Shown piece by piece: positions 1 to 63,155 of a DNA stretch of 63,155 bases. The notes beneath the pieces are model-generated. The model had not been told where the DNA came from and did not search any database. It saw only the letters and a list, made by a program, of their open reading frames with translations. The DNA is taken from positions 1 to 63,155 of the forward strand of contig JAADDE010000038.1 of NCBI GenBank assembly GCA_013154085.1. Reading direction: 5' to 3'. Numbering within the stretch: the first letter of the stretch is position 1; each line of letters opens with the position of its first letter. The position numbers and the translations under genes were made by a program. Origin of the DNA: Thermoproteota archaeon. GTDB taxonomy: Archaea; Thermoproteota; Thermoprotei_A; Sulfolobales; Ignicoccaceae.

Positions 1-96
1 TACTGTTAATAATCTCGTGGATAATTGCCGGGTCCGCGCTCCGCCTCCTGAGAGGGCAATAAGCCTCTCCGCGCCGGTGACTCCGGGCCGCAGGCT

Positions 97-2136
97 TTGC
101 TGGAGAGATTGGCTAGCGTGGAGACCGTAGCGAAGGTAACGTTTCTGCTGGCAGTGGCGCTTGCCATTACGTCGGCCGTCCTGCTGAGGATTGTTCTGTC
201 GGCGGAAGGAGTGCACGTGCTGTGGAACGAGCAGATAGTCGCCACTAAGGGCCGCTACAGCGCGCTGGTCATGCCGTCTCCCTTCAGCCGCCCCTCGATA
301 ATGTTCTTCTCCGGCGACAGCGCCATAGCCCTGGAGGTCCTCTCCTTCAACGACGTTCTCTCCCTCTACAAGGGGAGGAGGCTCTCCGAGCTCACGCCCA
401 AAATATATGTAAGCGGAGGGGAGATAGTCATAGACTACGGACCCTTCCGGCGCTCCGTGAGCGTGTCTGAGGAAGGAGTTAGGGTAGCCTTCGAGGGCTT
501 CGACGAAGGGATAGTCGCCCTCACGCTGGTGGGGGTTGAAGAGATTAAGGTGTCGAACAGCACTGTGGAGCTGCTCAACGTCAGCGCGCCGCTCAACTTG
601 AGGTTCGACGTTGTAATACGATTCTCCGGGTGCTCCGCGGAGCCCGTCGACTCCTACGGGGTCTCCGGCTCCCGGTGGGCGGTGAGGCTGGCCCTCCGCT
701 GCGCCCAGCAAGCGGAGGCGCTGGTCAGCGTCAGGGGGGCCGAGGGGCCCCTCGAGGGCCGCTCGCTCCTGGGGGCCGTTACCTTCGCCATCTACTTCCT
801 CCCGCTGTGGATCGCGCTGGCGGCGCTGGCGGCTTGGAAGCTCTGGCTCTCGAAGAATTTGAGGAGCTTTAAAGGAGCCTTGGTGTTCTACGCAATCCTG
901 TCGCTGATCGCCGGCCTGAGCGGCCATCACTGGGACATGCTGATGGCCTACGAGTTCGGAAGGCTGGCCTACAACCTCCAAGACCCCTACGCGTGGACCT
1001 ACGAGAACAGCCTCTTGATAAGGGAGAAGCTCCCCATACCGCAGGCCTTCTTCCCCGGCTACGCGTACTTGCCCCACCTCATGGCCTTCTTCTACCCCCT
1101 TTACGCGCTCTACCAGATCTTGATTGGAGATACCTACTACCTCACAGTAACTCCAGAGGCTCTGAGGCTGGCCGACCAGTACTCGCTGCTATTTAAGACC
1201 AACACCTTTCTCTACTACGCGCTTGCCCACGCCTACTACTCTGCCTTCTTGTTTCTGACGGCATACCTCATAGCCAAGTACTACAGTAAGGAAAAGGCAT
1301 TTCTCTTCCTCTATTCCTTTCTGCCCTTAACAATAATAATAGAGTGGGGCATGTATGAGTGCTTCATGCTTCCGTTCCTCGTCCTCTCCCTCGCGCTCTT
1401 GAAGAAGGAGGGCCGGAGGGCCCAGTTCCTCTCCGGCCTGCTCTGGTCTCTGGGGTCCTCGAAGATATACCCCTTCCTCTCCGCCCCGGCGTTGCTGGTC
1501 CTCTCGAAGAGCAGGATCGCTTGGATTGCCGGAGCGGCCGTAGCGCAAGTCCCCACGCTCTACTTCCTCCTCAGGGAGCCGGTGGAGTTCCTGTCGTGCA
1601 CAGTCCTCTTCCACATGAACAGGAACATAGGCGACATAAACTACTTCCCAAGCTTCTTGGGGAACCCCGTCGAGCTCTTGTGGCTGGGCAGCGTTGGCTC
1701 TTGGATAGAGGTGGCCCTCCTTCTGACGACGTACTACTTGGTGTGGAAGAGGAGGCCCGAGCCGGAGGCGGCTGCCGCGTTGCCGATGGTGCCCTTCCTA
1801 CTCTTCAACCGGCTCGTCTCGCCCCAGCACTACCTGACCTTCGCGACCCTCGCCCTCTTGGCCGGCGAGGCGCTCGCCTTCGCCTACGCCGGCCTCTTGA
1901 TCTTCCTCCACGTCAACATGGTTAGGCCCACGGTGCCATACTTGGCCTACCACTGGCTCGAGGTCACCTTCACCCGCGGCTTCTTCACCTACGGCTACTC
2001 GTGGTTCATCTTGGCTCTCATACTTAGGGTCGTGCCCAGCTTGGTGTGGCCCCTCGTTTTCGTCTCGCTGGCGTCGGTCCTAACGCTGTTCTACGTCAAA
2101 GCGCTTAGGGGCCAGCTCGGCGGGGGTGCGGGGTAA
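97..2136 (+). CDS. GT-C-type membrane glycosyltransferase (candidate)
   Basis: A 679-residue polytopic membrane protein. One N-terminal membrane segment (about residues 11-33) is followed by a soluble, probably extracytoplasmic domain (about 35-225), then many hydrophobic segments to the C-terminus. The loop after the second membrane segment (HHWDMLMAYEFGRLAYN) and the motif SSKIYPFLSAPALL resemble polyprenol-phosphate mannosyltransferases of the GT-C fold (PIG-M/GT87-like), where a KIYP motif is typical. The likely role is transfer of a sugar from a lipid carrier on the outer membrane face. TTG start at 97; a GTG at 118 is possible. The donor and acceptor cannot be read from the sequence. 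NAD kinase follows after 2 bases, so they are probably co-transcribed. Confidence 0.6.
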   Translation: MLERLASVETVAKVTFLLAVALAITSAVLLRIVLSAEGVHVLWNEQIVATKGRYSALVMPSPFSRPSIMFFSGDSAIALEVLSFNDVLSLYKGRRLSELTPKIYVSGGEIVIDYGPFRRSVSVSEEGVRVAFEGFDEGIVALTLVGVEEIKVSNSTVELLNVSAPLNLRFDVVIRFSGCSAEPVDSYGVSGSRWAVRLALRCAQQAEALVSVRGAEGPLEGRSLLGAVTFAIYFLPLWIALAALAAWKLWLSKNLRSFKGALVFYAILSLIAGLSGHHWDMLMAYEFGRLAYNLQDPYAWTYENSLLIREKLPIPQAFFPGYAYLPHLMAFFYPLYALYQILIGDTYYLTVTPEALRLADQYSLLFKTNTFLYYALAHAYYSAFLFLTAYLIAKYYSKEKAFLFLYSFLPLTIIIEWGMYECFMLPFLVLSLALLKKEGRRAQFLSGLLWSLGSSKIYPFLSAPALLVLSKSRIAWIAGAAVAQVPTLYFLLREPVEFLSCTVLFHMNRNIGDINYFPSFLGNPVELLWLGSVGSWIEVALLLTTYYLVWKRRPEPEAAAALPMVPFLLFNRLVSPQHYLTFATLALLAGEALAFAYAGLLIFLHVNMVRPTVPYLAYHWLEVTFTRGFFTYGYSWFILALILRVVPSLVWPLVFVSLASVLTLFYVKALRGQLGGGAG

Positions 2137-2138
2137 GG

Positions 2139-2912
2139 ATGAGGATAGCGCTGTCCGCGAAGCCGGAGGAGAGGGCAAAGGCGATAGCGGCGAGGCTGGC
2201 GGAGCTCTTCGAGAGGGAAGGAGCCAAGGTAGAGTGGTTCCCCGAGGCGGACCTCTGCTCCTCCGACGGGATAGCGGTTGTGGGAGGGGACGGAACCCTG
2301 CTCTACACCCTCTCCAAGGCTCCCTGCAGGACCCCGCCGGTGATGACTGTGAGGGCCGGGAGGAGGGCCTTCCTGCTCGACCTCGAGCCGGAGGAGCTGG
2401 AGGAGGGCGTTAGGAGGTTCTTGAGCGGGGACTACGAGAGGGAGACGCACAGGAGGCTGGAGGTCGCGGGCATCTACGCACTCAACGAGTTTGCTGTGCT
2501 GAGCAAGTGGAGGAGGGTCACGAAGCTCAACGTCGAGGCCTCCGGATTTAAGGTCTACGAAGGGCTGGAGGGGGACGGGATAATAGTTTCCACAACCTTG
2601 GGCTCCTCCGCGTACGCGCTGAGCGCCGGCGGGCCCTTGGTGGACCCCCGCGCAGAGGTGATGTTGCTCGTCCCCGTGAACCCCATCCAGCTCGACGCCC
2701 GGAGCGTGGTGCTCCCTCCGGAGGCGGAGGTGAGGCTCGAGATAGTTTACAACACCTCGGAGGTCGTCGCGCTGGCCGACGGCATAAACGAGCTCTCCGG
2801 GGAGGAGTTCAGCGTGTCCTTGAGGGGGCCCGAGGTCACATTCGCCCGCTTCAAGCCCAGGGAGTTCTACGCAAGGCTTATAGAGCTGAGGTCGTTCAGA
2901 CCCAAGGCATAA
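2139..2912 (+). CDS. nadK: NAD kinase
   Basis: Phosphorylates NAD to NADP with ATP (or polyphosphate) in the cytoplasm. The 257 residues carry the family GGDGT motif at about 49-53, an NE pair at about 116-117, and the glycine-rich GDGIIVSTTLGSSAYALSAG signature at about 145-164, where NAD kinases bind NAD and form the active site. Length is normal for archaeal NadK. ATG start 2 bases after the preceding stop, and 1 base before the next start, so it lies inside an operon with the membrane glycosyltransferase and CbiX. Confidence 0.93.
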   Translation: MRIALSAKPEERAKAIAARLAELFEREGAKVEWFPEADLCSSDGIAVVGGDGTLLYTLSKAPCRTPPVMTVRAGRRAFLLDLEPEELEEGVRRFLSGDYERETHRRLEVAGIYALNEFAVLSKWRRVTKLNVEASGFKVYEGLEGDGIIVSTTLGSSAYALSAGGPLVDPRAEVMLLVPVNPIQLDARSVVLPPEAEVRLEIVYNTSEVVALADGINELSGEEFSVSLRGPEVTFARFKPREFYARLIELRSFRPKA

Positions 2913-2913
2913 A

Positions 2914-3276
2914 ATGAGGGCCGCTTTCGTCCTCGTGGCTCACGGAAGCAAGAACAAGAAGTTCTACGATATGGTCGAGAGGGTGGCGAAGGAGCTTGAG
3001 GGCGCTGTGGGGGGCGAGGTCAAGGTCGGCTACTTGATGGGGGAGCCCAGCGTGGAGGAAGCCGTTAGGTCCGCAGAGGGCGAGGTCGTGGTGGTTGTTC
3101 CGTTCTTCATTTCGGAGAGCTCCCACGTGGTGAGGGACGTGAGGGAGAGGGCCCTCAAGGCCTCCAACGGGAGGAAGGTAATATTCGCCAAGCCCTTGGG
3201 CGACCACCCGCTGGTCGTGAAGGCCCTCCTCTCCCGCTACTTGGAGGCGCTCGAGGATGAGGGCCTACGCCTTTGA
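2914..3276 (+). CDS. cbiX: Short-form sirohydrochlorin cobaltochelatase CbiX
   Basis: A 120-residue protein of the short archaeal chelatase class (CbiX-S), which inserts cobalt (or nickel/iron) into sirohydrochlorin as a homodimer. The family start AFVLVAHGSKN is present with the metal-binding His at residue 10, and the second conserved stretch VVVVVPFFISESSHVVRDV contains the second active-site His. Being half the length of bacterial CbiX/CbiK is normal for archaea. ATG start. Its last 20 bases overlap the next gene. Which metal it uses cannot be decided here. Confidence 0.88.
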   Translation: MRAAFVLVAHGSKNKKFYDMVERVAKELEGAVGGEVKVGYLMGEPSVEEAVRSAEGEVVVVVPFFISESSHVVRDVRERALKASNGRKVIFAKPLGDHPLVVKALLSRYLEALEDEGLRL

Positions 3277-3697
3277 GGCGAGGTTCCACGCGAACGTTCA
3301 AGCGCTCCACCGTAGCACCTTGGAGGTCACCTGCGAGGAGCGCTTGACGCCCAGAGGGGACTGCGTGGCGCTCACCTCCTCCACCCACGACCCCTCTGCC
3401 TTAGCGGAGGCCTGCCCGGACGGGTGGGAGGGGGCTCTGGTGGTTCTGACGCGCTTCGGGGGGTTCTGGGTTAGGGGAACCTGCGCCCCCGAAGGGGTCG
3501 GGTGCTCTTTCGTGATACGAAAGAGCTCCTCCCGGGCGCCCCGGACCTTGATTATAGGGGCCGACAAGTCGGCCTCGGACATCCCGAGGGAGGTGGTAAA
3601 GAAAGGGAGGCTGTGGGGAGCCAGAGCTCTGCTCATCCTCCTGAGTAGACCGCGTAGCCGTGGGCCAGCAGTATGGCCATGGCCACGCCGAGGGTGA
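3257..3697 (+). CDS. DUF371 family protein
   Basis: A 146-residue protein matching the archaeal DUF371 pattern: an N-terminal HANVQALHRSTLEVTCEE segment followed by LTPRGDCVAL, and later a GADKSASDIP motif. Function of the family is unknown. The C-terminal 30 or so residues are Arg/Pro-rich and lie over the end of the convergent transporter gene (3633-3697), so the tail may be poorly conserved. The start ATG overlaps the end of cbiX by 20 bases, indicating translational coupling. Confidence 0.7.
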   Translation: MRAYAFEARFHANVQALHRSTLEVTCEERLTPRGDCVALTSSTHDPSALAEACPDGWEGALVVLTRFGGFWVRGTCAPEGVGCSFVIRKSSSRAPRTLIIGADKSASDIPREVVKKGRLWGARALLILLSRPRSRGPAVWPWPRRG

Positions 3698-5333
3698 TGG
3701 CAACCACCGGCACGCCGACCTTAAACCAGTCCCAGAACCTCACCACCTTGCCGTGCCTCTCCAGTATGCCCAGCGCCACTATGTTGGCGGTGCTCCCTAT
3801 CAAGCTCATGTTCCCGCCCATGGTAGCTCCGTACAGCAGGGACCACCACAGAAGGTCTCCGCCGGGCAGGCCGATTTCTATGAGCGTCTTCACCACCGGA
3901 GTTAGGGCCACGACCACCGGCATGTTGTCTAAGAAGGCAGATATTACGGCAGATATTATTGTTATCATTATGGCGAGCGTTATCGTGGACTCGAAGGTTA
4001 AGCCGCCTACGCTCTGGACCAAGGCATATGCCATCTTGTCCGTGACTCCCGTATAGCTCAGCGCAGAAGCTATTGCGAAGAGGAACATGAAGAACACCAG
4101 GGTCCACCACTCCACGCCCTTCTCTATCAGCCTTCTGGGCTCCTCGTGGAGGAGCATCAGCACGGCGGCGACCACTATGGGGCTGAAGATCAGCACGGCG
4201 TCGGAGGTGACCCTCGCGTGGATGCTCGCCTCCCCGGCCCCGGTCATGAGCGCGTAAAGCGCGTCCAGCCCGGCGTTGATGAGGTCTGCAATTATCGTGT
4301 GGAGCGCTATTAAGGTAAGGACCGTTATGAAGAAGGCCCAGCCCAAGCGGAACCTCCTGAGGGCCTCCTCCACCCTCTTGGCGTCCTCTCCCCTCAGCTC
4401 GCCCCTCTTGAACTTTTCGTACTCCTCCTTGCTTATTCCGAGGGCGCTCCACTCGTCCAGCACGACCTCAGAGCCCTTCTCCTTGAGCTTCTTGAACAGC
4501 CCGGCCTTCCTCAGCCAGACAGCCGAGAAGGGGAGTAGGACTAGGAGCGCCGCTATGCTGCCCGGAGTGGCCCACTGGAGGAAGTCGCCGAACGTCTTGC
4601 CGGACTGCAGGGCTATGTAGATGCCTATCGGGTTGCCTATCATCGTTGCGGACGACCCTATGTTGGTGGCGAAGACAGAGTAGATCACAAGCGGTATGGG
4701 ATTCATGTTCAGCATGCTGGCTATTGATATAACTACCTTCGTTACGAACACGATGCTCGTAACCTCGTCAACCAGAGCCGCCATGATCCAGCTCAAGAAG
4801 CCCAGTATGACCAAGAACCTGAACGGCTTGAAGCCGCTGGCCTTGACGAGCTTGACGGTTATCCAGCCCAAGACCCCGCTCTCGCTGAGGTACTCCACAA
4901 TCACCATCATTGATATTAGGAACAATATCAGCCCGAGCTCCATGTGCTCTATGATGAGCTTGAAGGGCGCGGCGCCTAAGAAGAGCAGCGTGGCCACTCC
5001 TATCATGACGAAGCTGAGCCTCTTCCTCCAGAACATTAATGTACCTAGAATCGCTATGACGAAGGCTGTGGTCGCGAGGGCCTCGCTGAACGCCACCACT
5101 CCGGAGTTCAGGCTGACGTTGCACTTCTCTTTGACCAGCTCTTCAACGTTTATCCCGTGCTCCATGAGGGGCTTTATCCACTCGCAGTGCTTGAGCTGGA
5201 AGCCGTAGATGATCTTCTCCACAACCTTGGCGAGGGGACCTTGAGCCTCGACCTTTAGGGAGCTGTAGGCAATGTACGACAGCACGAACGTCGCCAGCGC
5301 TGCTATTACTAGGATCAGCGCGTTCCTCTTCAT
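3633..5333 (-). CDS. ArsB/NhaD-type ion transporter
   Basis: A 566-residue membrane protein with about 12 or more hydrophobic segments, of the ion transporter superfamily (ArsB, NhaD, citrate/P-protein type). Two internally related hairpin motifs are visible: NIGSSATMIGNPIGIYIA in the first half and GGNMSLIGSTANIVALGI in the second, the usual Gly-Asn/Ala-Asn signatures of that fold. A charged cytoplasmic loop (about residues 280-325) joins the halves. Substrate (Na+/H+, arsenite or dicarboxylate) cannot be assigned. ATG start. It is transcribed alone and overlaps the convergent DUF371 gene by 65 bases. Confidence 0.75.
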   Translation of the reverse strand: MKRNALILVIAALATFVLSYIAYSSLKVEAQGPLAKVVEKIIYGFQLKHCEWIKPLMEHGINVEELVKEKCNVSLNSGVVAFSEALATTAFVIAILGTLMFWRKRLSFVMIGVATLLFLGAAPFKLIIEHMELGLILFLISMMVIVEYLSESGVLGWITVKLVKASGFKPFRFLVILGFLSWIMAALVDEVTSIVFVTKVVISIASMLNMNPIPLVIYSVFATNIGSSATMIGNPIGIYIALQSGKTFGDFLQWATPGSIAALLVLLPFSAVWLRKAGLFKKLKEKGSEVVLDEWSALGISKEEYEKFKRGELRGEDAKRVEEALRRFRLGWAFFITVLTLIALHTIIADLINAGLDALYALMTGAGEASIHARVTSDAVLIFSPIVVAAVLMLLHEEPRRLIEKGVEWWTLVFFMFLFAIASALSYTGVTDKMAYALVQSVGGLTFESTITLAIMITIISAVISAFLDNMPVVVALTPVVKTLIEIGLPGGDLLWWSLLYGATMGGNMSLIGSTANIVALGILERHGKVVRFWDWFKVGVPVVAITLGVAMAILLAHGYAVYSGG

Positions 5334-5375
5334 CTGAACCCTGCGTGGCTGGTAAAGGCGCTCCTTTTTTCCTTT

Positions 5376-5438
5376 AGGGCTCGGTTACCCCGGAGCAAGG
5401 CCGTCACCGCTCGGCGAGCATGACTCACCTCATCGCCT
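5376..5438 (-). ncRNA. Candidate C/D box sRNA (a)
   Basis: On the minus strand, immediately after the shikimate kinase stop: C-like box CGATGAG (5429-5435), a guide-sized gap, D'-like CCGA, 3 bases, C'-like GTGACGG, a second gap, then D-like CCGA (5381-5384). Spacing fits archaeal C/D box sRNAs. The first U of the C box and the second U of the D boxes are replaced, so the call is tentative. It is strengthened by seven similar segments in this window. Confidence 0.4.
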
Positions 5439-6234
5439 AGGGCAAGTAGGCCGGCTCGTTAATTACCTCAGCGACTAAAGGCTCGCCGAAGCGCTTCCAA
5501 GCGTCGAGCACCTCTTCGGCCTTGTCCGGCTCCGCCAGCGCCACGTACGAGGGCCCGTTCCCGCTCACCGAGGCCGAGAGCGCCCCGGCCCTCAGCGCGG
5601 CCACGGCGGGCTCTTGGGAGTACCCTAGGGCTCCCGCCACGAGGGCCCCGTTAAGGTTCATTGCCTCGAAGACCTCACCGCTCTTGACCAGCTCGTAAAC
5701 CTTCAAGAACTCCCTCCGGAAGGCGCGGAGCCTTTCCGACACCTCCCCGTAGCTCATCCCCCTCCCGCCCTTGGGTAGCACCACGGCCTTCACCCCCTCG
5801 AGGGCCCTCCTGTGCTCAACCACCATCTCCGCGTTGTCCGTCACCACCAGCCCTCCAAGCAGGCTCGCGGAGGCGTCGTCGAAGGCGCCGGTGACGGTCA
5901 CCCCGGCCCTCCTGGCCGCCTCCACCGAGAGCTTCAGCACGTAGTACGGAGAGGGCCTCATGCCGCACCTCTCGAAGAGCGCCAGCGTGGCCGCGTTGGC
6001 GACGGCGGAAGAGGACTTGAGCCCGCCGGCCCTCGGCACCTCGCTGCGGACCTCGAAGCCCACCTCACCTACGTCGCACACCCTCTCCCGGAAGGTCTCC
6101 AGCACAGCCTTTAGGAGCCCCTCAGCCCTCCCCTCCCGGACCTCTACCTCCACCTTAAGGGATATGGCGAAGGCGGCTCCCTTCCACGAAGCTATCGCGT
6201 TGAGCACGCTCCCTCCGGCATACGCGCGGGCCAC
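5437..6234 (-). CDS. aroK: Archaeal shikimate kinase (GHMP family)
   Basis: Phosphorylates shikimate to shikimate-3-phosphate in aromatic amino acid synthesis. Archaea use a GHMP-superfamily enzyme unrelated to bacterial AroK, and the 265 residues show it: an N-terminal YAGGSVLNAIASWKGAAF segment, the ATP-binding GGLKSSSAVANA motif at about residues 70-81, and a C-terminal SVSGNGPSYVAL motif typical of GHMP kinases. GTG start at 6232-6234. It is divergent from the beta-propeller gene across a short region with an inverted repeat. No other shikimate pathway gene is adjacent. Confidence 0.88.
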   Translation of the reverse strand: MARAYAGGSVLNAIASWKGAAFAISLKVEVEVREGRAEGLLKAVLETFRERVCDVGEVGFEVRSEVPRAGGLKSSSAVANAATLALFERCGMRPSPYYVLKLSVEAARRAGVTVTGAFDDASASLLGGLVVTDNAEMVVEHRRALEGVKAVVLPKGGRGMSYGEVSERLRAFRREFLKVYELVKSGEVFEAMNLNGALVAGALGYSQEPAVAALRAGALSASVSGNGPSYVALAEPDKAEEVLDAWKRFGEPLVAEVINEPAYLP

Positions 6235-6257
6235 GGCGGTCCCTCCGCACTTTTAAG

Positions 6258-6294
6258 AAGTTCAGTTAAAAGCGGGAGGTTTCGCACTGAACTT
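6258..6294. promoter_or_regulatory. Inverted repeat in divergent promoter
   Basis: AAGTTCAGT (6258-6266) and its exact reverse complement ACTGAACTT (6286-6294) are separated by 19 bases. Between the arms lies a TATA-like GTTAAAAGC suited to the + strand gene at 6309. Just outside the left arm is CTTTTAAG, a TATA-like box suited to the - strand shikimate kinase. The geometry is that of a regulator site in a shared promoter. No regulator is identified. Confidence 0.5.
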
Positions 6295-6308
6295 GGGGAG
6301 CACGAGCG

Positions 6309-7718
6309 ATGTCCTTGACTCTTTCAGAAATTCTGGAGAAAAAATTGCCTAAGAAGATTAATTCGATAGCATTAATAGAAAACGAAACGTTGGCCGCGGC
6401 GAGCGACGACGGCTGTGTATACATAATAGATTGGAACGGAAACGAAATTGCTAGGTACTGCGGCAAAGCCCCTATGACGTCTGTTGCCGGCTTCGGGGAC
6501 AGGATATTCGTAGGCTCCAGAGGCGATGCGGTGTACGTCCTCGACACCAAGGGGGATCTGCTGGAAACCGTCAGGACCCGCTACTCAGAGGTCATTAGTC
6601 CCGTGAGCCAGACCGAGTTCGTCGGATGCTCAGACGCGTGCGCGAAGCTCGGCGTCGGCGGCTCGAGGGGATGGGTTTACGACATAGGCCACGTCGGGAA
6701 AGACATAGCCGTCGGGGGCGACAAGGTCTACGTGCCCGACGCGGTGTGGCGGAAGGTCCACGAGGTGGACTTGGACAGCGGGAACGGGAGCATGATGATA
6801 AGCTTCAAGGACAGGCCGTTTTCTGTGGACTTCAGGGACGGCAGACTGCTCGTCGGCACCAGCAGAGGAATAGCGCTCTTCAACGGCACCGAGGAGTGGT
6901 GGACCAAGCCTCTGGGCCCCCAAGTGACCCTGGCCAAGTTCCTGGACGACTACATAGTCGCGGTTAACCTCGCGAACAAGAAGCTGGTTGTGCTGGACAT
7001 GAAGGGATCAACGATGTTGGAAAAAGACCTCCCCACCAAACCCAGCGCCTTGGCCGTTTCAAAGGGAGTGCTGGCGGTGGGCTTTTACGACGGCACGCTG
7101 AAGGTCTTCGAGGTCCACTCCTTCAAGGAAGAAGCGGTCCCGGAGGTGGAGGAGCTCACGAGGACCGAAGCAGATGATGAAATATCCCAGCTTCGCGAAA
7201 TAGCTGAGGGCTCCTACTTAGGAACTCCCGTAGCCAAGGAGATAATTGCAGAAATCAGCGAGATTGTGGAGGAGCTGGAGGGAGGGAACAACATAAGCGA
7301 TATGATAAGGTCTGTCTTGATGAAGGTGGAGGAGCTCACGAACACCGCTTCGGCGGACTGGAGGCAGGTCTACGCGAACTACGAGGAGGCCGAGAGGATG
7401 CTGGAGGGCGTGCTGGAGGTAATCAAGAGGCTGAGGGAGCGGATAGGCGAGGTCAGCGGATGTCCTCCTCCGGAGGACCTGCTCGAAATCTTAAGGCTGA
7501 CCAACGTCAAGGAGTTCACCCGCAGGATCGCGGAGCTGGCGCCGGAGGGCACGGACGTGAAGGAGAGGGTGAAGGCCGGGGCGAGGGTTCTGAAGAGGTG
7601 CCTCGAGAGGTACTACTTACTCCCCTCCTCGGAGGAGATAGCGGAAGTGGAGAAGATGCTGGAGGACGTGAAGCAGCAGAAAGAAGTTGTAAAGGCCTTG
7701 CTGGAGTCCGGCCTCTAG
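6309..7718 (+). CDS. Beta-propeller/coiled-coil protein of unknown function
   Basis: A 469-residue protein with no signal peptide. Residues about 15-275 contain repeated short beta-strand units of the WD/PQQ-like type, for example AAASDDGCVYIIDWNG, IFVGSRGDAVYVLDTKGD and LAVGFYDGTLKVFEV, suggesting a propeller of about six or seven blades. Residues about 285-469 are highly charged and helical with heptad character, ending DVKQQKEVVKALLESGL. This suggests a cytoplasmic scaffold, but no catalytic motif is seen and I do not recognise the family. It is divergent from shikimate kinase and overlaps the convergent complex I subunit by 4 bases. Confidence 0.55.
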   Translation: MSLTLSEILEKKLPKKINSIALIENETLAAASDDGCVYIIDWNGNEIARYCGKAPMTSVAGFGDRIFVGSRGDAVYVLDTKGDLLETVRTRYSEVISPVSQTEFVGCSDACAKLGVGGSRGWVYDIGHVGKDIAVGGDKVYVPDAVWRKVHEVDLDSGNGSMMISFKDRPFSVDFRDGRLLVGTSRGIALFNGTEEWWTKPLGPQVTLAKFLDDYIVAVNLANKKLVVLDMKGSTMLEKDLPTKPSALAVSKGVLAVGFYDGTLKVFEVHSFKEEAVPEVEELTRTEADDEISQLREIAEGSYLGTPVAKEIIAEISEIVEELEGGNNISDMIRSVLMKVEELTNTASADWRQVYANYEEAERMLEGVLEVIKRLRERIGEVSGCPPPEDLLEILRLTNVKEFTRRIAELAPEGTDVKERVKAGARVLKRCLERYYLLPSSEEIAEVEKMLEDVKQQKEVVKALLESGL

Positions 7719-9337
7719 CGGTCCATTTCTGCCACGCACGTGTCGAGCGATATGTAGAACGCCAAGAAGTCTTGCAGCAGTTGCCCCCTGCCCAAGTACT
7801 TCAAGCTCATGGTGTGCACGAACACCGGCGACCTCAAGTGAACCCTCCACGGCCTGGTCCTAGCCTTCGGATCGCTGGGGTTGGCCACCACGAGCACGCC
7901 GTTCTCCCCTCTGGCGCTGTCGTGGTAGCCGTAGGCCACCCCGGGCTTCCTCGGGAACGGAGGAGCCCTCCTCAAGTGCTGGCCCAGCTCCTGCTCCCCT
8001 CTCTCGGTCAGCTCCCTCAAGACCTGCCTTATTATCTTCAAGCTCTGCTTGATCTCCTCGAACCTCACCAGCATTCTGTCCAAGTTGTCGCCGACGCTCC
8101 CTATAGCTCCCTCGAACTCTATCCCGTCGTCGTAGCCCATGTAGGGCTTGTTCAGCCTCATGTCCCAAGCCACCCCGGAGGCCCTTAGGTTGGGCCCGCT
8201 CCATCCGTACTTTATCGCCTCGTCGGCGCTCACCTTCGCTACGCCCTCGGCCCTCATCGCTATGGTCGGGTTGTCGAGGGTGGTCTCTATGAGCCTCTCG
8301 AAGTGCTTCTTGAAGCGCGCTACAACCTTCTCGTAGACGTCCACGAAGTTCTTGGGGAAGTCCCTGGCGACGCCCCCCGGCCTTAAGTAGTTGAAGGTCA
8401 TCCTCTGACCCGTGAGCATCTCCAAGAGGTTTATGAACACCTCACGGTCCCTGACGGTCCACGCGAACGCCGTCAAGTGGTTCACGTTTTCCGCGAACGA
8501 GCCTATGTACAGCAGGTGGGACTGTATCCTGCTGAGCTCCGCGGAGAGGATACGAAGGAGCTGTCCTTTGCGGTCCACCTTGACATCCATGAGCTCTTCC
8601 AAGGCCAGCACGTACGGTATCTCCCACCCTATGGCGTCGACGTAGCACTGGCGGTCGAGCAGAGGTATTACCTTCGTGTAGTCCTTCTGCTCGAAGATCC
8701 ACTCAACCCCTCTGTGCACGTACCCGAGCCTCGGAATGAGGTCCTCTATCACCTCTCCCCTCAGGCCCAGCAGGAAGCCCACGGGGCCGTGGGTCGCCGG
8801 GTGCTGGGGGCCCACGTAGACGTAGGTCAAGTCTTCGTAGAGCCCCTCCTTCTCTTGGTCCGTGGCCTCTACGTTGGCCCAGTCCACCTTCGGCAGGTTC
8901 TTGTAGCCGCCGGAGTCCTTGAGCAGGGGGTAGCGGTCCTTGGGGAACAGCCTAGGGTCCTCGCTCAGGAGGACCTTCCTTATGCGCCCCCAGCGGTCGT
9001 AGTCCGGGTGGCCGGCGAAGTTTATGCCGAACATCTCGTAGGTCTCGTTCTCGTGCCACTCCACCCCGGGGTACAGCGGGGTCAGGCTCGGGAGCTCCCT
9101 TTTGTCTCTGTCCACCTTAGTTCCTAGGGCTACCGCTTGTGCATCCCTCAGCCGGTAGGCTAGGAAGAGCACCTGCACCTTCTTCTCCGCCGGCCAGTCC
9201 ACGGCTGTAAGCATGGTCGGGAAGAGGTAGCCTTGATCCTTGAGCCGGGCCGCGTTCTCGTACCAGTACTGGGGCTCGACCTCCACGTAGGTTACGCCGC
9301 TCCACTCCTTCCTCTCCAGCTCTCCCACGAACTTCAT
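7715..9337 (-). CDS. nuoCD: Complex I-like subunit C/D fusion
   Basis: A 540-residue fusion of the 30 kDa subunit (NuoC; residues about 1-150, with the YEMFGINFAGHPD signature) and the 49 kDa subunit (NuoD; from about 160, starting YVGPQHPATHGPVGF). The His of HPATHG and the Tyr of QCYVDAIGWE align with quinone-site residues of NuoD. The CxxC pairs that bind NiFe in hydrogenases are absent: the first site reads LDRQCYVDA and the last LDTCVAEMDR. It is therefore an electron-input/quinone module protein, not a hydrogenase. Last gene of the nuo run, overlapping nuoB by 4 bases. Confidence 0.93.
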   Translation of the reverse strand: MKFVGELERKEWSGVTYVEVEPQYWYENAARLKDQGYLFPTMLTAVDWPAEKKVQVLFLAYRLRDAQAVALGTKVDRDKRELPSLTPLYPGVEWHENETYEMFGINFAGHPDYDRWGRIRKVLLSEDPRLFPKDRYPLLKDSGGYKNLPKVDWANVEATDQEKEGLYEDLTYVYVGPQHPATHGPVGFLLGLRGEVIEDLIPRLGYVHRGVEWIFEQKDYTKVIPLLDRQCYVDAIGWEIPYVLALEELMDVKVDRKGQLLRILSAELSRIQSHLLYIGSFAENVNHLTAFAWTVRDREVFINLLEMLTGQRMTFNYLRPGGVARDFPKNFVDVYEKVVARFKKHFERLIETTLDNPTIAMRAEGVAKVSADEAIKYGWSGPNLRASGVAWDMRLNKPYMGYDDGIEFEGAIGSVGDNLDRMLVRFEEIKQSLKIIRQVLRELTERGEQELGQHLRRAPPFPRKPGVAYGYHDSARGENGVLVVANPSDPKARTRPWRVHLRSPVFVHTMSLKYLGRGQLLQDFLAFYISLDTCVAEMDR

Positions 9338-9948
9338 TTCTTCTCACCCGCCTTGCGGTTGTCGTAGGCGTAGCGCATCATGGGATCAACTATCTTCTTT
9401 TTAGAGCCCTCCTCGTCGTGGAGGTAGTAGCGCGTGAGCGGGGCCTTCGCGAGGTCCCCGCCGTGTATCTTCTCCTCGAGCTTGAGGATTGCCCTTATCA
9501 GGCCCTCGGGCCTCGGCGGGCACCCGGCCAAGTTCACCACGTGTACGTCCTTCCGGTACTCCTCCGGAAGGCTCTCTATGAGCTCGTGGATCCCCTTCAG
9601 CACGTACTCGCTCTCCCACCAAGGCCCCCCGTTCATGGCGCACTCTCCCATCACTATTACGAACCTGGGGCCTGGGGTCTGCATGAAGAGCCTCCTCATC
9701 CTCTCTGCCATCTTCCGGTTCACGGGACCGTTGACCAAGATCACGTCGACCTGCCTCGGGGTCGCCCTAGCCAGCACGCCTATCCTCTCGAAGTCGTGGA
9801 AGGCGAAGCCAGCTTGCATGAGCTCTATGGAGCAGCACATTATTCCGAGGTGGAGCAGCCACAAGCTGTTCCTCCGGGCCCACTTGACGGCCTCGTTCAC
9901 GGGCTTGGCCTTTTTAATCAGATTCCTGTTAACCCTCTTGAACATCAT
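9334..9948 (-). CDS. nuoB: Complex I-like subunit B (N2 cluster)
   Basis: A 204-residue 20 kDa subunit carrying the terminal [4Fe-4S] cluster N2 that hands electrons to quinone. The four ligands are visible: tandem Cys at residues 38-39 (GIMCCSIELM), Cys103 (GECAMNGG) and Cys143 (AGCPPRPEG). Start is the ATG pair at 9943-9948, overlapping the end of nuoA, with a GGTGG ribosome-binding sequence just before it. An open frame extends upstream but runs through nuoA in another frame. The family has a C-terminal tail of variable length, here Lys-rich. Confidence 0.94.
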   Translation of the reverse strand: MMFKRVNRNLIKKAKPVNEAVKWARRNSLWLLHLGIMCCSIELMQAGFAFHDFERIGVLARATPRQVDVILVNGPVNRKMAERMRRLFMQTPGPRFVIVMGECAMNGGPWWESEYVLKGIHELIESLPEEYRKDVHVVNLAGCPPRPEGLIRAILKLEEKIHGGDLAKAPLTRYYLHDEEGSKKKIVDPMMRYAYDNRKAGEKK

Positions 9949-10313
9949 CCCACCCACCTCATTATGCCTATCTTCCTCAGCCACACTATCCCGACCGCCA
10001 GAGCGAAGTAGAGGAGCGCCAGCCCCACCAGCGCGTTCGGCGTCGGCTTGCCCGCCGCTGCTAGGGCCAGTATTCCGGCCACCTCGGCGACGAAGAACGC
10101 CACCAAGTACGGGTAGAAGTTTACCGTATAGCGGACCTTCAAGGGGTCGCCTATGGTGAGCTCGCCGCACTCGTAGGCTTCGTACTTGTCGGGGTGCGGA
10201 GGGGTCTTGTCCTCCAGAAGCTTGTTTATCACCAGCGAGCCGGCCTCCACTACCGCGCCCACCGCGGCCGCCACGGCCACGGCTGTGAACACCACAGCTC
10301 CGGGCTCAATCAT
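9945..10313 (-). CDS. nuoA: Complex I-like subunit A
   Basis: A small membrane subunit of the proton- or sodium-pumping arm, 122 residues with three hydrophobic segments (about 5-27, 68-88 and 92-113). The YECGE motif with the conserved Cys in the first loop is the NuoA/ND3 signature, and the loop following it (DPLKVRYTVNFYPYLVAF) also fits. ATG start overlaps the nuoM stop; the stop overlaps the nuoB start. Translational coupling along the operon is likely. Confidence 0.9.
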   Translation of the reverse strand: MIEPGAVVFTAVAVAAAVGAVVEAGSLVINKLLEDKTPPHPDKYEAYECGELTIGDPLKVRYTVNFYPYLVAFFVAEVAGILALAAAGKPTPNALVGLALLYFALAVGIVWLRKIGIMRWVG

Positions 10314-11800
10314 CCTATCACCCCTGCCATGAGGACCGGTACTTGAGTTATGGCCTTGTGAAGCGGTCCCATCACCAGAGCCGGCACCACTCCTATTATG
10401 ATGCTTATTGCCAGCAGGTAAAGTATCGGAGCTATGTGGTAGAGGCTGACGTCCTTAACCTCTATAGGAGGCCTCGTGAAGAGCATCCTCTGGGCGTCCC
10501 ACACGAGGTAGCCCGTCACGGTGGCTATTGCTATGAGCAGCAGAGCCAGCACGAAGGGCCCTAGAGCGTTGTACTTGGCCATGCCGGCTGCAGAGGCAAC
10601 CAGGCTCAGCTCAGCCGGGTAACCGCTGGTGCCGGGTAAGCCGAAGCCGGCGAATATCGCTATCATTATCACCGTGCTGAGCACAGGAGCTACGAACGCC
10701 AGCCCCCTAATCATCGGTATCTTCCTGGTGTGGCAGTAGTGCTTTATCACGCCGCTCAAGAGGAAGAGGGCCCCCACCACGAAGCTGTGCGATATCATTT
10801 CGAACACCGCCCCTATGAAGCCCAGCAGAGCCGCCTCCCGGAGGCCCATTGCCCATATAGCCGCGCCTATCGTGCTCATGCTCATGTGAGTTATGCTGGT
10901 GTATGCAACAACCCTCTTGAAGTCTTCCTGCGCTATTGCGACGGTAGAGGCGTAGACTGCCGCTAGGGCAGCCCAAGCGGCTATGAACGGCAGAGCGCCC
11001 ATCAGCACGTAGGGCGTCATGCCGAGCGTTATCCTTATGAACGCGTAGCCGCCCATCTTGAGCATCAGGCTCGCCAGTATCACCGAGCTGGGGCTCGGGG
11101 CCTCCACGTGGGCTGCGGGGAGCCACGTGTGGAACGGCGGGACCGGCATCTTGATGAAGAACGATAGGAGCGTCAGCCAAGCGAAGGCTGCCTTCACCCA
11201 GTCCGGCGCCACCGCCATGGAGGCGGCGAACTGGGTGAAGTCGAAGGTCTGAGAGCCGTAGAGCCAGCCCAGCGCTATGGCGACCAGTAGCATTAGGCCT
11301 CCCACTTGGGTGTACACGAAGAACTTGTACGCTGCGTAGACCCTCCTCTCGCCGCCCCAGTAGAGTATGTGGACGAACATAGGCAACAACGTGAACTCCC
11401 AGAATAGGTAGAACCAGAAGAGGTTCCACGCTGCGAAGACCCCGATGAGCGCCGCCTCCGACGCCAGCATCAGCGCTAAGTAGAGCTTGGCCCTCTCGCC
11501 TATCTCCCAGCTGGCCGCCCACGCGACGGCTATGAAGACCAGCGCCGTTATGGCCAAGAACAATGAGCTCAGCGCGTCAACCCTAAAGGTCAAGTCGGCC
11601 CCTATGGCGTGGAGTCCCGGGAGCACGTAGTTCTCGTAGTGTATCTTCCCTTTGGCTCCAACAATTATCGGCTTGGCCAGCAACAGCGCTATCACGACAG
11701 TTACTATTATTGCGAAGCTCCTCGCCTTCTTTTCGTCAATTAGCATAACGGCCACGGAGGCCAGAGCCGCTACCAATATGGATATTAACACCTCACTCAT
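10310..11800 (-). CDS. nuoM: Complex I-like antiporter subunit M
   Basis: A 496-residue membrane protein of the Mrp/complex I antiporter-like family, with about 14 hydrophobic segments. Conserved features include the Glu of LFWEFTLLPMFV, the Lys of KFFVYTQVGGLM, the PFHTWLPAAHVEAPSPSSV signature and KRVVAYTSITHMS. This matches subunit M (ND4), one of the ion-channel subunits. ATG start at 11800, 3 bases after the upstream nuoL stop. Subunit N is not in the window, so an N/M distinction rests on the HTWLPAAH/EFTLLPMF motifs and length. Confidence 0.88.
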   Translation of the reverse strand: MSEVLISILVAALASVAVMLIDEKKARSFAIIVTVVIALLLAKPIIVGAKGKIHYENYVLPGLHAIGADLTFRVDALSSLFLAITALVFIAVAWAASWEIGERAKLYLALMLASEAALIGVFAAWNLFWFYLFWEFTLLPMFVHILYWGGERRVYAAYKFFVYTQVGGLMLLVAIALGWLYGSQTFDFTQFAASMAVAPDWVKAAFAWLTLLSFFIKMPVPPFHTWLPAAHVEAPSPSSVILASLMLKMGGYAFIRITLGMTPYVLMGALPFIAAWAALAAVYASTVAIAQEDFKRVVAYTSITHMSMSTIGAAIWAMGLREAALLGFIGAVFEMISHSFVVGALFLLSGVIKHYCHTRKIPMIRGLAFVAPVLSTVIMIAIFAGFGLPGTSGYPAELSLVASAAGMAKYNALGPFVLALLLIAIATVTGYLVWDAQRMLFTRPPIEVKDVSLYHIAPILYLLAISIIIGVVPALVMGPLHKAITQVPVLMAGVIG

Positions 11801-11803
11801 GGC

Positions 11804-13834
11804 TCACCACCCCACGCCAAATAGCAATATCAGCGTGACAAACATCAATATTGTCAATCCCGCCGCGGAGAGTGCTAGGTAGAGGTTTATATCGCCCTTC
11901 TGTAATTCTAGCAACTTCCTTCCGAGGCGCTCCATTAGACGCGCGAACCCGTCCACCAGCTTCACATCTAAGTATTCCTCGTCCGCTAGGCGCACGCTCA
12001 CCGCCCAGACCCAAGCGTAGGCCCTTCCGACGGCGAAGGCGCTGCTCACCAAGAAGGCCGTGTATGCCCTCTCTATTCCGTCAACTGCTTTGGACAGCAC
12101 GTAGGCCCAGAAGTTCGCGACGGCGTGGAAGAGCTCGTGGAACCAGAACTCCTTGTACAGCGGGTACCAGATCTTTCTGATTATTCCTCCCCTCTCCACC
12201 ACGCCTGCAATCAAGTAGTAGAGGATGGGCGTCACGAACCCTATTACGGCCAGCGTGAGGGCTATGTTGCCCAAAGGCAGCTCGTACTTGGGCAGGCCGT
12301 GCTCGGGATGTATGACCTTCTTCAGCGAGGTAACTATCACCGGTCCGGAGACCAGCACTATGAGCGCCAGCACCCCCATCGCGAACTTCATGGCTGAGCC
12401 GGCGTCGTGGACGTGGCCCTTCCACCTAGGCCTGCCGAGGAACGTTAGGTAGAGCATCCTTCCGCTGTAGAACCCGGTGAGGCCAGCGGCGAGGGTGAGC
12501 AACAAGCCGGCCAGCAGCGCGTGGGGCACCTCGCTGTATAGGGCGCTCTCTATTATGAGCTCCTTGGACCACCAGCCGGAGAAGGGCGGCACTCCTATCA
12601 AGCTCAGAAGCGCTATAAGCGTGACAGCAAAGGTGAACCTCATGTACTTCCAGAGGCCTCCCATGTTGAACATGTCCCTAGCCTTGTAGGGGTGGTGGAG
12701 CACGTGCTCCAGCGAGTGTATGACGGCTCCGGCGCCGAGGAAGAGGAGCGCCTTGAAGAAGGCGTGAACGTAGAGGTGCGCCACGCCGGCAAGCAAGCTC
12801 CCGAGGCCCAGCGCGGCGAACATGTAGCCCAGCTGGCTCATTGTGGAGAACGCTATTACCTTCTTTATGTCCCTCGCAGCGGCGCCGAAGAGGCCGGCTA
12901 TGAAGGCCGTGACGGCGCCGACTACCGCTATCAGATCCATGAGTGCTAAGTTGTACACTATGAATTCCTGGTAGAGCGGGAACAGCCTGGCGACGAGGTA
13001 GGCCCCCGCAGCCACCATGGTTGCTGAGTGGAGGACCGCAGAGACGGTGGTGGGCCCCTCCATCGCGTCGGAGAGCCACGGCCAGAAGGGCACCTGCGCA
13101 CTCTTGCCGAACGCGCCTACCGTTATGCCGAAGAGTATAGCAGTGAGCGCTAAGGCGCCCAGCCACTTCTGGAACTGGAGCTCTTGTGAGTGCTGGAGCG
13201 CCAGTATGTCGCCGGTCCCGGCCAGGGCTATCAGCGCGCCGAGGCCCGCGAGGAAGAAGAGGTCCGCAACCCTAGTTACGAGTATTGCCTTCCTACCGGC
13301 CCTAACCGCGTTGGGCCCTATGATCTCGTCGTACCAGTAGTAGGAGATCAGGAGGAAGCTCGCCGCTCCCACGAGCTCCCAGAACAGCATTATGAGGATT
13401 ATGTTCCCAGAGAGCACTATACCCTCCATTGAAGCGAGGAACAATAACATCTCGCTGTAGTACCTATTGGGCCCTCGAGCGCCCTTCATGTAGTCCCAGC
13501 TGTAAATTAAGTCCAAGAACGTTATCAATGCTACAACGAAAGCCATAACACTCGAAATGGTATCAATGAGGAGCGAGAAGTAATTCGCTTCTCCGGGGAG
13601 GGGGTACCAAGGGTAGTAGTTTATGAGGTACTTGTTGCCGAAGCCGTACGCCATTAGGTAGATAGTTGCGAAGGTTACTGCTCCGCCGACGGCTACGGCC
13701 AGCCCCCACTCCCACCAGTCCTCCCTATCCCCCGCCCACGAGGGCCTGAAGCGGATCTTCTTCTTGTACAATGGGCTGAGAAGTACTATTATGCTGAATA
13801 TGAGCGGGAGGGCTATTGGGAGCGGGGCGAGCAC
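11804..13834 (-). CDS. nuoL: Complex I-like antiporter subunit L
   Basis: The largest membrane subunit (ND5-like), about 676 residues from the start chosen here. Visible signatures are LLFWELVGAASFLLISYYW, FGKSAQVPFWPWLSDAMEGPT, HSATMVAAGAYLV, KKVIAFSTMSQLGYM and a long C-terminal lateral helix region. I chose GTG 13834, which gives a normal hydrophobic N-terminus (MLAPLPIALPLIF) and lies 2 bases after the stop of a small upstream ORF. A longer frame from GTG 13909 adds 25 residues of weaker coding character. First large gene of the nuo run. Confidence 0.88.
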   Translation of the reverse strand: MLAPLPIALPLIFSIIVLLSPLYKKKIRFRPSWAGDREDWWEWGLAVAVGGAVTFATIYLMAYGFGNKYLINYYPWYPLPGEANYFSLLIDTISSVMAFVVALITFLDLIYSWDYMKGARGPNRYYSEMLLFLASMEGIVLSGNIILIMLFWELVGAASFLLISYYWYDEIIGPNAVRAGRKAILVTRVADLFFLAGLGALIALAGTGDILALQHSQELQFQKWLGALALTAILFGITVGAFGKSAQVPFWPWLSDAMEGPTTVSAVLHSATMVAAGAYLVARLFPLYQEFIVYNLALMDLIAVVGAVTAFIAGLFGAAARDIKKVIAFSTMSQLGYMFAALGLGSLLAGVAHLYVHAFFKALLFLGAGAVIHSLEHVLHHPYKARDMFNMGGLWKYMRFTFAVTLIALLSLIGVPPFSGWWSKELIIESALYSEVPHALLAGLLLTLAAGLTGFYSGRMLYLTFLGRPRWKGHVHDAGSAMKFAMGVLALIVLVSGPVIVTSLKKVIHPEHGLPKYELPLGNIALTLAVIGFVTPILYYLIAGVVERGGIIRKIWYPLYKEFWFHELFHAVANFWAYVLSKAVDGIERAYTAFLVSSAFAVGRAYAWVWAVSVRLADEEYLDVKLVDGFARLMERLGRKLLELQKGDINLYLALSAAGLTILMFVTLILLFGVGW

Positions 13835-13836
13835 CT

Positions 13837-13956
13837 TCAGCGCCAGGGGCGCCTCGGGTACGTGCTGGACCGCTCCATGAACCGCTCCGTGAACGGCGGG
13901 CGCTTCCACTCTTCGGACACCGGAGTGGGAGGGAGCAGGGTCTTGATAAAGGTCAT
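13837..13956 (-). CDS. Possible 39-residue ORF upstream of nuoL
   Basis: ATG at 13954-13956, 11 bases after the riboflavin kinase stop; TGA at 13837-13839, two bases before the chosen nuoL GTG. The peptide begins MTFIKTLLPPTPVSEEW and is Pro/Arg-rich towards the end. Only about 4 of 39 codons end in A or T, which matches real genes here and is better than the overlapping nuoL N-terminal extension frame. I recognise no family. It could be a leader peptide, a small complex I accessory protein or chance. Confidence 0.35.
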   Translation of the reverse strand: MTFIKTLLPPTPVSEEWKRPPFTERFMERSSTYPRRPWR

Positions 13957-13967
13957 CTATTGGGAGA

Positions 13968-14504
13968 TTAGTACACCATTACCTCCACCACGTCGCCGTC
14001 CTTCAGACCGAGCTCCCTCCTCAGCTCATAGGGAGAAATAACCTCTATTATTTCTGGAGGGTGGTGGGTCTTCACCGGTATGATTAGGGCCGCCTCCAGC
14101 CCCCTGACCCTCGCCGGGTAGGCCAGCACCTCTCCAAACTTCTTGCCATCCATGGTAAAGCCCTTGAGCACTATGGGCTTGCGGAAGGTCAGGAGGGACT
14201 TCGCCTCCGCCGAAGGGGGGTCCAAGAGCACGTTCAGCGTGCCCGGGTACGGGTCGAAGCCCAGCTTCTCCCTCACCTGCCTCCGGTAGCCCTCCAAAGA
14301 GAGGTAGTACCTCCCCTCCCCGTCTCCGCTGACCACCTTGCCCTTGAGGAATATAGGCTTGGTCATTAACTGCTGCAGCACCTCCCTCCCCTTGGGCGTG
14401 AGCTCCTTCCCAGACACCAGCCCCAGGGACCTCAGCTTCTTCAAGTCCTCCTCCAAGGCCTTGCACGGTTCTCCGTTGAGGAGGTAGTAGAGAGCCGCCA
14501 GCAA
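13968..14504 (-). CDS. ribK: CTP-dependent riboflavin kinase
   Basis: Archaeal enzyme that makes FMN from riboflavin with CTP. The 178 residues have an N-terminal winged-helix-like segment (about 1-45, ending TPKGREVLQQL) followed by the DUF120/RibK barrel: GEGRYYLSLEGY, GFDPYPGTLNVLLD (substrate loop), KTHHPPEIIEVISPYELR and LKDGDVVEV at the end. TTG start at 14504 with GGAAGGG just before; no other start exists between it and an upstream in-frame TAG. It lies first in the minus-strand run leading into nuoL, which fits flavin supply but may be coincidence. Confidence 0.88.
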   Translation of the reverse strand: MLAALYYLLNGEPCKALEEDLKKLRSLGLVSGKELTPKGREVLQQLMTKPIFLKGKVVSGDGEGRYYLSLEGYRRQVREKLGFDPYPGTLNVLLDPPSAEAKSLLTFRKPIVLKGFTMDGKKFGEVLAYPARVRGLEAALIIPVKTHHPPEIIEVISPYELRRELGLKDGDVVEVMVY

Positions 14505-15861
14505 CTTCCCTTCCGGGGCGCGTTGGGGTCCTACCTTCTAAAGCTCCCTCGGTCATACCCGTTAACGCTCCGTATCCATTTAATATCGCCGGTCCGTTCG
14601 GTTCCGTAGGAGGGGGAAGCGATGGTCTACTTGCCGGCGGCAGCCGTTGCCGGGGCCACGTTCTTGCTTGTGCTGTGGCTTCTGCTGTTCTCGCCGGTGT
14701 CCCCGGTGCTGAGGACTGTAATGAACGTGCTGACGGACCCGCTGTCTGCGCTGGCGTCCACAATTGTGGCGGCTGGGGTTGCGTACTACGTGGTGGTATA
14801 CGTCCTTCAGCTATCGCTGTTCGTGTGAGGGGTGGTGAGCCGTGGCCGTGAACTTGGTTGCTGCTATAATATTCTTGATAATATTCGTGGTAGCCTACAG
14901 CGCCACCAAATGGATAATGCAGAACGTCGCCGCCCCGCTGCTGATAGCCGGCGCCGCCGCCTACTACGCCTACCTCGTGGCCTTGAGCGTGCTGGCGTGA
15001 GAAGGCTGAGAGGTACTGCTGCTGCACGTCGTCGACCAAGAGGTGGAGGTAAATCTGAGTAGTTTTTATGTCGCTGTGGCCCAACAGCCTCTGCACCGCG
15101 GGGAGGCTCATGCCCCTCCTCAGCGCCTCCGTGGCGAAGGTGTGCCTCAGCACGTGGGGGTGGAGCCTCTCCTCCGGGAGCCCGGCCTTCCTCGCGAGCC
15201 TCTTGAGCCTCTTGTACAGCGCTTGGTAGCTCATGGGCAGAACCCTTCCGGAGCCGGCCACCAGCGGCCAAGCCCTCCTCAAGGCCTCCTCCGTGAGGGG
15301 GCCGTAGAACACTATCCTTTCCTTACCGTACTTTCCTCTGACCCTTATCCTCCTTCTGCGGAAGTCCACGTCCTCCAGCTTAACGCTCAGCGCCTCCGAG
15401 GCCCGGAGCCCGGTCTCTAAGAGCAAGCTGACTATCAAGAAGTCGACCGGATCCTCGTAGGCCGCTTGGAGGAGCGCCGCCACCTCCTCCGGCCTCAGCG
15501 CCTCCACCACGTCCCTCCGCGGCTTGGGGACCGCTGGAAGGCCGTCCAAGCCGAGCCACTTCAAGAAGTTCCTAACGAAGAGGCTGTAGTAGTGAAGGGT
15601 GGTCTGCTGGGCCCTCTTGTCTTTCTTGACGCTCCTCGGGAAGCCCTCCTTCATCCTCTTTCTGACCCACTTCATATAGTCGTCGTAAGTTACCTCAGAT
15701 ATTTTCTTGTCTCCGACGACCTCCAAGAAGTCCTTGAGGGCTGAGCGGTAGCTCTTGAGGGTCTTAGGGTTTGCGCCGGAGACCTCCAAGAACGAGAGGA
15801 ACTCCTCCGCCGCCTCCCTCAAGCCCGACTCCGGCGGCGGCTTGTACGGCGGGACGCGCAT
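14026..15861 (-). CDS. xerA: XerA-type tyrosine recombinase with missing stop
   Basis: Residues 1 to about 283 are a complete archaeal XerA/XerC-like recombinase, which resolves chromosome dimers at dif. The catalytic set is intact: Arg153 (TGLRASEAL), Lys180, His236 and Arg239 (HPHVLRHTF), His262 (LGHSDIKTTQ) and Tyr271. Homologues end soon after this, about position 15005 here. Instead the frame stays open for over 320 more codons of low-complexity, Pro/Arg/Gly-rich sequence, antisense to two small membrane genes and out of frame over ribK, to 14026. The extension looks like shadow sequence; a lost stop or a one-base error is the likely cause. ATG start. Confidence 0.75.
   Translation of the reverse strand: MRVPPYKPPPESGLREAAEEFLSFLEVSGANPKTLKSYRSALKDFLEVVGDKKISEVTYDDYMKWVRKRMKEGFPRSVKKDKRAQQTTLHYYSLFVRNFLKWLGLDGLPAVPKPRRDVVEALRPEEVAALLQAAYEDPVDFLIVSLLLETGLRASEALSVKLEDVDFRRRRIRVRGKYGKERIVFYGPLTEEALRRAWPLVAGSGRVLPMSYQALYKRLKRLARKAGLPEERLHPHVLRHTFATEALRRGMSLPAVQRLLGHSDIKTTQIYLHLLVDDVQQQYLSAFSRQHAQGHEVGVVGGGAGYQQRGGDVLHYPFGGAVGYHEYYQEYYSSNQVHGHGSPPLTRTAIAEGRIPPRSTQPQPPQLWTPAQTAGPSARSLQSSAPGTPARTAEATAQARTWPRQRLPPASRPSLPPPTEPNGPAILNGYGALTGMTEGALEGRTPTRPGREVAGGSLLPPQRRTVQGLGGGLEEAEVPGAGVWEGAHAQGEGGAAAVNDQAYIPQGQGGQRRRGGEVLPLFGGLPEAGEGEAGLRPVPGHAERALGPPFGGGEVPPDLPQAHSAQGLYHGWQEVWRGAGLPGEGQGAGGGPNHTGEDPPPSRNNRGYFSL
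14579..14586 (+). promoter_or_regulatory. TATA box for small membrane protein genes
   Basis: TTTAATAT lies 36-43 bases before the ATG at 14622. A transcript starting about 26 bases downstream would include the GGAGGGGG ribosome-binding sequence before the ATG. The surrounding sequence is otherwise G+C-rich, so the box stands out. Confidence 0.55.
14622..14828 (+). CDS. Small two-helix membrane protein
   Basis: A 68-residue protein with two hydrophobic helices, about residues 3-25 and 43-66, joined by a short loop containing SPVSPVLRTVMNVLTDP. It has a good TATA box, a strong GGAGGGGG ribosome-binding site and an ATG start, so expression is plausible. The second tiny membrane gene follows 13 bases later and looks similar in design. 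I recognise no family. The minus-strand recombinase frame runs antisense through it. Confidence 0.6.
   Translation: MVYLPAAAVAGATFLLVLWLLLFSPVSPVLRTVMNVLTDPLSALASTIVAAGVAYYVVVYVLQLSLFV
14842..15000 (+). CDS. Second small two-helix membrane protein (52 aa)
   Basis: GTG at 14842, preceded by GAGGGGTGGTG, opens a 52-residue frame ending at TGA 14998-15000. An in-frame TGA lies just upstream, so this is the first usable start. The peptide is almost entirely hydrophobic: helix one about residues 4-19, a short polar turn with SATKW, helix two about residues 29-50. It follows the 68-residue membrane protein by 13 bases and is probably co-translated with it. Function unknown; the pair could form a small membrane complex. 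It ends exactly where the convergent recombinase should end. Confidence 0.6.
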   Translation: MAVNLVAAIIFLIIFVVAYSATKWIMQNVAAPLLIAGAAAYYAYLVALSVLA

Positions 15862-15916
15862 TCCTCTGAGCCCGCTAGCGTTTTAGGCCCTCCAAATCCT
15901 TATTAGGGGAGGCGCT

Positions 15917-16222
15917 GTGGACTACTTCGTCCTTTCGATTATGCTAATAGCGATATATTTGATATTAGCTGTTGCCGACTACTACAGCACGCTTACTGTG
16001 CTCGCCAGCGGGAAGGGGAGGGAGGCCAACCCGCTGATGGCCCCCCTGCTGGAGATGGGCGACGCGGCGCTGATAGCGCAGCTGGTCTCCGGAGCGGCCT
16101 TTGCCGTCTTGGCGGCCCTGAGCCCGCGCGACAGCCTCGCGGGGCTGGTTGTGGTTGTTCTGCTGAAAGCTTTGGTAGTGCTCAACAACGTTATCAACGG
16201 GTACTTGGTGTGGTCCGGGTAG
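15917..16222 (+). CDS. DUF5658-like membrane protein
   Basis: A 101-residue protein with about four hydrophobic helices. The segment ADYYSTLTVLASGKGREANP between helices one and two is typical of DUF5658 proteins, whose function is unknown. GTG start at 15917 with GGGGAGG before it. The last 13 bases overlap the start of an ABC-type ATPase, suggesting that the two are translated together and possibly act together. Confidence 0.6.
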   Translation: MDYFVLSIMLIAIYLILAVADYYSTLTVLASGKGREANPLMAPLLEMGDAALIAQLVSGAAFAVLAALSPRDSLAGLVVVVLLKALVVLNNVINGYLVWSG

Positions 16223-16845
16223 CGGAGGTCAGGTTTGGGGAAAAGATCGTCGTGAAGGAGCAAGAGGTGGAGCTGGAGGAGGGGCTGAACTGCCTTTTGG
16301 GCCCCTCCGGCCTGGGGAAGAGCACGTTCCTAAGGGCCCTTCTGAAGGCCACCGGCTGGCCCTACGTGCCCCAAGAGCTGAAGTTTCCCTCGGGGAGGGT
16401 GGAGGAGCTGGCCTCCCACCTGGCGTCTCTGAACAAGTGCTGCAGGCCCCGTGAGTACTTGGAGAACTTCTCCGAACTGATCGAGGAGCTCGGAATAGGC
16501 TACGTGCTGGGGAGGAAGGTGGAGACGCTGAGCTCGGGGGAGAAGCAGAGGCTCGCGCTGGCCCTCCAGCTAGCCAGGGGGTGCGGGAGGCTCTTGGCCG
16601 ACGAGCCCACCTCCCAGCTGGACCCAAAGAGCGCCCTCCGGACGATCGAGGTGCTTAGGGAGTGGACTGAGCTCTCTGTGGTGGTGACGCACGACGTGAG
16701 CGTGATGGCGGAGTGCGACAGGTTTTACACCTTGAGGGAGGGCCTCCTCGTCCCGGCGGGCCCAGAGGAGCTGGGCCTCCCTTGGGGGTGCTTGAGGGAC
16801 TGCCTCAGACCTCCCCGACCCTCCGGTACTTCTCCCTCTCCTTGA
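16210..16845 (+). CDS. ABC-type ATPase subunit
   Basis: A 211-residue single ATPase domain. Walker A is LLGPSGLGKST (about residues 29-39), the Q-loop YVPQE, the signature LSSGEKQRLALA, Walker B RLLADEPTSQLDP and the H-loop VVTHD. The helical subdomain is short and the usual Arg/Cys insert (NKCCRPREY) is unusual. GTG start inside the preceding DUF5658-like gene. No classical permease is adjacent, so either the small membrane protein is its partner or it works with a distant one. The 3' end overlaps the convergent UbiD-like gene by 41 bases. Confidence 0.75.
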   Translation: MVRVAEVRFGEKIVVKEQEVELEEGLNCLLGPSGLGKSTFLRALLKATGWPYVPQELKFPSGRVEELASHLASLNKCCRPREYLENFSELIEELGIGYVLGRKVETLSSGEKQRLALALQLARGCGRLLADEPTSQLDPKSALRTIEVLREWTELSVVVTHDVSVMAECDRFYTLREGLLVPAGPEELGLPWGCLRDCLRPPRPSGTSPSP

Positions 16846-18052
16846 GGGGTGCCGTCGCGTCCAGCCCCATCTTCGAGGTCAGGCCGTCCTCCGAGCTGGG
16901 GTCCAGCGAGGAGCCCCTCGCGTTCCTTACCACCACCAAATCCCTATCTGCTTGGAACCTCGTCGCGACCGCCCACTCCACTTGGTGCGGATCGTCGGGG
17001 TCCACGTCGGGGTCCACCACGACCACGTGCTTGAGGGATGGGTGTCCGGCGAACGCGGCGAGTATTGCGTTCTTGGCGTCGCCGTCCACGTTCTTCTCTA
17101 TGCTGACCACCGCGTGGAGCCACATGCCCCCTCCTCTGGTGAGCCTCACCTTGTGGACCCTCGGAACGACCTTCCTCACGGAGTCCCATATGCTGGCCTC
17201 CTTGGGGTAGCCCATTAGGAACTGGTGCTCCCTCCCGCCGGGGAGGATTAGGTGGACCGGCTCCTCCCCCAAGTAGACGGCGTCCACCTCCAGAACGGGC
17301 TCCTCCCTAACCCGGTCGTACGTATGGAGGAGGTCCACGAAGGGCCCCTCCCTAACCCTCTCCGCCGTTATCCTCCCCTCTATCACCGCGCCGGCGCCCG
17401 CGGGGACCGGCAGGCCGTAGAGGGGGGTCCTTGAAACCTCCAAGCTCCCGGCCAAGCCGGCCGCGACCTCGAGCTCGAAGGTCCCGAAGGGCAGGCTCAA
17501 GGAGGCCGCGAACTCCACCTCTGTGGGGGCGCCTATTACCACAGCGACCTTGAGGTCCTCCCCCCTCTCCAGAGCCCTCTTGTACAGAGCGTAAAGGTGC
17601 CGGGGCACCATCCTCAGCGCCGCCCTCTTGGGGCCCAAGTACATCGTGCGGTGGTAGGAGGCGTTGCAGGCTCCATCGTAGCAAGCGACGTAGATCGCCG
17701 CAGTCTGGTACCTCCCGCCGTCCTCGGGGTAGAACTTGACCCAGGGCAGTACGTCCAAGCTCTCCACCTTCTCATAGCGGAAGGGGACCTCCTTCAGCTC
17801 CCCCCTCTTGGGGCTCAACAGCTTTCCGTAGGCCTCCTCGTCCCCTCCGGCCCCCAAGGCCTTCCAGACGGCCTCCCTTGTGGAGTACAGCGCGGAGAGG
17901 GCCTCCTTCCCGCTCCCCTCCACCTCGTATATTACCGGCCTCCCGAGCCTCTCGTACTTCTCTATTAAGGAGGCCACCTCGTCCGGCCTCACCCTTCCCG
18001 CCCTCTCGGCCCCGAGCGCCTCTGCGAGCTCGCTGAGCCTCACGCCCTGCAC
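16805..18052 (-). CDS. UbiD-family decarboxylase
   Basis: A 415-residue prenylated-FMN-dependent decarboxylase of the UbiD family. Visible family features are the NASYHRTMYLGPKRAALR segment, the AVVIGAPTEVEFAA strand-helix, the EGRITAERVREGPFVD segment with the catalytic Glu/Arg pair, and the C-terminal VVVDPDVDPDDPHQVEWA. In archaea, short UbiD homologues act on trans-anhydromevalonate 5-phosphate in the modified mevalonate pathway, a good candidate role here but not proven by sequence. GTG start. It is followed on the same strand after a 13-base overlap with the MobA-like gene. Confidence 0.78.
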   Translation of the reverse strand: MQGVRLSELAEALGAERAGRVRPDEVASLIEKYERLGRPVIYEVEGSGKEALSALYSTREAVWKALGAGGDEEAYGKLLSPKRGELKEVPFRYEKVESLDVLPWVKFYPEDGGRYQTAAIYVACYDGACNASYHRTMYLGPKRAALRMVPRHLYALYKRALERGEDLKVAVVIGAPTEVEFAASLSLPFGTFELEVAAGLAGSLEVSRTPLYGLPVPAGAGAVIEGRITAERVREGPFVDLLHTYDRVREEPVLEVDAVYLGEEPVHLILPGGREHQFLMGYPKEASIWDSVRKVVPRVHKVRLTRGGGMWLHAVVSIEKNVDGDAKNAILAAFAGHPSLKHVVVVDPDVDPDDPHQVEWAVATRFQADRDLVVVRNARGSSLDPSSEDGLTSKMGLDATAPLKEREKYRRVGEV

Positions 18053-18693
18053 CGGTACGCGCGCGGGACGGGCACTTTAGCGTGTCTCGCCAAGAGCTCC
18101 AAGCCCAAGGAGCGGTAGAGCTCCGGCGAGTCCCTCTCGCAAGGTCGGTCCAGCACTATTAGTGAGTAGTCCAGCTCCCCCTTCGGCTCCCTCACCCTCA
18201 AGCTCTCCGGGGTGTTCACGTGGGCCAGCTCCATCGGATCCCTCGTGAGCAGGGCAGTCCCCACCAGAACCGCCCTCTCCGCGAGCCTCACGAAGTCCGT
18301 CAGCCTCCCGCTGAAGGGCTTAAACCTCCCCGGCTCGGCCACGCTCATAATCGTGGCCTCCGGCTCCCCGCCGTGGAGCGGCACCGCTACGTCCGCGCCG
18401 AACAGCTCTCTGAAGGCCCTCAAGGCCTCCAGCGTCTCCCTCTTGAGCCACGGGTGGTCCCCCGGGGCCACCAGCCACTCCCCCGCGCCGAGCTCGGAGA
18501 CGGCGAGGGCCGGCCCCTCCCCCCGGTCGTAGACGCACTTGGAAAAGCCGTAGAGCCTGCACCTCTCCTCCGAGGTGGTGAGCCCCACGTCCGGCTTGAG
18601 GTTCAGCTTCACCCAGTCTATCACCCTCCTCCCGTCGACGAGCGCCAGCAGCTTGTCGCGCCCGAACCTCCTGCTCCTCCCCCCGGCCAGCAC
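18040..18693 (-). CDS. MobA-like nucleotidyltransferase
   Basis: A 217-residue protein starting with the NTP-transferase signature LAGGRSRRFGRDK, as in MobA (molybdenum cofactor guanylyltransferase). A second motif, VAPGDHPWL, matches the metal-binding Asp region of this fold. The C-terminal third is less conserved and contains LDYSLIVLDRP. It could make a molybdopterin or tungstopterin dinucleotide, or transfer a nucleotide to another phosphorylated compound. GTG start at 18693, the first usable start; the upstream acetyltransferase stop overlaps this region. Confidence 0.7.
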   Translation of the reverse strand: MLAGGRSRRFGRDKLLALVDGRRVIDWVKLNLKPDVGLTTSEERCRLYGFSKCVYDRGEGPALAVSELGAGEWLVAPGDHPWLKRETLEALRAFRELFGADVAVPLHGGEPEATIMSVAEPGRFKPFSGRLTDFVRLAERAVLVGTALLTRDPMELAHVNTPESLRVREPKGELDYSLIVLDRPCERDSPELYRSLGLELLARHAKVPVPRAYRCRA

Positions 18694-18695
18694 CG

Positions 18696-19214
18696 CTACG
18701 CGCGTAGCTCCCTCACCATTAGGTACGCGTCCTCCCCGTCCATATAGTAAGCCTTTATGATGCTGTACTTGCGGTACCCGTGCCTCTCGTAGAGCCTTAT
18801 GGCCCTCACGTTGGATACCCTCACCTCCAAGAAGGAGAAGTCGACCCCGTCCTCCTCCAGCCTCCGGAGGTACTCCCTCAGGAGGGAGCTCCCTATGCCC
18901 ATTCCCCAGTAGTCCTTGAGCACGCCCAAGGATAGCAGATGCGAGGCCCTCTCCCCGCGGTCCACCCTCCGGGCCAGCGAGGGGTCCGGTATAAGGAAGC
19001 TCTTCCTCGACTCTATGTGGGACATGAGGTAGCCCACGACCCTTCCGTCCAGCACTGCTACGAGGAAGTACCGCGGATTCTTCTTCAGCACGAATTCGAA
19101 GAACGAGTAGGGGTAGTTCTCCGGGAGCACCGCCCTGTTTATCATAACTACGTCCGGCAAGTCGTCCGGCTCTGCCTCCCTAACCGAGACCTCCTTAGCC
19201 TTAATTGCCGCCAC
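18696..19214 (-). CDS. rimI: GNAT N-terminal acetyltransferase (RimI/Ard1-like)
   Basis: A GNAT protein of 172 residues that would acetylate protein N-termini using acetyl-CoA. The acetyl-CoA loop is SLGVLKDYWGMGIGSSLL (Q/RxxGxG/A variant), followed by LEVRVSNVRAIRLYERHGYR, the Ard1/RimI beta-alpha signature. An open frame reaches 19274, but its first 20 residues are Arg/Thr-rich and cross the start of the divergent coaBC. I chose GTG 19214, preceded by GAGGTGG-like sequence. Members of the archaeal family act on Ser-, Ala- or Met-starting proteins. Confidence 0.83.
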   Translation of the reverse strand: MAAIKAKEVSVREAEPDDLPDVVMINRAVLPENYPYSFFEFVLKKNPRYFLVAVLDGRVVGYLMSHIESRKSFLIPDPSLARRVDRGERASHLLSLGVLKDYWGMGIGSSLLREYLRRLEEDGVDFSFLEVRVSNVRAIRLYERHGYRKYSIIKAYYMDGEDAYLMVRELRA

Positions 19215-19242
19215 CTCTGCCCACCTCCGGTCAGGGCGAACC

Positions 19243-20436
19243 GTGCACCCCGTCGAGGAGGTCCGGGGCCTCAAGTGGCGCTCCCTTGCGGGGAGGATAA
19301 TAGTTCTGGGCGTGAGCTACAGCGTCGCGCTGTACAAGGCAGTGGACGTTGCAAGGGAGCTGGTCAAGAGGGACGGGAGGGTGAGGGCGGTAATGACCGA
19401 AGAGGCTTCCAAGGTGATATCGCCGGAGGTGTTCCACTGGGCTACCGGAGAGGAGCCCGTCGCGGGCCTGACCGGAGAGACGGAGCACGTGTCGCTTGCG
19501 AAGGACGCTTCTTCGATGGTAATCGCTCCGGCCACGCTGAACGTGCTCGCGAAGCTCGCCTACGGCATCGCTGATAATCCCGTCGTCCTAACGGCGATCA
19601 ACGTTAAGGAGTACGGCAAGCCCGTGATGATATTCCCATCCATGCACGCCCCCATGCTGAGGAGCGCCCAGTACCGGAGGGCCAAGGAGGCCCTCGAGGA
19701 GGCCGGCTACCTGGTCTTCGACCCGCCCGCGGAAGGCGGGAGGGTGAGGTTTCCGGAGCCGGAGCACGTGGCGAACGTGGCCGAGGCGGTGACGCTCCGC
19801 GGGAGGGACTACGAAGGAATAAAGGCGCTCGTAACGTCCGGGCCGACCCGGGAGTACATAGACGCGATACGGTTTATCTCAAACCCCAGCTCCGGCAAAA
19901 TGGGAGCCTCGCTGGCTTGGGAGCTGTTCTCAAGGGGAGCGGAGGTCAAGGTCGTCCACGGCCCCTCGCAAGCGTCCTACCCGCCGTGGGTTGATAGGGT
20001 TCAAGTGGAGAGCACCGAGGAGATGGCTGAAGCAGTGAAGGACGGCGAGTACGACGTGGCCTTCTTAGCGGCGGCCCCGGCGGACTACAGGCCGGAGAGG
20101 AGGTTCGAGGGGAAGCTCGACTCTAACGAGGAGCTGACCTTGAGCTTGGTCCCGACCCCCAAGGTAGCCCGCAACGTGAAGGCTAGGATTAAGGTTGGCT
20201 TTACGGCGGTGGTAGGCGAGGACATAATTGATACTGCATTGGCCAAGCTGGAGAAGTACGGATTCGACATGATCGTTGCCAACAGAGTGGACCGGAAGGA
20301 CATCGGCTTTGCGTCGGACATGAATGAAGTATACATAATACACAGCGACGGGAGGGTGAAGCACGTGCCGAAGGTCCCCAAGCTCTTGGCGGCCAGGGCG
20401 ATACTCGACGAGGCCAGGGAGCTGGTTAGGGGCTGA
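19243..20436 (+). CDS. coaBC: Bifunctional CoaBC (Dfp)
   Basis: Makes 4'-phosphopantetheine from phosphopantothenate and cysteine in coenzyme A synthesis. Residues about 18-185 are the FMN-binding decarboxylase (CoaC), with the active His in VFHWATGEE, APATLNVLAKLAYGIADN and MHAPMLRS. Residues about 195-397 are the ligase (CoaB), with TSGPTREYIDAIRFISNPSS, the KMG segment, LAAAPADY and VGFTAV. GTG start; only 28 bases separate it from the divergent acetyltransferase, and a TATA-like CCTTAATTG lies inside that gene's first codons region. Confidence 0.93.
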   Translation: MHPVEEVRGLKWRSLAGRIIVLGVSYSVALYKAVDVARELVKRDGRVRAVMTEEASKVISPEVFHWATGEEPVAGLTGETEHVSLAKDASSMVIAPATLNVLAKLAYGIADNPVVLTAINVKEYGKPVMIFPSMHAPMLRSAQYRRAKEALEEAGYLVFDPPAEGGRVRFPEPEHVANVAEAVTLRGRDYEGIKALVTSGPTREYIDAIRFISNPSSGKMGASLAWELFSRGAEVKVVHGPSQASYPPWVDRVQVESTEEMAEAVKDGEYDVAFLAAAPADYRPERRFEGKLDSNEELTLSLVPTPKVARNVKARIKVGFTAVVGEDIIDTALAKLEKYGFDMIVANRVDRKDIGFASDMNEVYIIHSDGRVKHVPKVPKLLAARAILDEARELVRG

Positions 20437-20566
20437 GCCTCTCTGCCCCTACGAGCTCCCGCCGGAGGAGCCTCCCGGCCCTCCTCAAGGCGCGCGGGAG
20501 GAGCGCGCTCGGCTCCGCAACCGATGCGGAGGGGCCGTTGGAGGCGGAGGCGCGCTCTCGAACCCG

Positions 20567-20643
20567 TGGTGGGGCCGCGGGGATTTGAACCCCGGACTAC
20601 CGCCGTGTGAGGGCGGCGTCCTTCCGGGCTAGACGACGGCCCC
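20567..20643 (-). tRNA. tRNA-Val (CAC)
   Basis: Read on the minus strand, a complete cloverleaf: acceptor GGGGCCG pairs with CGGCCCC, anticodon stem CCGCC/GGCGG encloses loop CTCACAC, giving anticodon CAC, and the T loop is TTCAAAT. Discriminator A and CCA are encoded. No intron is seen. It follows tRNA-Phe after 2 bases, so the two are probably one transcript. Confidence 0.93.
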
Positions 20644-20645
20644 TC

Positions 20646-20720
20646 TGGTGCCGCCGCGGGGATTCGAACCCCGGACAACCCGGTCTTCAGCCGGGCGCTC
20701 TCCCGCTGAGCTACGGCGGC
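20646..20720 (-). tRNA. tRNA-Phe (GAA)
   Basis: Minus-strand cloverleaf with acceptor GCCGCCG/CGGCGGC, D arm GCTCAGCGGGAGAGC, anticodon stem CCCGG/CCGGG and loop CTGAAGA, giving anticodon GAA. T loop TTCGAAT. CCA is encoded after discriminator A. First of a two-tRNA unit with tRNA-Val, with a TATA box 25-34 bases upstream. Confidence 0.94.
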
Positions 20721-20744
20721 TCCGATGTCCCGAGAACTCACTTC

Positions 20745-20754
20745 CTTAATTAAA
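20745..20754 (-). promoter_or_regulatory. TATA box of the tRNA-Phe/tRNA-Val unit
   Basis: On the minus strand TTTAATTAAG lies 25-34 bases before the 5' end of tRNA-Phe, the expected distance for an archaeal TATA box. It overlaps the stop codon region of hisC, which is on the same strand. Confidence 0.65.
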
Positions 20755-21792
20755 TTTTGCGGCCAGCTCCTCGGCGGCCGCGTAGAAGGCCTCCATCTCC
20801 TCCGGCCTCCCGACGCTCACCCTCATCCACTCGTCCCCCAAGGGCACGTTCCTTACCATTATCCCCCTCTTCTTGAGCTCCGCCACAACTCCCTTGAACG
20901 CCTTTACGAGCACGAAGTTGGTGAAGCTCTCGTAGACGCTCCACCCCAAGGCGCCCAGCACGTTCTTCATTTTCTTCTTTTCCTTATTTACGTACTCTAT
21001 GTAGCTCTTCGAGTAGCTCGGGTCGGAGAGGGCCTCCAGAGCCGCCTCGACCGTGGGCGAGGGGATGTCGTAGGGCAGAGTCATCTTCGAGAGCTCCTCC
21101 ACAGCCTTCGGGTTGGATATCAAGAACCCTATCCGGAACCCGGCGAGGGCGAAGGCCTTGCTGAGGGTCCTCGTAGCGATTAGGTTGCTGTAGCTCTGGA
21201 CCTCGGGGGTCAAGCTCTTGGGGGCGAACTCTCCATAGGCCTCGTCCAAGAGGACTGAGGGAAAGCTCCTCACCAAGCGCTCGAGGTCCTCCTCGTCGAC
21301 GAGCAGAGCCCCGGTGGGGTTGTTGGGGCTGTCGAGCACCGCCATGTGAGCCCGCTCGCCGGCGAAGCCCTCTACGTCCAAGGAGAACCTCTCCCCCTCG
21401 TCGGTGAGGCTGAAGTACGAGAGCTCCGCCCCCGCGGCCCCCAAGAGCGGGGGGTAGGCTTGGAAGCTCGGGAAGGGCAGCCTAACCTTAGACCTCAGCG
21501 CGCATCCCTCGAAGGCCAGCCTCAATGCCGTGTCGGAGCCCAAGGTCGGCAGAACCCACTCCGGCCCCGGGAGGCCGTAGTACCCGGCGGCCAGCTCCCT
21601 GAGCTTCCAGACCCTCTCCGGGTCCGGGTAGAGGTTGCCCGCCTCCGCGGCCCTCATAGCGGCCTCCACGACCCTCTTCGGAGGGGGGAAGGGGTTCTCG
21701 TTCATGTGGAGCCTCGCCACAACCCTCCCGGGCCTCTCCGGGAGCTTGTACACCTTGAGCTTCGAGAGCCAAGGCCTTTTCAAGCAGTCCAT
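20746..21792 (-). CDS. hisC: Histidinol-phosphate aminotransferase
   Basis: A 348-residue PLP-dependent class I/II aminotransferase. It has the HisC N-terminal LHMNENPFPPP, the NLYPDPER segment, SPNNPTGALL, DEAYGEF and the PLP-lysine motif RTLSKAFALAGFRIGFL. It would convert imidazole-acetol phosphate to histidinol phosphate; a broader aromatic or aspartate-type activity cannot be excluded. ATG at 21792 gives a normal family start (MDCLKRPWLSKLKVY). A longer open frame to 21951 runs into the divergent riboflavin synthase and was rejected. No other his genes are adjacent. Confidence 0.85.
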   Translation of the reverse strand: MDCLKRPWLSKLKVYKLPERPGRVVARLHMNENPFPPPKRVVEAAMRAAEAGNLYPDPERVWKLRELAAGYYGLPGPEWVLPTLGSDTALRLAFEGCALRSKVRLPFPSFQAYPPLLGAAGAELSYFSLTDEGERFSLDVEGFAGERAHMAVLDSPNNPTGALLVDEEDLERLVRSFPSVLLDEAYGEFAPKSLTPEVQSYSNLIATRTLSKAFALAGFRIGFLISNPKAVEELSKMTLPYDIPSPTVEAALEALSDPSYSKSYIEYVNKEKKKMKNVLGALGWSVYESFTNFVLVKAFKGVVAELKKRGIMVRNVPLGDEWMRVSVGRPEEMEAFYAAAEELAAKFN

Positions 21793-21820
21793 CGTATCAT
21801 CCGGCCCCGTGAGGCGCGGG

Positions 21821-21830
21821 AATAAAATAA
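21821..21830. promoter_or_regulatory. Shared bidirectional TATA box, hisC/ribC
   Basis: AATAAAATAA is the only A+T-rich stretch in the 64 bases between two divergent genes. It lies about 27-36 bases before GTG 21857 (ribC, +) and 29-38 bases before ATG 21792 (hisC, -), so it is well placed to serve both. Both mRNAs would be nearly leaderless. Confidence 0.5.
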
Positions 21831-21856
21831 GGCATCCGCGCGTCCCGGGGGAGCGC

Positions 21857-22318
21857 GTGGTCTGCGTAGGCGTCGTGGACACCACCTTCGCCCGCGTGGA
21901 CATGGCGAAGCATGCGATTGAGGTGCTGAGGAAGAGGGTCCCGGCCCTCAAGGTTAAGCGCTACACCGTGCCGGGGATAAAGGACATAGCTGTGGCGGCG
22001 AAGAGGTTGCTCGACGAGGGGTGCGAGGCGGTCCTAGCTCTAGGCTGGGTGGGGCCCACCCAGACCGACAAGTACTCCTACTTGGCCTACAGCATAGCCC
22101 TCCAGAACCTTCAAATAACCTACGGGAAGCACATAATCGACGTAACAGTCCACGAGGATGAGGCGGAAGATCCCAAGAAGCTCAAGGAGGTGGCGGTGGA
22201 GAGGGCCAAGGAGCACGCGCTGAACCTAGCCCTCCTCCTCACCAGAGGCCCCGAGGCCCTCACCCCCCTCGCCGGCACCGGGCAGAGGCAAGGATGGCCC
22301 GACGCGGGCCCCCTCTAG
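21857..22318 (+). CDS. ribC: Archaeal riboflavin synthase
   Basis: Forms riboflavin from two 6,7-dimethyl-8-ribityllumazine molecules. The 153 residues match the archaeal pentameric enzyme, related to lumazine synthase rather than bacterial RibE: VGVVDTTFARVDMAKHAI at the N-terminus, KRYTVPGIKDIAVAAKRL, LALGWVGPTQTDK, and NLQITYGKHIIDVTVHEDEA. GTG start 21857; longer frames upstream read through hisC. Riboflavin kinase occurs 7 kb away, so the window holds two flavin steps. The last 93 bases overlap the convergent THUMP-SPOUT gene. Confidence 0.9.
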   Translation: MVCVGVVDTTFARVDMAKHAIEVLRKRVPALKVKRYTVPGIKDIAVAAKRLLDEGCEAVLALGWVGPTQTDKYSYLAYSIALQNLQITYGKHIIDVTVHEDEAEDPKKLKEVAVERAKEHALNLALLLTRGPEALTPLAGTGQRQGWPDAGPL

Positions 22319-23335
22319 GTAGGCCAGAGCCACGGCCTCCAGCGCCGCGGCCAGAGCCGTTTCCGTGGACAGCACCAGCCCCGGGGCGACGTCGACCACG
22401 AAGTCCGCGAAGCGGTATAAGCCCATGGGCACCCCCTTCCTCGAGCCCAGCACGAGCGTGACCCTCTTGGCCTTTGCCAAGGCCTCCCCCAGCTCCTTTG
22501 AGACCCTCTCGAAGCTCTGGCCCTCCGGCTCGAACACCACCACAACTTCCTTCTTGCCCTTTGAAGCAACCACGTGATACATATCGAAAACTTTAATTTC
22601 CACAATTTTTCCCTCTCCCTCGGCCTTGACCCTCTGGAGGTGCCTCGACCTGGCTCCTTCCTCGAGCCCCTCTATGAACGAGGCCAAGGACCTCGCGTCC
22701 GTCGGCTCTACGAGGCCGACTACGTACTCCCCAACGCCGTAGCTCTGGACCACCCTCCCCACCCTCCTCCCCAGCTCCCTCGCCGCCTTGGGAGGGCCGG
22801 TGTAGGGCTCTTGGACCACCCGGATCTTGGAGAACAGCGCGGAGACCTGCTTCTTGCCCTTCAGCTTCTTCCTGCCCGCGTAGTCCGGCTCCACCAGAGC
22901 GACGTAGGCCTCGGGACCCACTATCTCGACGGCCAGCACCACCTCCGGCTCCGTGAGGTCCACCTTCGCCTCCGCTGCCTCCAAGACTGCCGAGCCCAGC
23001 TCGGCGTTGAGCTGGACGGACGTGAACGGGTGGGAGCCCCTCCTAACGGTTCTGACGGCGAACCTCCTCCCCTTGATTCTTTCGGCAAGCTCCTTGGCAA
23101 CCTTCCTCAGCTCCTCCAAGTCGGCCCTCACGCACTTCTCGGCCTTCATTGCTCTTATCACCTCCGGCATCTCGAGGAGCTTCCGGTAGGCCTCCTCGAA
23201 GTCCCTGCAGTTCTTCAAGAGCACCAAGCCCTTGAAGCCGCCCGGCGCCGCCACGACCTCGCACGGCACGTCCAAGCTGTTGGCTACGTACTTTTCCATG
23301 CCTAATTCGGTCTTTGCTATAATTGCGCACGTCAC
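22226..23335 (-). CDS. THUMP-SPOUT RNA-modification protein
   Basis: A 369-residue protein with a THUMP RNA-binding domain (about residues 60-170, including VRTVRRGSHPFTSVQLNAEL) followed by a SPOUT-like knot domain (about 270-345) containing VLGSRKGVPMGLYRFADFVV and LSTETALAAALEA. This suggests a tRNA or rRNA methyltransferase using S-adenosylmethionine, but the target is unknown to me. The last 25 residues are Gly/Glu-rich and overlap the ribC 3' end. GTG start at 23335, divergent from the peptide transporter. Confidence 0.72.
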   Translation of the reverse strand: MTCAIIAKTELGMEKYVANSLDVPCEVVAAPGGFKGLVLLKNCRDFEEAYRKLLEMPEVIRAMKAEKCVRADLEELRKVAKELAERIKGRRFAVRTVRRGSHPFTSVQLNAELGSAVLEAAEAKVDLTEPEVVLAVEIVGPEAYVALVEPDYAGRKKLKGKKQVSALFSKIRVVQEPYTGPPKAARELGRRVGRVVQSYGVGEYVVGLVEPTDARSLASFIEGLEEGARSRHLQRVKAEGEGKIVEIKVFDMYHVVASKGKKEVVVVFEPEGQSFERVSKELGEALAKAKRVTLVLGSRKGVPMGLYRFADFVVDVAPGLVLSTETALAAALEAVALAYLEGARVGPSLPLPGAGEGGEGLGASGEEEG

Positions 23336-23342
23336 TGCGCCT

Positions 23343-23387
23343 CCCCCCTCATGAAGGGGGGTAGAGAAATTAGTGAGCGCTCCTCAC
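23343..23387. promoter_or_regulatory. Two hairpins around a shared promoter (THUMP-SPOUT/dpp)
   Basis: CCCCCC-tcatgaa-GGGGGG (23343-23361) and GTGAG-cgctc-CTCAC (23373-23387) flank an A+T-rich AGAAATTAG (about 23364-23372). The A+T box lies at TATA distance from both the GTG at 23335 (-) and the TTG at 23407 (+). The repeats could be operators or transcript hairpins. A terminator role is unlikely because both genes run away from this site. Confidence 0.45.
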
Positions 23388-23406
23388 CCCACGCCGGGCC
23401 CGACGC

Positions 23407-24564
23407 TTGTTGAAGTTCGTTGTGCTGTCTCTATTGCTAATCGCTTCAATTTTAACCTTCCTGAACCCTCCCTTAGCCGCTGTGGCGTGGCTGGCCTTGG
23501 TTGCTCTGGGGCTGAAGAAGGACAGGGCGCTGACCCTTAAGATACTGACGAGGGTGGCCAACGCTGCCTTAGTGCTCTTGGCCGTCTTGGTCATAACCGT
23601 GGCCATGTTCGGCGGCACCATAGCAGAGATAAAGAAGGAAATGATCATATCAGAGGTAAAGAGGTGGGTGATGAGCCAGCCTCAGCTGGTCCAGAAGCTG
23701 GGCCCCAAGGTGAAGGAGTTCATTGCCCAGCAGGCCGAGCGCTTGATAAAGGCGGAGGGCTTGGACAGGCCTTGGTACGAAAACTTACCGTACTACTTGT
23801 CCACGGTCGTAACGCTCGAGCTGAGGAGCCAAGTGCTCCGGTCCAACACGGGCTCCCAGCTGGTTAGGGACATAACCATGGAGAGGCTCCCCCGCACCGT
23901 TCTGCTCTTCACCACCGCCACCATAATCAGCGCCGTTGCCGGCATACTGCTGGGCCTTGTGGCGGCGCGGAAGAGGGGAAGCTTCGTGGACAAGTTCGTC
24001 ACCTTCGCCGCGCTGATATCAGCGAGCTTTCCCATGTGGTGGATCGGAATGATCATGATACAGATATTCTCCTACGGGCTCAACCTCTTCCCCTCCGGAG
24101 GCATGACCTCCGTGCCGCCCCCCAAGGAGTTGCTCGCATACCTCAGCGACCTCCTCTACCACATGGCCCTACCCCTAACCACGATAGTGCTGGTGAGCTT
24201 CGGCGGGTGGGCCTACGTGACCAGGAGCATACTGGTGGGGGCCACGAAGGAGGACTACGTCTTGGCGGCCAAGGCCAGAGGGCTGGCGGAGAGGGTGATC
24301 TTGCTCCGCCACGTGCTCCGCCCCTCCCTTCCGCCGATCCTCACCATGATAGCGCTCAGCTTAGTGGCGTCCTTAACAGGGGCAATAATAACTGAGATCG
24401 TCTTCAACTGGCCGGGCATGGGCCTCCTGTACTGGGAGGCCATAGAGACCCTCGACGTTCCCGTAATCCTCGGGCTAACGTACGTCTTCACTCTGGTTTT
24501 CGTAATTGCAATGCTGATACTGGACATACTGTACATAATATTGGATCCGAGGGTTAGGGGGTGA
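23407..24564 (+). CDS. dppB: Peptide ABC transporter permease (DppB-like)
   Basis: A 385-residue inner permease of a dipeptide/oligopeptide transporter. It has the long N-terminal extension usual in archaeal DppB, an extracytoplasmic segment after the first helices, and the ATPase-contact EAA loop VLAAKARGLAERVILLRHVL. Start TTG 23407 or 23410. It is the first gene of a three-gene unit with DppC and DppD. No substrate-binding protein gene is adjacent, although these importers need one. Confidence 0.85.
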   Translation: MLKFVVLSLLLIASILTFLNPPLAAVAWLALVALGLKKDRALTLKILTRVANAALVLLAVLVITVAMFGGTIAEIKKEMIISEVKRWVMSQPQLVQKLGPKVKEFIAQQAERLIKAEGLDRPWYENLPYYLSTVVTLELRSQVLRSNTGSQLVRDITMERLPRTVLLFTTATIISAVAGILLGLVAARKRGSFVDKFVTFAALISASFPMWWIGMIMIQIFSYGLNLFPSGGMTSVPPPKELLAYLSDLLYHMALPLTTIVLVSFGGWAYVTRSILVGATKEDYVLAAKARGLAERVILLRHVLRPSLPPILTMIALSLVASLTGAIITEIVFNWPGMGLLYWEAIETLDVPVILGLTYVFTLVFVIAMLILDILYIILDPRVRG

Positions 24565-24569
24565 GAGAG

Positions 24570-25886
24570 ATGGAGGTAGTGAGGGAGCTGCTGTCCCAGA
24601 GGGCCGGCGCGTTCGGCGCCGCGCTGTTCGTGGTTCTGCTCCTCCTAGCGCTCTACTCGATGAGCAGTCTGGGCGGCTACGCGAGGCTGTGGCACAACAC
24701 CACCTACTGGTCCGTCTACCCTTCAGCGGTCCCCCCGGAGTGGTTCGGCAAGCTCCTCTACCCCGACAAGGTGGTGCCCACCCTCTTCTTGGATCCTACC
24801 AACGTAACCAAGAAGAGCCTCTTCAACGGCGCTGCTACGAACGTTACGGTGGTTTATGAGATCCCATACAGCTACGGCGGGGTGCCCAACGACATTAAGC
24901 TGATACTCAACATAAAGTACGAAAGCGCCCCGGGCGTGAAGGTGGTCTTCATCAGGCCCGACGGGAAGGCGGTGACCGTAATCAGGGACAGCGCTAAGAA
25001 CATACCGACGATAATATCCTTCAACAACTTCGACCAGATAAAGAACAACGTCTACACGTGGAGCAGGGTCTCCGGGGTGCAGCCGGTGGAGCTCCTCTTC
25101 AAGGAAGGAGATGAGGTCCTCAAGGGCACCTACAAGGTCGTGGTGACTATCATAGGGCTCGGCGAGGTGGACGTGAGGTCGGAGCTGGTGGTCGACGGCA
25201 ACGTGTACGGCCTCATGGGCACCGACATCTTCGGGAGGGACATATTCGTCTACACCATGGTCGGGCTCCCTTACGGCCTCCTCATAGGCGTGCTGACCAG
25301 CCTTATCGCGGCAGTGTGGGGCACGGGCTACGGCTTGGTGAGCGGCTACGCGGGCGGGAAGGTCGACGAGGTGATGCAGAGGATACTGGAAATATGGTAC
25401 TCAATACCGGCACTGCCGATACTTATCATGCTCGCGATAATATACAAGCCCACCCTCATGCTGATAATACTCCTCATAGCGGTATTCTCTTGGATGGGGG
25501 CGGCGAAGGTCGTGAGGTCAATGGTGCTCAGCTTGAAGAACGAGGGCTACGTGATGGCCGCAAAGGCCGCCGGCGCCCCCTCCACTTGGATCATGATCAA
25601 GCACGTGCTGCCCCAAGTGCTTCCCTACACCGCAGCGCAAGTGGCACTGGGCGTGCCCGGGGCAATACTCACGGAGGTCTCGCTGGACTTCTTGGGCCTG
25701 GGAGATCCGAACGTGCCCACGTGGGGCTGGATGCTCCACGACGCTCAAGTCTACGGGGCCAGCGTCAACGGCTACTGGTGGTGGATAACGCCCCCGGGCC
25801 TAATGGTGGCCTTGGTGGCGCTCAGCTTCGCCATGATGGGCTACGCCCTTGACGTGGTGCTCAACCCCAGGCTCAGGGAGGTGTGA
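24570..25886 (+). CDS. dppC: Peptide ABC transporter permease (DppC-like)
   Basis: Second permease, about 438 residues. After the first helix comes an extracytoplasmic beta-rich domain of about 190 residues (about 30-215), much larger than in bacterial DppC. The core follows with GRDIFVYTMVGLPYGLLIG and the EAA loop GYVMAAKAAGAPSTWIMIKH. I chose ATG 24570, which is 8 bases after a GGGGGTGA ribosome-binding sequence; GTG 24561 overlapping the dppB stop is possible. The outer domain could replace or dock the substrate-binding protein, which is inference. Confidence 0.85.
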   Translation: MEVVRELLSQRAGAFGAALFVVLLLLALYSMSSLGGYARLWHNTTYWSVYPSAVPPEWFGKLLYPDKVVPTLFLDPTNVTKKSLFNGAATNVTVVYEIPYSYGGVPNDIKLILNIKYESAPGVKVVFIRPDGKAVTVIRDSAKNIPTIISFNNFDQIKNNVYTWSRVSGVQPVELLFKEGDEVLKGTYKVVVTIIGLGEVDVRSELVVDGNVYGLMGTDIFGRDIFVYTMVGLPYGLLIGVLTSLIAAVWGTGYGLVSGYAGGKVDEVMQRILEIWYSIPALPILIMLAIIYKPTLMLIILLIAVFSWMGAAKVVRSMVLSLKNEGYVMAAKAAGAPSTWIMIKHVLPQVLPYTAAQVALGVPGAILTEVSLDFLGLGDPNVPTWGWMLHDAQVYGASVNGYWWWITPPGLMVALVALSFAMMGYALDVVLNPRLREV

Positions 25887-25891
25887 GGCTC

Positions 25892-26833
25892 ATGTTGGAG
25901 GTGAGGGATCTCAAGGTGTACTACTACACGAAGAAGGGGGTCGCCAGAGCAGTTGATGGGGTCTCCTTCTCCTTGAAGAGGGGAGAGAGCTTGGGCATAG
26001 CCGGCGAGAGCGGGTGCGGTAAGAGCACCACCGGGATGGCGATAATGAGGCTCGTCGAGAGGCCCGGGAGGATAGTGGGTGGCGAGGTGCTCTTGGACGG
26101 GACGGACGTGCTCAAGATGGACGAGGAGAGCTTCAGGAGGGAGGTTAGGTGGAGGAGGATAAGCATGGTCTTCCAGGGAGCGATGAACAGCCTCACGCCG
26201 GTCTACACGGTGTACCAGCACTTCAAGGAGACGCTGAAGGCCCACGGGGCCTACGCCGGCGAGGAGGAGGCCCGGGAGATCACCGTAAAGATGCTGAGGA
26301 TGGTCTCGCTCCCGCCGGAGGTGGCTGACCGCTACCCCCACCAGCTGTCCGGAGGGCAGAAGCAGAGGGTCGCGATAGCCCTCGCGCTGTTGCTTAGCCC
26401 CGAGTACGTGATAGCGGACGAGCCCACCACCGCGCTGGACGTAATAGTTCAGGCCCAGATAATAAATCTCTTGAAGGAGCTTCAGGAAAAAGGGATGAGC
26501 ATAATACTGATCAGCCACGACTTGGGCGTTATAAGCGCCCTCAGCGACAAGCTCCTCATAATGTACGCCGGGAAGGCGGTGGAGTACGGGAGCGCCGAGA
26601 AGGTACTGCGCAACCCCGCCCACCCGTACACGAAGATGTTGCTGGAGGCCACGCCCAGGGTGAGCGGGGGCGAGCTGAGGTGGATACCCGGGTCTCCGCC
26701 GGACCTGACGAACCCTCCGAGCGGGTGCAGGTTCCACCCGAGGTGCCCGCTTGCCAAGGAGGTGTGCAGAGAAGAGGAGCCCAAAATGGTTGAGGTGGAG
26801 AACGGCCACTGGGCGGCGTGCCACTTCACATGA
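25892..26833 (+). CDS. dppD: Peptide ABC transporter ATPase (DppD-like)
   Basis: A 313-residue ATPase with Walker [10 protein letters not shown], signature [12 protein letters not shown], Walker [13 protein letters not shown] and H-loop ISHD. The C-terminal oligopeptide-transporter extension carries [14 protein letters not shown] and a final AACHF; a four-Cys arrangement of this kind binds an Fe-S cluster in some OppD proteins. ATG 25892 follows GGAGGTG; GTG 25883 is the alternative. No second ATPase (DppF) follows, so DppD may work as a homodimer or with a distant partner. The end overlaps convergent ppsA by 8 bases. Confidence 0.88.
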
Positions 26834-29291
26834 GGGACTTCAGCTTCTCCTCCAGCTCCGCCAAGCGGTTGAGCATTATCTTCCTCTCTATCCCGGCCAC
26901 CATGTACCTCGTCCGCACCACCGCGTCGGGGTTCACGCTTATGCTGTCTATCCCGGCCTTCACGAGGAACTCCACCAGCTCCGGGTAGACGCTGGGCCCT
27001 TGGCCGCAGATGCTCACGGTCCTCCCGTGCGCGTGGGCGGTCTTGATCAGCATCTCTATCGCCCTCAGCACCGCCGGATCCCTCTCGTCGAAGTAGCCCA
27101 TCCTCGCCAGCAGGTCGCTGTCCCTGTCGGCGCCCAAGACCAGCTGGGTGAGGTCGTTGCTGCCTATGCTGAAGCCGTCCACGAGCTTGGAGAACTGGTC
27201 GGCCAAGAACACGACGCTCGGCACCTCGGCCATAATCCACACCTTGAAGTCCCTGTCCCTCTGCAGTCCCTCCTCCTCCATGATCTTTAGGACCTTCTCC
27301 ACCTCCCACGTGGTCCTCACGAACGGGAGCATCACCCACACGTTCTTCAGTCCGTACTCCTCCCTCACCTTCTTTATCGCCCTTACCTCCAGCCGGAACG
27401 CCGGCTCGTACTTGGGGTGGATGTACCTCGAGACCCCTCTCCACCCGAGCATCGGGTTCCTCTCCTCGGGCTCGAACTCCTCGCCTCCCTTCAGGCCGCG
27501 GTACTCGTTGCTCTTGAAGTCGCTGAACCTCACCACAACGGGCCTCGGATGGATTGCGGAGGCCACCTTAGCAATGCCCTCTGCCAGCTTGTTGATGAAG
27601 AACGTCTCCTTGCCCTCCTTAATCAAGTACAGCGGGTGGTAGCCTATCCAGTCCGTTATTATGAACTCTATCCTCATGAGTCCGATGCCCTCGAAGGGCA
27701 GATCCTTGTAGCGGTCTATCGCGTTGGGCTCGCCCAAGTTCATGTAGATCTTGGTGCCCGTTGGCGGGTAGAGGTACCTCAGCTCCTCCTTCGGTATGCC
27801 GAAGCCTCCCGCCTCTGCCTTCTCCTCCTTCTCCGCCCCGAGCTTCACCTTGCCCTTGTAGACCACTCCGCGGTGGCCGTCCACGGTCACAGTCATACCG
27901 CTCTTGATCTTCTTCGTGGCCTCCTTGGTGCCCACGACTGCCGGTATGCCCAGCTCCCTGGAAACTATGGCCGCGTGGGAGGTCATGCCTCCTTCGTCGG
28001 TCACTATAGCTGAGGCCTTCTTCATCAGCGGGACCCAGTCGGGGTCGGTCATCCTCGTGACCAGCACGTCGCCCTCGTTGAACTTGTCGGCGTCCTTCTT
28101 GGGGTCGGACAGCACCTTCGCCGGTCCTATGCCTATGCCCGGAGAGGCGGGGAGGCCGCGGACTAGGACTTCGGCCTCCACGTGCTCTACCTCTTCCTCC
28201 TCCTCCGGCCTCACCTTTACCTCTTCTCTGGCGGACCACACGGTCTCCGGCCTGGCCTGGAGCATGAAGACGTTGTCGGGGAACTCCATTTCCTTGTCTA
28301 TGGCCCACTCTATATCCATGGACCTGCCGTAGTGGTCCTCCACCTTGATGCCCATCTTAGCTAAGGCGAAGATCTCGCGGTCGGTTAGGGAGGGCGCCTC
28401 CGCCTTCTCAGGGGGCAGAGGGACCTCTACGGTGCCTCCCTTCTCCGGGTCGAATACTATTGCTATCTCCTTCTTAGCTATGTGCCTCTCGAGGATTATG
28501 TTCTTGAGCTCCTCGTCGCTCAGCTCCCTCGGGTCCTTATCCATAAGCTTCCTCACCGCCTCCTTATCAACGATGAAGGTATCGGGAGTGACCCTGCCCC
28601 CGACCACCGCCTCCCCGAGGCCCCAGGAGCTCTCAATGGTTATCTTGTCGGGATCCCCGTTCCTCACGTCGAGGGTGAACATGACTCCGGCCTTGTCGGC
28701 GTTCACCATCTTCTGCACGACTGTGGCCATTGCCACGTTCTCGTGGGGTATGCCCTTGCTCACGCGGTAGGCTATTGCCCTAGCGTTGAAGAGGGAGGCC
28801 CAGCACTTCTTAACGTGCTCGATGACCGAATCCTCGCCTATGACGTTGAGGTACGTATCCTGCTGGCCGGCGAAGGAGGCGTCCGGGAGGTCCTCCGCGG
28901 TGGCGGAGGACCTAACGGCCACCCTCAGCTTGTCCGGCTCCACGCCGACCCTCTTGGCGAGCTCGCGGTAGGCCTTCCTTATCTCCTCCTCTATATCCTT
29001 AGGCATGGGAGCCTCAAGGATCATCTTCTTTATTTTCTCTGCAACTGCCTCCAAGCCCTTGACGTCGCTGACGTCAACCTCCTCGAGCATCTTGTTTATT
29101 TTGTCGAGGAGGCCCGTCTCCTTTATGAACCTGCGGTAGGCGTTGGCGGAGACCACGAAGCCCGGGGGGACCGGTATGCCCGCGTGCACCAGCTCGCCCA
29201 AGTTGGCGCCCTTGCCCCCGGCCAAGGGCAAGTCATCCTTAGTAATTTCCTCAAACCACAAGACGATCTTATCGGCCTTGCTCTGGCCCAA
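26826..29291 (-). CDS. ppsA: Phosphoenolpyruvate synthase
   Basis: Converts pyruvate, ATP and water to PEP, AMP and phosphate; the entry to gluconeogenesis and, in autotrophic Crenarchaeota with the dicarboxylate/4-hydroxybutyrate cycle, a carbon-fixation step. The 821 residues contain the ATP-grasp N-domain ([20 protein letters not shown], then [20 protein letters not shown]), the swivelling domain with phospho-His in [20 protein letters not shown], and the C-terminal barrel with ICGQGPS (catalytic Cys). TTG start 29291; a GGAGGTG lies about 20 bases upstream, farther than usual, and an in-frame TAG excludes earlier starts. Confidence 0.95.
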
Positions 29292-29361
29292 GGCACGCCC
29301 CGCGAGCTAGACCGGCACCTCCTTTTTTAGGGTTAATGCATACTAATACGGTATATGTACG

Positions 29362-29420
29362 GGGTCCGGGAATGGGACTCCACATCACCGGCCTCAGCCA
29401 GCCGTGGAACTCCTCATCCC
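29362..29420 (-). ncRNA. Candidate C/D box sRNA (h)
   Basis: Minus strand, beginning right after the DUF1512 stop: C box GGATGAG (29413-29419), about 15 bases, exact D' CTGA (29394-29397), 5 bases, C' GTGATGT (29382-29388), and a weak D-like CGGA near 29365. The exact D' box and near-canonical C' box make this one of the better candidates, but the 3' D box is poor. Confidence 0.4.
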
Positions 29421-30518
29421 CTACTGCGCCACGCCGCAAGTGTTGCCTATCCCGGCCACTATAGCCGTAGCGCCCTCCGGGAGCTCCTTGATCCGCTCCA
29501 CGACCTTCCTCACGGCCTCGTCCGCGGCCTTGGCCACCTTCTCCGGCATGTCTGTTATTGCCTCCTCCGCGCTCATCTTTATGACTACTGCCTCAAGCGG
29601 TATCCCGTACTTCGTCGCAACCCTCTCTATCGCTATCTTCTCCGGACCGGGGTCGCCTATGGCCGCGCCGGAGCCCTCGGCTATGCTACCGGTCTCCTCG
29701 CCCTCCAGCTTGAGGGCGGCGTCGACCGTGAGTATTAGGTCGGCGTTGCCTCCGAGCTCCTCCACCACCTTCCTTATCGCCTCCCCGGGGTTGCCCACGG
29801 TCGCTCCCGGCCCCTCGGCCTTCACCACTATCACCCTCCTCCCGTCGAGGTCCACCTCGCCGGCGACCGTATCCTTTGAGGGCCTCCACATCCTCTTCTT
29901 GTCCTTCATCAACCTGAAGGCGACCAGGGGGCCTACAGAGTCGCCCACCGGGCGGCAGTTCTTGAACGTCTCTATGGCCTCCCTTAAGGTCTTGCTCATC
30001 TTAGTTATCATGGGCATTATCATCCAAAGCTGCATCATTAGGAAGAAGTTGTTGGTTTTCAAGGACATTAGCAAGTAGTGCCTCACTATCTTATAGAGCA
30101 TGTTGAGGCTGTTCGTTATCTCTACCAGCACGAGTGCGTTGTGCTTCTGAGCCTTGGGAATATCTTCCGGCATGCTGTCGCTCAGCATCTTCTCCCACCT
30201 CTCCAAGCCGCTCCTCATTATGTGCGCCATCCTCTTGGTTATGTCTGTGGGCTCTATGTCAACCGGGTTTATGTGGAAGAACTCCTTGAGCCTTTTTACT
30301 ATCTCTTCCGCGTTCTTCACGTTCAGCTTCTTCAGCACGTCTAGTGTTTCCTTCTCGCTCTCCTCAGCGTAGTTCTTTATCTCCTCCATTCTCACCTTTA
30401 TGTTCTTTGCCCATATGTACATCCTGAGCCTCGCGTCCGCGCCGGTAAACGCCATGAAGAGGAAAGTTATGAACAGCAACTGTGTAATAATATCTAATAT
30501 GTTCGTCGTCTGCTCCAA
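29421..30518 (-). CDS. DUF1512 family protein
   Basis: An archaeal protein of about 365 residues, function unknown. It begins with a hydrophobic segment (ILDIITQLLFITFLFMAFTG), then a helical region of about 180 residues with several Met-rich hydrophobic stretches, then a compact C-terminal domain (from about 200) with VIVVKAEGPGATVGNPGEAI and EGSGAAIGDPGPEKIAIERV, ending in AIVAGIGNTCGVAQ. The glycine-rich pair resembles a small-ligand site. TTG start 30518 fits a TATA box at 30553-30562; open frame extends to 30572 over that box. It may be membrane-bound. Confidence 0.65.
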   Translation of the reverse strand: MEQTTNILDIITQLLFITFLFMAFTGADARLRMYIWAKNIKVRMEEIKNYAEESEKETLDVLKKLNVKNAEEIVKRLKEFFHINPVDIEPTDITKRMAHIMRSGLERWEKMLSDSMPEDIPKAQKHNALVLVEITNSLNMLYKIVRHYLLMSLKTNNFFLMMQLWMIMPMITKMSKTLREAIETFKNCRPVGDSVGPLVAFRLMKDKKRMWRPSKDTVAGEVDLDGRRVIVVKAEGPGATVGNPGEAIRKVVEELGGNADLILTVDAALKLEGEETGSIAEGSGAAIGDPGPEKIAIERVATKYGIPLEAVVIKMSAEEAITDMPEKVAKAADEAVRKVVERIKELPEGATAIVAGIGNTCGVAQ

Positions 30519-30552
30519 GCTCGGGGACCCGTCCCGAGCCCTTCGACACATG

Positions 30553-30562
30553 GTTAAAATAG
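30553..30562 (-). promoter_or_regulatory. TATA box for DUF1512 gene
   Basis: Minus-strand CTATTTTAAC lies about 35-44 bases before the TTG start of the DUF1512 gene and partly over the 3' end of the upstream tRNA acetyltransferase gene. Its position argues for the shorter DUF1512 start. Confidence 0.4.
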
Positions 30563-32413
30563 CTAAACGCACGCGCGGGCGAGGTCTAGCAAGGCCTCCC
30601 TCAAGAGCTCCTCAACCTCGTCCGGAGAGGCCTCGAACGAGGCTGCGAGGTCCCACACGCCCTTGCCTTGGATCAGGTAGCCGAAGGCGAGCGCCCCCTT
30701 TTCGGGCCCCAGCTCCCAGACCCTCTTGAGGGCGCAGCAGTAGAGCGCGGGGAAGGCAGTTTCGGCCTCAACCGCGCCCTCGAGGAACTTCTCGATCAGC
30801 ACCTCTTCGCAGCTCAGCTCCACGGGCTCCGGCTCGGAGTGCGCGAGCATTTTGAAGGCCTTCCTCACGTCCACGTCCCTGTAGACCGCGTGGGCCGACA
30901 GCAGAAAGGAGCGGGCGAAGGCCCTAGCAGCCTTGCTCACAGCACTGCCTCCCTTGGCCACGGCTACGTTCTTCTCCCCCGTGACCCTGTTGTACCTCGG
31001 CGAGAGGTAGATCACCTTGTACCCGTTTTTGAGCCAGAAGTCCAGAACCTCGTGTCTGGAGAAGACAGCCCCCGTTATTCCGGACTCCAGAGCCTTAAGC
31101 AGAGCGGAGCCTATGCCCCTCCTCTGGAGCCGGGGGTGGACGGCTATTCTGACCACCCTCCGGGCTGGGGCCGGCTCGTAGCGGGAGATGATCCGGCTGA
31201 GCGCCGCCCCGGGCGCGGGCCTCCACGGGTCCTCCGGGGGCTCTTCGTCGACCGTGAACGCCACGCCCGCCGGGCCCCCGGTTCCGGGGTACTCCCAGAG
31301 CCTGCCCTTCGGGTGCTGCAGCACCAGCTCCACGTCGGAGGGCTCCCAGCGGTAGTGCGCTAGGGCCAGCAGCGCCGCATAGGGCCTGGCGGCTCCGGGG
31401 CTCGCTACGCTTGCCCGGTCGACCTCCCTCGGCGGCCCGGAGGGCTCCGTGTCTCCCGGCTCCGCGTCCAAGTGGAAGGCCTCGTACAGCCACCTCTCTA
31501 CGGGGTCCCCCGGCGGGTACCGGACGGGCTCCTTCAGCTCTATGACCTTTACGTCCTTAATGCTCTCCAAGAGCAGCTTGGTGAGCGCCCTCCCGGAGCC
31601 CTCGTAGCCGTGGACGGTCGTGCTCAAGACAGTCTTCCAGCTCTTGTTCAGTATCCTCCTAACGGTCGCGACTCCGACGGCAGCCGCCTCGTCCACCATG
31701 ACTACCCCGGCCTTGCCCCCGGCCCTCGGAGGGGGGACCCACTCGACCCTCCACCCGGGGCCCAAGATCCTCCAAGAGTCGCCGGCCCTCTCCAGCCTGT
31801 ACCGGGCCCTTCTCTCATTCATTATCATGTCGAAAAGCTTCATGAAGCTAGGCATCTCCGGGGAGGGCGAGGTCACCTCGACCCTCCTCACCCCGTAGTC
31901 GAGCACTAAGGTGGCTGCCATGGCGCCCAGGAGGGCGCTCTTCCCCCTCCCCCGGTCCCCCAGCACTGCCAGAGCCTTGCTGCTGCCCACCACGAAGCCG
32001 TTGAGGGCCTTGAGCGCCCTCCTCTGCTCCTTGGTGAGGCCCTTGGGGGGCTCCCACTTGGGGCACTGACCCCCTTCCGAGTAGAGGCCTATGGCCTCCT
32101 CCAAGTACCTCCCGAAGAGCCCCGTCCCGCTTGCCGAGTAGACCTCCTCCAAGTCCCTCTCCTTGATCAGCGCGACGGTCCCGCCTCCCCTCACCGTCTC
32201 TATTGTGGCCGGAAACGCGTTGGCCGGCACCGGCGAGGTGAGGTCTATGACCACGTGGTCCCACTCCGTTCCGAGCACCCTGCGGTAGGCGCTGGGCGGA
32301 AGCCTCCTCCACGGGTACGGGGGCCTCCTCTCGGAGACGAACAGCACCCTTCCCTTTAGCCTAGCTAAGAGGCCTTCGCTCGCTACCCTCAGCCGCCTCC
32401 AGTAGCACTTCAT
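30563..32413 (-). CDS. tmcA: tRNA(Met) cytidine acetyltransferase
   Basis: Makes N4-acetylcytidine in tRNA, and in hyperthermophiles probably in rRNA too. The 616 residues show the TmcA order: an N-terminal helicase-like part with Walker A LGDRGRGKSALLGA (about 160-173) and the Walker B-like VVMVDEAAAVGV, then a GNAT domain with HPRLQRRGIGSALLKALE and a C-terminal helical RNA-binding part. Both ATPase and acetyl-CoA sites look intact. ATG start. Transcribed on the minus strand with the small HicB-like gene upstream. Confidence 0.9.
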   Translation of the reverse strand: MKCYWRRLRVASEGLLARLKGRVLFVSERRPPYPWRRLPPSAYRRVLGTEWDHVVIDLTSPVPANAFPATIETVRGGGTVALIKERDLEEVYSASGTGLFGRYLEEAIGLYSEGGQCPKWEPPKGLTKEQRRALKALNGFVVGSSKALAVLGDRGRGKSALLGAMAATLVLDYGVRRVEVTSPSPEMPSFMKLFDMIMNERRARYRLERAGDSWRILGPGWRVEWVPPPRAGGKAGVVMVDEAAAVGVATVRRILNKSWKTVLSTTVHGYEGSGRALTKLLLESIKDVKVIELKEPVRYPPGDPVERWLYEAFHLDAEPGDTEPSGPPREVDRASVASPGAARPYAALLALAHYRWEPSDVELVLQHPKGRLWEYPGTGGPAGVAFTVDEEPPEDPWRPAPGAALSRIISRYEPAPARRVVRIAVHPRLQRRGIGSALLKALESGITGAVFSRHEVLDFWLKNGYKVIYLSPRYNRVTGEKNVAVAKGGSAVSKAARAFARSFLLSAHAVYRDVDVRKAFKMLAHSEPEPVELSCEEVLIEKFLEGAVEAETAFPALYCCALKRVWELGPEKGALAFGYLIQGKGVWDLAASFEASPDEVEELLREALLDLARACV

Positions 32414-32461
32414 GACTGTCCGTGCTGGCCCGGACGGAGTTATGAGCGATCTTGAAGAAAG

Positions 32462-32686
32462 TCACTCAACTTCGACTTCCACGAGCCTCGCGTCGACTGC
32501 CTCTTTGAGTTCGGACTCGCACCAAGCGCTGCCCATCTTCTTTATTTCCTCTTTAACCTTCTCCACCGCCTCCTCCGGAGTGTCGGCCTGCACTTGAGCC
32601 CCGCTCAAGGGCTCCACCGCTATGTAGTACTCCCCGCTTTCGTCCTTTTCCTTGTACACCACGACTCCTACCTTCACCTTAGCCAC
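32462..32686 (-). CDS. Small HicB-like protein
   Basis: A 74-residue protein starting at GTG 32686, with GGTGA before it. Residues about 5-55 (VVVYKEKDESGEYYIAVEPL, then QADTPEEAVEKVKEEI) have the beta-beta-alpha layout of the HicB/UPF0150 domain, known from toxin-antitoxin antitoxins but also from stand-alone proteins. No HicA toxin gene is adjacent, and no DNA-binding domain follows, so an antitoxin role is not supported. It lies just upstream of tmcA on the same strand. Confidence 0.55.
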   Translation of the reverse strand: MAKVKVGVVVYKEKDESGEYYIAVEPLSGAQVQADTPEEAVEKVKEEIKKMGSAWCESELKEAVDARLVEVEVE

Positions 32687-32777
32687 GCTCTCACCGCGGG
32701 TGCGGAGGGCGTTCGGGTTATATGACGGGGCGTTAGGGATCTTATACGCCGGAGGGTCCGCCGGGGCGGTGCCCGCC

Positions 32778-33065
32778 GTGAGGAGGGCCTCTCTGGTCTT
32801 GGCGCTCCTAGTCCTGGCCTCGCTGGCAGCTCCAATGAGGCACGAGTTCCGGATGAGGTGGGGATGGGGCGATTTGATGGTCGTCGGAGTGGCGGCGATG
32901 GTGCTGACCTTCGGTGCCTTGCTGGTGAACTTCGCGCTTCTGGGCGCGGCGCTGCTGGCCCTAGCGGTAACGGCGGCAATGATGATGGCCGACTTTCCGC
33001 AGTGGTGGAGGGGAGTGCTGGCCTTCGCGCTGCTCATGACGGCGTTCGCGCTCCTCTTCATATAG
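32778..33065 (+). CDS. Small membrane protein of unknown function
   Basis: A 95-residue protein with a possible signal anchor (residues about 4-19), a charged RHEFRMRWGWGD segment, then three closely spaced hydrophobic helices ending in FALLFI. GTG start at 32778; an earlier in-frame region from 32652 is antisense to the HicB-like gene and was rejected. A TATA-like GTTATATGA lies at about 32717-32725. I recognise no family. Confidence 0.55.
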   Translation: MRRASLVLALLVLASLAAPMRHEFRMRWGWGDLMVVGVAAMVLTFGALLVNFALLGAALLALAVTAAMMMADFPQWWRGVLAFALLMTAFALLFI

Positions 33066-33124
33066 CGGCCCGATGAGGACCCGAACCACCGGGCAGAGAG
33101 GTGACGAAGGCGCTCTGTACCGAA
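33066..33124 (+). ncRNA. Candidate C/D box sRNA (b)
   Basis: Starts just after the preceding stop. C-like CGATGAG (33071-33077), D'-like CAGA (33094-33097), 3 bases, C' GTGACGA (33101-33107), 12 bases, D-like CCGA (33120-33123). First of two tandem candidates upstream of tRNA-Leu. Confidence 0.4.
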
Positions 33125-33125
33125 G

Positions 33126-33183
33126 GGCCGATGAGGCCGAATGGCCGCTGGGGAGCGGGTGACCGGAGACCCCGGCGCTGAGG
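33126..33183 (+). ncRNA. Candidate C/D box sRNA (c)
   Basis: C-like CGATGAG (33129-33135), 12 bases, D'-like CTGG (33148-33151), 7 bases, C'-like GTGACCG (33159-33165), 12 bases, exact D box CTGA (33178-33181). Both guide regions are 12 bases, the usual length. It lies between candidate b and the tRNA-Leu TATA box. Confidence 0.42.
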
Positions 33184-33186
33184 CTC

Positions 33187-33197
33187 AAGTTTATTAG
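33187..33197 (+). promoter_or_regulatory. TATA box of tRNA-Leu
   Basis: AAGTTTATTAG ends 26 bases before the first base of tRNA-Leu, the standard archaeal TATA distance, in an otherwise G+C-rich stretch. Confidence 0.6.
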
Positions 33198-33223
33198 ACC
33201 GATTACTTCCCGCACCCCGGAGC

Positions 33224-33311
33224 GCGGGGGTGCCCGAGCCTGGCCAAAGGGGTCGGGCTCAGGACCCGATGGCGTAGGCCTGCGTGGGTTCAAATCCCAC
33301 CCCCCGCACCA
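33224..33311 (+). tRNA. tRNA-Leu (CAG)
   Basis: Type II tRNA with a long variable arm. Acceptor GCGGGGG/CCCCCGC, anticodon stem TCGGG/CCCGA around loop CTCAGGA (anticodon CAG), a 14-base variable arm, T arm GTGGG/CCCAC with loop TTCAAAT. Discriminator A and CCA are encoded. No intron. Confidence 0.94.
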
Positions 33312-33352
33312 CTCAAAACCTTAGCCCGCTTCCGACCCTAGAGGGACCGGAA

Positions 33353-34318
33353 GTGTACGACTACATCGTCAAGGAGAACGGAAAGGCGTACGCGGTCCGG
33401 CTGGAGGAGAGGGGGAGCAAGGTCCTCGACTTGGTGAGCGGCGAGGAGGAGCGCGGGACCCCCTTTCGGGAGGGGGACGATGTGACAGAGGTGGGCCGGG
33501 TAAGGTTCGCCCGCGTGGCGCTCTACGACGCTCTGGAGGCCAAGGGACTAAAGCTCTCCGGGAAGGTGTTCTGGCTCCCCCACTTCTTAGGCCCCTACGT
33601 CTTAGCACACGACTACATGAGCGGAAAGCTCCTCTCCGTCGATGTGCTGACCGCCAGGGCAGAGACCCTGGCCGAGGACGTCGCTACGTTCCTCCCCTTC
33701 GAGAGCAACACGTGCTGCGGGGTCGAGGAGCTGAGGTTCGTGCTCGTGAGGGAGGGGGGCGGGGAGCTCTACTCCTTCGACCGCCACGGCAGGCTGAGGA
33801 TGCTGAGGAGGGTCCCCTACCCCTTCCAAGGGGTCACCGACGAGGTGGCCCTCAACTGCGCTTGGAGGTGCCGGTTTCTGACCTACACCGGAGACCTCGT
33901 GAGGATTAGGGACGTCTTCAGGGAGTACAGCGTCAATGCCAAGTATGTGGACGAGCTGGAGGCCGTGGTGGTGCTCGGGCGCGACGTGGACCGCTCCGGA
34001 ATAATAAGGGCGAGCGACTACGAGCTGATCTTGATAAGGGACGGCAGCGCCGTGAGCGAGTCTCCCTACGTGCCGTTGGACGGCGACAAGGAGTACGCCC
34101 TCAGCGGGGCATCTCAAGACTACCTTCTGCTCCACGCGGTTCCGGAGGACGGGGACTCGCGCTTCGAGCTCTACGCGATGAGCGATATAATAAACGAGGT
34201 CGCGGACTTGGAGCCGGTCTCGGAGTTCGGGCTGACCTCCCTCCCGGACGAGGCGGTTCTGATCGGGGACAAGGTCTACCTCTTGACCCGCGGAATTCCC
34301 AAAGTTCTGGAGTTCTAG
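33353..34318 (+). CDS. Protein of unknown function, beta-rich
   Basis: A 321-residue soluble protein. GTG 33353 is preceded by GAGGGA; the open frame continues back into tRNA-Leu, so earlier starts were rejected. The sequence alternates short hydrophobic strands with charged turns, e.g. GGGELYSFDRHGRLRML and VLGRDVDRSGIIRASDYELI, as in propeller-like proteins, but without a clear repeat. Cys pairs occur at NTCCGVEE and NCAWRCRF. I recognise no family. The end overlaps the convergent thioredoxin-like gene by 4 bases. Confidence 0.5.
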   Translation: MYDYIVKENGKAYAVRLEERGSKVLDLVSGEEERGTPFREGDDVTEVGRVRFARVALYDALEAKGLKLSGKVFWLPHFLGPYVLAHDYMSGKLLSVDVLTARAETLAEDVATFLPFESNTCCGVEELRFVLVREGGGELYSFDRHGRLRMLRRVPYPFQGVTDEVALNCAWRCRFLTYTGDLVRIRDVFREYSVNAKYVDELEAVVVLGRDVDRSGIIRASDYELILIRDGSAVSESPYVPLDGDKEYALSGASQDYLLLHAVPEDGDSRFELYAMSDIINEVADLEPVSEFGLTSLPDEAVLIGDKVYLLTRGIPKVLEF

Positions 34319-35145
34319 TTCTTCAGATCCTTCAAAGCTTGGAGTATCACGTTGGTCCCGTTGAGCATGTCTACCTTCGCCGCCGCGACCACTTGACCGT
34401 CCTTGAACACTATTGCAAGCGGCAGATCGTTGGGCCTCAGCCCGATCGTCAGCATGGTGGCAAGGGCCCTTATGTCGGTGCAGTTGGTCGGGTACACCTC
34501 ACAGCCCAGCTCTACGAACTTGACCCCGCTCACAGCGGCTTGCTCCCTGAGCGTCACGTTGAACGGGCTCTTGTGGAGGCTGTCGTATAGGTACAGCAAG
34601 TACTTGCCCTCCCTCGGGGGCTTCCAAGCCACCTTCAAGAGGTGGTAGGCGTCCAAGAAGGCCCGGGCGAGCTCGTCGGGGCTGAAGCCCACGGGGTTCA
34701 AGACTATCAAGCTCCCGTTGTAAGTTATGAGCATTACCGGCACATCTGTAATTCTGTAGGACTTGAAGTTTATGAGCGCTTCTTTGTTGGTGCACTGAGG
34801 GAAGCCGTAGCACGTGAACACTTTGAACGCCACGCTTACGTTTAGGTTGTTTTTAGCCGCGTAATCTTTGAAGATGTTTACGGCCTCAGTCACGTTGTCC
34901 ACCACTATCGGGCATATCGGGCACTCTTTGATGGAGGCGACGAACAGCAGTATTGTAAGGTTGTTCGGGTTCGGGACGTAGAGGTACTTCTTGATCTCCT
35001 CCTGCGTAAACACCGCCTCCCCCTTCTTTCCCCCTCCTCCGCCGAACCAGCTGAACCAGTTGGAGAACAGCATCATTAACGCGAACATGAGGGCCACGAG
35101 GGCATAAGCGGAGCGGTCGCTCTTGCGGCGCCTCTTACGAGCCAT
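34315..35145 (-). CDS. Membrane-anchored thioredoxin-fold protein
   Basis: A 276-residue protein with a very basic N-terminus (MARKRRRKSDRS), one membrane helix (about 13-35), a Gly/Lys linker and an outside domain. The first domain has a CPIC active-site motif in SIKECPICPIVVDN (about residues 72-85), an additional Cys pair in FTCYGFPQC, and a putative cis-Pro loop in TDVPVMLITYNG. A second, related-looking domain contains ELGCEVYPTNC but no CxxC. This fits a periplasmic disulfide oxidoreductase or isomerase. Several Asn-X-Ser/Thr sites suggest glycosylation. Single minus-strand gene. Confidence 0.68.
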   Translation of the reverse strand: MARKRRRKSDRSAYALVALMFALMMLFSNWFSWFGGGGGKKGEAVFTQEEIKKYLYVPNPNNLTILLFVASIKECPICPIVVDNVTEAVNIFKDYAAKNNLNVSVAFKVFTCYGFPQCTNKEALINFKSYRITDVPVMLITYNGSLIVLNPVGFSPDELARAFLDAYHLLKVAWKPPREGKYLLYLYDSLHKSPFNVTLREQAAVSGVKFVELGCEVYPTNCTDIRALATMLTIGLRPNDLPLAIVFKDGQVVAAAKVDMLNGTNVILQALKDLKN

Positions 35146-35189
35146 GCTTTAAGCCCTCCGTACGCGCGGGGCTAGGAGTAAAGACGGTT

Positions 35190-35250
35190 TCCGGGATGAG
35201 CGGAGGTAGCAAAGCTGAGCGAGTGACGAGCCCGCAACGAAGCGACCGCT
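35190..35250 (+). ncRNA. Candidate C/D box sRNA (d)
   Basis: Between the divergent thioredoxin-like gene and the next + gene: C-like GGATGAG (35194-35200), 14 bases, exact D' CTGA (35215-35218), 4 bases, C' GTGACGA (35223-35229), 12 bases, weak D-like GCGA (35242-35245). A TATA-like CTTTAAG lies at about 35148. Confidence 0.42.
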
Positions 35251-35268
35251 TAATTACCTCTCGCGCAG

Positions 35269-35661
35269 TTGGACTGCGCGGAACAGACCTTGAGCCTCGA
35301 GGACGTTGTCAAGAGGTACAAAGTGGAGCTGGTGGAGGACGAAGAGGGCAAGAAGCTCCTAGTCCCGTCCACGCCCTTCTATATAATAGTTAAGGAAGGG
35401 CGCCCGGCCGTGGTGAGGCTCGGGGTCGACCGGGAGAGGCTCGAGGAGCTCATTGAAGAAATGTTCGAGGAGGGGGAGAGCGCCGACAGCGTGGAGGACG
35501 CCTTGAATGAAATGATAGACGACGTGATCAGGATAGCGTACTCGGTGATAAACGAGCTCGAGAAGGAGGGGAAGGAAGTCAAGTCCGAGCTTTTGAGCTC
35601 TGTCATGGATATTAAAGATATACTCAGCGAGGAGCTCGAATACGTGGAGGAAGTGCTGTGA
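35269..35661 (+). CDS. Acidic protein of unknown function upstream of aTrm56
   Basis: A 130-residue, Glu/Asp/Val-rich protein with no membrane helix. The N-terminal half is beta-like (YKVELVEDEEGKKLLVPS, PFYIIVKEGRPAVVRLG); the C-terminal half is a series of acidic helices (RLEELIEEMFEEGESADSVE). TTG start 35269. It overlaps the start of the tRNA methyltransferase gene by 4 bases, so translation is coupled, which suggests a function near RNA or expression machinery. No family recognised. Confidence 0.55.
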   Translation: MDCAEQTLSLEDVVKRYKVELVEDEEGKKLLVPSTPFYIIVKEGRPAVVRLGVDRERLEELIEEMFEEGESADSVEDALNEMIDDVIRIAYSVINELEKEGKEVKSELLSSVMDIKDILSEELEYVEEVL

Positions 35662-36197
35662 AGGTCTACGTGCTGAGGATAGGCCACCGGCCGGAGAGGG
35701 ACAAGAGGATAACCACCCACGTGGGGCTCGTGGCTAGGGCCTTCGGGGCCAGCGGGTTCGTGCTCTCTCCCTGCGACGAGAAGGTGCTGGAGAAGCTGAG
35801 GGAGGTGGAGGAGAGGTGGGGAAGGTTCCTTGAAGAAATAGCTTGCACGGAGTCTCCGAAGAAGTACGTGAGGGAGTGGAAGGGGAAGGTCGTGCACCTA
35901 ACGATGTACGGCATTCCGGTGGACGAGGTGATTGACGAAATCAGGGAGAGCGGGGAAGACCTGCTCGTCGTGGTGGGGGCCGAGAAGGTGCCCCCGGAGT
36001 TCTACGAGATGGCCCACTACAACGTTGCCATAGGGAACCAGCCGCACTCCGAAGTCGCTGCTCTTGCGGTCTTCTTGGACCGCCTCTTCCAAGGCGAGGA
36101 GCTCCGCCGCCGGCCGGCCGGTGGACGACTTAAGATTGTCCCCTCGGAAAGGGGCAAAAGGGTGGTGAAGAGTGGCGGAGAAGAAGGACTATCTTAA
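35658..36197 (+). CDS. trm56: tRNA (cytidine-56) 2'-O-methyltransferase
   Basis: Archaeal SPOUT-class enzyme that methylates the ribose of C56 in the T loop of tRNAs. The 179 residues begin with the family signature VLRIGHRPERDKRITTHVGL and contain VHLTMYGIP and VVVGAEKVPPEFYEMAHYNV, IGNQPHSEVAALAVFLDR, the knot region. GTG start overlapping the previous stop. The C-terminal Arg/Lys-rich tail runs 26 bases into the tfe gene. Confidence 0.92.
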   Translation: MKVYVLRIGHRPERDKRITTHVGLVARAFGASGFVLSPCDEKVLEKLREVEERWGRFLEEIACTESPKKYVREWKGKVVHLTMYGIPVDEVIDEIRESGEDLLVVVGAEKVPPEFYEMAHYNVAIGNQPHSEVAALAVFLDRLFQGEELRRRPAGGRLKIVPSERGKRVVKSGGEEGLS

Positions 36198-36696
36198 GGA
36201 GCTGCTTGAGTTCATTAAGAACGCTACGGGGGAGGACGGAGTTAAGGTGTTTAAAGAGCTGATGAGGTATGAGGACATAAGCGAAGAGCAGCTCGTCGAA
36301 GTGCTGGGCATGAAGCCGAACGACGTCCGGAGGGCCCTCTACAAGCTTGAAAAGTACGGCTTGGTTAAGAACTACAAAATAAGGAGCGAGGACGAGAACA
36401 CCTACATCTACTACTGGTACATAGATAGGGAAATGCTGAATAGGAATTTGCTGAAAATTAAGAAAGATGTCCTCAGCAAGCTCAAAAGGAAGCTCGAGAC
36501 GGAGGAGGACGAGTACTTCTACTGCCCCACGTGCGGCATGCAGTTCACCTACGAAGAGGCAATGGCAAACGAGTTCACGTGTCCGAGGTGCGGCGAGGGG
36601 CTGGAGCTGGTGGAGGACAACACGAAGAAGCGTCTACTTACTAAGCTGGTCAAGAGGCTGGAGGAGGAAATAAAGCATGAGGAGAGCGTTCTTTGA
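36172..36696 (+). CDS. tfe: Transcription factor E (TFE alpha)
   Basis: General transcription factor that helps RNA polymerase open promoters. The 174 residues have the extended winged helix (residues about 5-85, RRALYKLEKYGLV as recognition region), a charged linker helix and a zinc ribbon with Cys118, Cys121, Cys137 and Cys140 (CPTCGM and CPRCGE). GTG start 36172 with GGTGGTG about 10 bases upstream. Genes on either side overlap it, so it sits in a trm56-tfe-methyltransferase-hydratase unit. Confidence 0.94.
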   Translation: MAEKKDYLKELLEFIKNATGEDGVKVFKELMRYEDISEEQLVEVLGMKPNDVRRALYKLEKYGLVKNYKIRSEDENTYIYYWYIDREMLNRNLLKIKKDVLSKLKRKLETEEDEYFYCPTCGMQFTYEEAMANEFTCPRCGEGLELVEDNTKKRLLTKLVKRLEEEIKHEESVL

Positions 36697-37648
36697 CTTC
36701 TTCTCCGGGGCTGGAGGCTTCGCCCTGGGCTTCGAGCAGGCCGGCTTCGAGGGGGTCTTGGCGGTCGACAGCGACCGCTCGGCCGCTAGGAGCTACGCGG
36801 CCAACCACCCAAAGGCCCAAGTGCTCGTGGAGGACGTGGCGAAGCTGTCGGCCAGAACCGTTGAAAGGCTCGCGGGAGACGTGGACGTGGTGATAGGCTC
36901 TCCTCCGTGCGAGCCGTTCACCGCGGCCAACCCCAAGAGGGAGAGGGACCCCCTTGACCGCTTGTACAAGGACCCCGTGGGGAGGCTCGTGCTCCACTTC
37001 ATAAGGCTCGTAGGAGACCTCAAGCCTAAGGTGTTCGTGATGGAAAACGTGGCGGGCCTCATAGAGGGCCCCCTCAAGGCGGCGCTCCGGAGGGAGTTCG
37101 CGAGGGCGGGCTACGGCAAGATATACTTCAACGTGCTCCACGCGGAGGACCACTGCGTGCCCTCCCGCAGGAGGAGGGTCTTCGTGTCCAACATTCCCAT
37201 AAGGCCTCCGAAGTGCGGGAAGAGGATAACAGTGGAGGAGGCCCTTGAGGGCCTCCCGCCCCCGAACTTCGAGTGGCCGCCCAACCACGAGCCCCCTCCC
37301 ATGCCCAAGAGGATCGAGAGGAGGGCGGCGAGGCTGAGGTGGGGGGAGGCGCTGATCCACTACCGCGGGAGCGGGGGAAGGCTCTACCCGAACCTCATAA
37401 AGCTGGACCCGAGGAAGGTGGCCCCGACGGTCTTGGGGAGCTCCCGCTTCTTCCATCCGTACGAGAACCGGTTCCTAACGGTGAGGGAGCAGGCAAGGCT
37501 CATGGGCTACCCGGACAGCTTCGTCTTCTTGGGCGGGAGGGACAGCCAGTACAACCAAGTGGGGGAATCCGTCCCACCGCCTTTGGCGAAGGCAATAGCC
37601 GTCGAAGCCCTCAAATTCCTCCGGGGAGTGGAGGCTGGGAGAGCATGA
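36677..37648 (+). CDS. DNA (cytosine-5) methyltransferase
   Basis: A 323-residue C5-methyltransferase. Motif I is FFSGAGGFALGF, motif IV GSPPCEPFT with the catalytic Cys (Glu where Gln is usual), motif VI VMENVAGL, motif VIII SRRRRVFV, and motif X NQVGESVPPPLAKAIA. The region between VIII and IX, which reads DNA sequence, is only about 90 residues. The ATG lies inside the last codons of tfe. No restriction endonuclease is adjacent, so it is an orphan methyltransferase as far as this window shows; codon use resembles its neighbours. Confidence 0.88.
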   Translation: MRRAFFDFFSGAGGFALGFEQAGFEGVLAVDSDRSAARSYAANHPKAQVLVEDVAKLSARTVERLAGDVDVVIGSPPCEPFTAANPKRERDPLDRLYKDPVGRLVLHFIRLVGDLKPKVFVMENVAGLIEGPLKAALRREFARAGYGKIYFNVLHAEDHCVPSRRRRVFVSNIPIRPPKCGKRITVEEALEGLPPPNFEWPPNHEPPPMPKRIERRAARLRWGEALIHYRGSGGRLYPNLIKLDPRKVAPTVLGSSRFFHPYENRFLTVREQARLMGYPDSFVFLGGRDSQYNQVGESVPPPLAKAIAVEALKFLRGVEAGRA

Positions 37649-38283
37649 GTTCGTGCGACCCGTTCGAGTGGAGGAGGGCGGTGAAGGAGAAGAACTGGAG
37701 GTGCGAGCCCAGGGACGAGGAGGAGGCCAAGAGGGTCCAGAGGGAGGTGACCAAGGTCGCCGAGGACCTCTGGGGCCCCGTGGTGGGCTGGAAGGTCGCT
37801 CTTACCGGGAAGAGCAGAGAGCTCTTCGGCGGCGGCCCCATAACCGGCCCTCTGTTCAGAGACGGAATCTTGGGCAACGGGAGCACCGTTGAGATAATCA
37901 AGCTCAGCGACCCCCTCTTGGAGCCCGAGCTCTTCTACTGCGAGGGCTCCTACTTCCTAGCCTTCGAGATCCCGGACAACCGCTACGGGAAGAAGTGGAG
38001 GGAGCTGAACTGGCTCATGCTGCTTGCCGATTTGGCGGGCTCCTACAAGGTCGCCGTGGGCAAGGAGGTGGAGCCGGAGGAGGGCGCGGAGGTAGTCGTG
38101 AGGGGTCCGGGCGCGGAGGTTAAGGGCGCCCTGAGCCTCGAGAAGGTGAGGAGCAACTCGAAGCTTGTCGAGGATAAAGAGGGGTGCAAGCTTCTGGGAA
38201 CGGTGCTGGATCCCATAAAGCCCGAGGTCGGGGAGTACGTCTTCAGCTGCTGCGGGAAGGAGGTCAGGGTCAGGTTCGTCTAG
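37645..38283 (+). CDS. FAH/MhpD-like hydratase family protein
   Basis: A 212-residue protein related to 2-oxopent-4-enoate hydratase/fumarylacetoacetase-like enzymes: VGWKVALTGKSRELFGGGP, then GPLFRDGILGNGSTV and LLEPELFY, where the Glu pair should bind a divalent metal. About 40-50 residues shorter than bacterial MhpD and with several Cys (CEGSYF, FSCCGKE), so the substrate may differ. ATG overlaps the methyltransferase stop (ATGA). A longer frame upstream is a shadow of the methyltransferase. The substrate is unknown. Confidence 0.62.
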   Translation: MSSCDPFEWRRAVKEKNWRCEPRDEEEAKRVQREVTKVAEDLWGPVVGWKVALTGKSRELFGGGPITGPLFRDGILGNGSTVEIIKLSDPLLEPELFYCEGSYFLAFEIPDNRYGKKWRELNWLMLLADLAGSYKVAVGKEVEPEEGAEVVVRGPGAEVKGALSLEKVRSNSKLVEDKEGCKLLGTVLDPIKPEVGEYVFSCCGKEVRVRFV

Positions 38284-38699
38284 GCCTCAGCGAAGGCCGT
38301 TAAGGTGGCCTTCACGCTGTAGCGCGCGTCGAACTGGTCCAAGGTGAGGCCTCCCTCGAGGTGTAGCCTGTAGCTCTCCCCGGCCTCCTCGAGCCTCGCG
38401 AGCTCGTAGAGCCTCCACCCGCGCCCGTCCAAGACCTTCACCGCGAGCCACGGCTCCGCCCCTCCCCTCTCTTCCCACAGCTTCAGTATTTCGTATTGCC
38501 TCCTGCTCAAATAGATTGTCCTCTCTACCTTCGTCGTCTTGACCTCTATTGCCACGGCCCTCCCCAGCTTCAGGCCCACCAAGTCCGGGTAGAGGTAGCG
38601 CTTGGCCGCTGCTCCGGAGGCCGGGGCCCTCATGACCACCCAGCCCATGCTGAAGAGCCTCTGGGCCAGCTCCCTCTCGTAGGATGACCTTGACCTCAA
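38280..38699 (-). CDS. hjc: Holliday junction resolvase Hjc
   Basis: Cuts four-way DNA junctions in recombination. The 139 residues show the archaeal Hjc core: SSYERELAQRL, then VMRAPASGAAAKRYLYPDLV and AIEVKTTKVERTIYLSRRQ, with the catalytic Glu, Asp and Glu-X-Lys residues of the endonuclease fold. The C-terminal 30 residues are an added tail. TTG start 38699; an A+T-rich TATA-like stretch lies at 38732-38747. It overlaps the convergent hydratase-like gene by 4 bases. Confidence 0.9.
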   Translation of the reverse strand: MRSRSSYERELAQRLFSMGWVVMRAPASGAAAKRYLYPDLVGLKLGRAVAIEVKTTKVERTIYLSRRQYEILKLWEERGGAEPWLAVKVLDGRGWRLYELARLEEAGESYRLHLEGGLTLDQFDARYSVKATLTAFAEA

Positions 38700-38756
38700 G
38701 GGAGGCTCCGCAACTGGTGCTGGGCGGAGGGTAATATCCTAAAAACGCTGAAGCGC

Positions 38757-39164
38757 CTACTTGCCTCCCCTCACGCGCATTATCTTGTACACTCCGGGAG
38801 GCATCACCCAGTACTCCACCTCCACGCCGGGCTCCAGCTTGCTCTTAATCTCTTCCTCCTCGGGAAGCGGGACTTCAAAGGTGTCGTAGGTCTCCATGTC
38901 CATCAGCTGGACGCTGTCGCCGGTTATGGCAAGCACTTGGCCGACCCTCTTCTCTATTATGGGCACCTCAACGCGCGTGTCCACCGGCGCCACGAAGGTC
39001 TTCTTGGAGCCGCTGATAAGGCTTATCGCCACCACGTGGGCCTTCGCACTCCCGTGCTTGCCGGTCTTGGCCTTGCTCATCTCCACTATCTTGCAAGGCT
39101 CTCCGTCGATCATTATGAAGTTGCCCGGCTTGAGCTCGCCTAAGGTCGCGTAGGTCTTGGACAT
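38757..39164 (-). CDS. eif5A: Translation initiation factor aIF5A
   Basis: Helps the ribosome through difficult peptide bonds; its activity depends on hypusine. The 135 residues carry the hypusine loop [12 protein letters not shown] with the modified Lys at residue 36, in the N-terminal SH3-like domain, and a C-terminal OB fold ([20 protein letters not shown] onwards). ATG start 39164. A TATA-like box at 39198-39205 on the minus strand fits a short leader. Confidence 0.95.
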
Positions 39165-39233
39165 CCTTTCGCACCCGCCTCCGTCTTCGGGACTAGCCTA
39201 AAATGCTACTCCCCCGCAGAGCCTTCGGGACCC

Positions 39234-39642
39234 TTGATAGAGGAGCTGAAGGCGTTTTTTCAAGAGGAACGCCGGGAGGTACGGCGTCAGGTGGGCGTTG
39301 CTCTTCGGCTCGGCCCTCAGGGGCTTGAAGCCTTTGAGCGACGTGGACGTCATGGCAAAGTTCGAAAGGAAGCTGGAGCCGATAGAACTGGGCGAGCTGA
39401 TAGCGAGCTTGGAAGCTGTCGTGAAGAGGCCCGTTGACTTGGTTGAGTTTTCTCGAGCGCCGCCGGGCTTGAGGTACGAGGCTATGAAAGGCATCAAGCT
39501 CTACGTAAGGGACATAAACGAGTTCCTCGAGGACTACGTGAAAAGTGTCAACGAGTGGCTCGACTTTAAGCCCGCGTGGGAGAGGATGGCGAGGGCACGC
39601 CTTTGCCGTCTCCTGGAGCGCTTCGAAGGGCGGAGAGGCTGA
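39234..39642 (+). pseudogene. MNT-type nucleotidyltransferase, frameshifted
   Basis: The C-terminal part in one frame reads LLFGSALRGLKPLSDVDVMA, the catalytic GS...SDxD core of minimal nucleotidyltransferases, and continues to 39642. Its expected N-terminus lies in another frame: TTG 39234 reads MIEELKAFF, and after a run of six T at 39255-39260 one base must be skipped to continue KRNAGRYGVRWALLFGS. Between an in-frame TGA at 39247 and codon 39298 the lower frame has no start codon. Paired with a HEPN gene downstream, as in MNT/HEPN toxin-antitoxin modules. Either decay, programmed frameshifting or a sequence error. Confidence 0.62.
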
Positions 39643-40015
39643 ATAAGGCATTGAAGAGGTTGGAACGGCTCTTGGAAAAGAGCCTCGACGAAATACTGGA
39701 GAACGAAGAAGAGCCCATCTTGGAGAGGGAGGTAGAGGTAGCTATACAGAGCTTGTTGGATTTAGGAGAGCAAGTGATCTCCCTCGCCGGCTTCCCCTCG
39801 CCCTCAGTTCCGAAATAGGAAGGATACTGGCTGAGCGCGGCGTGCTGAGCGAGGAAGAGGGGAAAACACTCTCGTCCATGGCCGGTTTGAGGAACGTCCC
39901 CGTCCACATGTACTCAGACTACGGCTTGCTCTACAACCACGCGCTGGAACTCTTGGAGGACGCGCCCAAGATAGCGGCGAAGCTGTTGAGGGCCTTGGAG
40001 GAGCTCGACTGTTAA
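39576..40015 (+). pseudogene. HEPN (DUF86-like) protein, frameshifted
   Basis: Frame one, from GTG 39576 or TTG 39603, reads LNKALKRLERLLEKSLDEIL and VEVAIQSLLDLGEQVISLAG, then stops at TAG 39816-39818. The rest of the domain continues in another frame: SEIGRILAERGVLSEEEGK, then MAGLRNVPVHMY with the HEPN R-x4-H motif, to TAA at 40013-40015. A one-base shift near 39805-39815 would restore a normal-length HEPN protein. It overlaps the nucleotidyltransferase end, the usual arrangement of the module. Both partners carrying one shift suggests decay of the pair. Confidence 0.62.
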
Positions 40016-40108
40016 AGGATTCCCGCCCGCCTCTCCCGGCACGCCCGCGCGACGCCGCCGGCGCGGGGGAGGAGCGCGGGAGCTGGATTGGCCGCTCCAC
40101 GCTCCCTC

Positions 40109-40115
40109 ATTTAGG
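40109..40115 (+). promoter_or_regulatory. TATA-like box of gltX
   Basis: CATTTAG lies 30-36 bases before the GTG start at 40145, in a 129-base, very G+C-rich gap. A transcript from about 40140 would be nearly leaderless. Confidence 0.4.
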
Positions 40116-40144
40116 CCTCCCTTGACGCTCGAAGGGGAAGCAGT

Positions 40145-41830
40145 GTGGACGTGAGGGAGCTCGCGCTCAAGCACGCCTTGAAGAACGCCTACACCCACGG
40201 AGGAAAGGCACAGCTGAAGGCAGTGATCACGGCGATCATAGCGGAGGAGCCGGAGATAAGGAAGAAGGTTAAGGAAATAATACCAATAGTAAAGGAGGTT
40301 GTTGAGGAAGTAAACAAGATGAGCTTGGAAGAGCAGGAGAAGCTGCTGAAGGAGAGGTTCCCCGAAGCGCTCCAAGAGAAGCCCAAGGAGGTCAAGAAGG
40401 GACTGCCTCCGCTCCCCAACGCCGAGAAGGGCAAGGTCAAGACGCGCTTCGCCCCAAATCCGGACTTCTACATGACTCTGGGCAACGCCAGGCCGGCCAT
40501 TGTGAGCCACGAGTACGCGAGGATGTATGAAGGAAAGTTCGTGCTCCGCTTCGAGGACACGGACCCGCGCACCAAGAGGCCCATGCCGGAGGCCTACGAG
40601 GCCATAAAGGAGGACCTAGAGTGGCTCGGGATAAGGTGGGACGAGCTCTACTTCCAGTCCCACAGGATGGAGATATACTACGACCTCTTGAAAGAGCTGA
40701 TCAGAAGGGGAGGGGCTTACGTATGCACGTGCCCGCCGGAGAGGTGGAGGGAGCTGAGGGACGCCGGCAAGCCGTGCCCCCACCGCGACGAGCCGCCGGA
40801 GGTCCACTTGGAGAGGCTCGAGAAGATCTTCGCCGGCGAGTACGGCGAGGGGGAGGCGGTGGTGAGGGTAAAGACGGACCTAAAGCACCCAGATCCCTCC
40901 GTCAGGGACTGGGTGGCCTTCAGAATAATAGACACCTCCAAGCACCCCCACCCGCTCACCGGCGACGAGTACCGCCTCTGGCCCACCTACAACTTCGCCG
41001 CCGGAGTGGACGACTACCTAATGGGCATAACGCACGTGCTAAGAGCTAGGGAGCACCAGCAGAACACGGTCAAGCAGAGGTTCCTCTACGAGCACTTCGG
41101 CTGGAAGATGCCGGAGGTCATCCACTTCGGAAGGCTCAAGCTGGAGGGCTTCGTGCTCTCCAAGAGCAAGATGAGGGAGATGGGCCTGAGGGGCGACGAC
41201 CCGAGGCTCGCGACCATAAGGGGGCTGAGGAGGAGGGGCTTCGCGCCCGAAGCGATAAGGGAGATCATGATAGAAGTGGGAGTAAAGAAGAGCGACGCCA
41301 GCATAAGCTTCTCCAACTTGGCGGCCGTGAACAGAAAAATCATAGATCCCAAGGCGCGCCGCGTAATGCTGGTGGAGGAGCCCGCCGAGGCCAGGCTGGA
41401 GCTCCCGGAGCCGCTGACCGCTGAGCTGCCGTGGCACCCCAAGGTGCCGGAGCTGGGAAGGAGGAGCTACGAGGTGAGGCCCGGAGAAACCGTTTACTTG
41501 GAGAAGAAGGATCTAATAAGGGCCAAGAAGAAGGGCGGCATAAGGCTGATGGAGCTGGCGAACTTCCGCTACGCGGGATACGACGAGGAGCGGGGCCAGC
41601 ACGTGCTTGAGTTCGAGAGCAGGGAGCTGGACAAGAGGTACGAGATAGTTCAGTGGGTCAAGGAGCCGGTTAGAGCAGTTGTGTGGAGGCCCGGCGAGGG
41701 CAAGGGGTGCGCCTTGGCAGAGCCCGAGGCGAGGGAGCTGGGCGGCTGGGTCCAGATGATAAGGAAGGGCTACGCGAAGGTCGAAGGGGTCGACGACTCT
41801 ACGCTCCACTTGATCTACCTCCACGAGTGA
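40145..41830 (+). CDS. gltX: Glutamyl-tRNA synthetase
   Basis: Archaeal-type class I enzyme, 561 residues. After an N-terminal helical extension (about 1-95) comes the catalytic domain: TRFAPNPDFYMTLGNARPAI in the HIGH region, VLRFEDTDPRTKRPMPEAY, and VLSKSKM for KMSKS. The C-terminal half is the beta-barrel anticodon domain of the GlnRS-like archaeal type. In archaea it usually charges both tRNA-Glu and tRNA-Gln, the latter corrected by an amidotransferase. GTG start. Six bases separate it from the next gene. Confidence 0.95.
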   Translation: MDVRELALKHALKNAYTHGGKAQLKAVITAIIAEEPEIRKKVKEIIPIVKEVVEEVNKMSLEEQEKLLKERFPEALQEKPKEVKKGLPPLPNAEKGKVKTRFAPNPDFYMTLGNARPAIVSHEYARMYEGKFVLRFEDTDPRTKRPMPEAYEAIKEDLEWLGIRWDELYFQSHRMEIYYDLLKELIRRGGAYVCTCPPERWRELRDAGKPCPHRDEPPEVHLERLEKIFAGEYGEGEAVVRVKTDLKHPDPSVRDWVAFRIIDTSKHPHPLTGDEYRLWPTYNFAAGVDDYLMGITHVLRAREHQQNTVKQRFLYEHFGWKMPEVIHFGRLKLEGFVLSKSKMREMGLRGDDPRLATIRGLRRRGFAPEAIREIMIEVGVKKSDASISFSNLAAVNRKIIDPKARRVMLVEEPAEARLELPEPLTAELPWHPKVPELGRRSYEVRPGETVYLEKKDLIRAKKKGGIRLMELANFRYAGYDEERGQHVLEFESRELDKRYEIVQWVKEPVRAVVWRPGEGKGCALAEPEARELGGWVQMIRKGYAKVEGVDDSTLHLIYLHE

Positions 41831-41836
41831 TGCGCC

Positions 41837-42769
41837 TTGAAAATCCTCGTAGTAGGAGGCCTGGGGGGCCACGCCGGCCAAGCCTTAGCCGTGGCCGAGG
41901 CCCTCAGAGGGCTCGGAGCGGAGGTGGAGGTCCTAACCTTAAAGGGAACGGAGAAGAGGTTCGAGGGCTTCAAGGTCCACTCGTGCGACCAGCCCGTGCC
42001 TCCGGGGAGGGGCAGGCCGACCCTCAGGGGGACCCTCTCCTCCCTGCTGACTTCCCTTAAGCTCAAGAAGTACGACGCTGTGGTGCTGAACGGCAGCAAC
42101 TTCGCCTTGGTTCCGGGCTTCGTGCAGAAGCTCAAGGGATCCAAAGTGATCAACGTGGAGGTTGTGGACGCGGTGGTCGAGCCCACGAGGGCTTCAAGGA
42201 TCGCCCACAAGTTCGCGGACCTCACCGCTCTGCACTGGGAGGAGCAGAGGCTTGCCTACCCGAGCAAGTCCGAGGTCTTCGGGCCCATAGTGGAGCCCCG
42301 GCGCTACGAGCCGAGGGACGAGGGATACGTGCTTGTAACGGCGGGAAGCTTGGGCTACGAGGAGCTGTTCGACGCGGCGGCTGAGGCATTGGGGAAGGAG
42401 GCGGTGCTCCAGACCGGGAGGGTCCCCCCGGAGAGGTACAGAGGCAAAGTCAAGGAGGCATTCTCGTTCTCCTACGACTTCCACCGGTGGATGGCCGGGG
42501 CCTCCGTGGTGGTCGGAACCTTTCCGGGCTCTACCTTGGCTATAGCGGCTATAAGCTACGGCAAGCCGACCGTCATGATTCCCAATCCCAAGCTAAGGAG
42601 GGGCGCTTCCATGAAGAACATGCTCCCCTTAGCAGAGAAGCTGAACTCTGTCGTCGCGGGCTTGAGCGGTCTGAGGGAGGCCGTGGAGGAGGCGAGGAAG
42701 AAGAAACCTCCCAAGTACCCGGACGGGGCTAGGAGGCTCGCTCACTTCCTGCTGAGCTCCTTCTTGTAG
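41837..42769 (+). CDS. Alg14/Alg13-like or MurG-like glycosyltransferase
   Basis: A 310-residue GT-B protein. The N-terminal half starts ILVVGGLGGHAGQALAVAEAL, as in Alg14, with a nucleotide-independent Rossmann fold; the C-terminal half has VVVGTFPGSTLAIAAISYGK and TVMIPNPKLRRG, as in Alg13/MurG, where the donor sugar nucleotide binds. Eukaryotes use separate Alg13 and Alg14 for GlcNAc transfer in N-glycan assembly; a single fused chain would suit archaeal N-glycosylation. Donor unknown. TTG start. It overlaps the convergent reductase gene by 28 bases. Confidence 0.65.
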   Translation: MKILVVGGLGGHAGQALAVAEALRGLGAEVEVLTLKGTEKRFEGFKVHSCDQPVPPGRGRPTLRGTLSSLLTSLKLKKYDAVVLNGSNFALVPGFVQKLKGSKVINVEVVDAVVEPTRASRIAHKFADLTALHWEEQRLAYPSKSEVFGPIVEPRRYEPRDEGYVLVTAGSLGYEELFDAAAEALGKEAVLQTGRVPPERYRGKVKEAFSFSYDFHRWMAGASVVVGTFPGSTLAIAAISYGKPTVMIPNPKLRRGASMKNMLPLAEKLNSVVAGLSGLREAVEEARKKKPPKYPDGARRLAHFLLSSFL

Positions 42770-44079
42770 CTCTCGAAGAGCTCCCTCACCCTCTTCCTCC
42801 ACTCCTCAAACTCTGCGGGGCTCTGGGGGTAGTTCTTGTACATTTCTTTTATCTCCTTCATGTAGTCAGCAATTACCTTCAGCTTTGCCAGCAAGGAGGG
42901 CTTTCCGAGGGCCTTTATCACTCGGGCAAGCTTGTCGGAGGCGCTTATTCTGAGCTCCCCTTCGAGCGAGGCCTTCAGCAAGTCCTCCTCCTTTATTATT
43001 TTATTTCTCATGCCGTAGTTTATCTCGTCGTCGCTGAGGCTCTGGAGGAAGAGGCGGAACACGTCCAAAGCGGCCTGCTTGGCACCGTAGGCATCCATGA
43101 AGTCTACGTTGTACTTCCACAAGCTCTCCTCCGTGGGCTCCTCCTCGAGGGCCCTCACGGCGTTCTTTGCGAGGAGGTACGCCCCCAGCATGCCCGAGCC
43201 TATGCCTCCCCCGTGTATGGGGTTCACTTGGTACGCCGCGTCGCCGGCCGCGGCAAAGCCGTGGGCGACCATGGTGTCCAGGGGCCTCCTTGTCGGAACG
43301 ACGCCTCCCCCGGCGTGGAGCACCTCGCCCGGGAAGCGGGGGGCCAAGTACTTGTGGAAGTACCACATGGGGTCCTTGTGGCCAACCCCTCCTTGGACGC
43401 CCAAGCCCAAGTTCACCTTCCGCCCCCCTCTGTAGGGGAAGAGCCACCAGTAGCCGCCGGGAGCCTTCTCTTGGCTCACGTAGATCCTTATGTGCTCGTC
43501 GTCGCCCAGCGGCTCCTTTATGATCCTTATCTCCCTGTACGCCACTGCGGTGTCCTTCATGTCCAGGGGCTCGGCCACGGGCCAGCCCTTCGGCAGGGCT
43601 CTGCGGACCACGTGCGCCACGCCGCTGGCGTCTACTACTAGCCTCGCCCTCAGCGTGCTGACCTTCCCGCCCTTCCTAACCGTGACGCCCACAACCTTTC
43701 CGTCCTTGACCACGGGGCCCAAGGCCCTCGTGTTGAAGGAGAACTCCGCGCCGGCCTCCTTGGCTAGGGAGTAGAGCCACTCCCCGAACTTCTTCCGGTT
43801 GAGCATGTACCCCTCTCCCGGAACGGTCCAGACGGTCTGCTCGTCCGGCGAGTATAGCTTGGCCCCCGCTATCCTGCCCTCGGTTGCCTCCTCCGGGGGG
43901 TAGCCGATGGGGATCTTCTCGAAGTACTCCTTGCTTATCGCGTCCCCGCAGACCTTGTCGCCCACCTCCTTTTCGTCCTTTAGATCAACTACCAAGGTTC
44001 TGTACCCGGCCTCGGCCAAGAACTTCGCCGCCACGAGGCCGGTGGTGCCGGCCCCGACGACGATGGCGTCGTAGTCCAA
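42742..44079 (-). CDS. Geranylgeranyl reductase family protein
   Basis: A 445-residue FAD-dependent reductase related to digeranylgeranylglycerophospholipid reductase, which saturates archaeal lipid side chains. It starts YDAIVVGAGTTGLVAAKFLA (dinucleotide-binding motif), has the DKVCGDAISKEYF stretch with a conserved Cys, the RPLDTMVAHGFAAAGDAAYQ motif and VNPIHGGGIGSGMLGAYLLA. TTG 44079 follows GGGGAGGAAGG and gives a normal family start; a longer frame upstream was rejected. Reductases of this family also act on other isoprenoids, such as quinones or polyprenols. Confidence 0.85.
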   Translation of the reverse strand: MDYDAIVVGAGTTGLVAAKFLAEAGYRTLVVDLKDEKEVGDKVCGDAISKEYFEKIPIGYPPEEATEGRIAGAKLYSPDEQTVWTVPGEGYMLNRKKFGEWLYSLAKEAGAEFSFNTRALGPVVKDGKVVGVTVRKGGKVSTLRARLVVDASGVAHVVRRALPKGWPVAEPLDMKDTAVAYREIRIIKEPLGDDEHIRIYVSQEKAPGGYWWLFPYRGGRKVNLGLGVQGGVGHKDPMWYFHKYLAPRFPGEVLHAGGGVVPTRRPLDTMVAHGFAAAGDAAYQVNPIHGGGIGSGMLGAYLLAKNAVRALEEEPTEESLWKYNVDFMDAYGAKQAALDVFRLFLQSLSDDEINYGMRNKIIKEEDLLKASLEGELRISASDKLARVIKALGKPSLLAKLKVIADYMKEIKEMYKNYPQSPAEFEEWRKRVRELFESYKKELSRK

Positions 44080-44158
44080 ACCCTTCCTCCCCTCCTTCGG
44101 GCGGGAGGAGAGGTTATTACTGCGCTTGTGAGCCCGGTGGACCAGCCGGGCACGGAGC

Positions 44159-45145
44159 ATGAGGCTCAGGAGCATAATATGGATACTCACCGGGAGGTGC
44201 AACCTGGACTGCAAGCACTGCTACGCCAAGAGGTTCTTGAAGTGGGTTCCGGAGGTTCCTAGGGAGGAGGTTGAGAGGGTCCTCCGGGAGGCGCTGGCGC
44301 TGGGGCTCGAGTGGGTCAACTTCAGCGGCGGGGAGCTCTTGCTCTACAAGCCTTGGGTCCTCGAGGTCCTCGCGGACCTTAGCGGGAGGGGAATTGATGC
44401 AAGCTTGGTTACTAATGGAATGTTCATAACCAAGGAGCGGGCTGAGTTCATGGCTAGGCACGGGATCCACGCGTACGTCTCCTTGGACGGCGACGAGGAG
44501 GCGCACGAGTTCCTAAGGGGCAGGGGCACTTGGAGGGCCGCGCTGAAGGGAATAGAGAGGCTGAGGGAGGCCGGCGCGGGCTTCACGCTCGTGATGGCAG
44601 TCGGGAGGCACAACTTCATGAAGACGTACAAGTTCGTTGAGACGGCGAAGAGCTTGGGGGCCCGGCACGTTGCAATAATACCTATAATGCCCTTCGGAAA
44701 CGCGCTGAAGAGCAAGGTATATGTAGAAAGCAAGCAGTTCGAGGAGGCCCTGAGGAGGTTCGCCGAGGGCCTGGAGGACCACGACATGAGGGGGAGCGCT
44801 TGGTGCGCCCCGTGGGCGAGGCTGGTTGTGAACAGCAAGAGGCTGTACTCCGGCAACTGCCGGAGGCAGAGCGGAATGGACATAGGCCCCGACGGCTGGA
44901 CCCTCCTCTGCGACGTGCTGGACTTCAAGATAAACGACGTGAAGGGGAGGCCTCTGGAGGAGGTGTGGGAGGAGTACGTCAGCCACCCGCTGGTGAGGAG
45001 GGTCTCGAGCCCGCCCAAAAACGCTTGCGGTTGCGAGCACTTCCGGAGGTGCTTGGGAGGGTGCTTCGCGAGGGCGCTGGCGCAAAGAGGTGCTTGGGAA
45101 GGGGATCCCCTGTGCCCGCTCCTCACACGAGCTCGAGCTTCTTGA
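44159..45145 (+). CDS. Radical SAM/SPASM domain protein
   Basis: A 328-residue enzyme with the radical SAM cluster Cys14, Cys18, Cys21 in TGRCNLDCKHCYAK, the GGELLL motif, and a C-terminal SPASM region with many Cys: AWCAPWARL, YSGNCRRQSG, LLCDVLDF, ACGCEHFRRCLGGCF and DPLCP. Such proteins bind extra Fe-S clusters and modify peptides or build cofactors (PqqE-like, heme-related). No precursor peptide gene was seen nearby. ATG start; a GCCCGG/CCGGGC hairpin lies at about 44129-44148 in front of it. Its end overlaps the L44e gene by 23 bases. Confidence 0.8.
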   Translation: MRLRSIIWILTGRCNLDCKHCYAKRFLKWVPEVPREEVERVLREALALGLEWVNFSGGELLLYKPWVLEVLADLSGRGIDASLVTNGMFITKERAEFMARHGIHAYVSLDGDEEAHEFLRGRGTWRAALKGIERLREAGAGFTLVMAVGRHNFMKTYKFVETAKSLGARHVAIIPIMPFGNALKSKVYVESKQFEEALRRFAEGLEDHDMRGSAWCAPWARLVVNSKRLYSGNCRRQSGMDIGPDGWTLLCDVLDFKINDVKGRPLEEVWEEYVSHPLVRRVSSPPKNACGCEHFRRCLGGCFARALAQRGAWEGDPLCPLLTRARAS

Positions 45146-45398
45146 GCCTGCCGAAGTTGTACATCAGCGTGTAGCCGCAGTTCTTGCACCTCATCTTAAC
45201 TACTTGATTCTTTGTAACCTTCGCGAACCTCTTCTGCTCCGGCTTCCTCTGGGAGCCGTAGCCCTCCTGCTTCCTCCTGTACCTCCTCTCACCTTGGGCC
45301 AGCGCCCTCCTCTTGCCGTGCTTGTAGACCGTGACCGTGTGTGGAGTGTGGGTCTTGCACCTCGGGCAGTAGCGCCTAATCTCCTTCGGGACCTTCAC
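45123..45398 (-). CDS. rpl44e: Ribosomal protein L44e
   Basis: Large-subunit zinc protein, 91 residues, normal for L44e. The N-terminal KVPKEIRRYCPRCKTHTPHT and the C-terminal VVKMRCKNCGYTLM supply the two CxxC pairs. GTG start 45398; an open frame to 45455 contains a TATA-like GCTTTATTTC at 45431-45440 and was rejected as the start. No other ribosomal gene is adjacent (S27e usually accompanies it). Confidence 0.93.
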   Translation of the reverse strand: MKVPKEIRRYCPRCKTHTPHTVTVYKHGKRRALAQGERRYRRKQEGYGSQRKPEQKRFAKVTKNQVVKMRCKNCGYTLMYNFGRLKKLELV

Positions 45399-45426
45399 TC
45401 TTCGACGCCCCGCCGGGGAGCTGGGG

Positions 45427-46302
45427 CTAAGAAATAAAGCTTCTCGCGTAGGCATCGAGCGTCCTCCTCAAGCCCTCCTCGAGGCCCACCTCCGGCCTCC
45501 AGCCGAGCTTCTCCATCTTCTTAATTGATGCAACGCTGTGCCTTATGTCGTCCGGCCTAGGGGGGAGCCTCTCGACCGCGAGCTCCCTCCCCAGAAGCCT
45601 CTCGAGGAGCTCTACCAGCTCGCTTACGGAGGTGGCCCTCCCGGTGCCCACGTTGAAGGTGCCCGGGTTTCCCAAGGCCAAGAGGGTCGCGCGCACCACG
45701 TCGTCCACGTAGACGAAGTCTCTGGTCTGCATTCCGTCGCCGTAAACCCTAACCTTACCCTCCCTCAGAGCGCTTACAATAAATTTAGCTACTACGTTGT
45801 TCGCCTTCATACGCGGGTGAGGGCCGTAGACGTTGAAGTACCTCAAGATCGTGAGCTTTTCATCCTTCAGCATGGTTTTAAGCGCCATCTCGGCACAGGC
45901 CTTAGTGGAGCCGTAGACGTTCTTCGGCTTTATGGGGTGCTCCTCGTCTATCGGCAAGTACAAGGGATCCCCATAAACGGCGGCGCTGGAGGCGAAGACC
46001 AGCATTATCCCCCTTCCCCGGACCGCCTCCGCGACTTTGAGGGTGGCCTTAACGTTGTGCTCGTATGCCCTTCCCGGGCTCCTCTGAGCCTCCTCCACGT
46101 CGGTCAGGGCGGCCAAGTGGAACACCGCGTCCGCGTCCCTCAGCTCCGCCGGAGCCTCGGCGGAGAGGTCCGCCCTCACGAAGTCCACTTCCACCGAGGG
46201 CTCCTCCAAATCTATTCCGACCACCTCGTGCCCCTCCTCGAGGAGGGCCCTCGCCAAGTGGGAGCCTATGAAGCCGCTGACTCCGGTGACCACGGCCCTC
46301 AT
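45427..46302 (-). CDS. NAD-dependent sugar epimerase (GalE-like)
   Basis: A 291-residue short-chain dehydrogenase of the extended type. The NAD motif is VTGVSGFIGSHLARALLEEG at the N-terminus and the catalytic set is Ser/Thr in FASSAAVYG plus Tyr-X3-Lys in YGSTKACAE. It is most like UDP-glucose/UDP-N-acetylglucosamine 4-epimerases and would supply UDP-sugars for surface glycans. ATG start. Its 3' end and the L44e promoter overlap. Confidence 0.85.
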   Translation of the reverse strand: MRAVVTGVSGFIGSHLARALLEEGHEVVGIDLEEPSVEVDFVRADLSAEAPAELRDADAVFHLAALTDVEEAQRSPGRAYEHNVKATLKVAEAVRGRGIMLVFASSAAVYGDPLYLPIDEEHPIKPKNVYGSTKACAEMALKTMLKDEKLTILRYFNVYGPHPRMKANNVVAKFIVSALREGKVRVYGDGMQTRDFVYVDDVVRATLLALGNPGTFNVGTGRATSVSELVELLERLLGRELAVERLPPRPDDIRHSVASIKKMEKLGWRPEVGLEEGLRRTLDAYARSFIS

Positions 46303-46358
46303 CCGCTCTTACCTCCACAACTCAATAACGCCCCCGTGCGCCACGGGAAGGGGTAATA

Positions 46359-46928
46359 ATGGAGATACCGGAGCACGTTAACTTGAAGCTGCTGAGGGAG
46401 GAAATAGTAAAGTGCCCGATGTGCGGGAAGAACAGCCTCAAGGTGAGCATCTACAGCTACGACATGCCCATGATAGGGCCTGTAATCTTCGTGGTCGGCA
46501 AGTGCTCCGAGTGCGGCTACAAGTTCGTCGACATAAAGACCTTCGAGGCGAAGGGCGATCAGAAGATAGAGTTTAAGGTGGAGAGCGAGAAGGACCTGAA
46601 CACCATGGTCCTCAGATCCGCGACCGCGACCTTGGAGATCCCGGAGCTCCAGGCGGAGATAGCGCCCGGCCCGGCCTCCCACGGCTTCCTCACCACGGTC
46701 GAGGGGGTGCTCCAGCGCTTCAAGGACATAATAGAGTACCTATGCAAGGATGCGGCCGACGAGAAGGAGAAGGCCGAATGCGAGAAGAGGCTTGAAATGA
46801 TTAAGGAGATGCTGGAAGGCAAGAGGAAGTTCACGATAGTTATAAGGGACCCCGAGGGGCACAGCAAGATAGCGAGCGAGAGGGCGAAGGAGGAGATAAG
46901 GAGGCCGGAGGAAGGGAAGGGGGGATGA
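46359..46928 (+). CDS. ZPR1-related zinc finger protein
   Basis: A 189-residue archaeal ZPR1 homologue, half the length of eukaryotic ZPR1 (one zinc finger plus one beta-helix-like domain). The finger is IVKCPMCGKNSL followed by GKCSECGYKF, giving two CxxC pairs. The second domain contains SATATLEIPELQAEIAPGPA, the family signature. Eukaryotic ZPR1 acts as a chaperone for elongation factor 1A; the archaeal role is not established here. ATG start. The Lys/Gly-rich tail ends in the first box of an sRNA candidate. Confidence 0.82.
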   Translation: MEIPEHVNLKLLREEIVKCPMCGKNSLKVSIYSYDMPMIGPVIFVVGKCSECGYKFVDIKTFEAKGDQKIEFKVESEKDLNTMVLRSATATLEIPELQAEIAPGPASHGFLTTVEGVLQRFKDIIEYLCKDAADEKEKAECEKRLEMIKEMLEGKRKFTIVIRDPEGHSKIASERAKEEIRRPEEGKGG

Positions 46929-46977
46929 GGTCATAGCCCCCTGAGCGACGGGTGAGCGCACGGCGACAGGCCGACCT
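46920..46977 (+). ncRNA. Candidate C/D box sRNA (e)
   Basis: C-like GGATGAG (46923-46929) overlaps the ZPR1 stop. Then 11 bases, exact D' CTGA (46941-46944), 7 bases, C'-like GTGAGCG (46952-46958), 12 bases, D-like CCGA (46971-46974). The segment around C' and D closely resembles candidate f near 48820. Confidence 0.42.
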
Positions 46978-47285
46978 CAGAGCTTGCGCTCCAGCGCTTG
47001 GAGCGCCTCCTCCAGGGCTTCCCTGCGCTCGTCCCCCTCGCTCAGGAGGGCCTTCATTATGAAAACCATAACCTTGTAGAGCGTCCTCACGTCCCTCTGG
47101 AGGTCGTCCACGTTCTGCTCGCACGACTTCACTCGGTCCTTCAGGTCCGCGAGGGTCTCCAAGATGTAGACCAGCACGTCCCCTATTTCAGCGTGCTCGT
47201 GGTGATGGTGGTGGTGATGGTGGTGCTCCCTCTCTATTTCCTCTTGTATCTTCCTCATGCTGTCCTCGTCCTTAGGGAGGGTCAT
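46977..47285 (-). CDS. Polyhistidine coiled-coil protein
   Basis: A 102-residue protein. Residues 21-29 are nine consecutive His, followed by Glu-His, preceded by an acidic helix; the rest is a long helix with heptad pattern (VLVYILETLADLKDRVK, then VDDLQRDVRTLYKVMVFIMK). A metal-binding or storage role (Ni, Zn, Co) is plausible from the His run, not proven. ATG 47285 chosen; GTG 47303, one base after the ligase stop, would add six residues. It is downstream of the acyl-CoA ligase-like gene on the same strand. Confidence 0.65.
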   Translation of the reverse strand: MTLPKDEDSMRKIQEEIEREHHHHHHHHHEHAEIGDVLVYILETLADLKDRVKSCEQNVDDLQRDVRTLYKVMVFIMKALLSEGDERREALEEALQALERKL

Positions 47286-47304
47286 CCTTCCCAAAGGCCA
47301 CACC

Positions 47305-48729
47305 TCAGAGGAAAACTACCTTCCGGACCTTCTTGTACGCCGCCACTCTCTCGTTCACGTACCTCATGATCTCCTCCTCGCTGGCTTCGCACCCCTCCCT
47401 CAGCTTAACCTTGGCCACCGGTATCTGGCCCAGCTCCCCGGCCGGCTCGCCCTCGACCGTCGCCTCCTCGACGCACGGGTGGGTCATCAGTATCAGCTCC
47501 AGGTCCTTGGGGAATATCGGGTAGCCCTTGTACTTAAGCATCCTCTTCCTAACGCCTCTGAAGTAGTAGAAGCCCTCCTCGTCCTTAGCCAGTATGTCCC
47601 CTGTCCTCATCCAGACCTTTCCGCCGACTTCCACAAAGGCCTTCGAGTTCTCCTCCGGGTCCGGGTATCCCTTCATGACCTGCGGGCCCCTCACCAAGAG
47701 CTCTCCCTGATCCTCCGCGGGCTCTAATGTGTCGGGGTCGACGAGGAGCGCCTCCACCCCGGGGAGCGGGAAGCCCAGGCTCCCTATCTTGTGCCTCTCC
47801 GGCGTGGTCGCGAAGATCTGCGGCGCCTCGGTCATGCCGTACACTTGGAGGAGCGGCCTTCCGGTGAGCTCCTCCCACCTCTTCTGGTCGTCCGGAGGCA
47901 AGTAGGCCCCTCCGCTCATGGCCCACCTCAAGCTCTTCCCGAGCTCCCTCACGAGCTCCTCGTCCTCCTTCATGAGCGTCTGGAACACGAGGGGCACGGC
48001 AACTATGTACGTCGGCCTGCGCTCCGCGCTCAGCTCCTTTATCTTATCTATATTGAACTTCTTGAGGAGGAGCGCCGTCCCGCCGCTGACCAGGGCGGAG
48101 AGGAATGCGGCGTCCAGGCCGAGGACGTGCGTTAGGGGAACGGTCACCAAGCTCACGTCATTCCCGCTTATCCCTTCGGCCTGCACGAACGGCACTATCG
48201 CTCCGGTGAAGGAGCGGTGGGAGTGTATCACTTGCATGGTCCTCCCGGCTATGCCGGCGTAGTAGAAGACCCTCGCGTCGTCCTCGTATCCCACCACCAC
48301 CTCGTGCTCCCCCTCGGCCTTGGCCAAGTCCTCCTCTGTGAGGACCGGGTAGCCCTTGAGGGTTTCTTGCTCCCTCTCGAACACCTCTTTGTCAGCGAGG
48401 ACGACCTTGGGAGCGCTGTCCTCAAGCTGGAAGGCCAAGTCCTCCTTCTGGGTCAAGGCGTCTGCAATTACTACCCTGGCTCCGGCGTATAGGGCTCCCA
48501 GCAGGCCGGTCGCGAACTCCGGCCTGTTGAACATTATGAGGAAGACCGTATCGCACTTCCTCACCTTGTTTTCGTGCAGGAGCTTGGCGACCGCCTTAGC
48601 CTTCTTGACCAGCTCCCCATACGTCAGCTCCGAGCCGTCCTCGTAGATCAGCGCCGTCTTGCCGGGATCCTCCTCGGCGCGCCGCTCGATCAGCTTGTGC
48701 ACGGGGAGCCCGGGGTCCCTGTAGTCCAC
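47305..48729 (-). CDS. AMP-forming acyl-CoA ligase-like protein, atypical
   Basis: A 474-residue adenylate-forming enzyme related to 4-coumarate/fatty acid-CoA ligases: VYGMTEAPQIFA (A5), MRTGDI (A7), and RGVRKRMLKYKGYPIFP (hinge, A8). Two catalytic elements are off: the phosphate loop, usually TSGTTGxPKG, reads YYAGIAGRTMQVIHSH, and the chain ends YKKVRKVVFL before the A10 Lys segment. In dicarboxylate/4-hydroxybutyrate autotrophs, a related enzyme activates 4-hydroxybutyrate; this protein is only a weak candidate. GTG 48729 follows GGTGGT; a longer frame to 48888 was rejected. Confidence 0.72.
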   Translation of the reverse strand: MDYRDPGLPVHKLIERRAEEDPGKTALIYEDGSELTYGELVKKAKAVAKLLHENKVRKCDTVFLIMFNRPEFATGLLGALYAGARVVIADALTQKEDLAFQLEDSAPKVVLADKEVFEREQETLKGYPVLTEEDLAKAEGEHEVVVGYEDDARVFYYAGIAGRTMQVIHSHRSFTGAIVPFVQAEGISGNDVSLVTVPLTHVLGLDAAFLSALVSGGTALLLKKFNIDKIKELSAERRPTYIVAVPLVFQTLMKEDEELVRELGKSLRWAMSGGAYLPPDDQKRWEELTGRPLLQVYGMTEAPQIFATTPERHKIGSLGFPLPGVEALLVDPDTLEPAEDQGELLVRGPQVMKGYPDPEENSKAFVEVGGKVWMRTGDILAKDEEGFYYFRGVRKRMLKYKGYPIFPKDLELILMTHPCVEEATVEGEPAGELGQIPVAKVKLREGCEASEEEIMRYVNERVAAYKKVRKVVFL

Positions 48730-48787
48730 GCTACCACCGCGGGAGGGTGGTGGGAGGCACAAATAAGAGGCCTCTTCTGAGGGAGGC

Positions 48788-48842
48788 GGGCGTGAGGAGG
48801 CTCGTAAGGGGCGAAGGGTGAGCGCACGCCTTAGGCCGACCC
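48788..48842 (+). ncRNA. Candidate C/D box sRNA (f)
   Basis: C-like CGTGAGG (48791-48797), D'-like GCGA (48811-48814), 3 bases, C'-like GTGAGCG (48818-48824), 11 bases, D-like CCGA (48836-48839). C and D' are weak; the second half matches candidate e in 15 or more positions. A TATA-like AAATAAG lies at about 48760. Confidence 0.33.
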
Positions 48843-48852
48843 AATAAATATT
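48843..48852 (+). promoter_or_regulatory. TATA box of tatC
   Basis: AATAAATATT lies 30-39 bases before the TTG start at 48882, so the transcript would be almost leaderless. It abuts the 3' end of sRNA candidate f. Confidence 0.65.
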
Positions 48853-48881
48853 CCCAGCACAGCCGCGGAGCGGGGCAAGTA

Positions 48882-49802
48882 TTGGCAAGGCCGAAGCTCC
48901 TCGACCGCCTGCTGTCTCCCTTCAAGTGCGAAGTTGAGGAAGCGGAGAGGGTTGAGGACGTAACCTACCACTTGGAAGAGCTGCTGAAGGTAATTAGGAG
49001 ATCCATATTCGCGTTCTTCGTCGCACTGCTCATAGTGGTGTTCTTCCCAATAAACTGGATAACGTGTCCCCTCTTCGGGCTCTACTGCAGGCCGGAGGAC
49101 GTGGCCGGCACGGTGGGGGCCCAGTACATAGCGGACCTCATCCGCTGGCTGGGCTACGTGCCGGCGATGGTGGCCCTTCTGAGGCTGATCACCGTAGCCG
49201 TTACCCAAATGGGCGTCAACCCTGTGATATGCAACGCGGAGAGCCTCTTCAACGCCTACGTGATGGTCATAATTTGGGGCGCTCTGATCCTCGCGGCCCC
49301 GTACATAATCTACCAGTTCCTGTGCTACCTGTGGCCGGCCCTCTACGAGCACGAGAGGAGGATGATCAGAAACGGCCTGATCGCCACGTTCGGCCTCTTC
49401 CTCCTCGGCGAGCTGTTCGCATTCACTGTAGTGGTCCCCTTCGGCTTCGAGCTGGTGGTGCTCTTCGGCCAGGTTGCAGGGGCCCAGAGCATTTGGTGCC
49501 TCTCCGACATAATCAACTTCGCCGTAGTTACTGCGATAATCACCGGGCTCTCCTTCCTCCTCCCAATAGTGGTTTACTACCTAGTGCTGGTCGGCCTGCT
49601 GAGGCCGGAGCAGCTTAAGGGAAGGAACTTGAGGGTAGCGTTCGTGGCGATAATGTTTCTGGCAGCTGTGATCACGCCGGGAGGCACGGGAGTGAGCATG
49701 TTGGCGATAGGGATACCGATGTTCATACTTTACTACATAGCAATAGTGATGGCTGAGAGGGCCTTGAAGGAGAGGGAGGCCCGCGAGCGGGCCCAGCTTT
49801 AA
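48882..49802 (+). CDS. tatC: Twin-arginine translocase subunit TatC
   Basis: A 306-residue membrane protein that recognises twin-arginine signal peptides of folded exported proteins. TatC features: DVTYHLEELLKVIRRSIFAF at the N-terminus, six membrane segments, a conserved Pro/Glu region in YLWPALYEHERRMIRNGL, FVVPFGFELV-like stretch (FTVVVPFGFE) and FLAAVITPGG. An insertion between the first two helices (about 60-115) contains several Cys, so the first outside loop may hold a disulfide. TTG start. A TatA-like protein is encoded 10 kb away. Confidence 0.9.
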   Translation: MARPKLLDRLLSPFKCEVEEAERVEDVTYHLEELLKVIRRSIFAFFVALLIVVFFPINWITCPLFGLYCRPEDVAGTVGAQYIADLIRWLGYVPAMVALLRLITVAVTQMGVNPVICNAESLFNAYVMVIIWGALILAAPYIIYQFLCYLWPALYEHERRMIRNGLIATFGLFLLGELFAFTVVVPFGFELVVLFGQVAGAQSIWCLSDIINFAVVTAIITGLSFLLPIVVYYLVLVGLLRPEQLKGRNLRVAFVAIMFLAAVITPGGTGVSMLAIGIPMFILYYIAIVMAERALKEREARERAQL

Positions 49803-49842
49803 CGGCCCGGGCCCGGAGCCGGGCTTCCGGGGGCCTTCGGGC

Positions 49843-50466
49843 ATGAGGGTCTTGAGGCCGAGGTCTGAAGAGGAGGTGGAGCTGGCCCTCGCGGAGGCTA
49901 AGAGGGTCCTCGAGGAAGGCGGCCTAGTCGTCGTTCCCACAGAGACCGTCTACGGAATAGCGTCTAAGCTGGAATACGCGGAGAAGATATACGAGGCCAA
50001 GAGGAGGCCCACGAGCAAGCCCCTCCCGGTCCAGACCCCGCTGGGGAGGCACGGGGAGGTGGGCTATTTCGACGAGAGGGCTGAGGCCCTAGCCAAGGCC
50101 TTCTGGCCCGGCCCGCTGACGATAGTCGTTAGGGCCAAGCCCTCGGTGCCGGAGGCCGTAACTGCGGGAACCGGAAAGGTCGGGATCAGGGTTCCCGCAC
50201 ATCCCTTTACCTTGAAGCTCTTGGATCTCGTCGGGCCCTTGGCAGTGACCTCAGCCAACCTGAGCGGGGGGAAGAGCCCGAGGAGCCCGGAGGAGGTCAC
50301 CGTGGAGGCGGACCTAATGATAGACATGGGGCCCGTCGGGGGCGTGCCCTCAACGGTGGTGGACGTATCGGAGGGGAAGCTGGTGATCCTGAGGGAGGGT
50401 CCAATAAAAAGGGAGGACCTCGAGAGAGCCCTCAGCGGGCTAGGCAGTCCACGCAGAGGTTGGTAG
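49843..50466 (+). CDS. sua5: Threonylcarbamoyl-AMP synthase (Sua5/YrdC)
   Basis: Makes threonylcarbamoyl-AMP for the t6A modification of ANN-decoding tRNAs. The 207 residues hold the YrdC domain: GGLVVVPTETVYGIASKL, YEAKRRPTSKPLPV, FWPGPLTIVV, VGIRVPAHP and SANLSGGKSP. It lacks the extra C-terminal Sua5 domain found in many archaeal homologues (about 340 residues), so it is YrdC-sized. ATG start. The 3' end overlaps the convergent pilin-like gene by 35 bases. Confidence 0.9.
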   Translation: MRVLRPRSEEEVELALAEAKRVLEEGGLVVVPTETVYGIASKLEYAEKIYEAKRRPTSKPLPVQTPLGRHGEVGYFDERAEALAKAFWPGPLTIVVRAKPSVPEAVTAGTGKVGIRVPAHPFTLKLLDLVGPLAVTSANLSGGKSPRSPEEVTVEADLMIDMGPVGGVPSTVVDVSEGKLVILREGPIKREDLERALSGLGSPRRGW

Positions 50467-50923
50467 CTCCCAGGAGCTCTATCTTGGCGTTTGCGTAGTA
50501 TCTGTCGGTGTACAAGCACAGCAAGTACCTCCCCTCGGCCAAGTTGAGCCTCTCCTCCACGACCTTGTAGAGCTGGCTCCCCGCGTAGGAGCTTATCTTC
50601 ACCCCGCTTATCACTCCGGGCTGGAGGACCCTCAGCACCACCGCGTACGCGTAGCCGCCTTCCCCGAGCTCCAGCGGCTCCGGCTTGCTCAGCAGGCCGG
50701 CTCCGTAGAGGCCTTCCGCCACTTGGGCGCACTGCTCCGCCGCGCTGAGGGGAGTTGCCCCGGAGTACTGGGGCCCCAGCAGGGTTACTCCGTAGATCGC
50801 TACCACGGGCTCGGGCCTCCTCTGGGCTCCCGGCTGGAGGAAGATGCTCCCCAAGAGCGCCGCAGAGACCATTACGGCCGCCGTGAGCAGAGCGACCTCG
50901 AGGGTGCCTATGCCCCTACGCAC
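50432..50923 (-). CDS. Pilin-like protein with class III signal (A)
   Basis: A 163-residue protein that starts MRRGIGTLEVALLTAAVMVS: a short basic leader, Gly at residue 4 for prepilin peptidase cleavage, Glu at +5 of the mature chain and a continuous hydrophobic helix, as in type IV pilins. The rest (from about residue 35) is a small exported domain with Cys pairs including NLCVDC near the end. GTG 50923 overlaps the stop of the next pilin-like gene by 16 bases, so they are co-translated. It probably joins a fibre or pseudopilus. Confidence 0.7.
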   Translation of the reverse strand: MRRGIGTLEVALLTAAVMVSAALLGSIFLQPGAQRRPEPVVAIYGVTLLGPQYSGATPLSAAEQCAQVAEGLYGAGLLSKPEPLELGEGGYAYAVVLRVLQPGVISGVKISSYAGSQLYKVVEERLNLAEGRYLLCLYTDRYYANAKIELLGATNLCVDCLAR

Positions 50924-51477
50924 GACGCAACACCCCACAAGTAAGAGCCTCCAACAAGAGTGGTGTTGATGAAGCAAGTGAGCACCTTTTCGCTTCCGTC
51001 GGGGAACACGACGTGGAGCGAGCTGAAGGGGAGGAACGTAGGGTCGGCGCACGTGGCCTTGGGCACTACGGCGCTGGGCCCCAGCGGGTGGAAGGCGTAC
51101 AAGCTGAGTCCGTTGACGTTTTCGAGCGTGAAGTTGCCGTATATGAAGTAGGCCCCCGGCGCGCCGTTGCACGTGAAAGGAACCACCACGTAGGCCTTGT
51201 ACGCCTCGTCCCCCAGCTCCGCGTAGCAGAACCTCACCTTCGCGTAGTTGGTGCCCGCCGGATCCGTCACAGAAGGCGCTGTAGGATCTATGAAGACTAT
51301 GTAGTTGCCGGTGCAGTCTATCCTTATTGCAATCTTTTCGGCCTGTCTGGTGAGCTCGTTTATCTCCTTAACCGCCCTCCCCACGCCGGCCTGCCACTGG
51401 GCCAGCAGCCACGTGAGGGCGCCCAGCACTATCATAGCGATCACGAGCGTCGCCAGTACCTCGCTCTGACCCCTCAT
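50908..51477 (-). CDS. Pilin-like protein with class III signal (B)
   Basis: A 189-residue protein starting MRGQSEVLATLVIAMIVLGA. The basic residue and Gly before QSE plus the long hydrophobic helix match the archaeal archaellin/pilin signal cut by FlaK/PibD. The mature domain has six or more Cys (IDCTGNY, FCYAELG, FTCNGA, ATCADP, TCFIN, SCVGA), suggesting disulfide cross-links. It is first of a two-gene minus-strand unit. A palindrome with a TATA-like core (51499-51520) lies just upstream. Confidence 0.7.
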   Translation of the reverse strand: MRGQSEVLATLVIAMIVLGALTWLLAQWQAGVGRAVKEINELTRQAEKIAIRIDCTGNYIVFIDPTAPSVTDPAGTNYAKVRFCYAELGDEAYKAYVVVPFTCNGAPGAYFIYGNFTLENVNGLSLYAFHPLGPSAVVPKATCADPTFLPFSSLHVVFPDGSEKVLTCFINTTLVGGSYLWGVASCVGA

Positions 51478-51498
51478 CCTCTGCCCGCCCGCATCCTC

Positions 51499-51520
51499 CC
51501 GAACGGTTAAAGCTGTTCGG
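51499..51520. promoter_or_regulatory. Palindrome around TATA box of pilin genes
   Basis: CCGAAC (51499-51504) and its reverse complement GTTCGG (51515-51520) enclose GGTTAAAGCT, whose minus-strand reading AGCTTTAACC is a TATA-like box 28-37 bases before ATG 51477. A regulator bound here would cover the TATA box of the pilin-like genes. The divergent giant gene is 68 bases away on the other side. Confidence 0.45.
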
Positions 51521-51588
51521 CCTACCGTTTCCGTCCACTAACGCTAACTCCGATACTTGAACCATCTCTACGCCCCCTGCGCTCGGGT

Positions 51589-54500
51589 GTGCCGATAGTG
51601 ACTCTGAGGAGGGGCGGAATTGGCAACGTGATTGCACTGATGGTTATAATAACACTGTTGCTGGCGGCAGTAGTGTTAATGGTAAACGTGCTGTCGAGGC
51701 AAGTTGCAGTAAGCCAGAGGACTGTAGAGGCGGTCCAGAAGCAGCAGCTGGCCAGCGAGGTGGTGGCGAGGGTTTCGGCGTGCTACGCGGTGGTCAAGGA
51801 CCCCTTGGCCGGCTACTTGCTGGCCGTAAAGACGAACAACATACCGGCTTTCTGCCAGTACGTTAAGGCAATCCAATCAGTAATGACGATAAACGGACTG
51901 AACACGTCGGCGATGTTCTCCCAGGAGCTGTGGACCTCCGGCAGTAGCTTGGTGGTCTACAGCGCTTGTACAAACAACTACAAGCCCAAGTACGTGACAT
52001 ACGGAGGTCTGAGGATACCGGCTGCCTTGCTGCTCTACCTAGCGCCCGGCGACTACGAGGTAGGGGTCTACAAGGTGCAGATGCTCCTCGACCGGATAGG
52101 ATGGAAGGCGATACCGAACTGCTTCCAGACCACCGGCGGAAGCGTGCAGATAACTACAATCCAGCAGACCACCACGATATTCTCCATAGGCCCCATAACG
52201 GTTCTGGCCAGCGGAGGGGTCAACCCGCTTCAGTACATCTGCCCGCCGCCGAGGGCCGTGGTGGGGGACGACTACGCCTACGAAATTGCTATGGTCCTCA
52301 ACCCCCACTTCAACGGAACTAGGAACAACGTGCCGACCAGCGTCGTTCTGAACCTTAAAGATATAATCGAGAGGAGCGCGCCCACCAGCAGCCCGCTGAG
52401 GTACTACATCGACGACGTCTATATAAGGAACATAACTGTGATGAGGGTAGCCACGACTCCGAGCATATATCAAGTGAGCTGGAGCAGCAGCACGTACTTG
52501 CCGTGGAGCTTCACCTTTCTAAACCTCACGAGCGCCCAGACGCCGCTCCAGAACAGCTCCGGCGTGCTGACCTTCAACTTCACCGCGCCTGCGCCGATGA
52601 CTCCCAACAGCTTGGTGCAGTACAGCGCGGTGGTCTGCCTCTACTTAGGCATAAAGGGCCAGTACCCGCCGGGAAGCCAAGGGCACCCGTTCGACGGCTT
52701 GATCTTCAGCGAGGGCGAGGACGTGACTCCTCCGGGCTCCGCGTATCCGTGCTACAGCTTCAGCGGCTACGACGTGTGCTACGTGCCGCCGGCCAACCTA
52801 ACTACCACGTATGCTAGGAACGTCACAAGCTCGGCCGGTATGAAGTTCGTGGGCCTACAGTATCCCACGGATGCAAGCGTGAGGACGTATAAGATAATAA
52901 TTGAGAACCCCAACGACGTGCCCCTCTACAACCAAGTGGTGAGGGTCAAGTTGCCACCGGAGCTCAACGGAACGGCGATAAGCATTGTCGACCAGTTCGG
53001 AGGCAGTGTGAAGTTCTGCTACGAGACCGTCTTGGGCAACTGCACCAGCGCCCCCGTCAAGGGCGGCGTTCCGGGCCAGCTGAACGTGAGCAGCGGCTAC
53101 GTGTGGGTGAAGGTCCCCTACCTCCCGCCCGGAGACCAAGCGACCCTAACGGTGCTGGCCGGCACCAACGGCGCCTCCTCGCCCTATGAGGTGTTCCCCG
53201 TTTACGTGGACTTCGCCAACGCGAGGATTGAGGTAGACAGCTTCGGCTGGACGTGGAACTTCCCCGGCTACGCGTTCACCCAGAGCGCGGCCGTCTTCCA
53301 AGACCCCAACAACGCGCTCAACTTCGTGTCGAAGGGATGGTCCTTCTCCGTCGCGGCGGTGGTCAGGTGGGACGGGGCCTTCAACTTCAACCAAGAGGAC
53401 GAGCTGAACTACTACATAGACCCCACGTGGAGGGACGGCTCCACGACGCCGGGCTTCGGCTGGGGAGGCGGCGCGGCGCTGTACGCCGGCTACTGGCTGT
53501 ACCCGATAGCGTACCAAGTGGACCCGGCCTCCGGGACCGGTTGGATGCTTGCGGTGTACAGGGGGGCGCCGGTCATCTTGGAGATAGACGACAGCGGCGG
53601 AGCGATATACTTGAGGGCCCAAGCGAGCCAGACCATGGTTCCCGGGCTCAAGTACTTGATTGTGGCCGGCTACGACAACACAACCGGCTCGTGGGAGATC
53701 TACCTCAAGCCGCTCGAGACGCTCGAGGGAGAGGCCCCGACGCTCCCGGAGACCACTGTGGGCAACGTGCTGCTCGAGGAGATCAACCAGTACTTGGGCA
53801 CCACAAACCTCTACTCGCTCATGTACGAGCTGTTCAACGCCGCTACGGCGTCGTTCGTCATCTCCGACGCCAGCCGCTACTACGACCCGCAGCTGACGCT
53901 CGCCTTGGGCACCCGCTCCGAGACCATGTCCAGCTTCTCCGGAGTGATATACAACGTCACGGTCTTCAATAACTATCAGCCGCCCAGCGTGATAGAGCAG
54001 TGCTTGAACAGCTACGACCCCAACGTCTGCCCGGCTGTATATGCCCACACCTCCCGGCCGGACGGCTACGGCCTCAAGGCTTGGGTCACCGGCGCCGGGA
54101 CGGAGTACGCCACGATATACTCGCTGTGGTGGTACGCCGGCACCACGTCGATAACCTTCGTGGACTTGACGGACTGGAGCCAAGTGACGATAAACACCGC
54201 CAACCCGGGCTTCTGCCTGCCGCTGGTTGGAGCGATAAACATAACGGTGGTCAAGGGAGTCAACGTGGTTAAGGGCACAGTCTACGGAGCCCCGCTAAAC
54301 GGAGGGTCGACCGCGTACTACTGCACCCCCTTGTGGACCGCCGCCGGCACCATAGAGAAGGGAATAGTGGGGAAGAACTCGATAGTGCTCAACACCACTT
54401 GGCTCGGCCAGAGCGTGGCTTGGAACTTCTGGTTCAGCCCAGAAGTTCCCAAGGGCACTTACTACGAGGTCAGAGTGGGCATGAACGGCGGCAGCTACGG

Positions 54501-55722
54501 CTACTACGGCGGCACCACCACTACCGGCCCGCCGTGGGCGTCCGTCACCACCTACAACTGGGCGGTCTTCTACCCGTACGTGCCCTCGATAGTGGGCGAC
54601 GGGAGGAGCTGGCTGAAGTGGATGATATATGAGGACAACGACGCGCTGTACCGCTTCATAACGTCGAGGAACGGCTTCTGGGGCGACGCTTGGAGGGTCT
54701 ACCTAGTGCCCTACGCGAGCGAACCGGTCCCGGCGGTGACCGACCCGGAGGAGCACTACTACAACATCATCAAGTACGACCTGGGCGCGCCGGCGGTCTA
54801 CTTCAACGTCTACGAGGGAGGACCGCTGGGCACGATCTTCTACTACGGAACCATAGACCTATCCGGCTACAAGATAGGGACCTCCTACACCCAGCTGCTC
54901 CCCAAGCAGGTTGAGTACATAGGCTTCAGCTACATGGATGCCGACAACACTACAACGATAGGGCAGATAGGCACCGATACGAGGAGGTTCTACTTCATGT
55001 TTGCTAGAACCTTGCCGAGGGTGCCGCTGGAGGACTACGTGCAGGTGCAGGTGCCGGACCTCTACTCGCCGAAGATTGATGCGCCGATAGTGTACATGAA
55101 GAGGAAGGGCTATACGGTTATCAACGTCACCGGGCCGTACAACGCTACCATGACCTTCGACGTGCTGGGCAACGTAAGCGCGAGGCTCAGCTTCAACCCC
55201 TACGGCGCCTACAGCAACGCCACCGGTCCGTACTACGGCCTCAGCAGCTTCTACACCAACGTCACCGTGGCGCCGTTCTGGAACTCCGGCCTGAGCTGGG
55301 AGGGCTACGCTGAAGCGCTTAACATGCCGGTAAGCGACGTGAACAAGTGGACCGTAGTGGCGTTCAACAAGGTGGCAGAGGTGCTCAGCACCGGCGCCAC
55401 CAACTACTACAACAACTTCACGCTGGCGTACATGCCGGAGACCGGAGACTACGTGTTCACTTACAACAACGTGACACAAGAGCTTAACGGCGTCTCGTTC
55501 GTAATAGGGCTGAGCAACACCCTGGGAGCGGTGGAGCTCTACGCCAACGTGACGCCGCCGCTGGTGGTGCTCGCCAAAGGAGCCGTCCCGGTTGACGGGG
55601 TGCTCAGCTGGGCCAAGCTGGGCTACGACGTGAGCAACCTCGACAAGACCAGCATAATAATGATAAACAAGAGGAACTGGTACGTCACAATAAGCGGTCC
55701 TTACTGCATCAAGTGCACCTAA
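51589..55722 (+). CDS. Giant surface protein with pilin-like N-terminus
   Basis: A 1377-residue protein. The N-terminus (LRRGGIGNVIALMVIITLLL) has a basic leader, Gly-Gly and a long hydrophobic helix, resembling a class III signal or a membrane anchor. The rest is extracellular in character: Tyr/Asn/Ser/Thr-rich, few charges, many Asn-X-Ser/Thr sites, scattered Cys. Residues about 420-545 resemble DUF2341-type domains (YKIIIENPNDVPLYNQVVRV onwards, then VWVKVPYLPPGDQATLTVLA); the following region (about 550-790) looks like a LamG/concanavalin-like sandwich. Ends in YCIKCT with no C-terminal anchor. Likely adhesin or fibre component. GTG start. Confidence 0.65.
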   Translation: MPIVTLRRGGIGNVIALMVIITLLLAAVVLMVNVLSRQVAVSQRTVEAVQKQQLASEVVARVSACYAVVKDPLAGYLLAVKTNNIPAFCQYVKAIQSVMTINGLNTSAMFSQELWTSGSSLVVYSACTNNYKPKYVTYGGLRIPAALLLYLAPGDYEVGVYKVQMLLDRIGWKAIPNCFQTTGGSVQITTIQQTTTIFSIGPITVLASGGVNPLQYICPPPRAVVGDDYAYEIAMVLNPHFNGTRNNVPTSVVLNLKDIIERSAPTSSPLRYYIDDVYIRNITVMRVATTPSIYQVSWSSSTYLPWSFTFLNLTSAQTPLQNSSGVLTFNFTAPAPMTPNSLVQYSAVVCLYLGIKGQYPPGSQGHPFDGLIFSEGEDVTPPGSAYPCYSFSGYDVCYVPPANLTTTYARNVTSSAGMKFVGLQYPTDASVRTYKIIIENPNDVPLYNQVVRVKLPPELNGTAISIVDQFGGSVKFCYETVLGNCTSAPVKGGVPGQLNVSSGYVWVKVPYLPPGDQATLTVLAGTNGASSPYEVFPVYVDFANARIEVDSFGWTWNFPGYAFTQSAAVFQDPNNALNFVSKGWSFSVAAVVRWDGAFNFNQEDELNYYIDPTWRDGSTTPGFGWGGGAALYAGYWLYPIAYQVDPASGTGWMLAVYRGAPVILEIDDSGGAIYLRAQASQTMVPGLKYLIVAGYDNTTGSWEIYLKPLETLEGEAPTLPETTVGNVLLEEINQYLGTTNLYSLMYELFNAATASFVISDASRYYDPQLTLALGTRSETMSSFSGVIYNVTVFNNYQPPSVIEQCLNSYDPNVCPAVYAHTSRPDGYGLKAWVTGAGTEYATIYSLWWYAGTTSITFVDLTDWSQVTINTANPGFCLPLVGAINITVVKGVNVVKGTVYGAPLNGGSTAYYCTPLWTAAGTIEKGIVGKNSIVLNTTWLGQSVAWNFWFSPEVPKGTYYEVRVGMNGGSYGYYGGTTTTGPPWASVTTYNWAVFYPYVPSIVGDGRSWLKWMIYEDNDALYRFITSRNGFWGDAWRVYLVPYASEPVPAVTDPEEHYYNIIKYDLGAPAVYFNVYEGGPLGTIFYYGTIDLSGYKIGTSYTQLLPKQVEYIGFSYMDADNTTTIGQIGTDTRRFYFMFARTLPRVPLEDYVQVQVPDLYSPKIDAPIVYMKRKGYTVINVTGPYNATMTFDVLGNVSARLSFNPYGAYSNATGPYYGLSSFYTNVTVAPFWNSGLSWEGYAEALNMPVSDVNKWTVVAFNKVAEVLSTGATNYYNNFTLAYMPETGDYVFTYNNVTQELNGVSFVIGLSNTLGAVELYANVTPPLVVLAKGAVPVDGVLSWAKLGYDVSNLDKTSIIMINKRNWYVTISGPYCIKCT

Positions 55723-56921
55723 AACGGCTTTTTGTAAATCTTGTCGCTGAAGTCCTCGGAGAGCTTAACTCTGCCGAAGGCTACGTATTCCGGCCTTCCC
55801 TTGAAGCAGGTCTTAACCTTCATGATTTTGCTCAAATAGTCTATTTTGATGACCTCCCCCAGCGTTTCGTTGCCCCTCTTGTCCCCCAAGCCCACCAGCA
55901 GGCCCCTCTCCTCGCCCTCCTCGATCACCTCGACATCCTTAACCTTTTTGTATTTTGAACCCTTCTTTACCACAGCTATTACCTTGGTTCCCCAAGGTAT
56001 CACAATCAGCGGCTTCACGCCTATGAGCTCCCTGACGCTCTCCTTCAGCGCCTCATCCCCCCAAGGGGAGTTGAAGATCACCGAAAAGAGCGGCTGCACT
56101 TCGTTCAAATCGATGTCCTTGCTTTTACATCCCTCCAGAGCCTTTCTGTACTTGTTCTTCCTTATGCTCCTCCTGTCCTGCCTGGACCTCTCCTTCCCCG
56201 TGGAAGGGGGGAGCTCCACGAGCTTCCAAGGCCCTCTGGCCCACCAGGGAGCCTTGCCTAAGTAGACCACCGCGTCCGGGGAGACGGCCCTCAGCAGCTC
56301 TTGCTTGTAGCACCCCGCCTCGTAGCCGTCCACCCAGCCGTCCGTGTCGACCACGACCCTCCCCCTCGCTAGGGAGGCCACCGAGGAGACCACCCTCCCC
56401 CTCTCCACGGAAGGAGTTATTGTGCCGGTGAAGCGGTGCTCCTCAGCCTCCAGGTCGCTCAGCGTGAACACGTAGTCCTTCACCCTCGCCTTGCACACCA
56501 TAGTCGGGTAGCAGAGGTTGCTCTGGCCCACGTCGCTGTCCAGCACGCTCACTTCGTAGTTTTCATTCAAGTTCAAGTTTACCAAAGTTGCGGTGACGCT
56601 ACTCTTCCCGGAGTCGGTGGGGCCCGCTATTACAACCCTCTTGAGCCCCACGACCTCGCTCAGCCCCCTCTCCCACTCCTCCGCGACGTTGTAGTCTGCA
56701 ACCTTTACCACGGTTTCCTTTGTAACGGACACGTCCAGCTCAGAGTCCCTTAAGGCCTTGAAGGCGTAGGTCCTCCACTGCGGAACTATCACCACGTCCC
56801 TGTCGCTGAGCCTCTTGCCCATGAGGACCGCTTCGCCGCTCACCAGCCTCACGGCCGCCGGGCCCGTTACCTCGAGGAACTTTCCCTGCTCCAGCTTGAT
56901 CCTCTTGTGCTCGATGAGCAC
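55719..56921 (-). CDS. Clp1-type polynucleotide 5'-kinase
   Basis: A 400-residue protein of the Clp1/Nol9 family, which phosphorylates RNA (and DNA) 5'-hydroxyl ends, for example during tRNA splicing. Features: a short N-terminal beta domain (MLIEHKRIKLEQGKFLEVTG), Walker A VIAGPTDSGKSSVTATLVN (about 97-115), the LDSDVGQSN motif, a Thr/Ser-rich lid and a C-terminal beta domain. GTG start 56921. It overlaps the end of the convergent giant surface protein by 4 bases. Confidence 0.85.
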   Translation of the reverse strand: MLIEHKRIKLEQGKFLEVTGPAAVRLVSGEAVLMGKRLSDRDVVIVPQWRTYAFKALRDSELDVSVTKETVVKVADYNVAEEWERGLSEVVGLKRVVIAGPTDSGKSSVTATLVNLNLNENYEVSVLDSDVGQSNLCYPTMVCKARVKDYVFTLSDLEAEEHRFTGTITPSVERGRVVSSVASLARGRVVVDTDGWVDGYEAGCYKQELLRAVSPDAVVYLGKAPWWARGPWKLVELPPSTGKERSRQDRRSIRKNKYRKALEGCKSKDIDLNEVQPLFSVIFNSPWGDEALKESVRELIGVKPLIVIPWGTKVIAVVKKGSKYKKVKDVEVIEEGEERGLLVGLGDKRGNETLGEVIKIDYLSKIMKVKTCFKGRPEYVAFGRVKLSEDFSDKIYKKPF

Positions 56922-56936
56922 CTTCAGTCCCCGGCG

Positions 56937-57275
56937 CTACTGCGGAGAAAGGGCTAAAGCTAGAGGAACCCTCTCCGGGTACTTGCGGAGCTCGCCCTCG
57001 TCCACCAAGTGGAGCTCTATCGGGAACCACGGGGGAATCCCTTCCCTCTCGAGCTCCTCCAAGAGCTCCTCCTTGAGCCTCAGCCTCTCCTCCCGGCTCA
57101 GCTTGTCCTTAGTCACCACGAGCAGGTCGAAGTCGGAGGAGCAGTCGTAGTTCCCCCTAGCGACGCTTCCGGCCACGTAGCCCTCCAGCCCCCTCCTCTG
57201 CAGTACTGCCAGCATCTTAGGGACGTAGTCCTTCCACCTCCGCAGGACGGAGAACCTCCTCAAGGAGAGGGCCAC
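56937..57275 (-). CDS. MNT-type nucleotidyltransferase (antitoxin-like)
   Basis: A 112-residue minimal nucleotidyltransferase. The catalytic motif is VAGSVARGNYDCSSDFDLLV, with Gly36-Ser37 and the metal-binding Asp48 and Asp50. In MNT/HEPN modules this protein can AMPylate and silence the HEPN partner. Start overlaps the HEPN gene end by 16 bases. Reading frame intact, unlike the copy at 39234. ATG/GTG-type start at 57275 and stop 15 bases before Clp1. Confidence 0.8.
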   Translation of the reverse strand: MALSLRRFSVLRRWKDYVPKMLAVLQRRGLEGYVAGSVARGNYDCSSDFDLLVVTKDKLSREERLRLKEELLEELEREGIPPWFPIELHLVDEGELRKYPERVPLALALSPQ

Positions 57276-57682
57276 AGCTCCCTCTCCAGCTCCCCGAGCT
57301 CGCCGATTATTGCTTTGGCGGCCCTCACGAGCTCCTCCGCTTCATCCTTCTCGTACGGGTAGGGCTTGTAGCGGGCCTCGTAGTAGGCCTCTTCAAGCGC
57401 CCTCAGCTCCCTGCGGTACCTCTTAGCCAGCCGCTTGAGCCTCTCGGACAGCCCGCCCAGCCCCTCCACGTCCAAGCTGAAGGCTATCTCCGCCAAGAGC
57501 TCCCTGACCTCATGGCCCCTCCTCTCCTCGCCGCTGAGCCTCAGTATCATTGACTTCAAGTACAGCTGAACCGCCTGCTCGGCGTGGAAGGCCGCTAAGT
57601 CGTAGAGGCCCTCCTCCAGCTCCCTCCCGGCCTCCCTCAAGAACGCCAAGGCCCTCCTCCTCAGCACCTCCCAGGCCTTCAA
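57260..57682 (-). CDS. HEPN domain protein (toxin-like)
   Basis: A 140-residue all-helical HEPN protein. The N-terminal helix reads REAGRELEEGLYDLAAFHAE, followed by QAVQLYLKSMILRLSGE and a C-terminal YYEARYKPYPYEKDEAEEL segment, the RYP-like motif of this HEPN group. HEPN proteins of such pairs are RNases or nucleotide-binding regulators. TTG 57682 follows AAGGTGG. It overlaps the radical SAM gene upstream by 4 bases and the nucleotidyltransferase downstream by 16, so all three are co-translated. Confidence 0.75.
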   Translation of the reverse strand: MKAWEVLRRRALAFLREAGRELEEGLYDLAAFHAEQAVQLYLKSMILRLSGEERRGHEVRELLAEIAFSLDVEGLGGLSERLKRLAKRYRRELRALEEAYYEARYKPYPYEKDEAEELVRAAKAIIGELGELERELWPSP

Positions 57683-58923
57683 GCTACCACCTTGGAAGCC
57701 CTCTTCGGCAAGATAACTCCCTTCCTCCGGAGCTCCACGATCCTCCAAGCGACCTCCTCCTGCTTGAGCCACTGGCCCCAGCCCTTGCCCTCCCCGACAA
57801 GCTTTGCCACCTCCCTCCTGACCCTCGGCGGGAGGGGCGTGGGGTCGGAGAAGGCCAGCGGGGTTCCCGGGAGCGGCATGAAGTAGTGGAGGTGCGCCCT
57901 GGCCCCCAGCTCCGCCAAGTACTTCATTCCCTCGAGCGTTTCCATCATTTCCTCCTCCGTCTCCCCGGGGAGGCCTAAGATGAAGTCCACCTCCGGGACG
58001 AAGCCGTGCTCGACGCTCAGCTCCACAGCCCTCACCACCTCCTCCCACCCGTGGCCCCGGCGGACGCGCTTGAGCACGGCCTCGCTGGCGCTCTGGGCCC
58101 CTATCACCAGCCTCCTGTTGCTGACGTACCTCTTCAGCACCCTTATGCTCTCCTCCGTCACGAACTCCGGTCTCACCTCGCTCGGGAAGGAGCCGAAGAA
58201 TATTCTCATGTTCAGCCCCTTAAGCTTTGAAAGGAGCTCCTCTACGGCCTCCAGCCTCAGCTTAGTGCCGTCGCCCCCGTAGGACAGCGCGTTTGGCGTT
58301 ATGAATCGCAGGTCCCTCAGCCCCAGATCCTTCATTATTCTGGCATACCGGAGCACGTCCTCGACAGGCCTGTGCCTCACGAGTGCCTTAAACATGAAGC
58401 TTGCCTGGCAGTAGGCGCAAGCGAAAGGGCAGCCCCTAGTTATCTCCATGGGCCCGGCGAGGCCGCGCCAGTAGGGCCAAGGGGGGAACTCCTCGAATCT
58501 GGCCAAGCCGCGGGGCCCGGCGAAGCCCTCGTCGCTGTAGACGCCCTTCACCCTCCTCCAATCATCGCCTTCCTCCAGAGCCCTCAGGAGCTCCGGCAGA
58601 GTCTCCTCGCCCTCGCCGTGGACTGCTGCGTCGAAGCCCAAGGCTAGGGTGCCCCAGGGGTCGCCGGTGGCGTGGGGCCCTCCTGCCACCAAGAAAAGCC
58701 TCCCGGAAACCTTCCTCAGGCCCTCGAGGAGTCCTTCGTCCAGCAACATGGGAGTGAGCAGCGTTGCGCCGAGGACTACCTTGTACTTCCCTGCGTACCT
58801 CAGCGCCTCCAGCGGGTCCTTTACGAACCCGGCCTTGAACCCTGAGCTCTCTACGATAGAGATCACGGAGTACGCGCTGTACTTGACGTCCTTTCTCAGC
58901 AGATGGAGGTAGAGGAGCTTCAA
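57679..58923 (-). CDS. B12-binding-like radical SAM protein (MJ_1487-like)
   Basis: A 414-residue protein. The N-terminal 150 residues have the Rossmann-like layout of a cobalamin-binding domain (VVLGATLLTPMLL, FLVAGGPHATGDPWGTL, VHGEGEETLPELL) but no DxHxxG motif. The radical SAM core has Cys165, Cys169, Cys172 in RGCPFACAYCQ, then PEVDFILGLPGETEEEM. It resembles the archaeal MJ_1487-type family; the reaction is unknown to me. TTG 58923 overlaps the TatA-like stop (TTGA). The HEPN gene overlaps its end. Confidence 0.75.
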   Translation of the reverse strand: MKLLYLHLLRKDVKYSAYSVISIVESSGFKAGFVKDPLEALRYAGKYKVVLGATLLTPMLLDEGLLEGLRKVSGRLFLVAGGPHATGDPWGTLALGFDAAVHGEGEETLPELLRALEEGDDWRRVKGVYSDEGFAGPRGLARFEEFPPWPYWRGLAGPMEITRGCPFACAYCQASFMFKALVRHRPVEDVLRYARIMKDLGLRDLRFITPNALSYGGDGTKLRLEAVEELLSKLKGLNMRIFFGSFPSEVRPEFVTEESIRVLKRYVSNRRLVIGAQSASEAVLKRVRRGHGWEEVVRAVELSVEHGFVPEVDFILGLPGETEEEMMETLEGMKYLAELGARAHLHYFMPLPGTPLAFSDPTPLPPRVRREVAKLVGEGKGWGQWLKQEEVAWRIVELRRKGVILPKRASKVVA

Positions 58924-59237
58924 GGCTTCTTGGGCTCCTCCAGGACCTCCTCCAGCTTCTTTATCAGTTGTGCGCGCTCGCCGGAGAGCTCGGCCAGCCT
59001 CCTGCTCCTCCACTCGCCCAGCTTGCCCAAGCTCTTGTTCAAGCCGCTGTCGAGGTACCCGGAGACCACCTTTTTGGCCCCGTAGTAGAACTTGCCCAAC
59101 TGCCTTGCTAATGCGGCCAGCTGCTCGGGCGGCACTATGCCGAGGAGCAGCAGGAAGGCGAACAGAACCTCCACGTGGCCGCTCTGTATGAAAAGAGCCA
59201 GCAAAATGAAGGCGAGGAAGACCGTGAGGACGTTCAT
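58920..59237 (-). CDS. TatA-like membrane protein
   Basis: A 105-residue protein. After an extra N-terminal hydrophobic helix (about residues 3-19), a short hydrophobic helix HVEVLFAFLLLLGIVPPEQL leads to an amphipathic helix LAALARQLGKFYYGAKKVV and a charged tail. The short helix, hinge and amphipathic helix follow TatA, which forms the pore of the twin-arginine translocase with TatC. The hinge is LG rather than FG and the extra helix is unusual, so the assignment is tentative. ATG 59237; the open frame extends to 59270. Confidence 0.45.
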   Translation of the reverse strand: MNVLTVFLAFILLALFIQSGHVEVLFAFLLLLGIVPPEQLAALARQLGKFYYGAKKVVSGYLDSGLNKSLGKLGEWRSRRLAELSGERAQLIKKLEEVLEEPKKP

Positions 59238-59275
59238 CCCTCTGCCCGCCGTAGCTTCTGAGGACGGCACAAAAA

Positions 59276-59554
59276 TCAGTCGCTACCGAAGTTCTCTAGG
59301 AAGATGTCGCGGTAGTAGTCTTGGAGCATCTCCTTCTCCTCCTCGGTCAGAGCCCTCCTCTCCTCAGCCTTCACTACCTTGGAAGTGGTAACTACGTGCT
59401 TCTCCTTTTCTACGGTCCTTACTATCTTGCCCTTACCCTTGGCCTCCATCCTGTGGCCGCATTTGGGGCATACGAAAACTACCTTGCCGTCCTTCCTTTC
59501 CACTTTCATGAGTGCCCCGCACTTAGGGCAAAACGTGACGCTCAAGTCCTCCAC
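59276..59554 (-). CDS. TFS/RPB9-like N-terminal zinc ribbon protein
   Basis: A 92-residue protein with the N-terminal zinc ribbon of archaeal TFS: FCPKCGALMKVERKDGKVVF followed by CPKCGHRME. Full TFS has about 110 residues and a second C-terminal ribbon with an Asp-Glu pair that stimulates RNA cleavage by RNA polymerase; here the C-terminus is instead an acidic helix (LTEEEKEMLQDYYRDIFLEN). It may bind polymerase without cleavage activity. GTG 59554; TATA box TTTTTAATAC on the minus strand at 59581-59590. Confidence 0.65.
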   Translation of the reverse strand: MEDLSVTFCPKCGALMKVERKDGKVVFVCPKCGHRMEAKGKGKIVRTVEKEKHVVTTSKVVKAEERRALTEEEKEMLQDYYRDIFLENFGSD

Positions 59555-59580
59555 CAGCTGGGGTTAGGTGGAGGACTGAG

Positions 59581-59619
59581 GTATTAAAAATGTTGAGGAC
59601 CGTGCACTGCAAATATATC
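59581..59619. promoter_or_regulatory. Divergent TATA boxes, TFS-like/59651 genes
   Basis: TTTTTAATAC on the minus strand (59581-59590) lies 27-36 bases before GTG 59554. AAATATATC on the plus strand (59611-59619) lies 32-40 bases before TTG 59651. Both are clear A+T boxes at the normal distance. Confidence 0.6.
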
Positions 59620-59650
59620 TCCGTAAGGGATCTGTGAAGGGGCCTAAGGT

Positions 59651-60313
59651 TTGAGCACGCACGTCTTCACCCGCCGAGTGGGCTTCGTTAAGAAGGATGG
59701 CACCGGGTGCTCCGGCGTCCGCGAGATGTGGAAGACAATAAACTCCTTGGGAATGGACGTCAACGCCACAATATATAACAAAGGCAACAACATAGCCGTC
59801 GCCATACTCTTGGATGTGGAGAACCCCAACTACTACGGCGTCGTCGAGGTGACGACGGAGCTCCCCCCGCCGAAACCCCTGAGGGGCCCTTCCTACTTGT
59901 CCGCCATAGCGGCCGAGGCGGCTAGGCTTGCTTCCGAGGCTTACGAGAAGGTCGAGGTAAGCGGGGAGGGGGCAGAGCCCAAGATAGTCTTCGGCCAAAA
60001 GGAGGTCGACCTCAAAAACATGTGCTCGGTAGAGGATATAACCAAAGAGCCCGGACCCATTGAGCTGAGCAAAATAGTTAGGGGCGTCGAGTCCGTCTGC
60101 ACGTCGCCGATATACGTGAACCTCGAGGACGTGCTCGAGGACCTGCCCAGCTTCGCGGCGGCGGCGGCGAGGGGCCCTTCGAAGGTCCTTAAGCCCATCT
60201 GCTACAGCGAGCCGTTCTTGGTTGCTGTGGTCAGCAGTAGCATAGGTTTAACTGTGGTCACGTCGGGGCAAGAGGGCGAAGAAGAGACTTACGCGACCGA
60301 GTTCGGTATATGA
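59651..60313 (+). CDS. Conserved-looking protein of unknown function
   Basis: A 220-residue soluble protein, alpha/beta in character. Residues about 1-75 form a strand-rich part (VFTRRVGFVKKDGTGCSGVR, NNIAVAILLDVENP), followed by AAEAARLASEAYEKVEV and a Cys-containing middle (NMCSVED, ESVCTSP). The tail FLVAVVSSSIGLTVVTSG is hydrophobic but not a clear membrane helix. I recognise no family; it is not TBP, despite a superficial basal-factor context. TTG start. It lies 10 bases before a membrane coiled-coil protein, probably in one operon. Confidence 0.5.
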   Translation: MSTHVFTRRVGFVKKDGTGCSGVREMWKTINSLGMDVNATIYNKGNNIAVAILLDVENPNYYGVVEVTTELPPPKPLRGPSYLSAIAAEAARLASEAYEKVEVSGEGAEPKIVFGQKEVDLKNMCSVEDITKEPGPIELSKIVRGVESVCTSPIYVNLEDVLEDLPSFAAAAARGPSKVLKPICYSEPFLVAVVSSSIGLTVVTSGQEGEEETYATEFGI

Positions 60314-60323
60314 GGTGGGAGCG

Positions 60324-61883
60324 ATGGACATCCTCAAGATATTGATGGAGGACGCCGGGTGCGAGCGCTTCGACGAGCAGTGCGTTCAGAACATCCTCAA
60401 GCTGGTCGAGGAGAACAAGTACCCTAAGTTGAGCGAGGAGGAAAAGGCCGCGCTTGACGAGAGCTTGGCGGAGCAGATAGTCAAGGTGCGCTTGAGCTCG
60501 CACCAGCTCGCGGAGGAGGCCGAAAGGCTGGGGCTGTCGAGGACTGCGGCGGCGCTGAGGGGGATGATAGAGGAGGTGGCCGGAGAGGAGGAAAAGTCGT
60601 TCCCAGAGGAGGTGGAAGAGGACGAGCTGAAGACGGTGCCGAAAGTTATCAATAAAGAGGCGCCGACTCAGCCCTCAGGGGCGCAACCGGGCGTGAAGAA
60701 CGGGACGGTAGTCGTGAAGACCAGTCGGCTCGCGACTCTTCTTTCAATAATAGCCGTCGCGCTCTCCGCTCTCACCCTAGCCACTTTGTTGGGCTACGTC
60801 AACGTTCTTCCTATATCTATGAAAATAAAGGACGTTGAAATGCTTAAGGAAGAGGTAAACGTGATAAACCTACAGCTCGCGACCTTAAGGCAACAGCTGA
60901 ACAGGGAGGTCGCAGCCCTCAAGAACGAGCTGAACGCGCTGAAGGGAAGCATCAGCGAGCTCAGCTCCAGGCTGGAGAGCGTCTACTCAGAGCTGACTTC
61001 GAAGCTCGCCCAGCTGACCAGCGAGCTCAACGCCACGCGTAGCAACGTCGAGAGGCTGGCGAGCGAGCTGGCGAGGCTGAGCAGTAGCAGCTCGGAGCTC
61101 ATGAAGAATTTAGAAGGCTTGAGGAATGACTTGTACGCCCTCAACGAGACCGTGAGGACCGAGCTCTCAGCTCTGAAGGCTGAGCTGGCCGCACAGAAGG
61201 AGGCCATAAAGCTGATGGAAGCCAAGCTGGAGGAGCTCAACAAGCGCGTTGACAAGCTGTACAGCGACGAGACCCGGTTCGTTACTAAGGACGAGTTTGC
61301 CAAGCTCGTTGCAAACGTGACGAAGCTTGCCGTCGAAATAGAGGCGTTCCGGACCAGAATATTAGAGATGAACGCCACGATAGCAAGGTTCGAGGCCCTC
61401 GCTAGGGACTTGGAGAAGCTGAGGGACAAGCTCTTGACCCTGAACAAGATCGAGGCAGAGCTGGCGAGGCTGAGCAAAGGCTACGAGGAGCTCAAGGCGA
61501 GCGTGGAGGAGCTCTTGGCAGAGCAGCAGAGGATCGGGGAGAGGCTGAGCAACGTCGAGGAGAGGCTCGGCAGGCTTGAGGGCAGCTACGACGTCTTGAT
61601 GACGGCCGTTGCAGAGCTGGACGCGAAGGTGCTGGAGCTCCAGAAGGGCTTGAAGGAGCTCAGGATGAACCTCACCCAAGCGGTGCTGAAAGCCCTAGGC
61701 ACGCCCGAGGCCTTGAAGATAATCTACAAGGGCCTCGTGGAGGAGTACAAGATCGACCAGAGGATTGCTAAAGCACTGCTCTCGAACTACTCAGCGCTGA
61801 TGCTCATGATAAGGAACGTAGTAGCGCAGGAGTGCGCCAAGGCGGTGGCCGGGCAAGGCGGATACGTGCGCCTAACGGGCTGA
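60324..61883 (+). CDS. Membrane-anchored long coiled-coil protein
   Basis: A 519-residue protein. Residues about 1-110 are a cytoplasmic helical, acidic domain; a Pro/Gly-rich linker leads to one membrane helix (about 136-158, LATLLSIIAVALSALTLATLLG). Residues about 165-460 are an almost unbroken heptad coiled coil (e.g. LRQQLNREVAALKNELNAL), rich in Leu/Glu/Ser with Asn-X-Ser/Thr sites, so it is probably outside the cell. A short C-terminal domain follows (LIMIRNVVAQECAK-like). ATG 60324 follows GAGGTGG. It could span or tether the envelope. No family recognised. Confidence 0.6.
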   Translation: MDILKILMEDAGCERFDEQCVQNILKLVEENKYPKLSEEEKAALDESLAEQIVKVRLSSHQLAEEAERLGLSRTAAALRGMIEEVAGEEEKSFPEEVEEDELKTVPKVINKEAPTQPSGAQPGVKNGTVVVKTSRLATLLSIIAVALSALTLATLLGYVNVLPISMKIKDVEMLKEEVNVINLQLATLRQQLNREVAALKNELNALKGSISELSSRLESVYSELTSKLAQLTSELNATRSNVERLASELARLSSSSSELMKNLEGLRNDLYALNETVRTELSALKAELAAQKEAIKLMEAKLEELNKRVDKLYSDETRFVTKDEFAKLVANVTKLAVEIEAFRTRILEMNATIARFEALARDLEKLRDKLLTLNKIEAELARLSKGYEELKASVEELLAEQQRIGERLSNVEERLGRLEGSYDVLMTAVAELDAKVLELQKGLKELRMNLTQAVLKALGTPEALKIIYKGLVEEYKIDQRIAKALLSNYSALMLMIRNVVAQECAKAVAGQGGYVRLTG

Positions 61884-61887
61884 AGGG

Positions 61888-61944
61888 GCTCGGCGACCGT
61901 GGGAGTCCTCACGCCTTTCGGTGCCCTATCGGTTCCTCATTGCC
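61888..61944 (-). ncRNA. Candidate C/D box sRNA (g)
   Basis: Minus strand: C-like AATGAGG (61935-61941), 13 bases, D'-like CCGA (61918-61921), 5 bases, C'-like GTGAGGA (61906-61912), 12 bases, D-like CCGA (61890-61893). Spacings are all typical; box sequences deviate in the same way as the other candidates. It lies antisense in the gap after the coiled-coil gene. Confidence 0.4.
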
Positions 61945-61990
61945 ACAAAACTAGAAAAACCTCATTTTGAGTGGGCCACGGTGCCGTTGG

Positions 61991-63148
61991 ATGGCCCAGA
62001 GGACGACCATAAGCGTGATTAAAGCTGATATCGGCTCGCTGGCAGGACACCACACCATCCACCCGGACTGCATGGCCGCCGCCTCCCGGATCTTGGCGGA
62101 GGGCAAGAGGAACGGCGTGATCAGCGACTTCTACGTCACCCACGTGGGCGACGACTTGGTCCTAATTATGACCCACACCAAAGGGGTGGACAACCCCGAG
62201 GTCCACGGCCTCGCCTGGGAGGCCTTCAAGAAGGCGGCTGAAATCGCTAAGGAGCTGGGCCTCTACGCCGCCGGCCAAGACCTCCTCAGCGACGCCTTCT
62301 CCGGCAACGTGAGGGGCCTGGGCCCGGCGGCGGCTGAGATGGAGATAGAGGAGAGGCCCAGCGAGCCCATAGTTATCTTCGCCGCCGACAAGACCGAGCC
62401 CGGAGCCTACAACCTGCCCTTGTACAAGATCTTCGCGGATCCCTTCAACACCGCCGGGCTCGTAATAGATCCGAGGCTCCACGACGGCTTCATATTTGAA
62501 GTCGTCGACGTCTTCGAGGACAAGGGGGTCCACTTGAAGACCCCCGAGGAGCTCTACGACCTCCTCGCTCTCATAGGCACTCCCTCCAGATACGTCATAA
62601 GGAGGGTGTTCCGCAAGGACGGGAGGATCGGCGCGGTTGTGAGCGTAGAGAGGCTCAACTTGATTGCAGGAAAGTACGTGGGCAAGGACGATCCCGTGAT
62701 GATAGTGAGGGCCCAGAGCGGGTTCCCCGCCGTGGGCGAGGTGCTGGAGCCCTTCACCTTCCCGCACTTGGTGGCCGGCTGGATGAGGGGCTCCCACAAC
62801 GGCCCCCTCATGCCGGTCCCCGTTAGGGACGCCAGGCCCACCCGCTTCGACGGGCCTCCAAGAGTCATCGCCTTGGGCTTCCAAGTGAAGAACGCCAAGC
62901 TGGTAGGGCCCAGCGACCTCTTCGACGACCCGGCATTCGATAAGGCGAGGGAGGTGGCAAACGAGGTGGCGGACTACATGAGGAGGCACGGGCCCTTCAT
63001 GCCGCACAGGCTGGACCCCAGCGAGATGGAGTACACCACGCTCCCGCAGGTGCTGGAGAAGCTCAAGGACCGCTTCAAGCCCGTGAAGGAGCTCCCGGAG
63101 CCGGAGGAGAGGCCCGCCGGGGCCTCTGAGGAGGAGGCTCACGACTGA
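61991..63148 (+). CDS. fbp: Fructose-1,6-bisphosphate aldolase/phosphatase
   Basis: Bifunctional gluconeogenic enzyme that condenses triose phosphates and dephosphorylates the product to fructose 6-phosphate in one active site; typical of archaea. The 385 residues include TTISVIKADIGSLAGHHTIH, with metal-binding Asp/His, SDFYVTHVGDDLVLIM, and AGKYVGKDDPVM with Tyr229 and the Schiff-base Lys232, numbering identical to the studied crenarchaeal enzyme as I recall it. ATG 61991 gives the normal family start; a longer frame upstream was rejected. Together with PEP synthase it covers both ends of gluconeogenesis. Confidence 0.95.
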   Translation: MAQRTTISVIKADIGSLAGHHTIHPDCMAAASRILAEGKRNGVISDFYVTHVGDDLVLIMTHTKGVDNPEVHGLAWEAFKKAAEIAKELGLYAAGQDLLSDAFSGNVRGLGPAAAEMEIEERPSEPIVIFAADKTEPGAYNLPLYKIFADPFNTAGLVIDPRLHDGFIFEVVDVFEDKGVHLKTPEELYDLLALIGTPSRYVIRRVFRKDGRIGAVVSVERLNLIAGKYVGKDDPVMIVRAQSGFPAVGEVLEPFTFPHLVAGWMRGSHNGPLMPVPVRDARPTRFDGPPRVIALGFQVKNAKLVGPSDLFDDPAFDKAREVANEVADYMRRHGPFMPHRLDPSEMEYTTLPQVLEKLKDRFKPVKELPEPEERPAGASEEEAHD

Positions 63149-63155
63149 TTTTTGA

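Follow-up and report, generated by a model that had tools for sequence, protein, structure and literature searches.

A set of three neighboring genes (B, A, and G) in a 63,155-nucleotide stretch of DNA from a Thermoproteota archaeon of the Ignicoccaceae (hereafter the window) is real, conserved, and functionally coherent. Based on sequence comparisons and on analogy with characterized pili, we consider it probable that the three products constitute a minor-pilin/adhesin module of an archaeal type IV pilus, in which G would be a modular subunit, probably located at the tip. The window is contig C15 of an assembly with 57 contigs (1.18 Mb, 82% complete), and its features are listed in Table 1.

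Table 1. Positions of the three genes, the parts of G, and the intergenic site in the window (↓, predicted cleavage site)
Feature	Position	Strand	Description
Pilin-like A	50432..50923	-	163 aa, GTG start at 50923; leader MRRG↓IGTLEVALL; C-terminal CxxC
Pilin-like B	50908..51477	-	189 aa, ATG start; leader MRG↓QSEVLATLV
Giant modular pilin-like protein G	51589..55722	+	1377 aa; leader (MPI)VTLRRG↓GIGNVIALMV
G N-terminal part, ~residues 1-430	51589..52878	+	class III leader, hydrophobic helix, domain common to 4/4 species
DUF2341 domain of G, residues 500-555	53086..53253	+	profile match
G C-terminal part, residues 1186-1369	55144..55695	+	kept in 4/4 species, also where the middle is replaced
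Dyad-symmetric operator-like site GTTNNCGT-N6-ACGNNAAC	51527..51548	.	midway between the divergent genes

The gene set and its conservation in Ignicoccus

The sequence-only reading had assigned class III-like leaders to three adjacent genes, with a Glu5 in A and the QSE form in B. Both assignments hold. The leaders can be read in all three genes and are kept in four Ignicoccus genomes, two of them taken to be those of I. hospitalis and I. islandicus. In these genomes, A, B, G, and their orthologs share a K/R-G or K/R-A site followed by a hydrophobic N-terminal helix; for I. hospitalis, the predicted cleavage sites are G↓LGALE (A), A↓QSELL (B), and G↓GVAGL (G). Glu+5 is present in all four orthologs of A and xSE (Glu+3) in all four of B; G lacks Glu+5 in 4/4, the I. 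islandicus ortholog carrying a Glu at +3 instead. A, B, and G each contain a single strong hydrophobic segment, which is N-terminal, a second one in G (near residue 875) being only marginal. For G, an alternative in-frame GTG start at 51598 (1374 aa) fits the starts of the orthologs better. The 246-aa frame given for A in a mechanical ORF list was rejected as over-extended; the likely gene is the one in Table 1, which overlaps the 3′ end of B by 16 bp on the minus strand. The same overlap is found in two other species, with a 4-bp gap in the fourth genome. G is transcribed divergently from B and A, with 111 bp between the B and G starts, and has a high content of S/T/N and aromatic residues and of N-glycosylation sequons (24 vs. 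a shuffled mean of 12.4). The CxxC motif lies at the extreme C terminus of both A (residues 157–160, 4/4 species) and G (residues 1373–1376, 55705–55716, 3/4 species), and could be a disulfide or a metal site.

The set occurs with the same divergent layout in four Ignicoccus genomes, which is more than chance; neither B nor G was matched in a fifth Ignicoccus genome (56% complete). In I. islandicus, the three genes are still together despite different neighbors: TatC, Sua5, and Clp1, the neighbors in the window, had no match in 18 kb around the I. islandicus set. This conservation as a unit supports a functional linkage of A, B, and G. Identities between the window and I. hospitalis are 47% for A and 59% for both B and G, compared with 76 to 82% for the flanking TatC, Sua5, and Clp1, a difference that fits fast-evolving surface proteins. 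When 214 genomes of the order were searched with profiles, only Ignicoccus yielded relatives that match A, B, or the N-terminal part of G over the full length; the remaining matches covered mainly the N-terminal helix. The apparent confinement of A/B homology with other families' pilins to this helix counts against the module reading. Scans of the genome collection and of the viral contig collection yielded no relatives, the PDB contained none meaningful by sequence, and A and B had no match of note in Pfam or NCBIfam.

Single-sequence structure models predicted a helix (residues 6–28) and a beta-rich C-terminal domain for A, with moderate to low confidence (pLDDT 66), and a helix (residues 4–48) followed by an all-beta domain for B (pLDDT 58 overall, 77–95 in the helix). 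No pilin was matched significantly when these models were used for fold searches, which, as far as such models can tell, counts against the module reading as well. Weak matches (RhoGDI, Wzt sugar-binding domains, and an archaeal pilus at rank 38 with E 0.24) were not significant and were not used.

The divergent region contains a dyad-symmetric site (GTTTCCGT-CCACTA-ACGCTAAC) that may act as an operator common to both transcription units. Relative to the pattern GTTNNCGTN6ACGNNAAC, the site has no mismatches in the window and in I. islandicus, one in I. hospitalis, and two in the fourth genome (G003), and it lies 38 to 60 nt from both start codons in all four species. Sites with 0 or 1 mismatch numbered three in 363 kb of Ignicoccus loci, all at the divergent region of the set, a count that is partly circular because the pattern was built from the same four regions; the dyad symmetry itself was not a selection criterion. 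Simulated sequence (1.09 Mb) contained none with 0 mismatches and two with 1. The locus of the assembly machine has no site with 0 or 1 mismatch, which counts against the module reading, and the dyad was dropped as a link to that locus.

Several other loci were noticed. A second, stand-alone pilin pair, B′ then A′, is present in the genome of the window (G000:C10:23468-24527, L057) and in I. islandicus (L058:8905-10049); there is no giant partner adjacent in I. islandicus, and the contig from the window's genome ends just upstream in tRNA-like sequence. Two Ignicoccus genomes (L059:2782-3696 and L060:778-1692) encode a class III-like protein of 304 aa (VINTVEVLI) that carries a C-terminal CESC motif. 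In the window itself (56937-58048), a small nucleotidyltransferase-like gene stands beside an HEPN-like frame, an arrangement repeated on contig C42 (L023:7673-8393 and L023:12016-12799); by eye, these neighbors look like MNT/HEPN pairs.

Domains of G and DUF2341 proteins of the order

The proposed DUF2341-like part of G was recovered by profile searches. In the window, the match scored 23.3 bits (E 9e-5) in a whole-protein scan, against a cut-off of 23.4, and 27.4 bits in a genome search; the I. hospitalis ortholog scored 29.7 bits, above the cut-off. A LamG-like part had been proposed too, and this we reject. Laminin_G_3 gave no match in G at E ≤ 1, and a profile–profile comparison with 24 real LamG domains gave a probability of 2.6%, the weak best match sitting at the place originally proposed. 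Elsewhere, a 2534-aa open frame at a contig end (L023:19-7623, G000:C42) has a weak DUF2341 match near its start, and in I. hospitalis (L075:4104-7922), a 731-aa class III-like protein lies beside a 520-aa protein with the sole LamG match in five Ignicoccus genomes.

The G003 ortholog of G is 920 aa long, and its two ends align to window G residues 4 to 430 (BLASTP E 2e-33) and 1186 to 1369 (E 8e-6). The DUF2341-containing middle is swapped for an unrelated, repetitive-looking segment (KGNVEVL, KGNVQIM), which, read by eye, could be a beta-helix. Conserved ends around a replaced middle are as expected of a pilin carrying an exchangeable binding module.

DUF2341 is present in 51 of 211 genomes of the order. 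We inspected 22 DUF2341 loci; the counts that follow were made by eye, and the lineages are not independent. DUF2341 proteins with pilin-like N termini stand beside small pilins, mostly xSE, in four further families, two of which have a T2SSE ATPase in the locus. Ten loci of family f9 (genera g9, g32, g51, and g53) encode an approximately 580-aa protein, two small pilin-like proteins (mostly xSE), and then the DUF2341 protein. In one of these genomes (G032), the approximately 580-aa protein is T2SSF and a divergently encoded 568-aa protein is a T2SSE ATPase; six of the other loci in this group have a divergent Walker-motif protein of similar size. The f9 loci contain several further pilins, in some cases including archaellin-like ISPVIA pilins. 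A T2SSE ATPase also lies within a few genes of the DUF2341 protein in G098 (f6), G035 (f2), and G116 (another f9 genus). A small xSE pilin gene immediately precedes and overlaps the DUF2341 gene in G010, G040, and G177 (f7), G033 (f10), and G098 (f6), and no ATPase was seen near the DUF2341 protein in G010 and G040. Of the inspected DUF2341 proteins whose leader is canonical, all but the I. islandicus, G103, and G063 proteins lack a Glu at mature positions 1 to 6. Most DUF2341 proteins of f9 have a non-canonical leader, which counts against the module reading, and the G184 protein has an apparently ordinary signal peptide.

The assembly machine and known systems

Four Ignicoccus genomes each have a single strong T2SSE ATPase match with two T2SSF proteins encoded after it, away from the triad; a second T2SSE match is weak (~29 bits). 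In all four, the FlaJ/TadC-type platform protein is divided between two neighboring genes (L019:10821-12743, L061:6293-8212, L062:6941-8865, and L063:990-2920). A prepilin peptidase was matched once per genome, and one had been named in I. hospitalis by Podar et al. 2008 (PMC2614490). PF01478, PF00437, and PF00482 are all present in the assembly of the window, on other contigs; this assembly is 82% complete, and two single-contig Ignicoccus genomes agree on a single unlinked machine. Hence, the triad, if assembled, is assembled in trans. These data agree with the earlier observation that no ATPase or platform gene adjoins the triad and support the accompanying idea of a remote machine: each genome has one strong ATPase, a split platform locus, and one prepilin peptidase, none of them beside the triad. 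A pilus locus with ATPase and platform genes around a DUF2341 gene was found in the f9 relatives and not in Ignicoccus.

The suggestion of an undescribed fiber or contact apparatus goes too far, given the DUF2341 and xSE pilin sets of four further families and the previous proposal that DUF2341 proteins are PilY-like tip adhesins of archaeal type IV pili (Makarova, Koonin, and Albers 2016, PMC4858521). G resembles these adhesins in having DUF2341, in being a large secreted protein, and in its association with class III pilins. It differs, judged from their description, in its pilin-type leader and in the distance of the set from an ATPase and platform. The machine-linked f9 clusters (L136-L145) combine an ATPase, a platform protein, two small pilins, the DUF2341 protein, and further pilin-like proteins. 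As in the Ignicoccus set, two small pilins, mostly of the xSE form, adjoin a DUF2341 protein whose N terminus is pilin-like and whose helix starts without Glu. The Ignicoccus set differs in lying apart from its machine and in the divergent transcription of G and the small-pilin genes.

For Streptococcus sanguinis, a tip complex of PilA, PilB, and PilC has been modeled, comprising a Glu5-less subunit and modular pilins (PMC9934059). The likeness to the Ignicoccus set consists of a few pilins that include modular adhesive ones, one subunit without Glu5, and a proposed tip location (PMC9934059, PMC8179133). Unlike the Ignicoccus set, the S. sanguinis proteins are bacterial, carry different modules, and are encoded in the pilus locus, and no sequence homology is claimed; a PilC-type lectin module (Concanavalin A/LamG-like, fused to a pilin module) was not detected in G.

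Within the genus, I. hospitalis encodes a 310-aa class III protein (MKIARKG↓VSPVIATLL; 32.5 kDa after cleavage) near the expected position of Igni_0670, which we take to be the 33-kDa Iho670 fiber protein. It shares with the triad the class III leader and the presumed peptidase and machine, but is a different gene in a different place (L017:7455-8387). For Iho670, cleavage by a prepilin peptidase has been carried out in vitro. A, B, and G had no BLASTP match at E ≤ 1e-3 to the ORFs of the Iho670 region.

The literature that we could consult did not describe the three-gene Ignicoccus set, its separation from the machine, the swapped middle of G, the shared dyad, or the recurring pattern of xSE pilins with Glu-less DUF2341 proteins, and the supplementary tables of Makarova et al. 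2016 may list some of the genes. The I. hospitalis locus tags, which we estimate to be Igni_0360 to 0365, were not found in the literature consulted, and the main text of the I. hospitalis proteomics paper names no pilins.

Proposed role and alternatives

In the module reading, the genome's single prepilin peptidase would cleave the precursors of A, B, and G at their K/R-G or K/R-A sites. The three proteins would then enter a filament via their N-terminal helices, using the remote FlaI-like ATPase and the FlaJ/TadC platform encoded by two genes. Iho670, B′, A′, or another pilin may form the filament body. G, with no conserved Glu and a bulky body, would be seated on the A/B pair, at the tip or close to it, and would present its DUF2341-containing middle as a binding module, and both transcription units would be co-regulated through the common divergent promoter region and the dyad site. 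The machine-linked relatives are the strongest link in this reading. The weakest is the tip position of G, which is proposed because of the analogy with S. sanguinis PilABC and the suggestion that DUF2341 proteins are archaeal pilus tip adhesins. Archaeal pilins of the VSPVIA/ISPVIA type also lack the Glu, so its absence from G is no proof of a tip role; the Iho670-like pilin (VSPVIATL, no Glu) and the Glu at +3 of I. islandicus G thus count against the module reading, as does the size of G, which is far larger than characterized modular pilins.

A filament of the triad's own, distinct from Iho670 fibers and made by the same machine, in which B or A would be the major subunit and G a decorating or capping one, seems unlikely to us. 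The lack of detectable similarity to the ORFs of the Iho670 region speaks for such a filament, as do the stand-alone B′–A′ pair, by which B/A-type pilins may form filaments pairwise, and the view that archaeal major pilins use ATPase–platform pairs in trans (PMC4858521). However, there is only one machine per genome, and the f9 relatives of the triad genes share their locus with several other pilins, suggesting a minor role. It also appears rather improbable that the three proteins are processed by the prepilin peptidase without polymerizing, as membrane-anchored surface or inter-membrane proteins comparable to the bindosome of Sulfolobus with its class III sugar-binding proteins. In Sulfolobus, binding proteins other than pilins do carry class III leaders (PMC4187195), and the wide inter-membrane compartment of Ignicoccus contains unidentified 3 to 6 nm filaments (PMC5468417), but bindosome proteins still need a pilus-like machine, and the small-pilin pair and the machine-linked relatives favor a filament.

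We see a slim chance that the triad forms or anchors a structure specific to Ignicoccus cells, with their double membrane and lack of an S-layer, such as the 3 to 6 nm filaments that tether membranes across the inter-membrane compartment or a cell–cell attachment point, with a type IV pilus machine acting across two membranes. It is very improbable that G is an S-layer or soluble protein with unrelated membrane proteins as neighbors: G has no other strong transmembrane segment and a composition (S/T/N, aromatic residues, and sequons) that would suit such a protein, but Ignicoccus cells have no S-layer (PMC5468417), which makes this alternative unlikely, four species keep both the gene order and the leader of each of the three genes, and class III leaders recur on DUF2341 proteins elsewhere.

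For the order, the inspected loci suggest a rule by which a large DUF2341 protein whose N terminus is pilin-type, usually without Glu, comes together with small xSE pilins. If this rule holds, archaeal pilus-tip proteins would be recognizable from sequence and their binding part would be exchangeable. For Ignicoccus, the host genus of Nanoarchaeum equitans, the triad provides a defined, testable gene set for a probable pilus-borne adhesin, of interest for surface contact and for how appendages cross two membranes.
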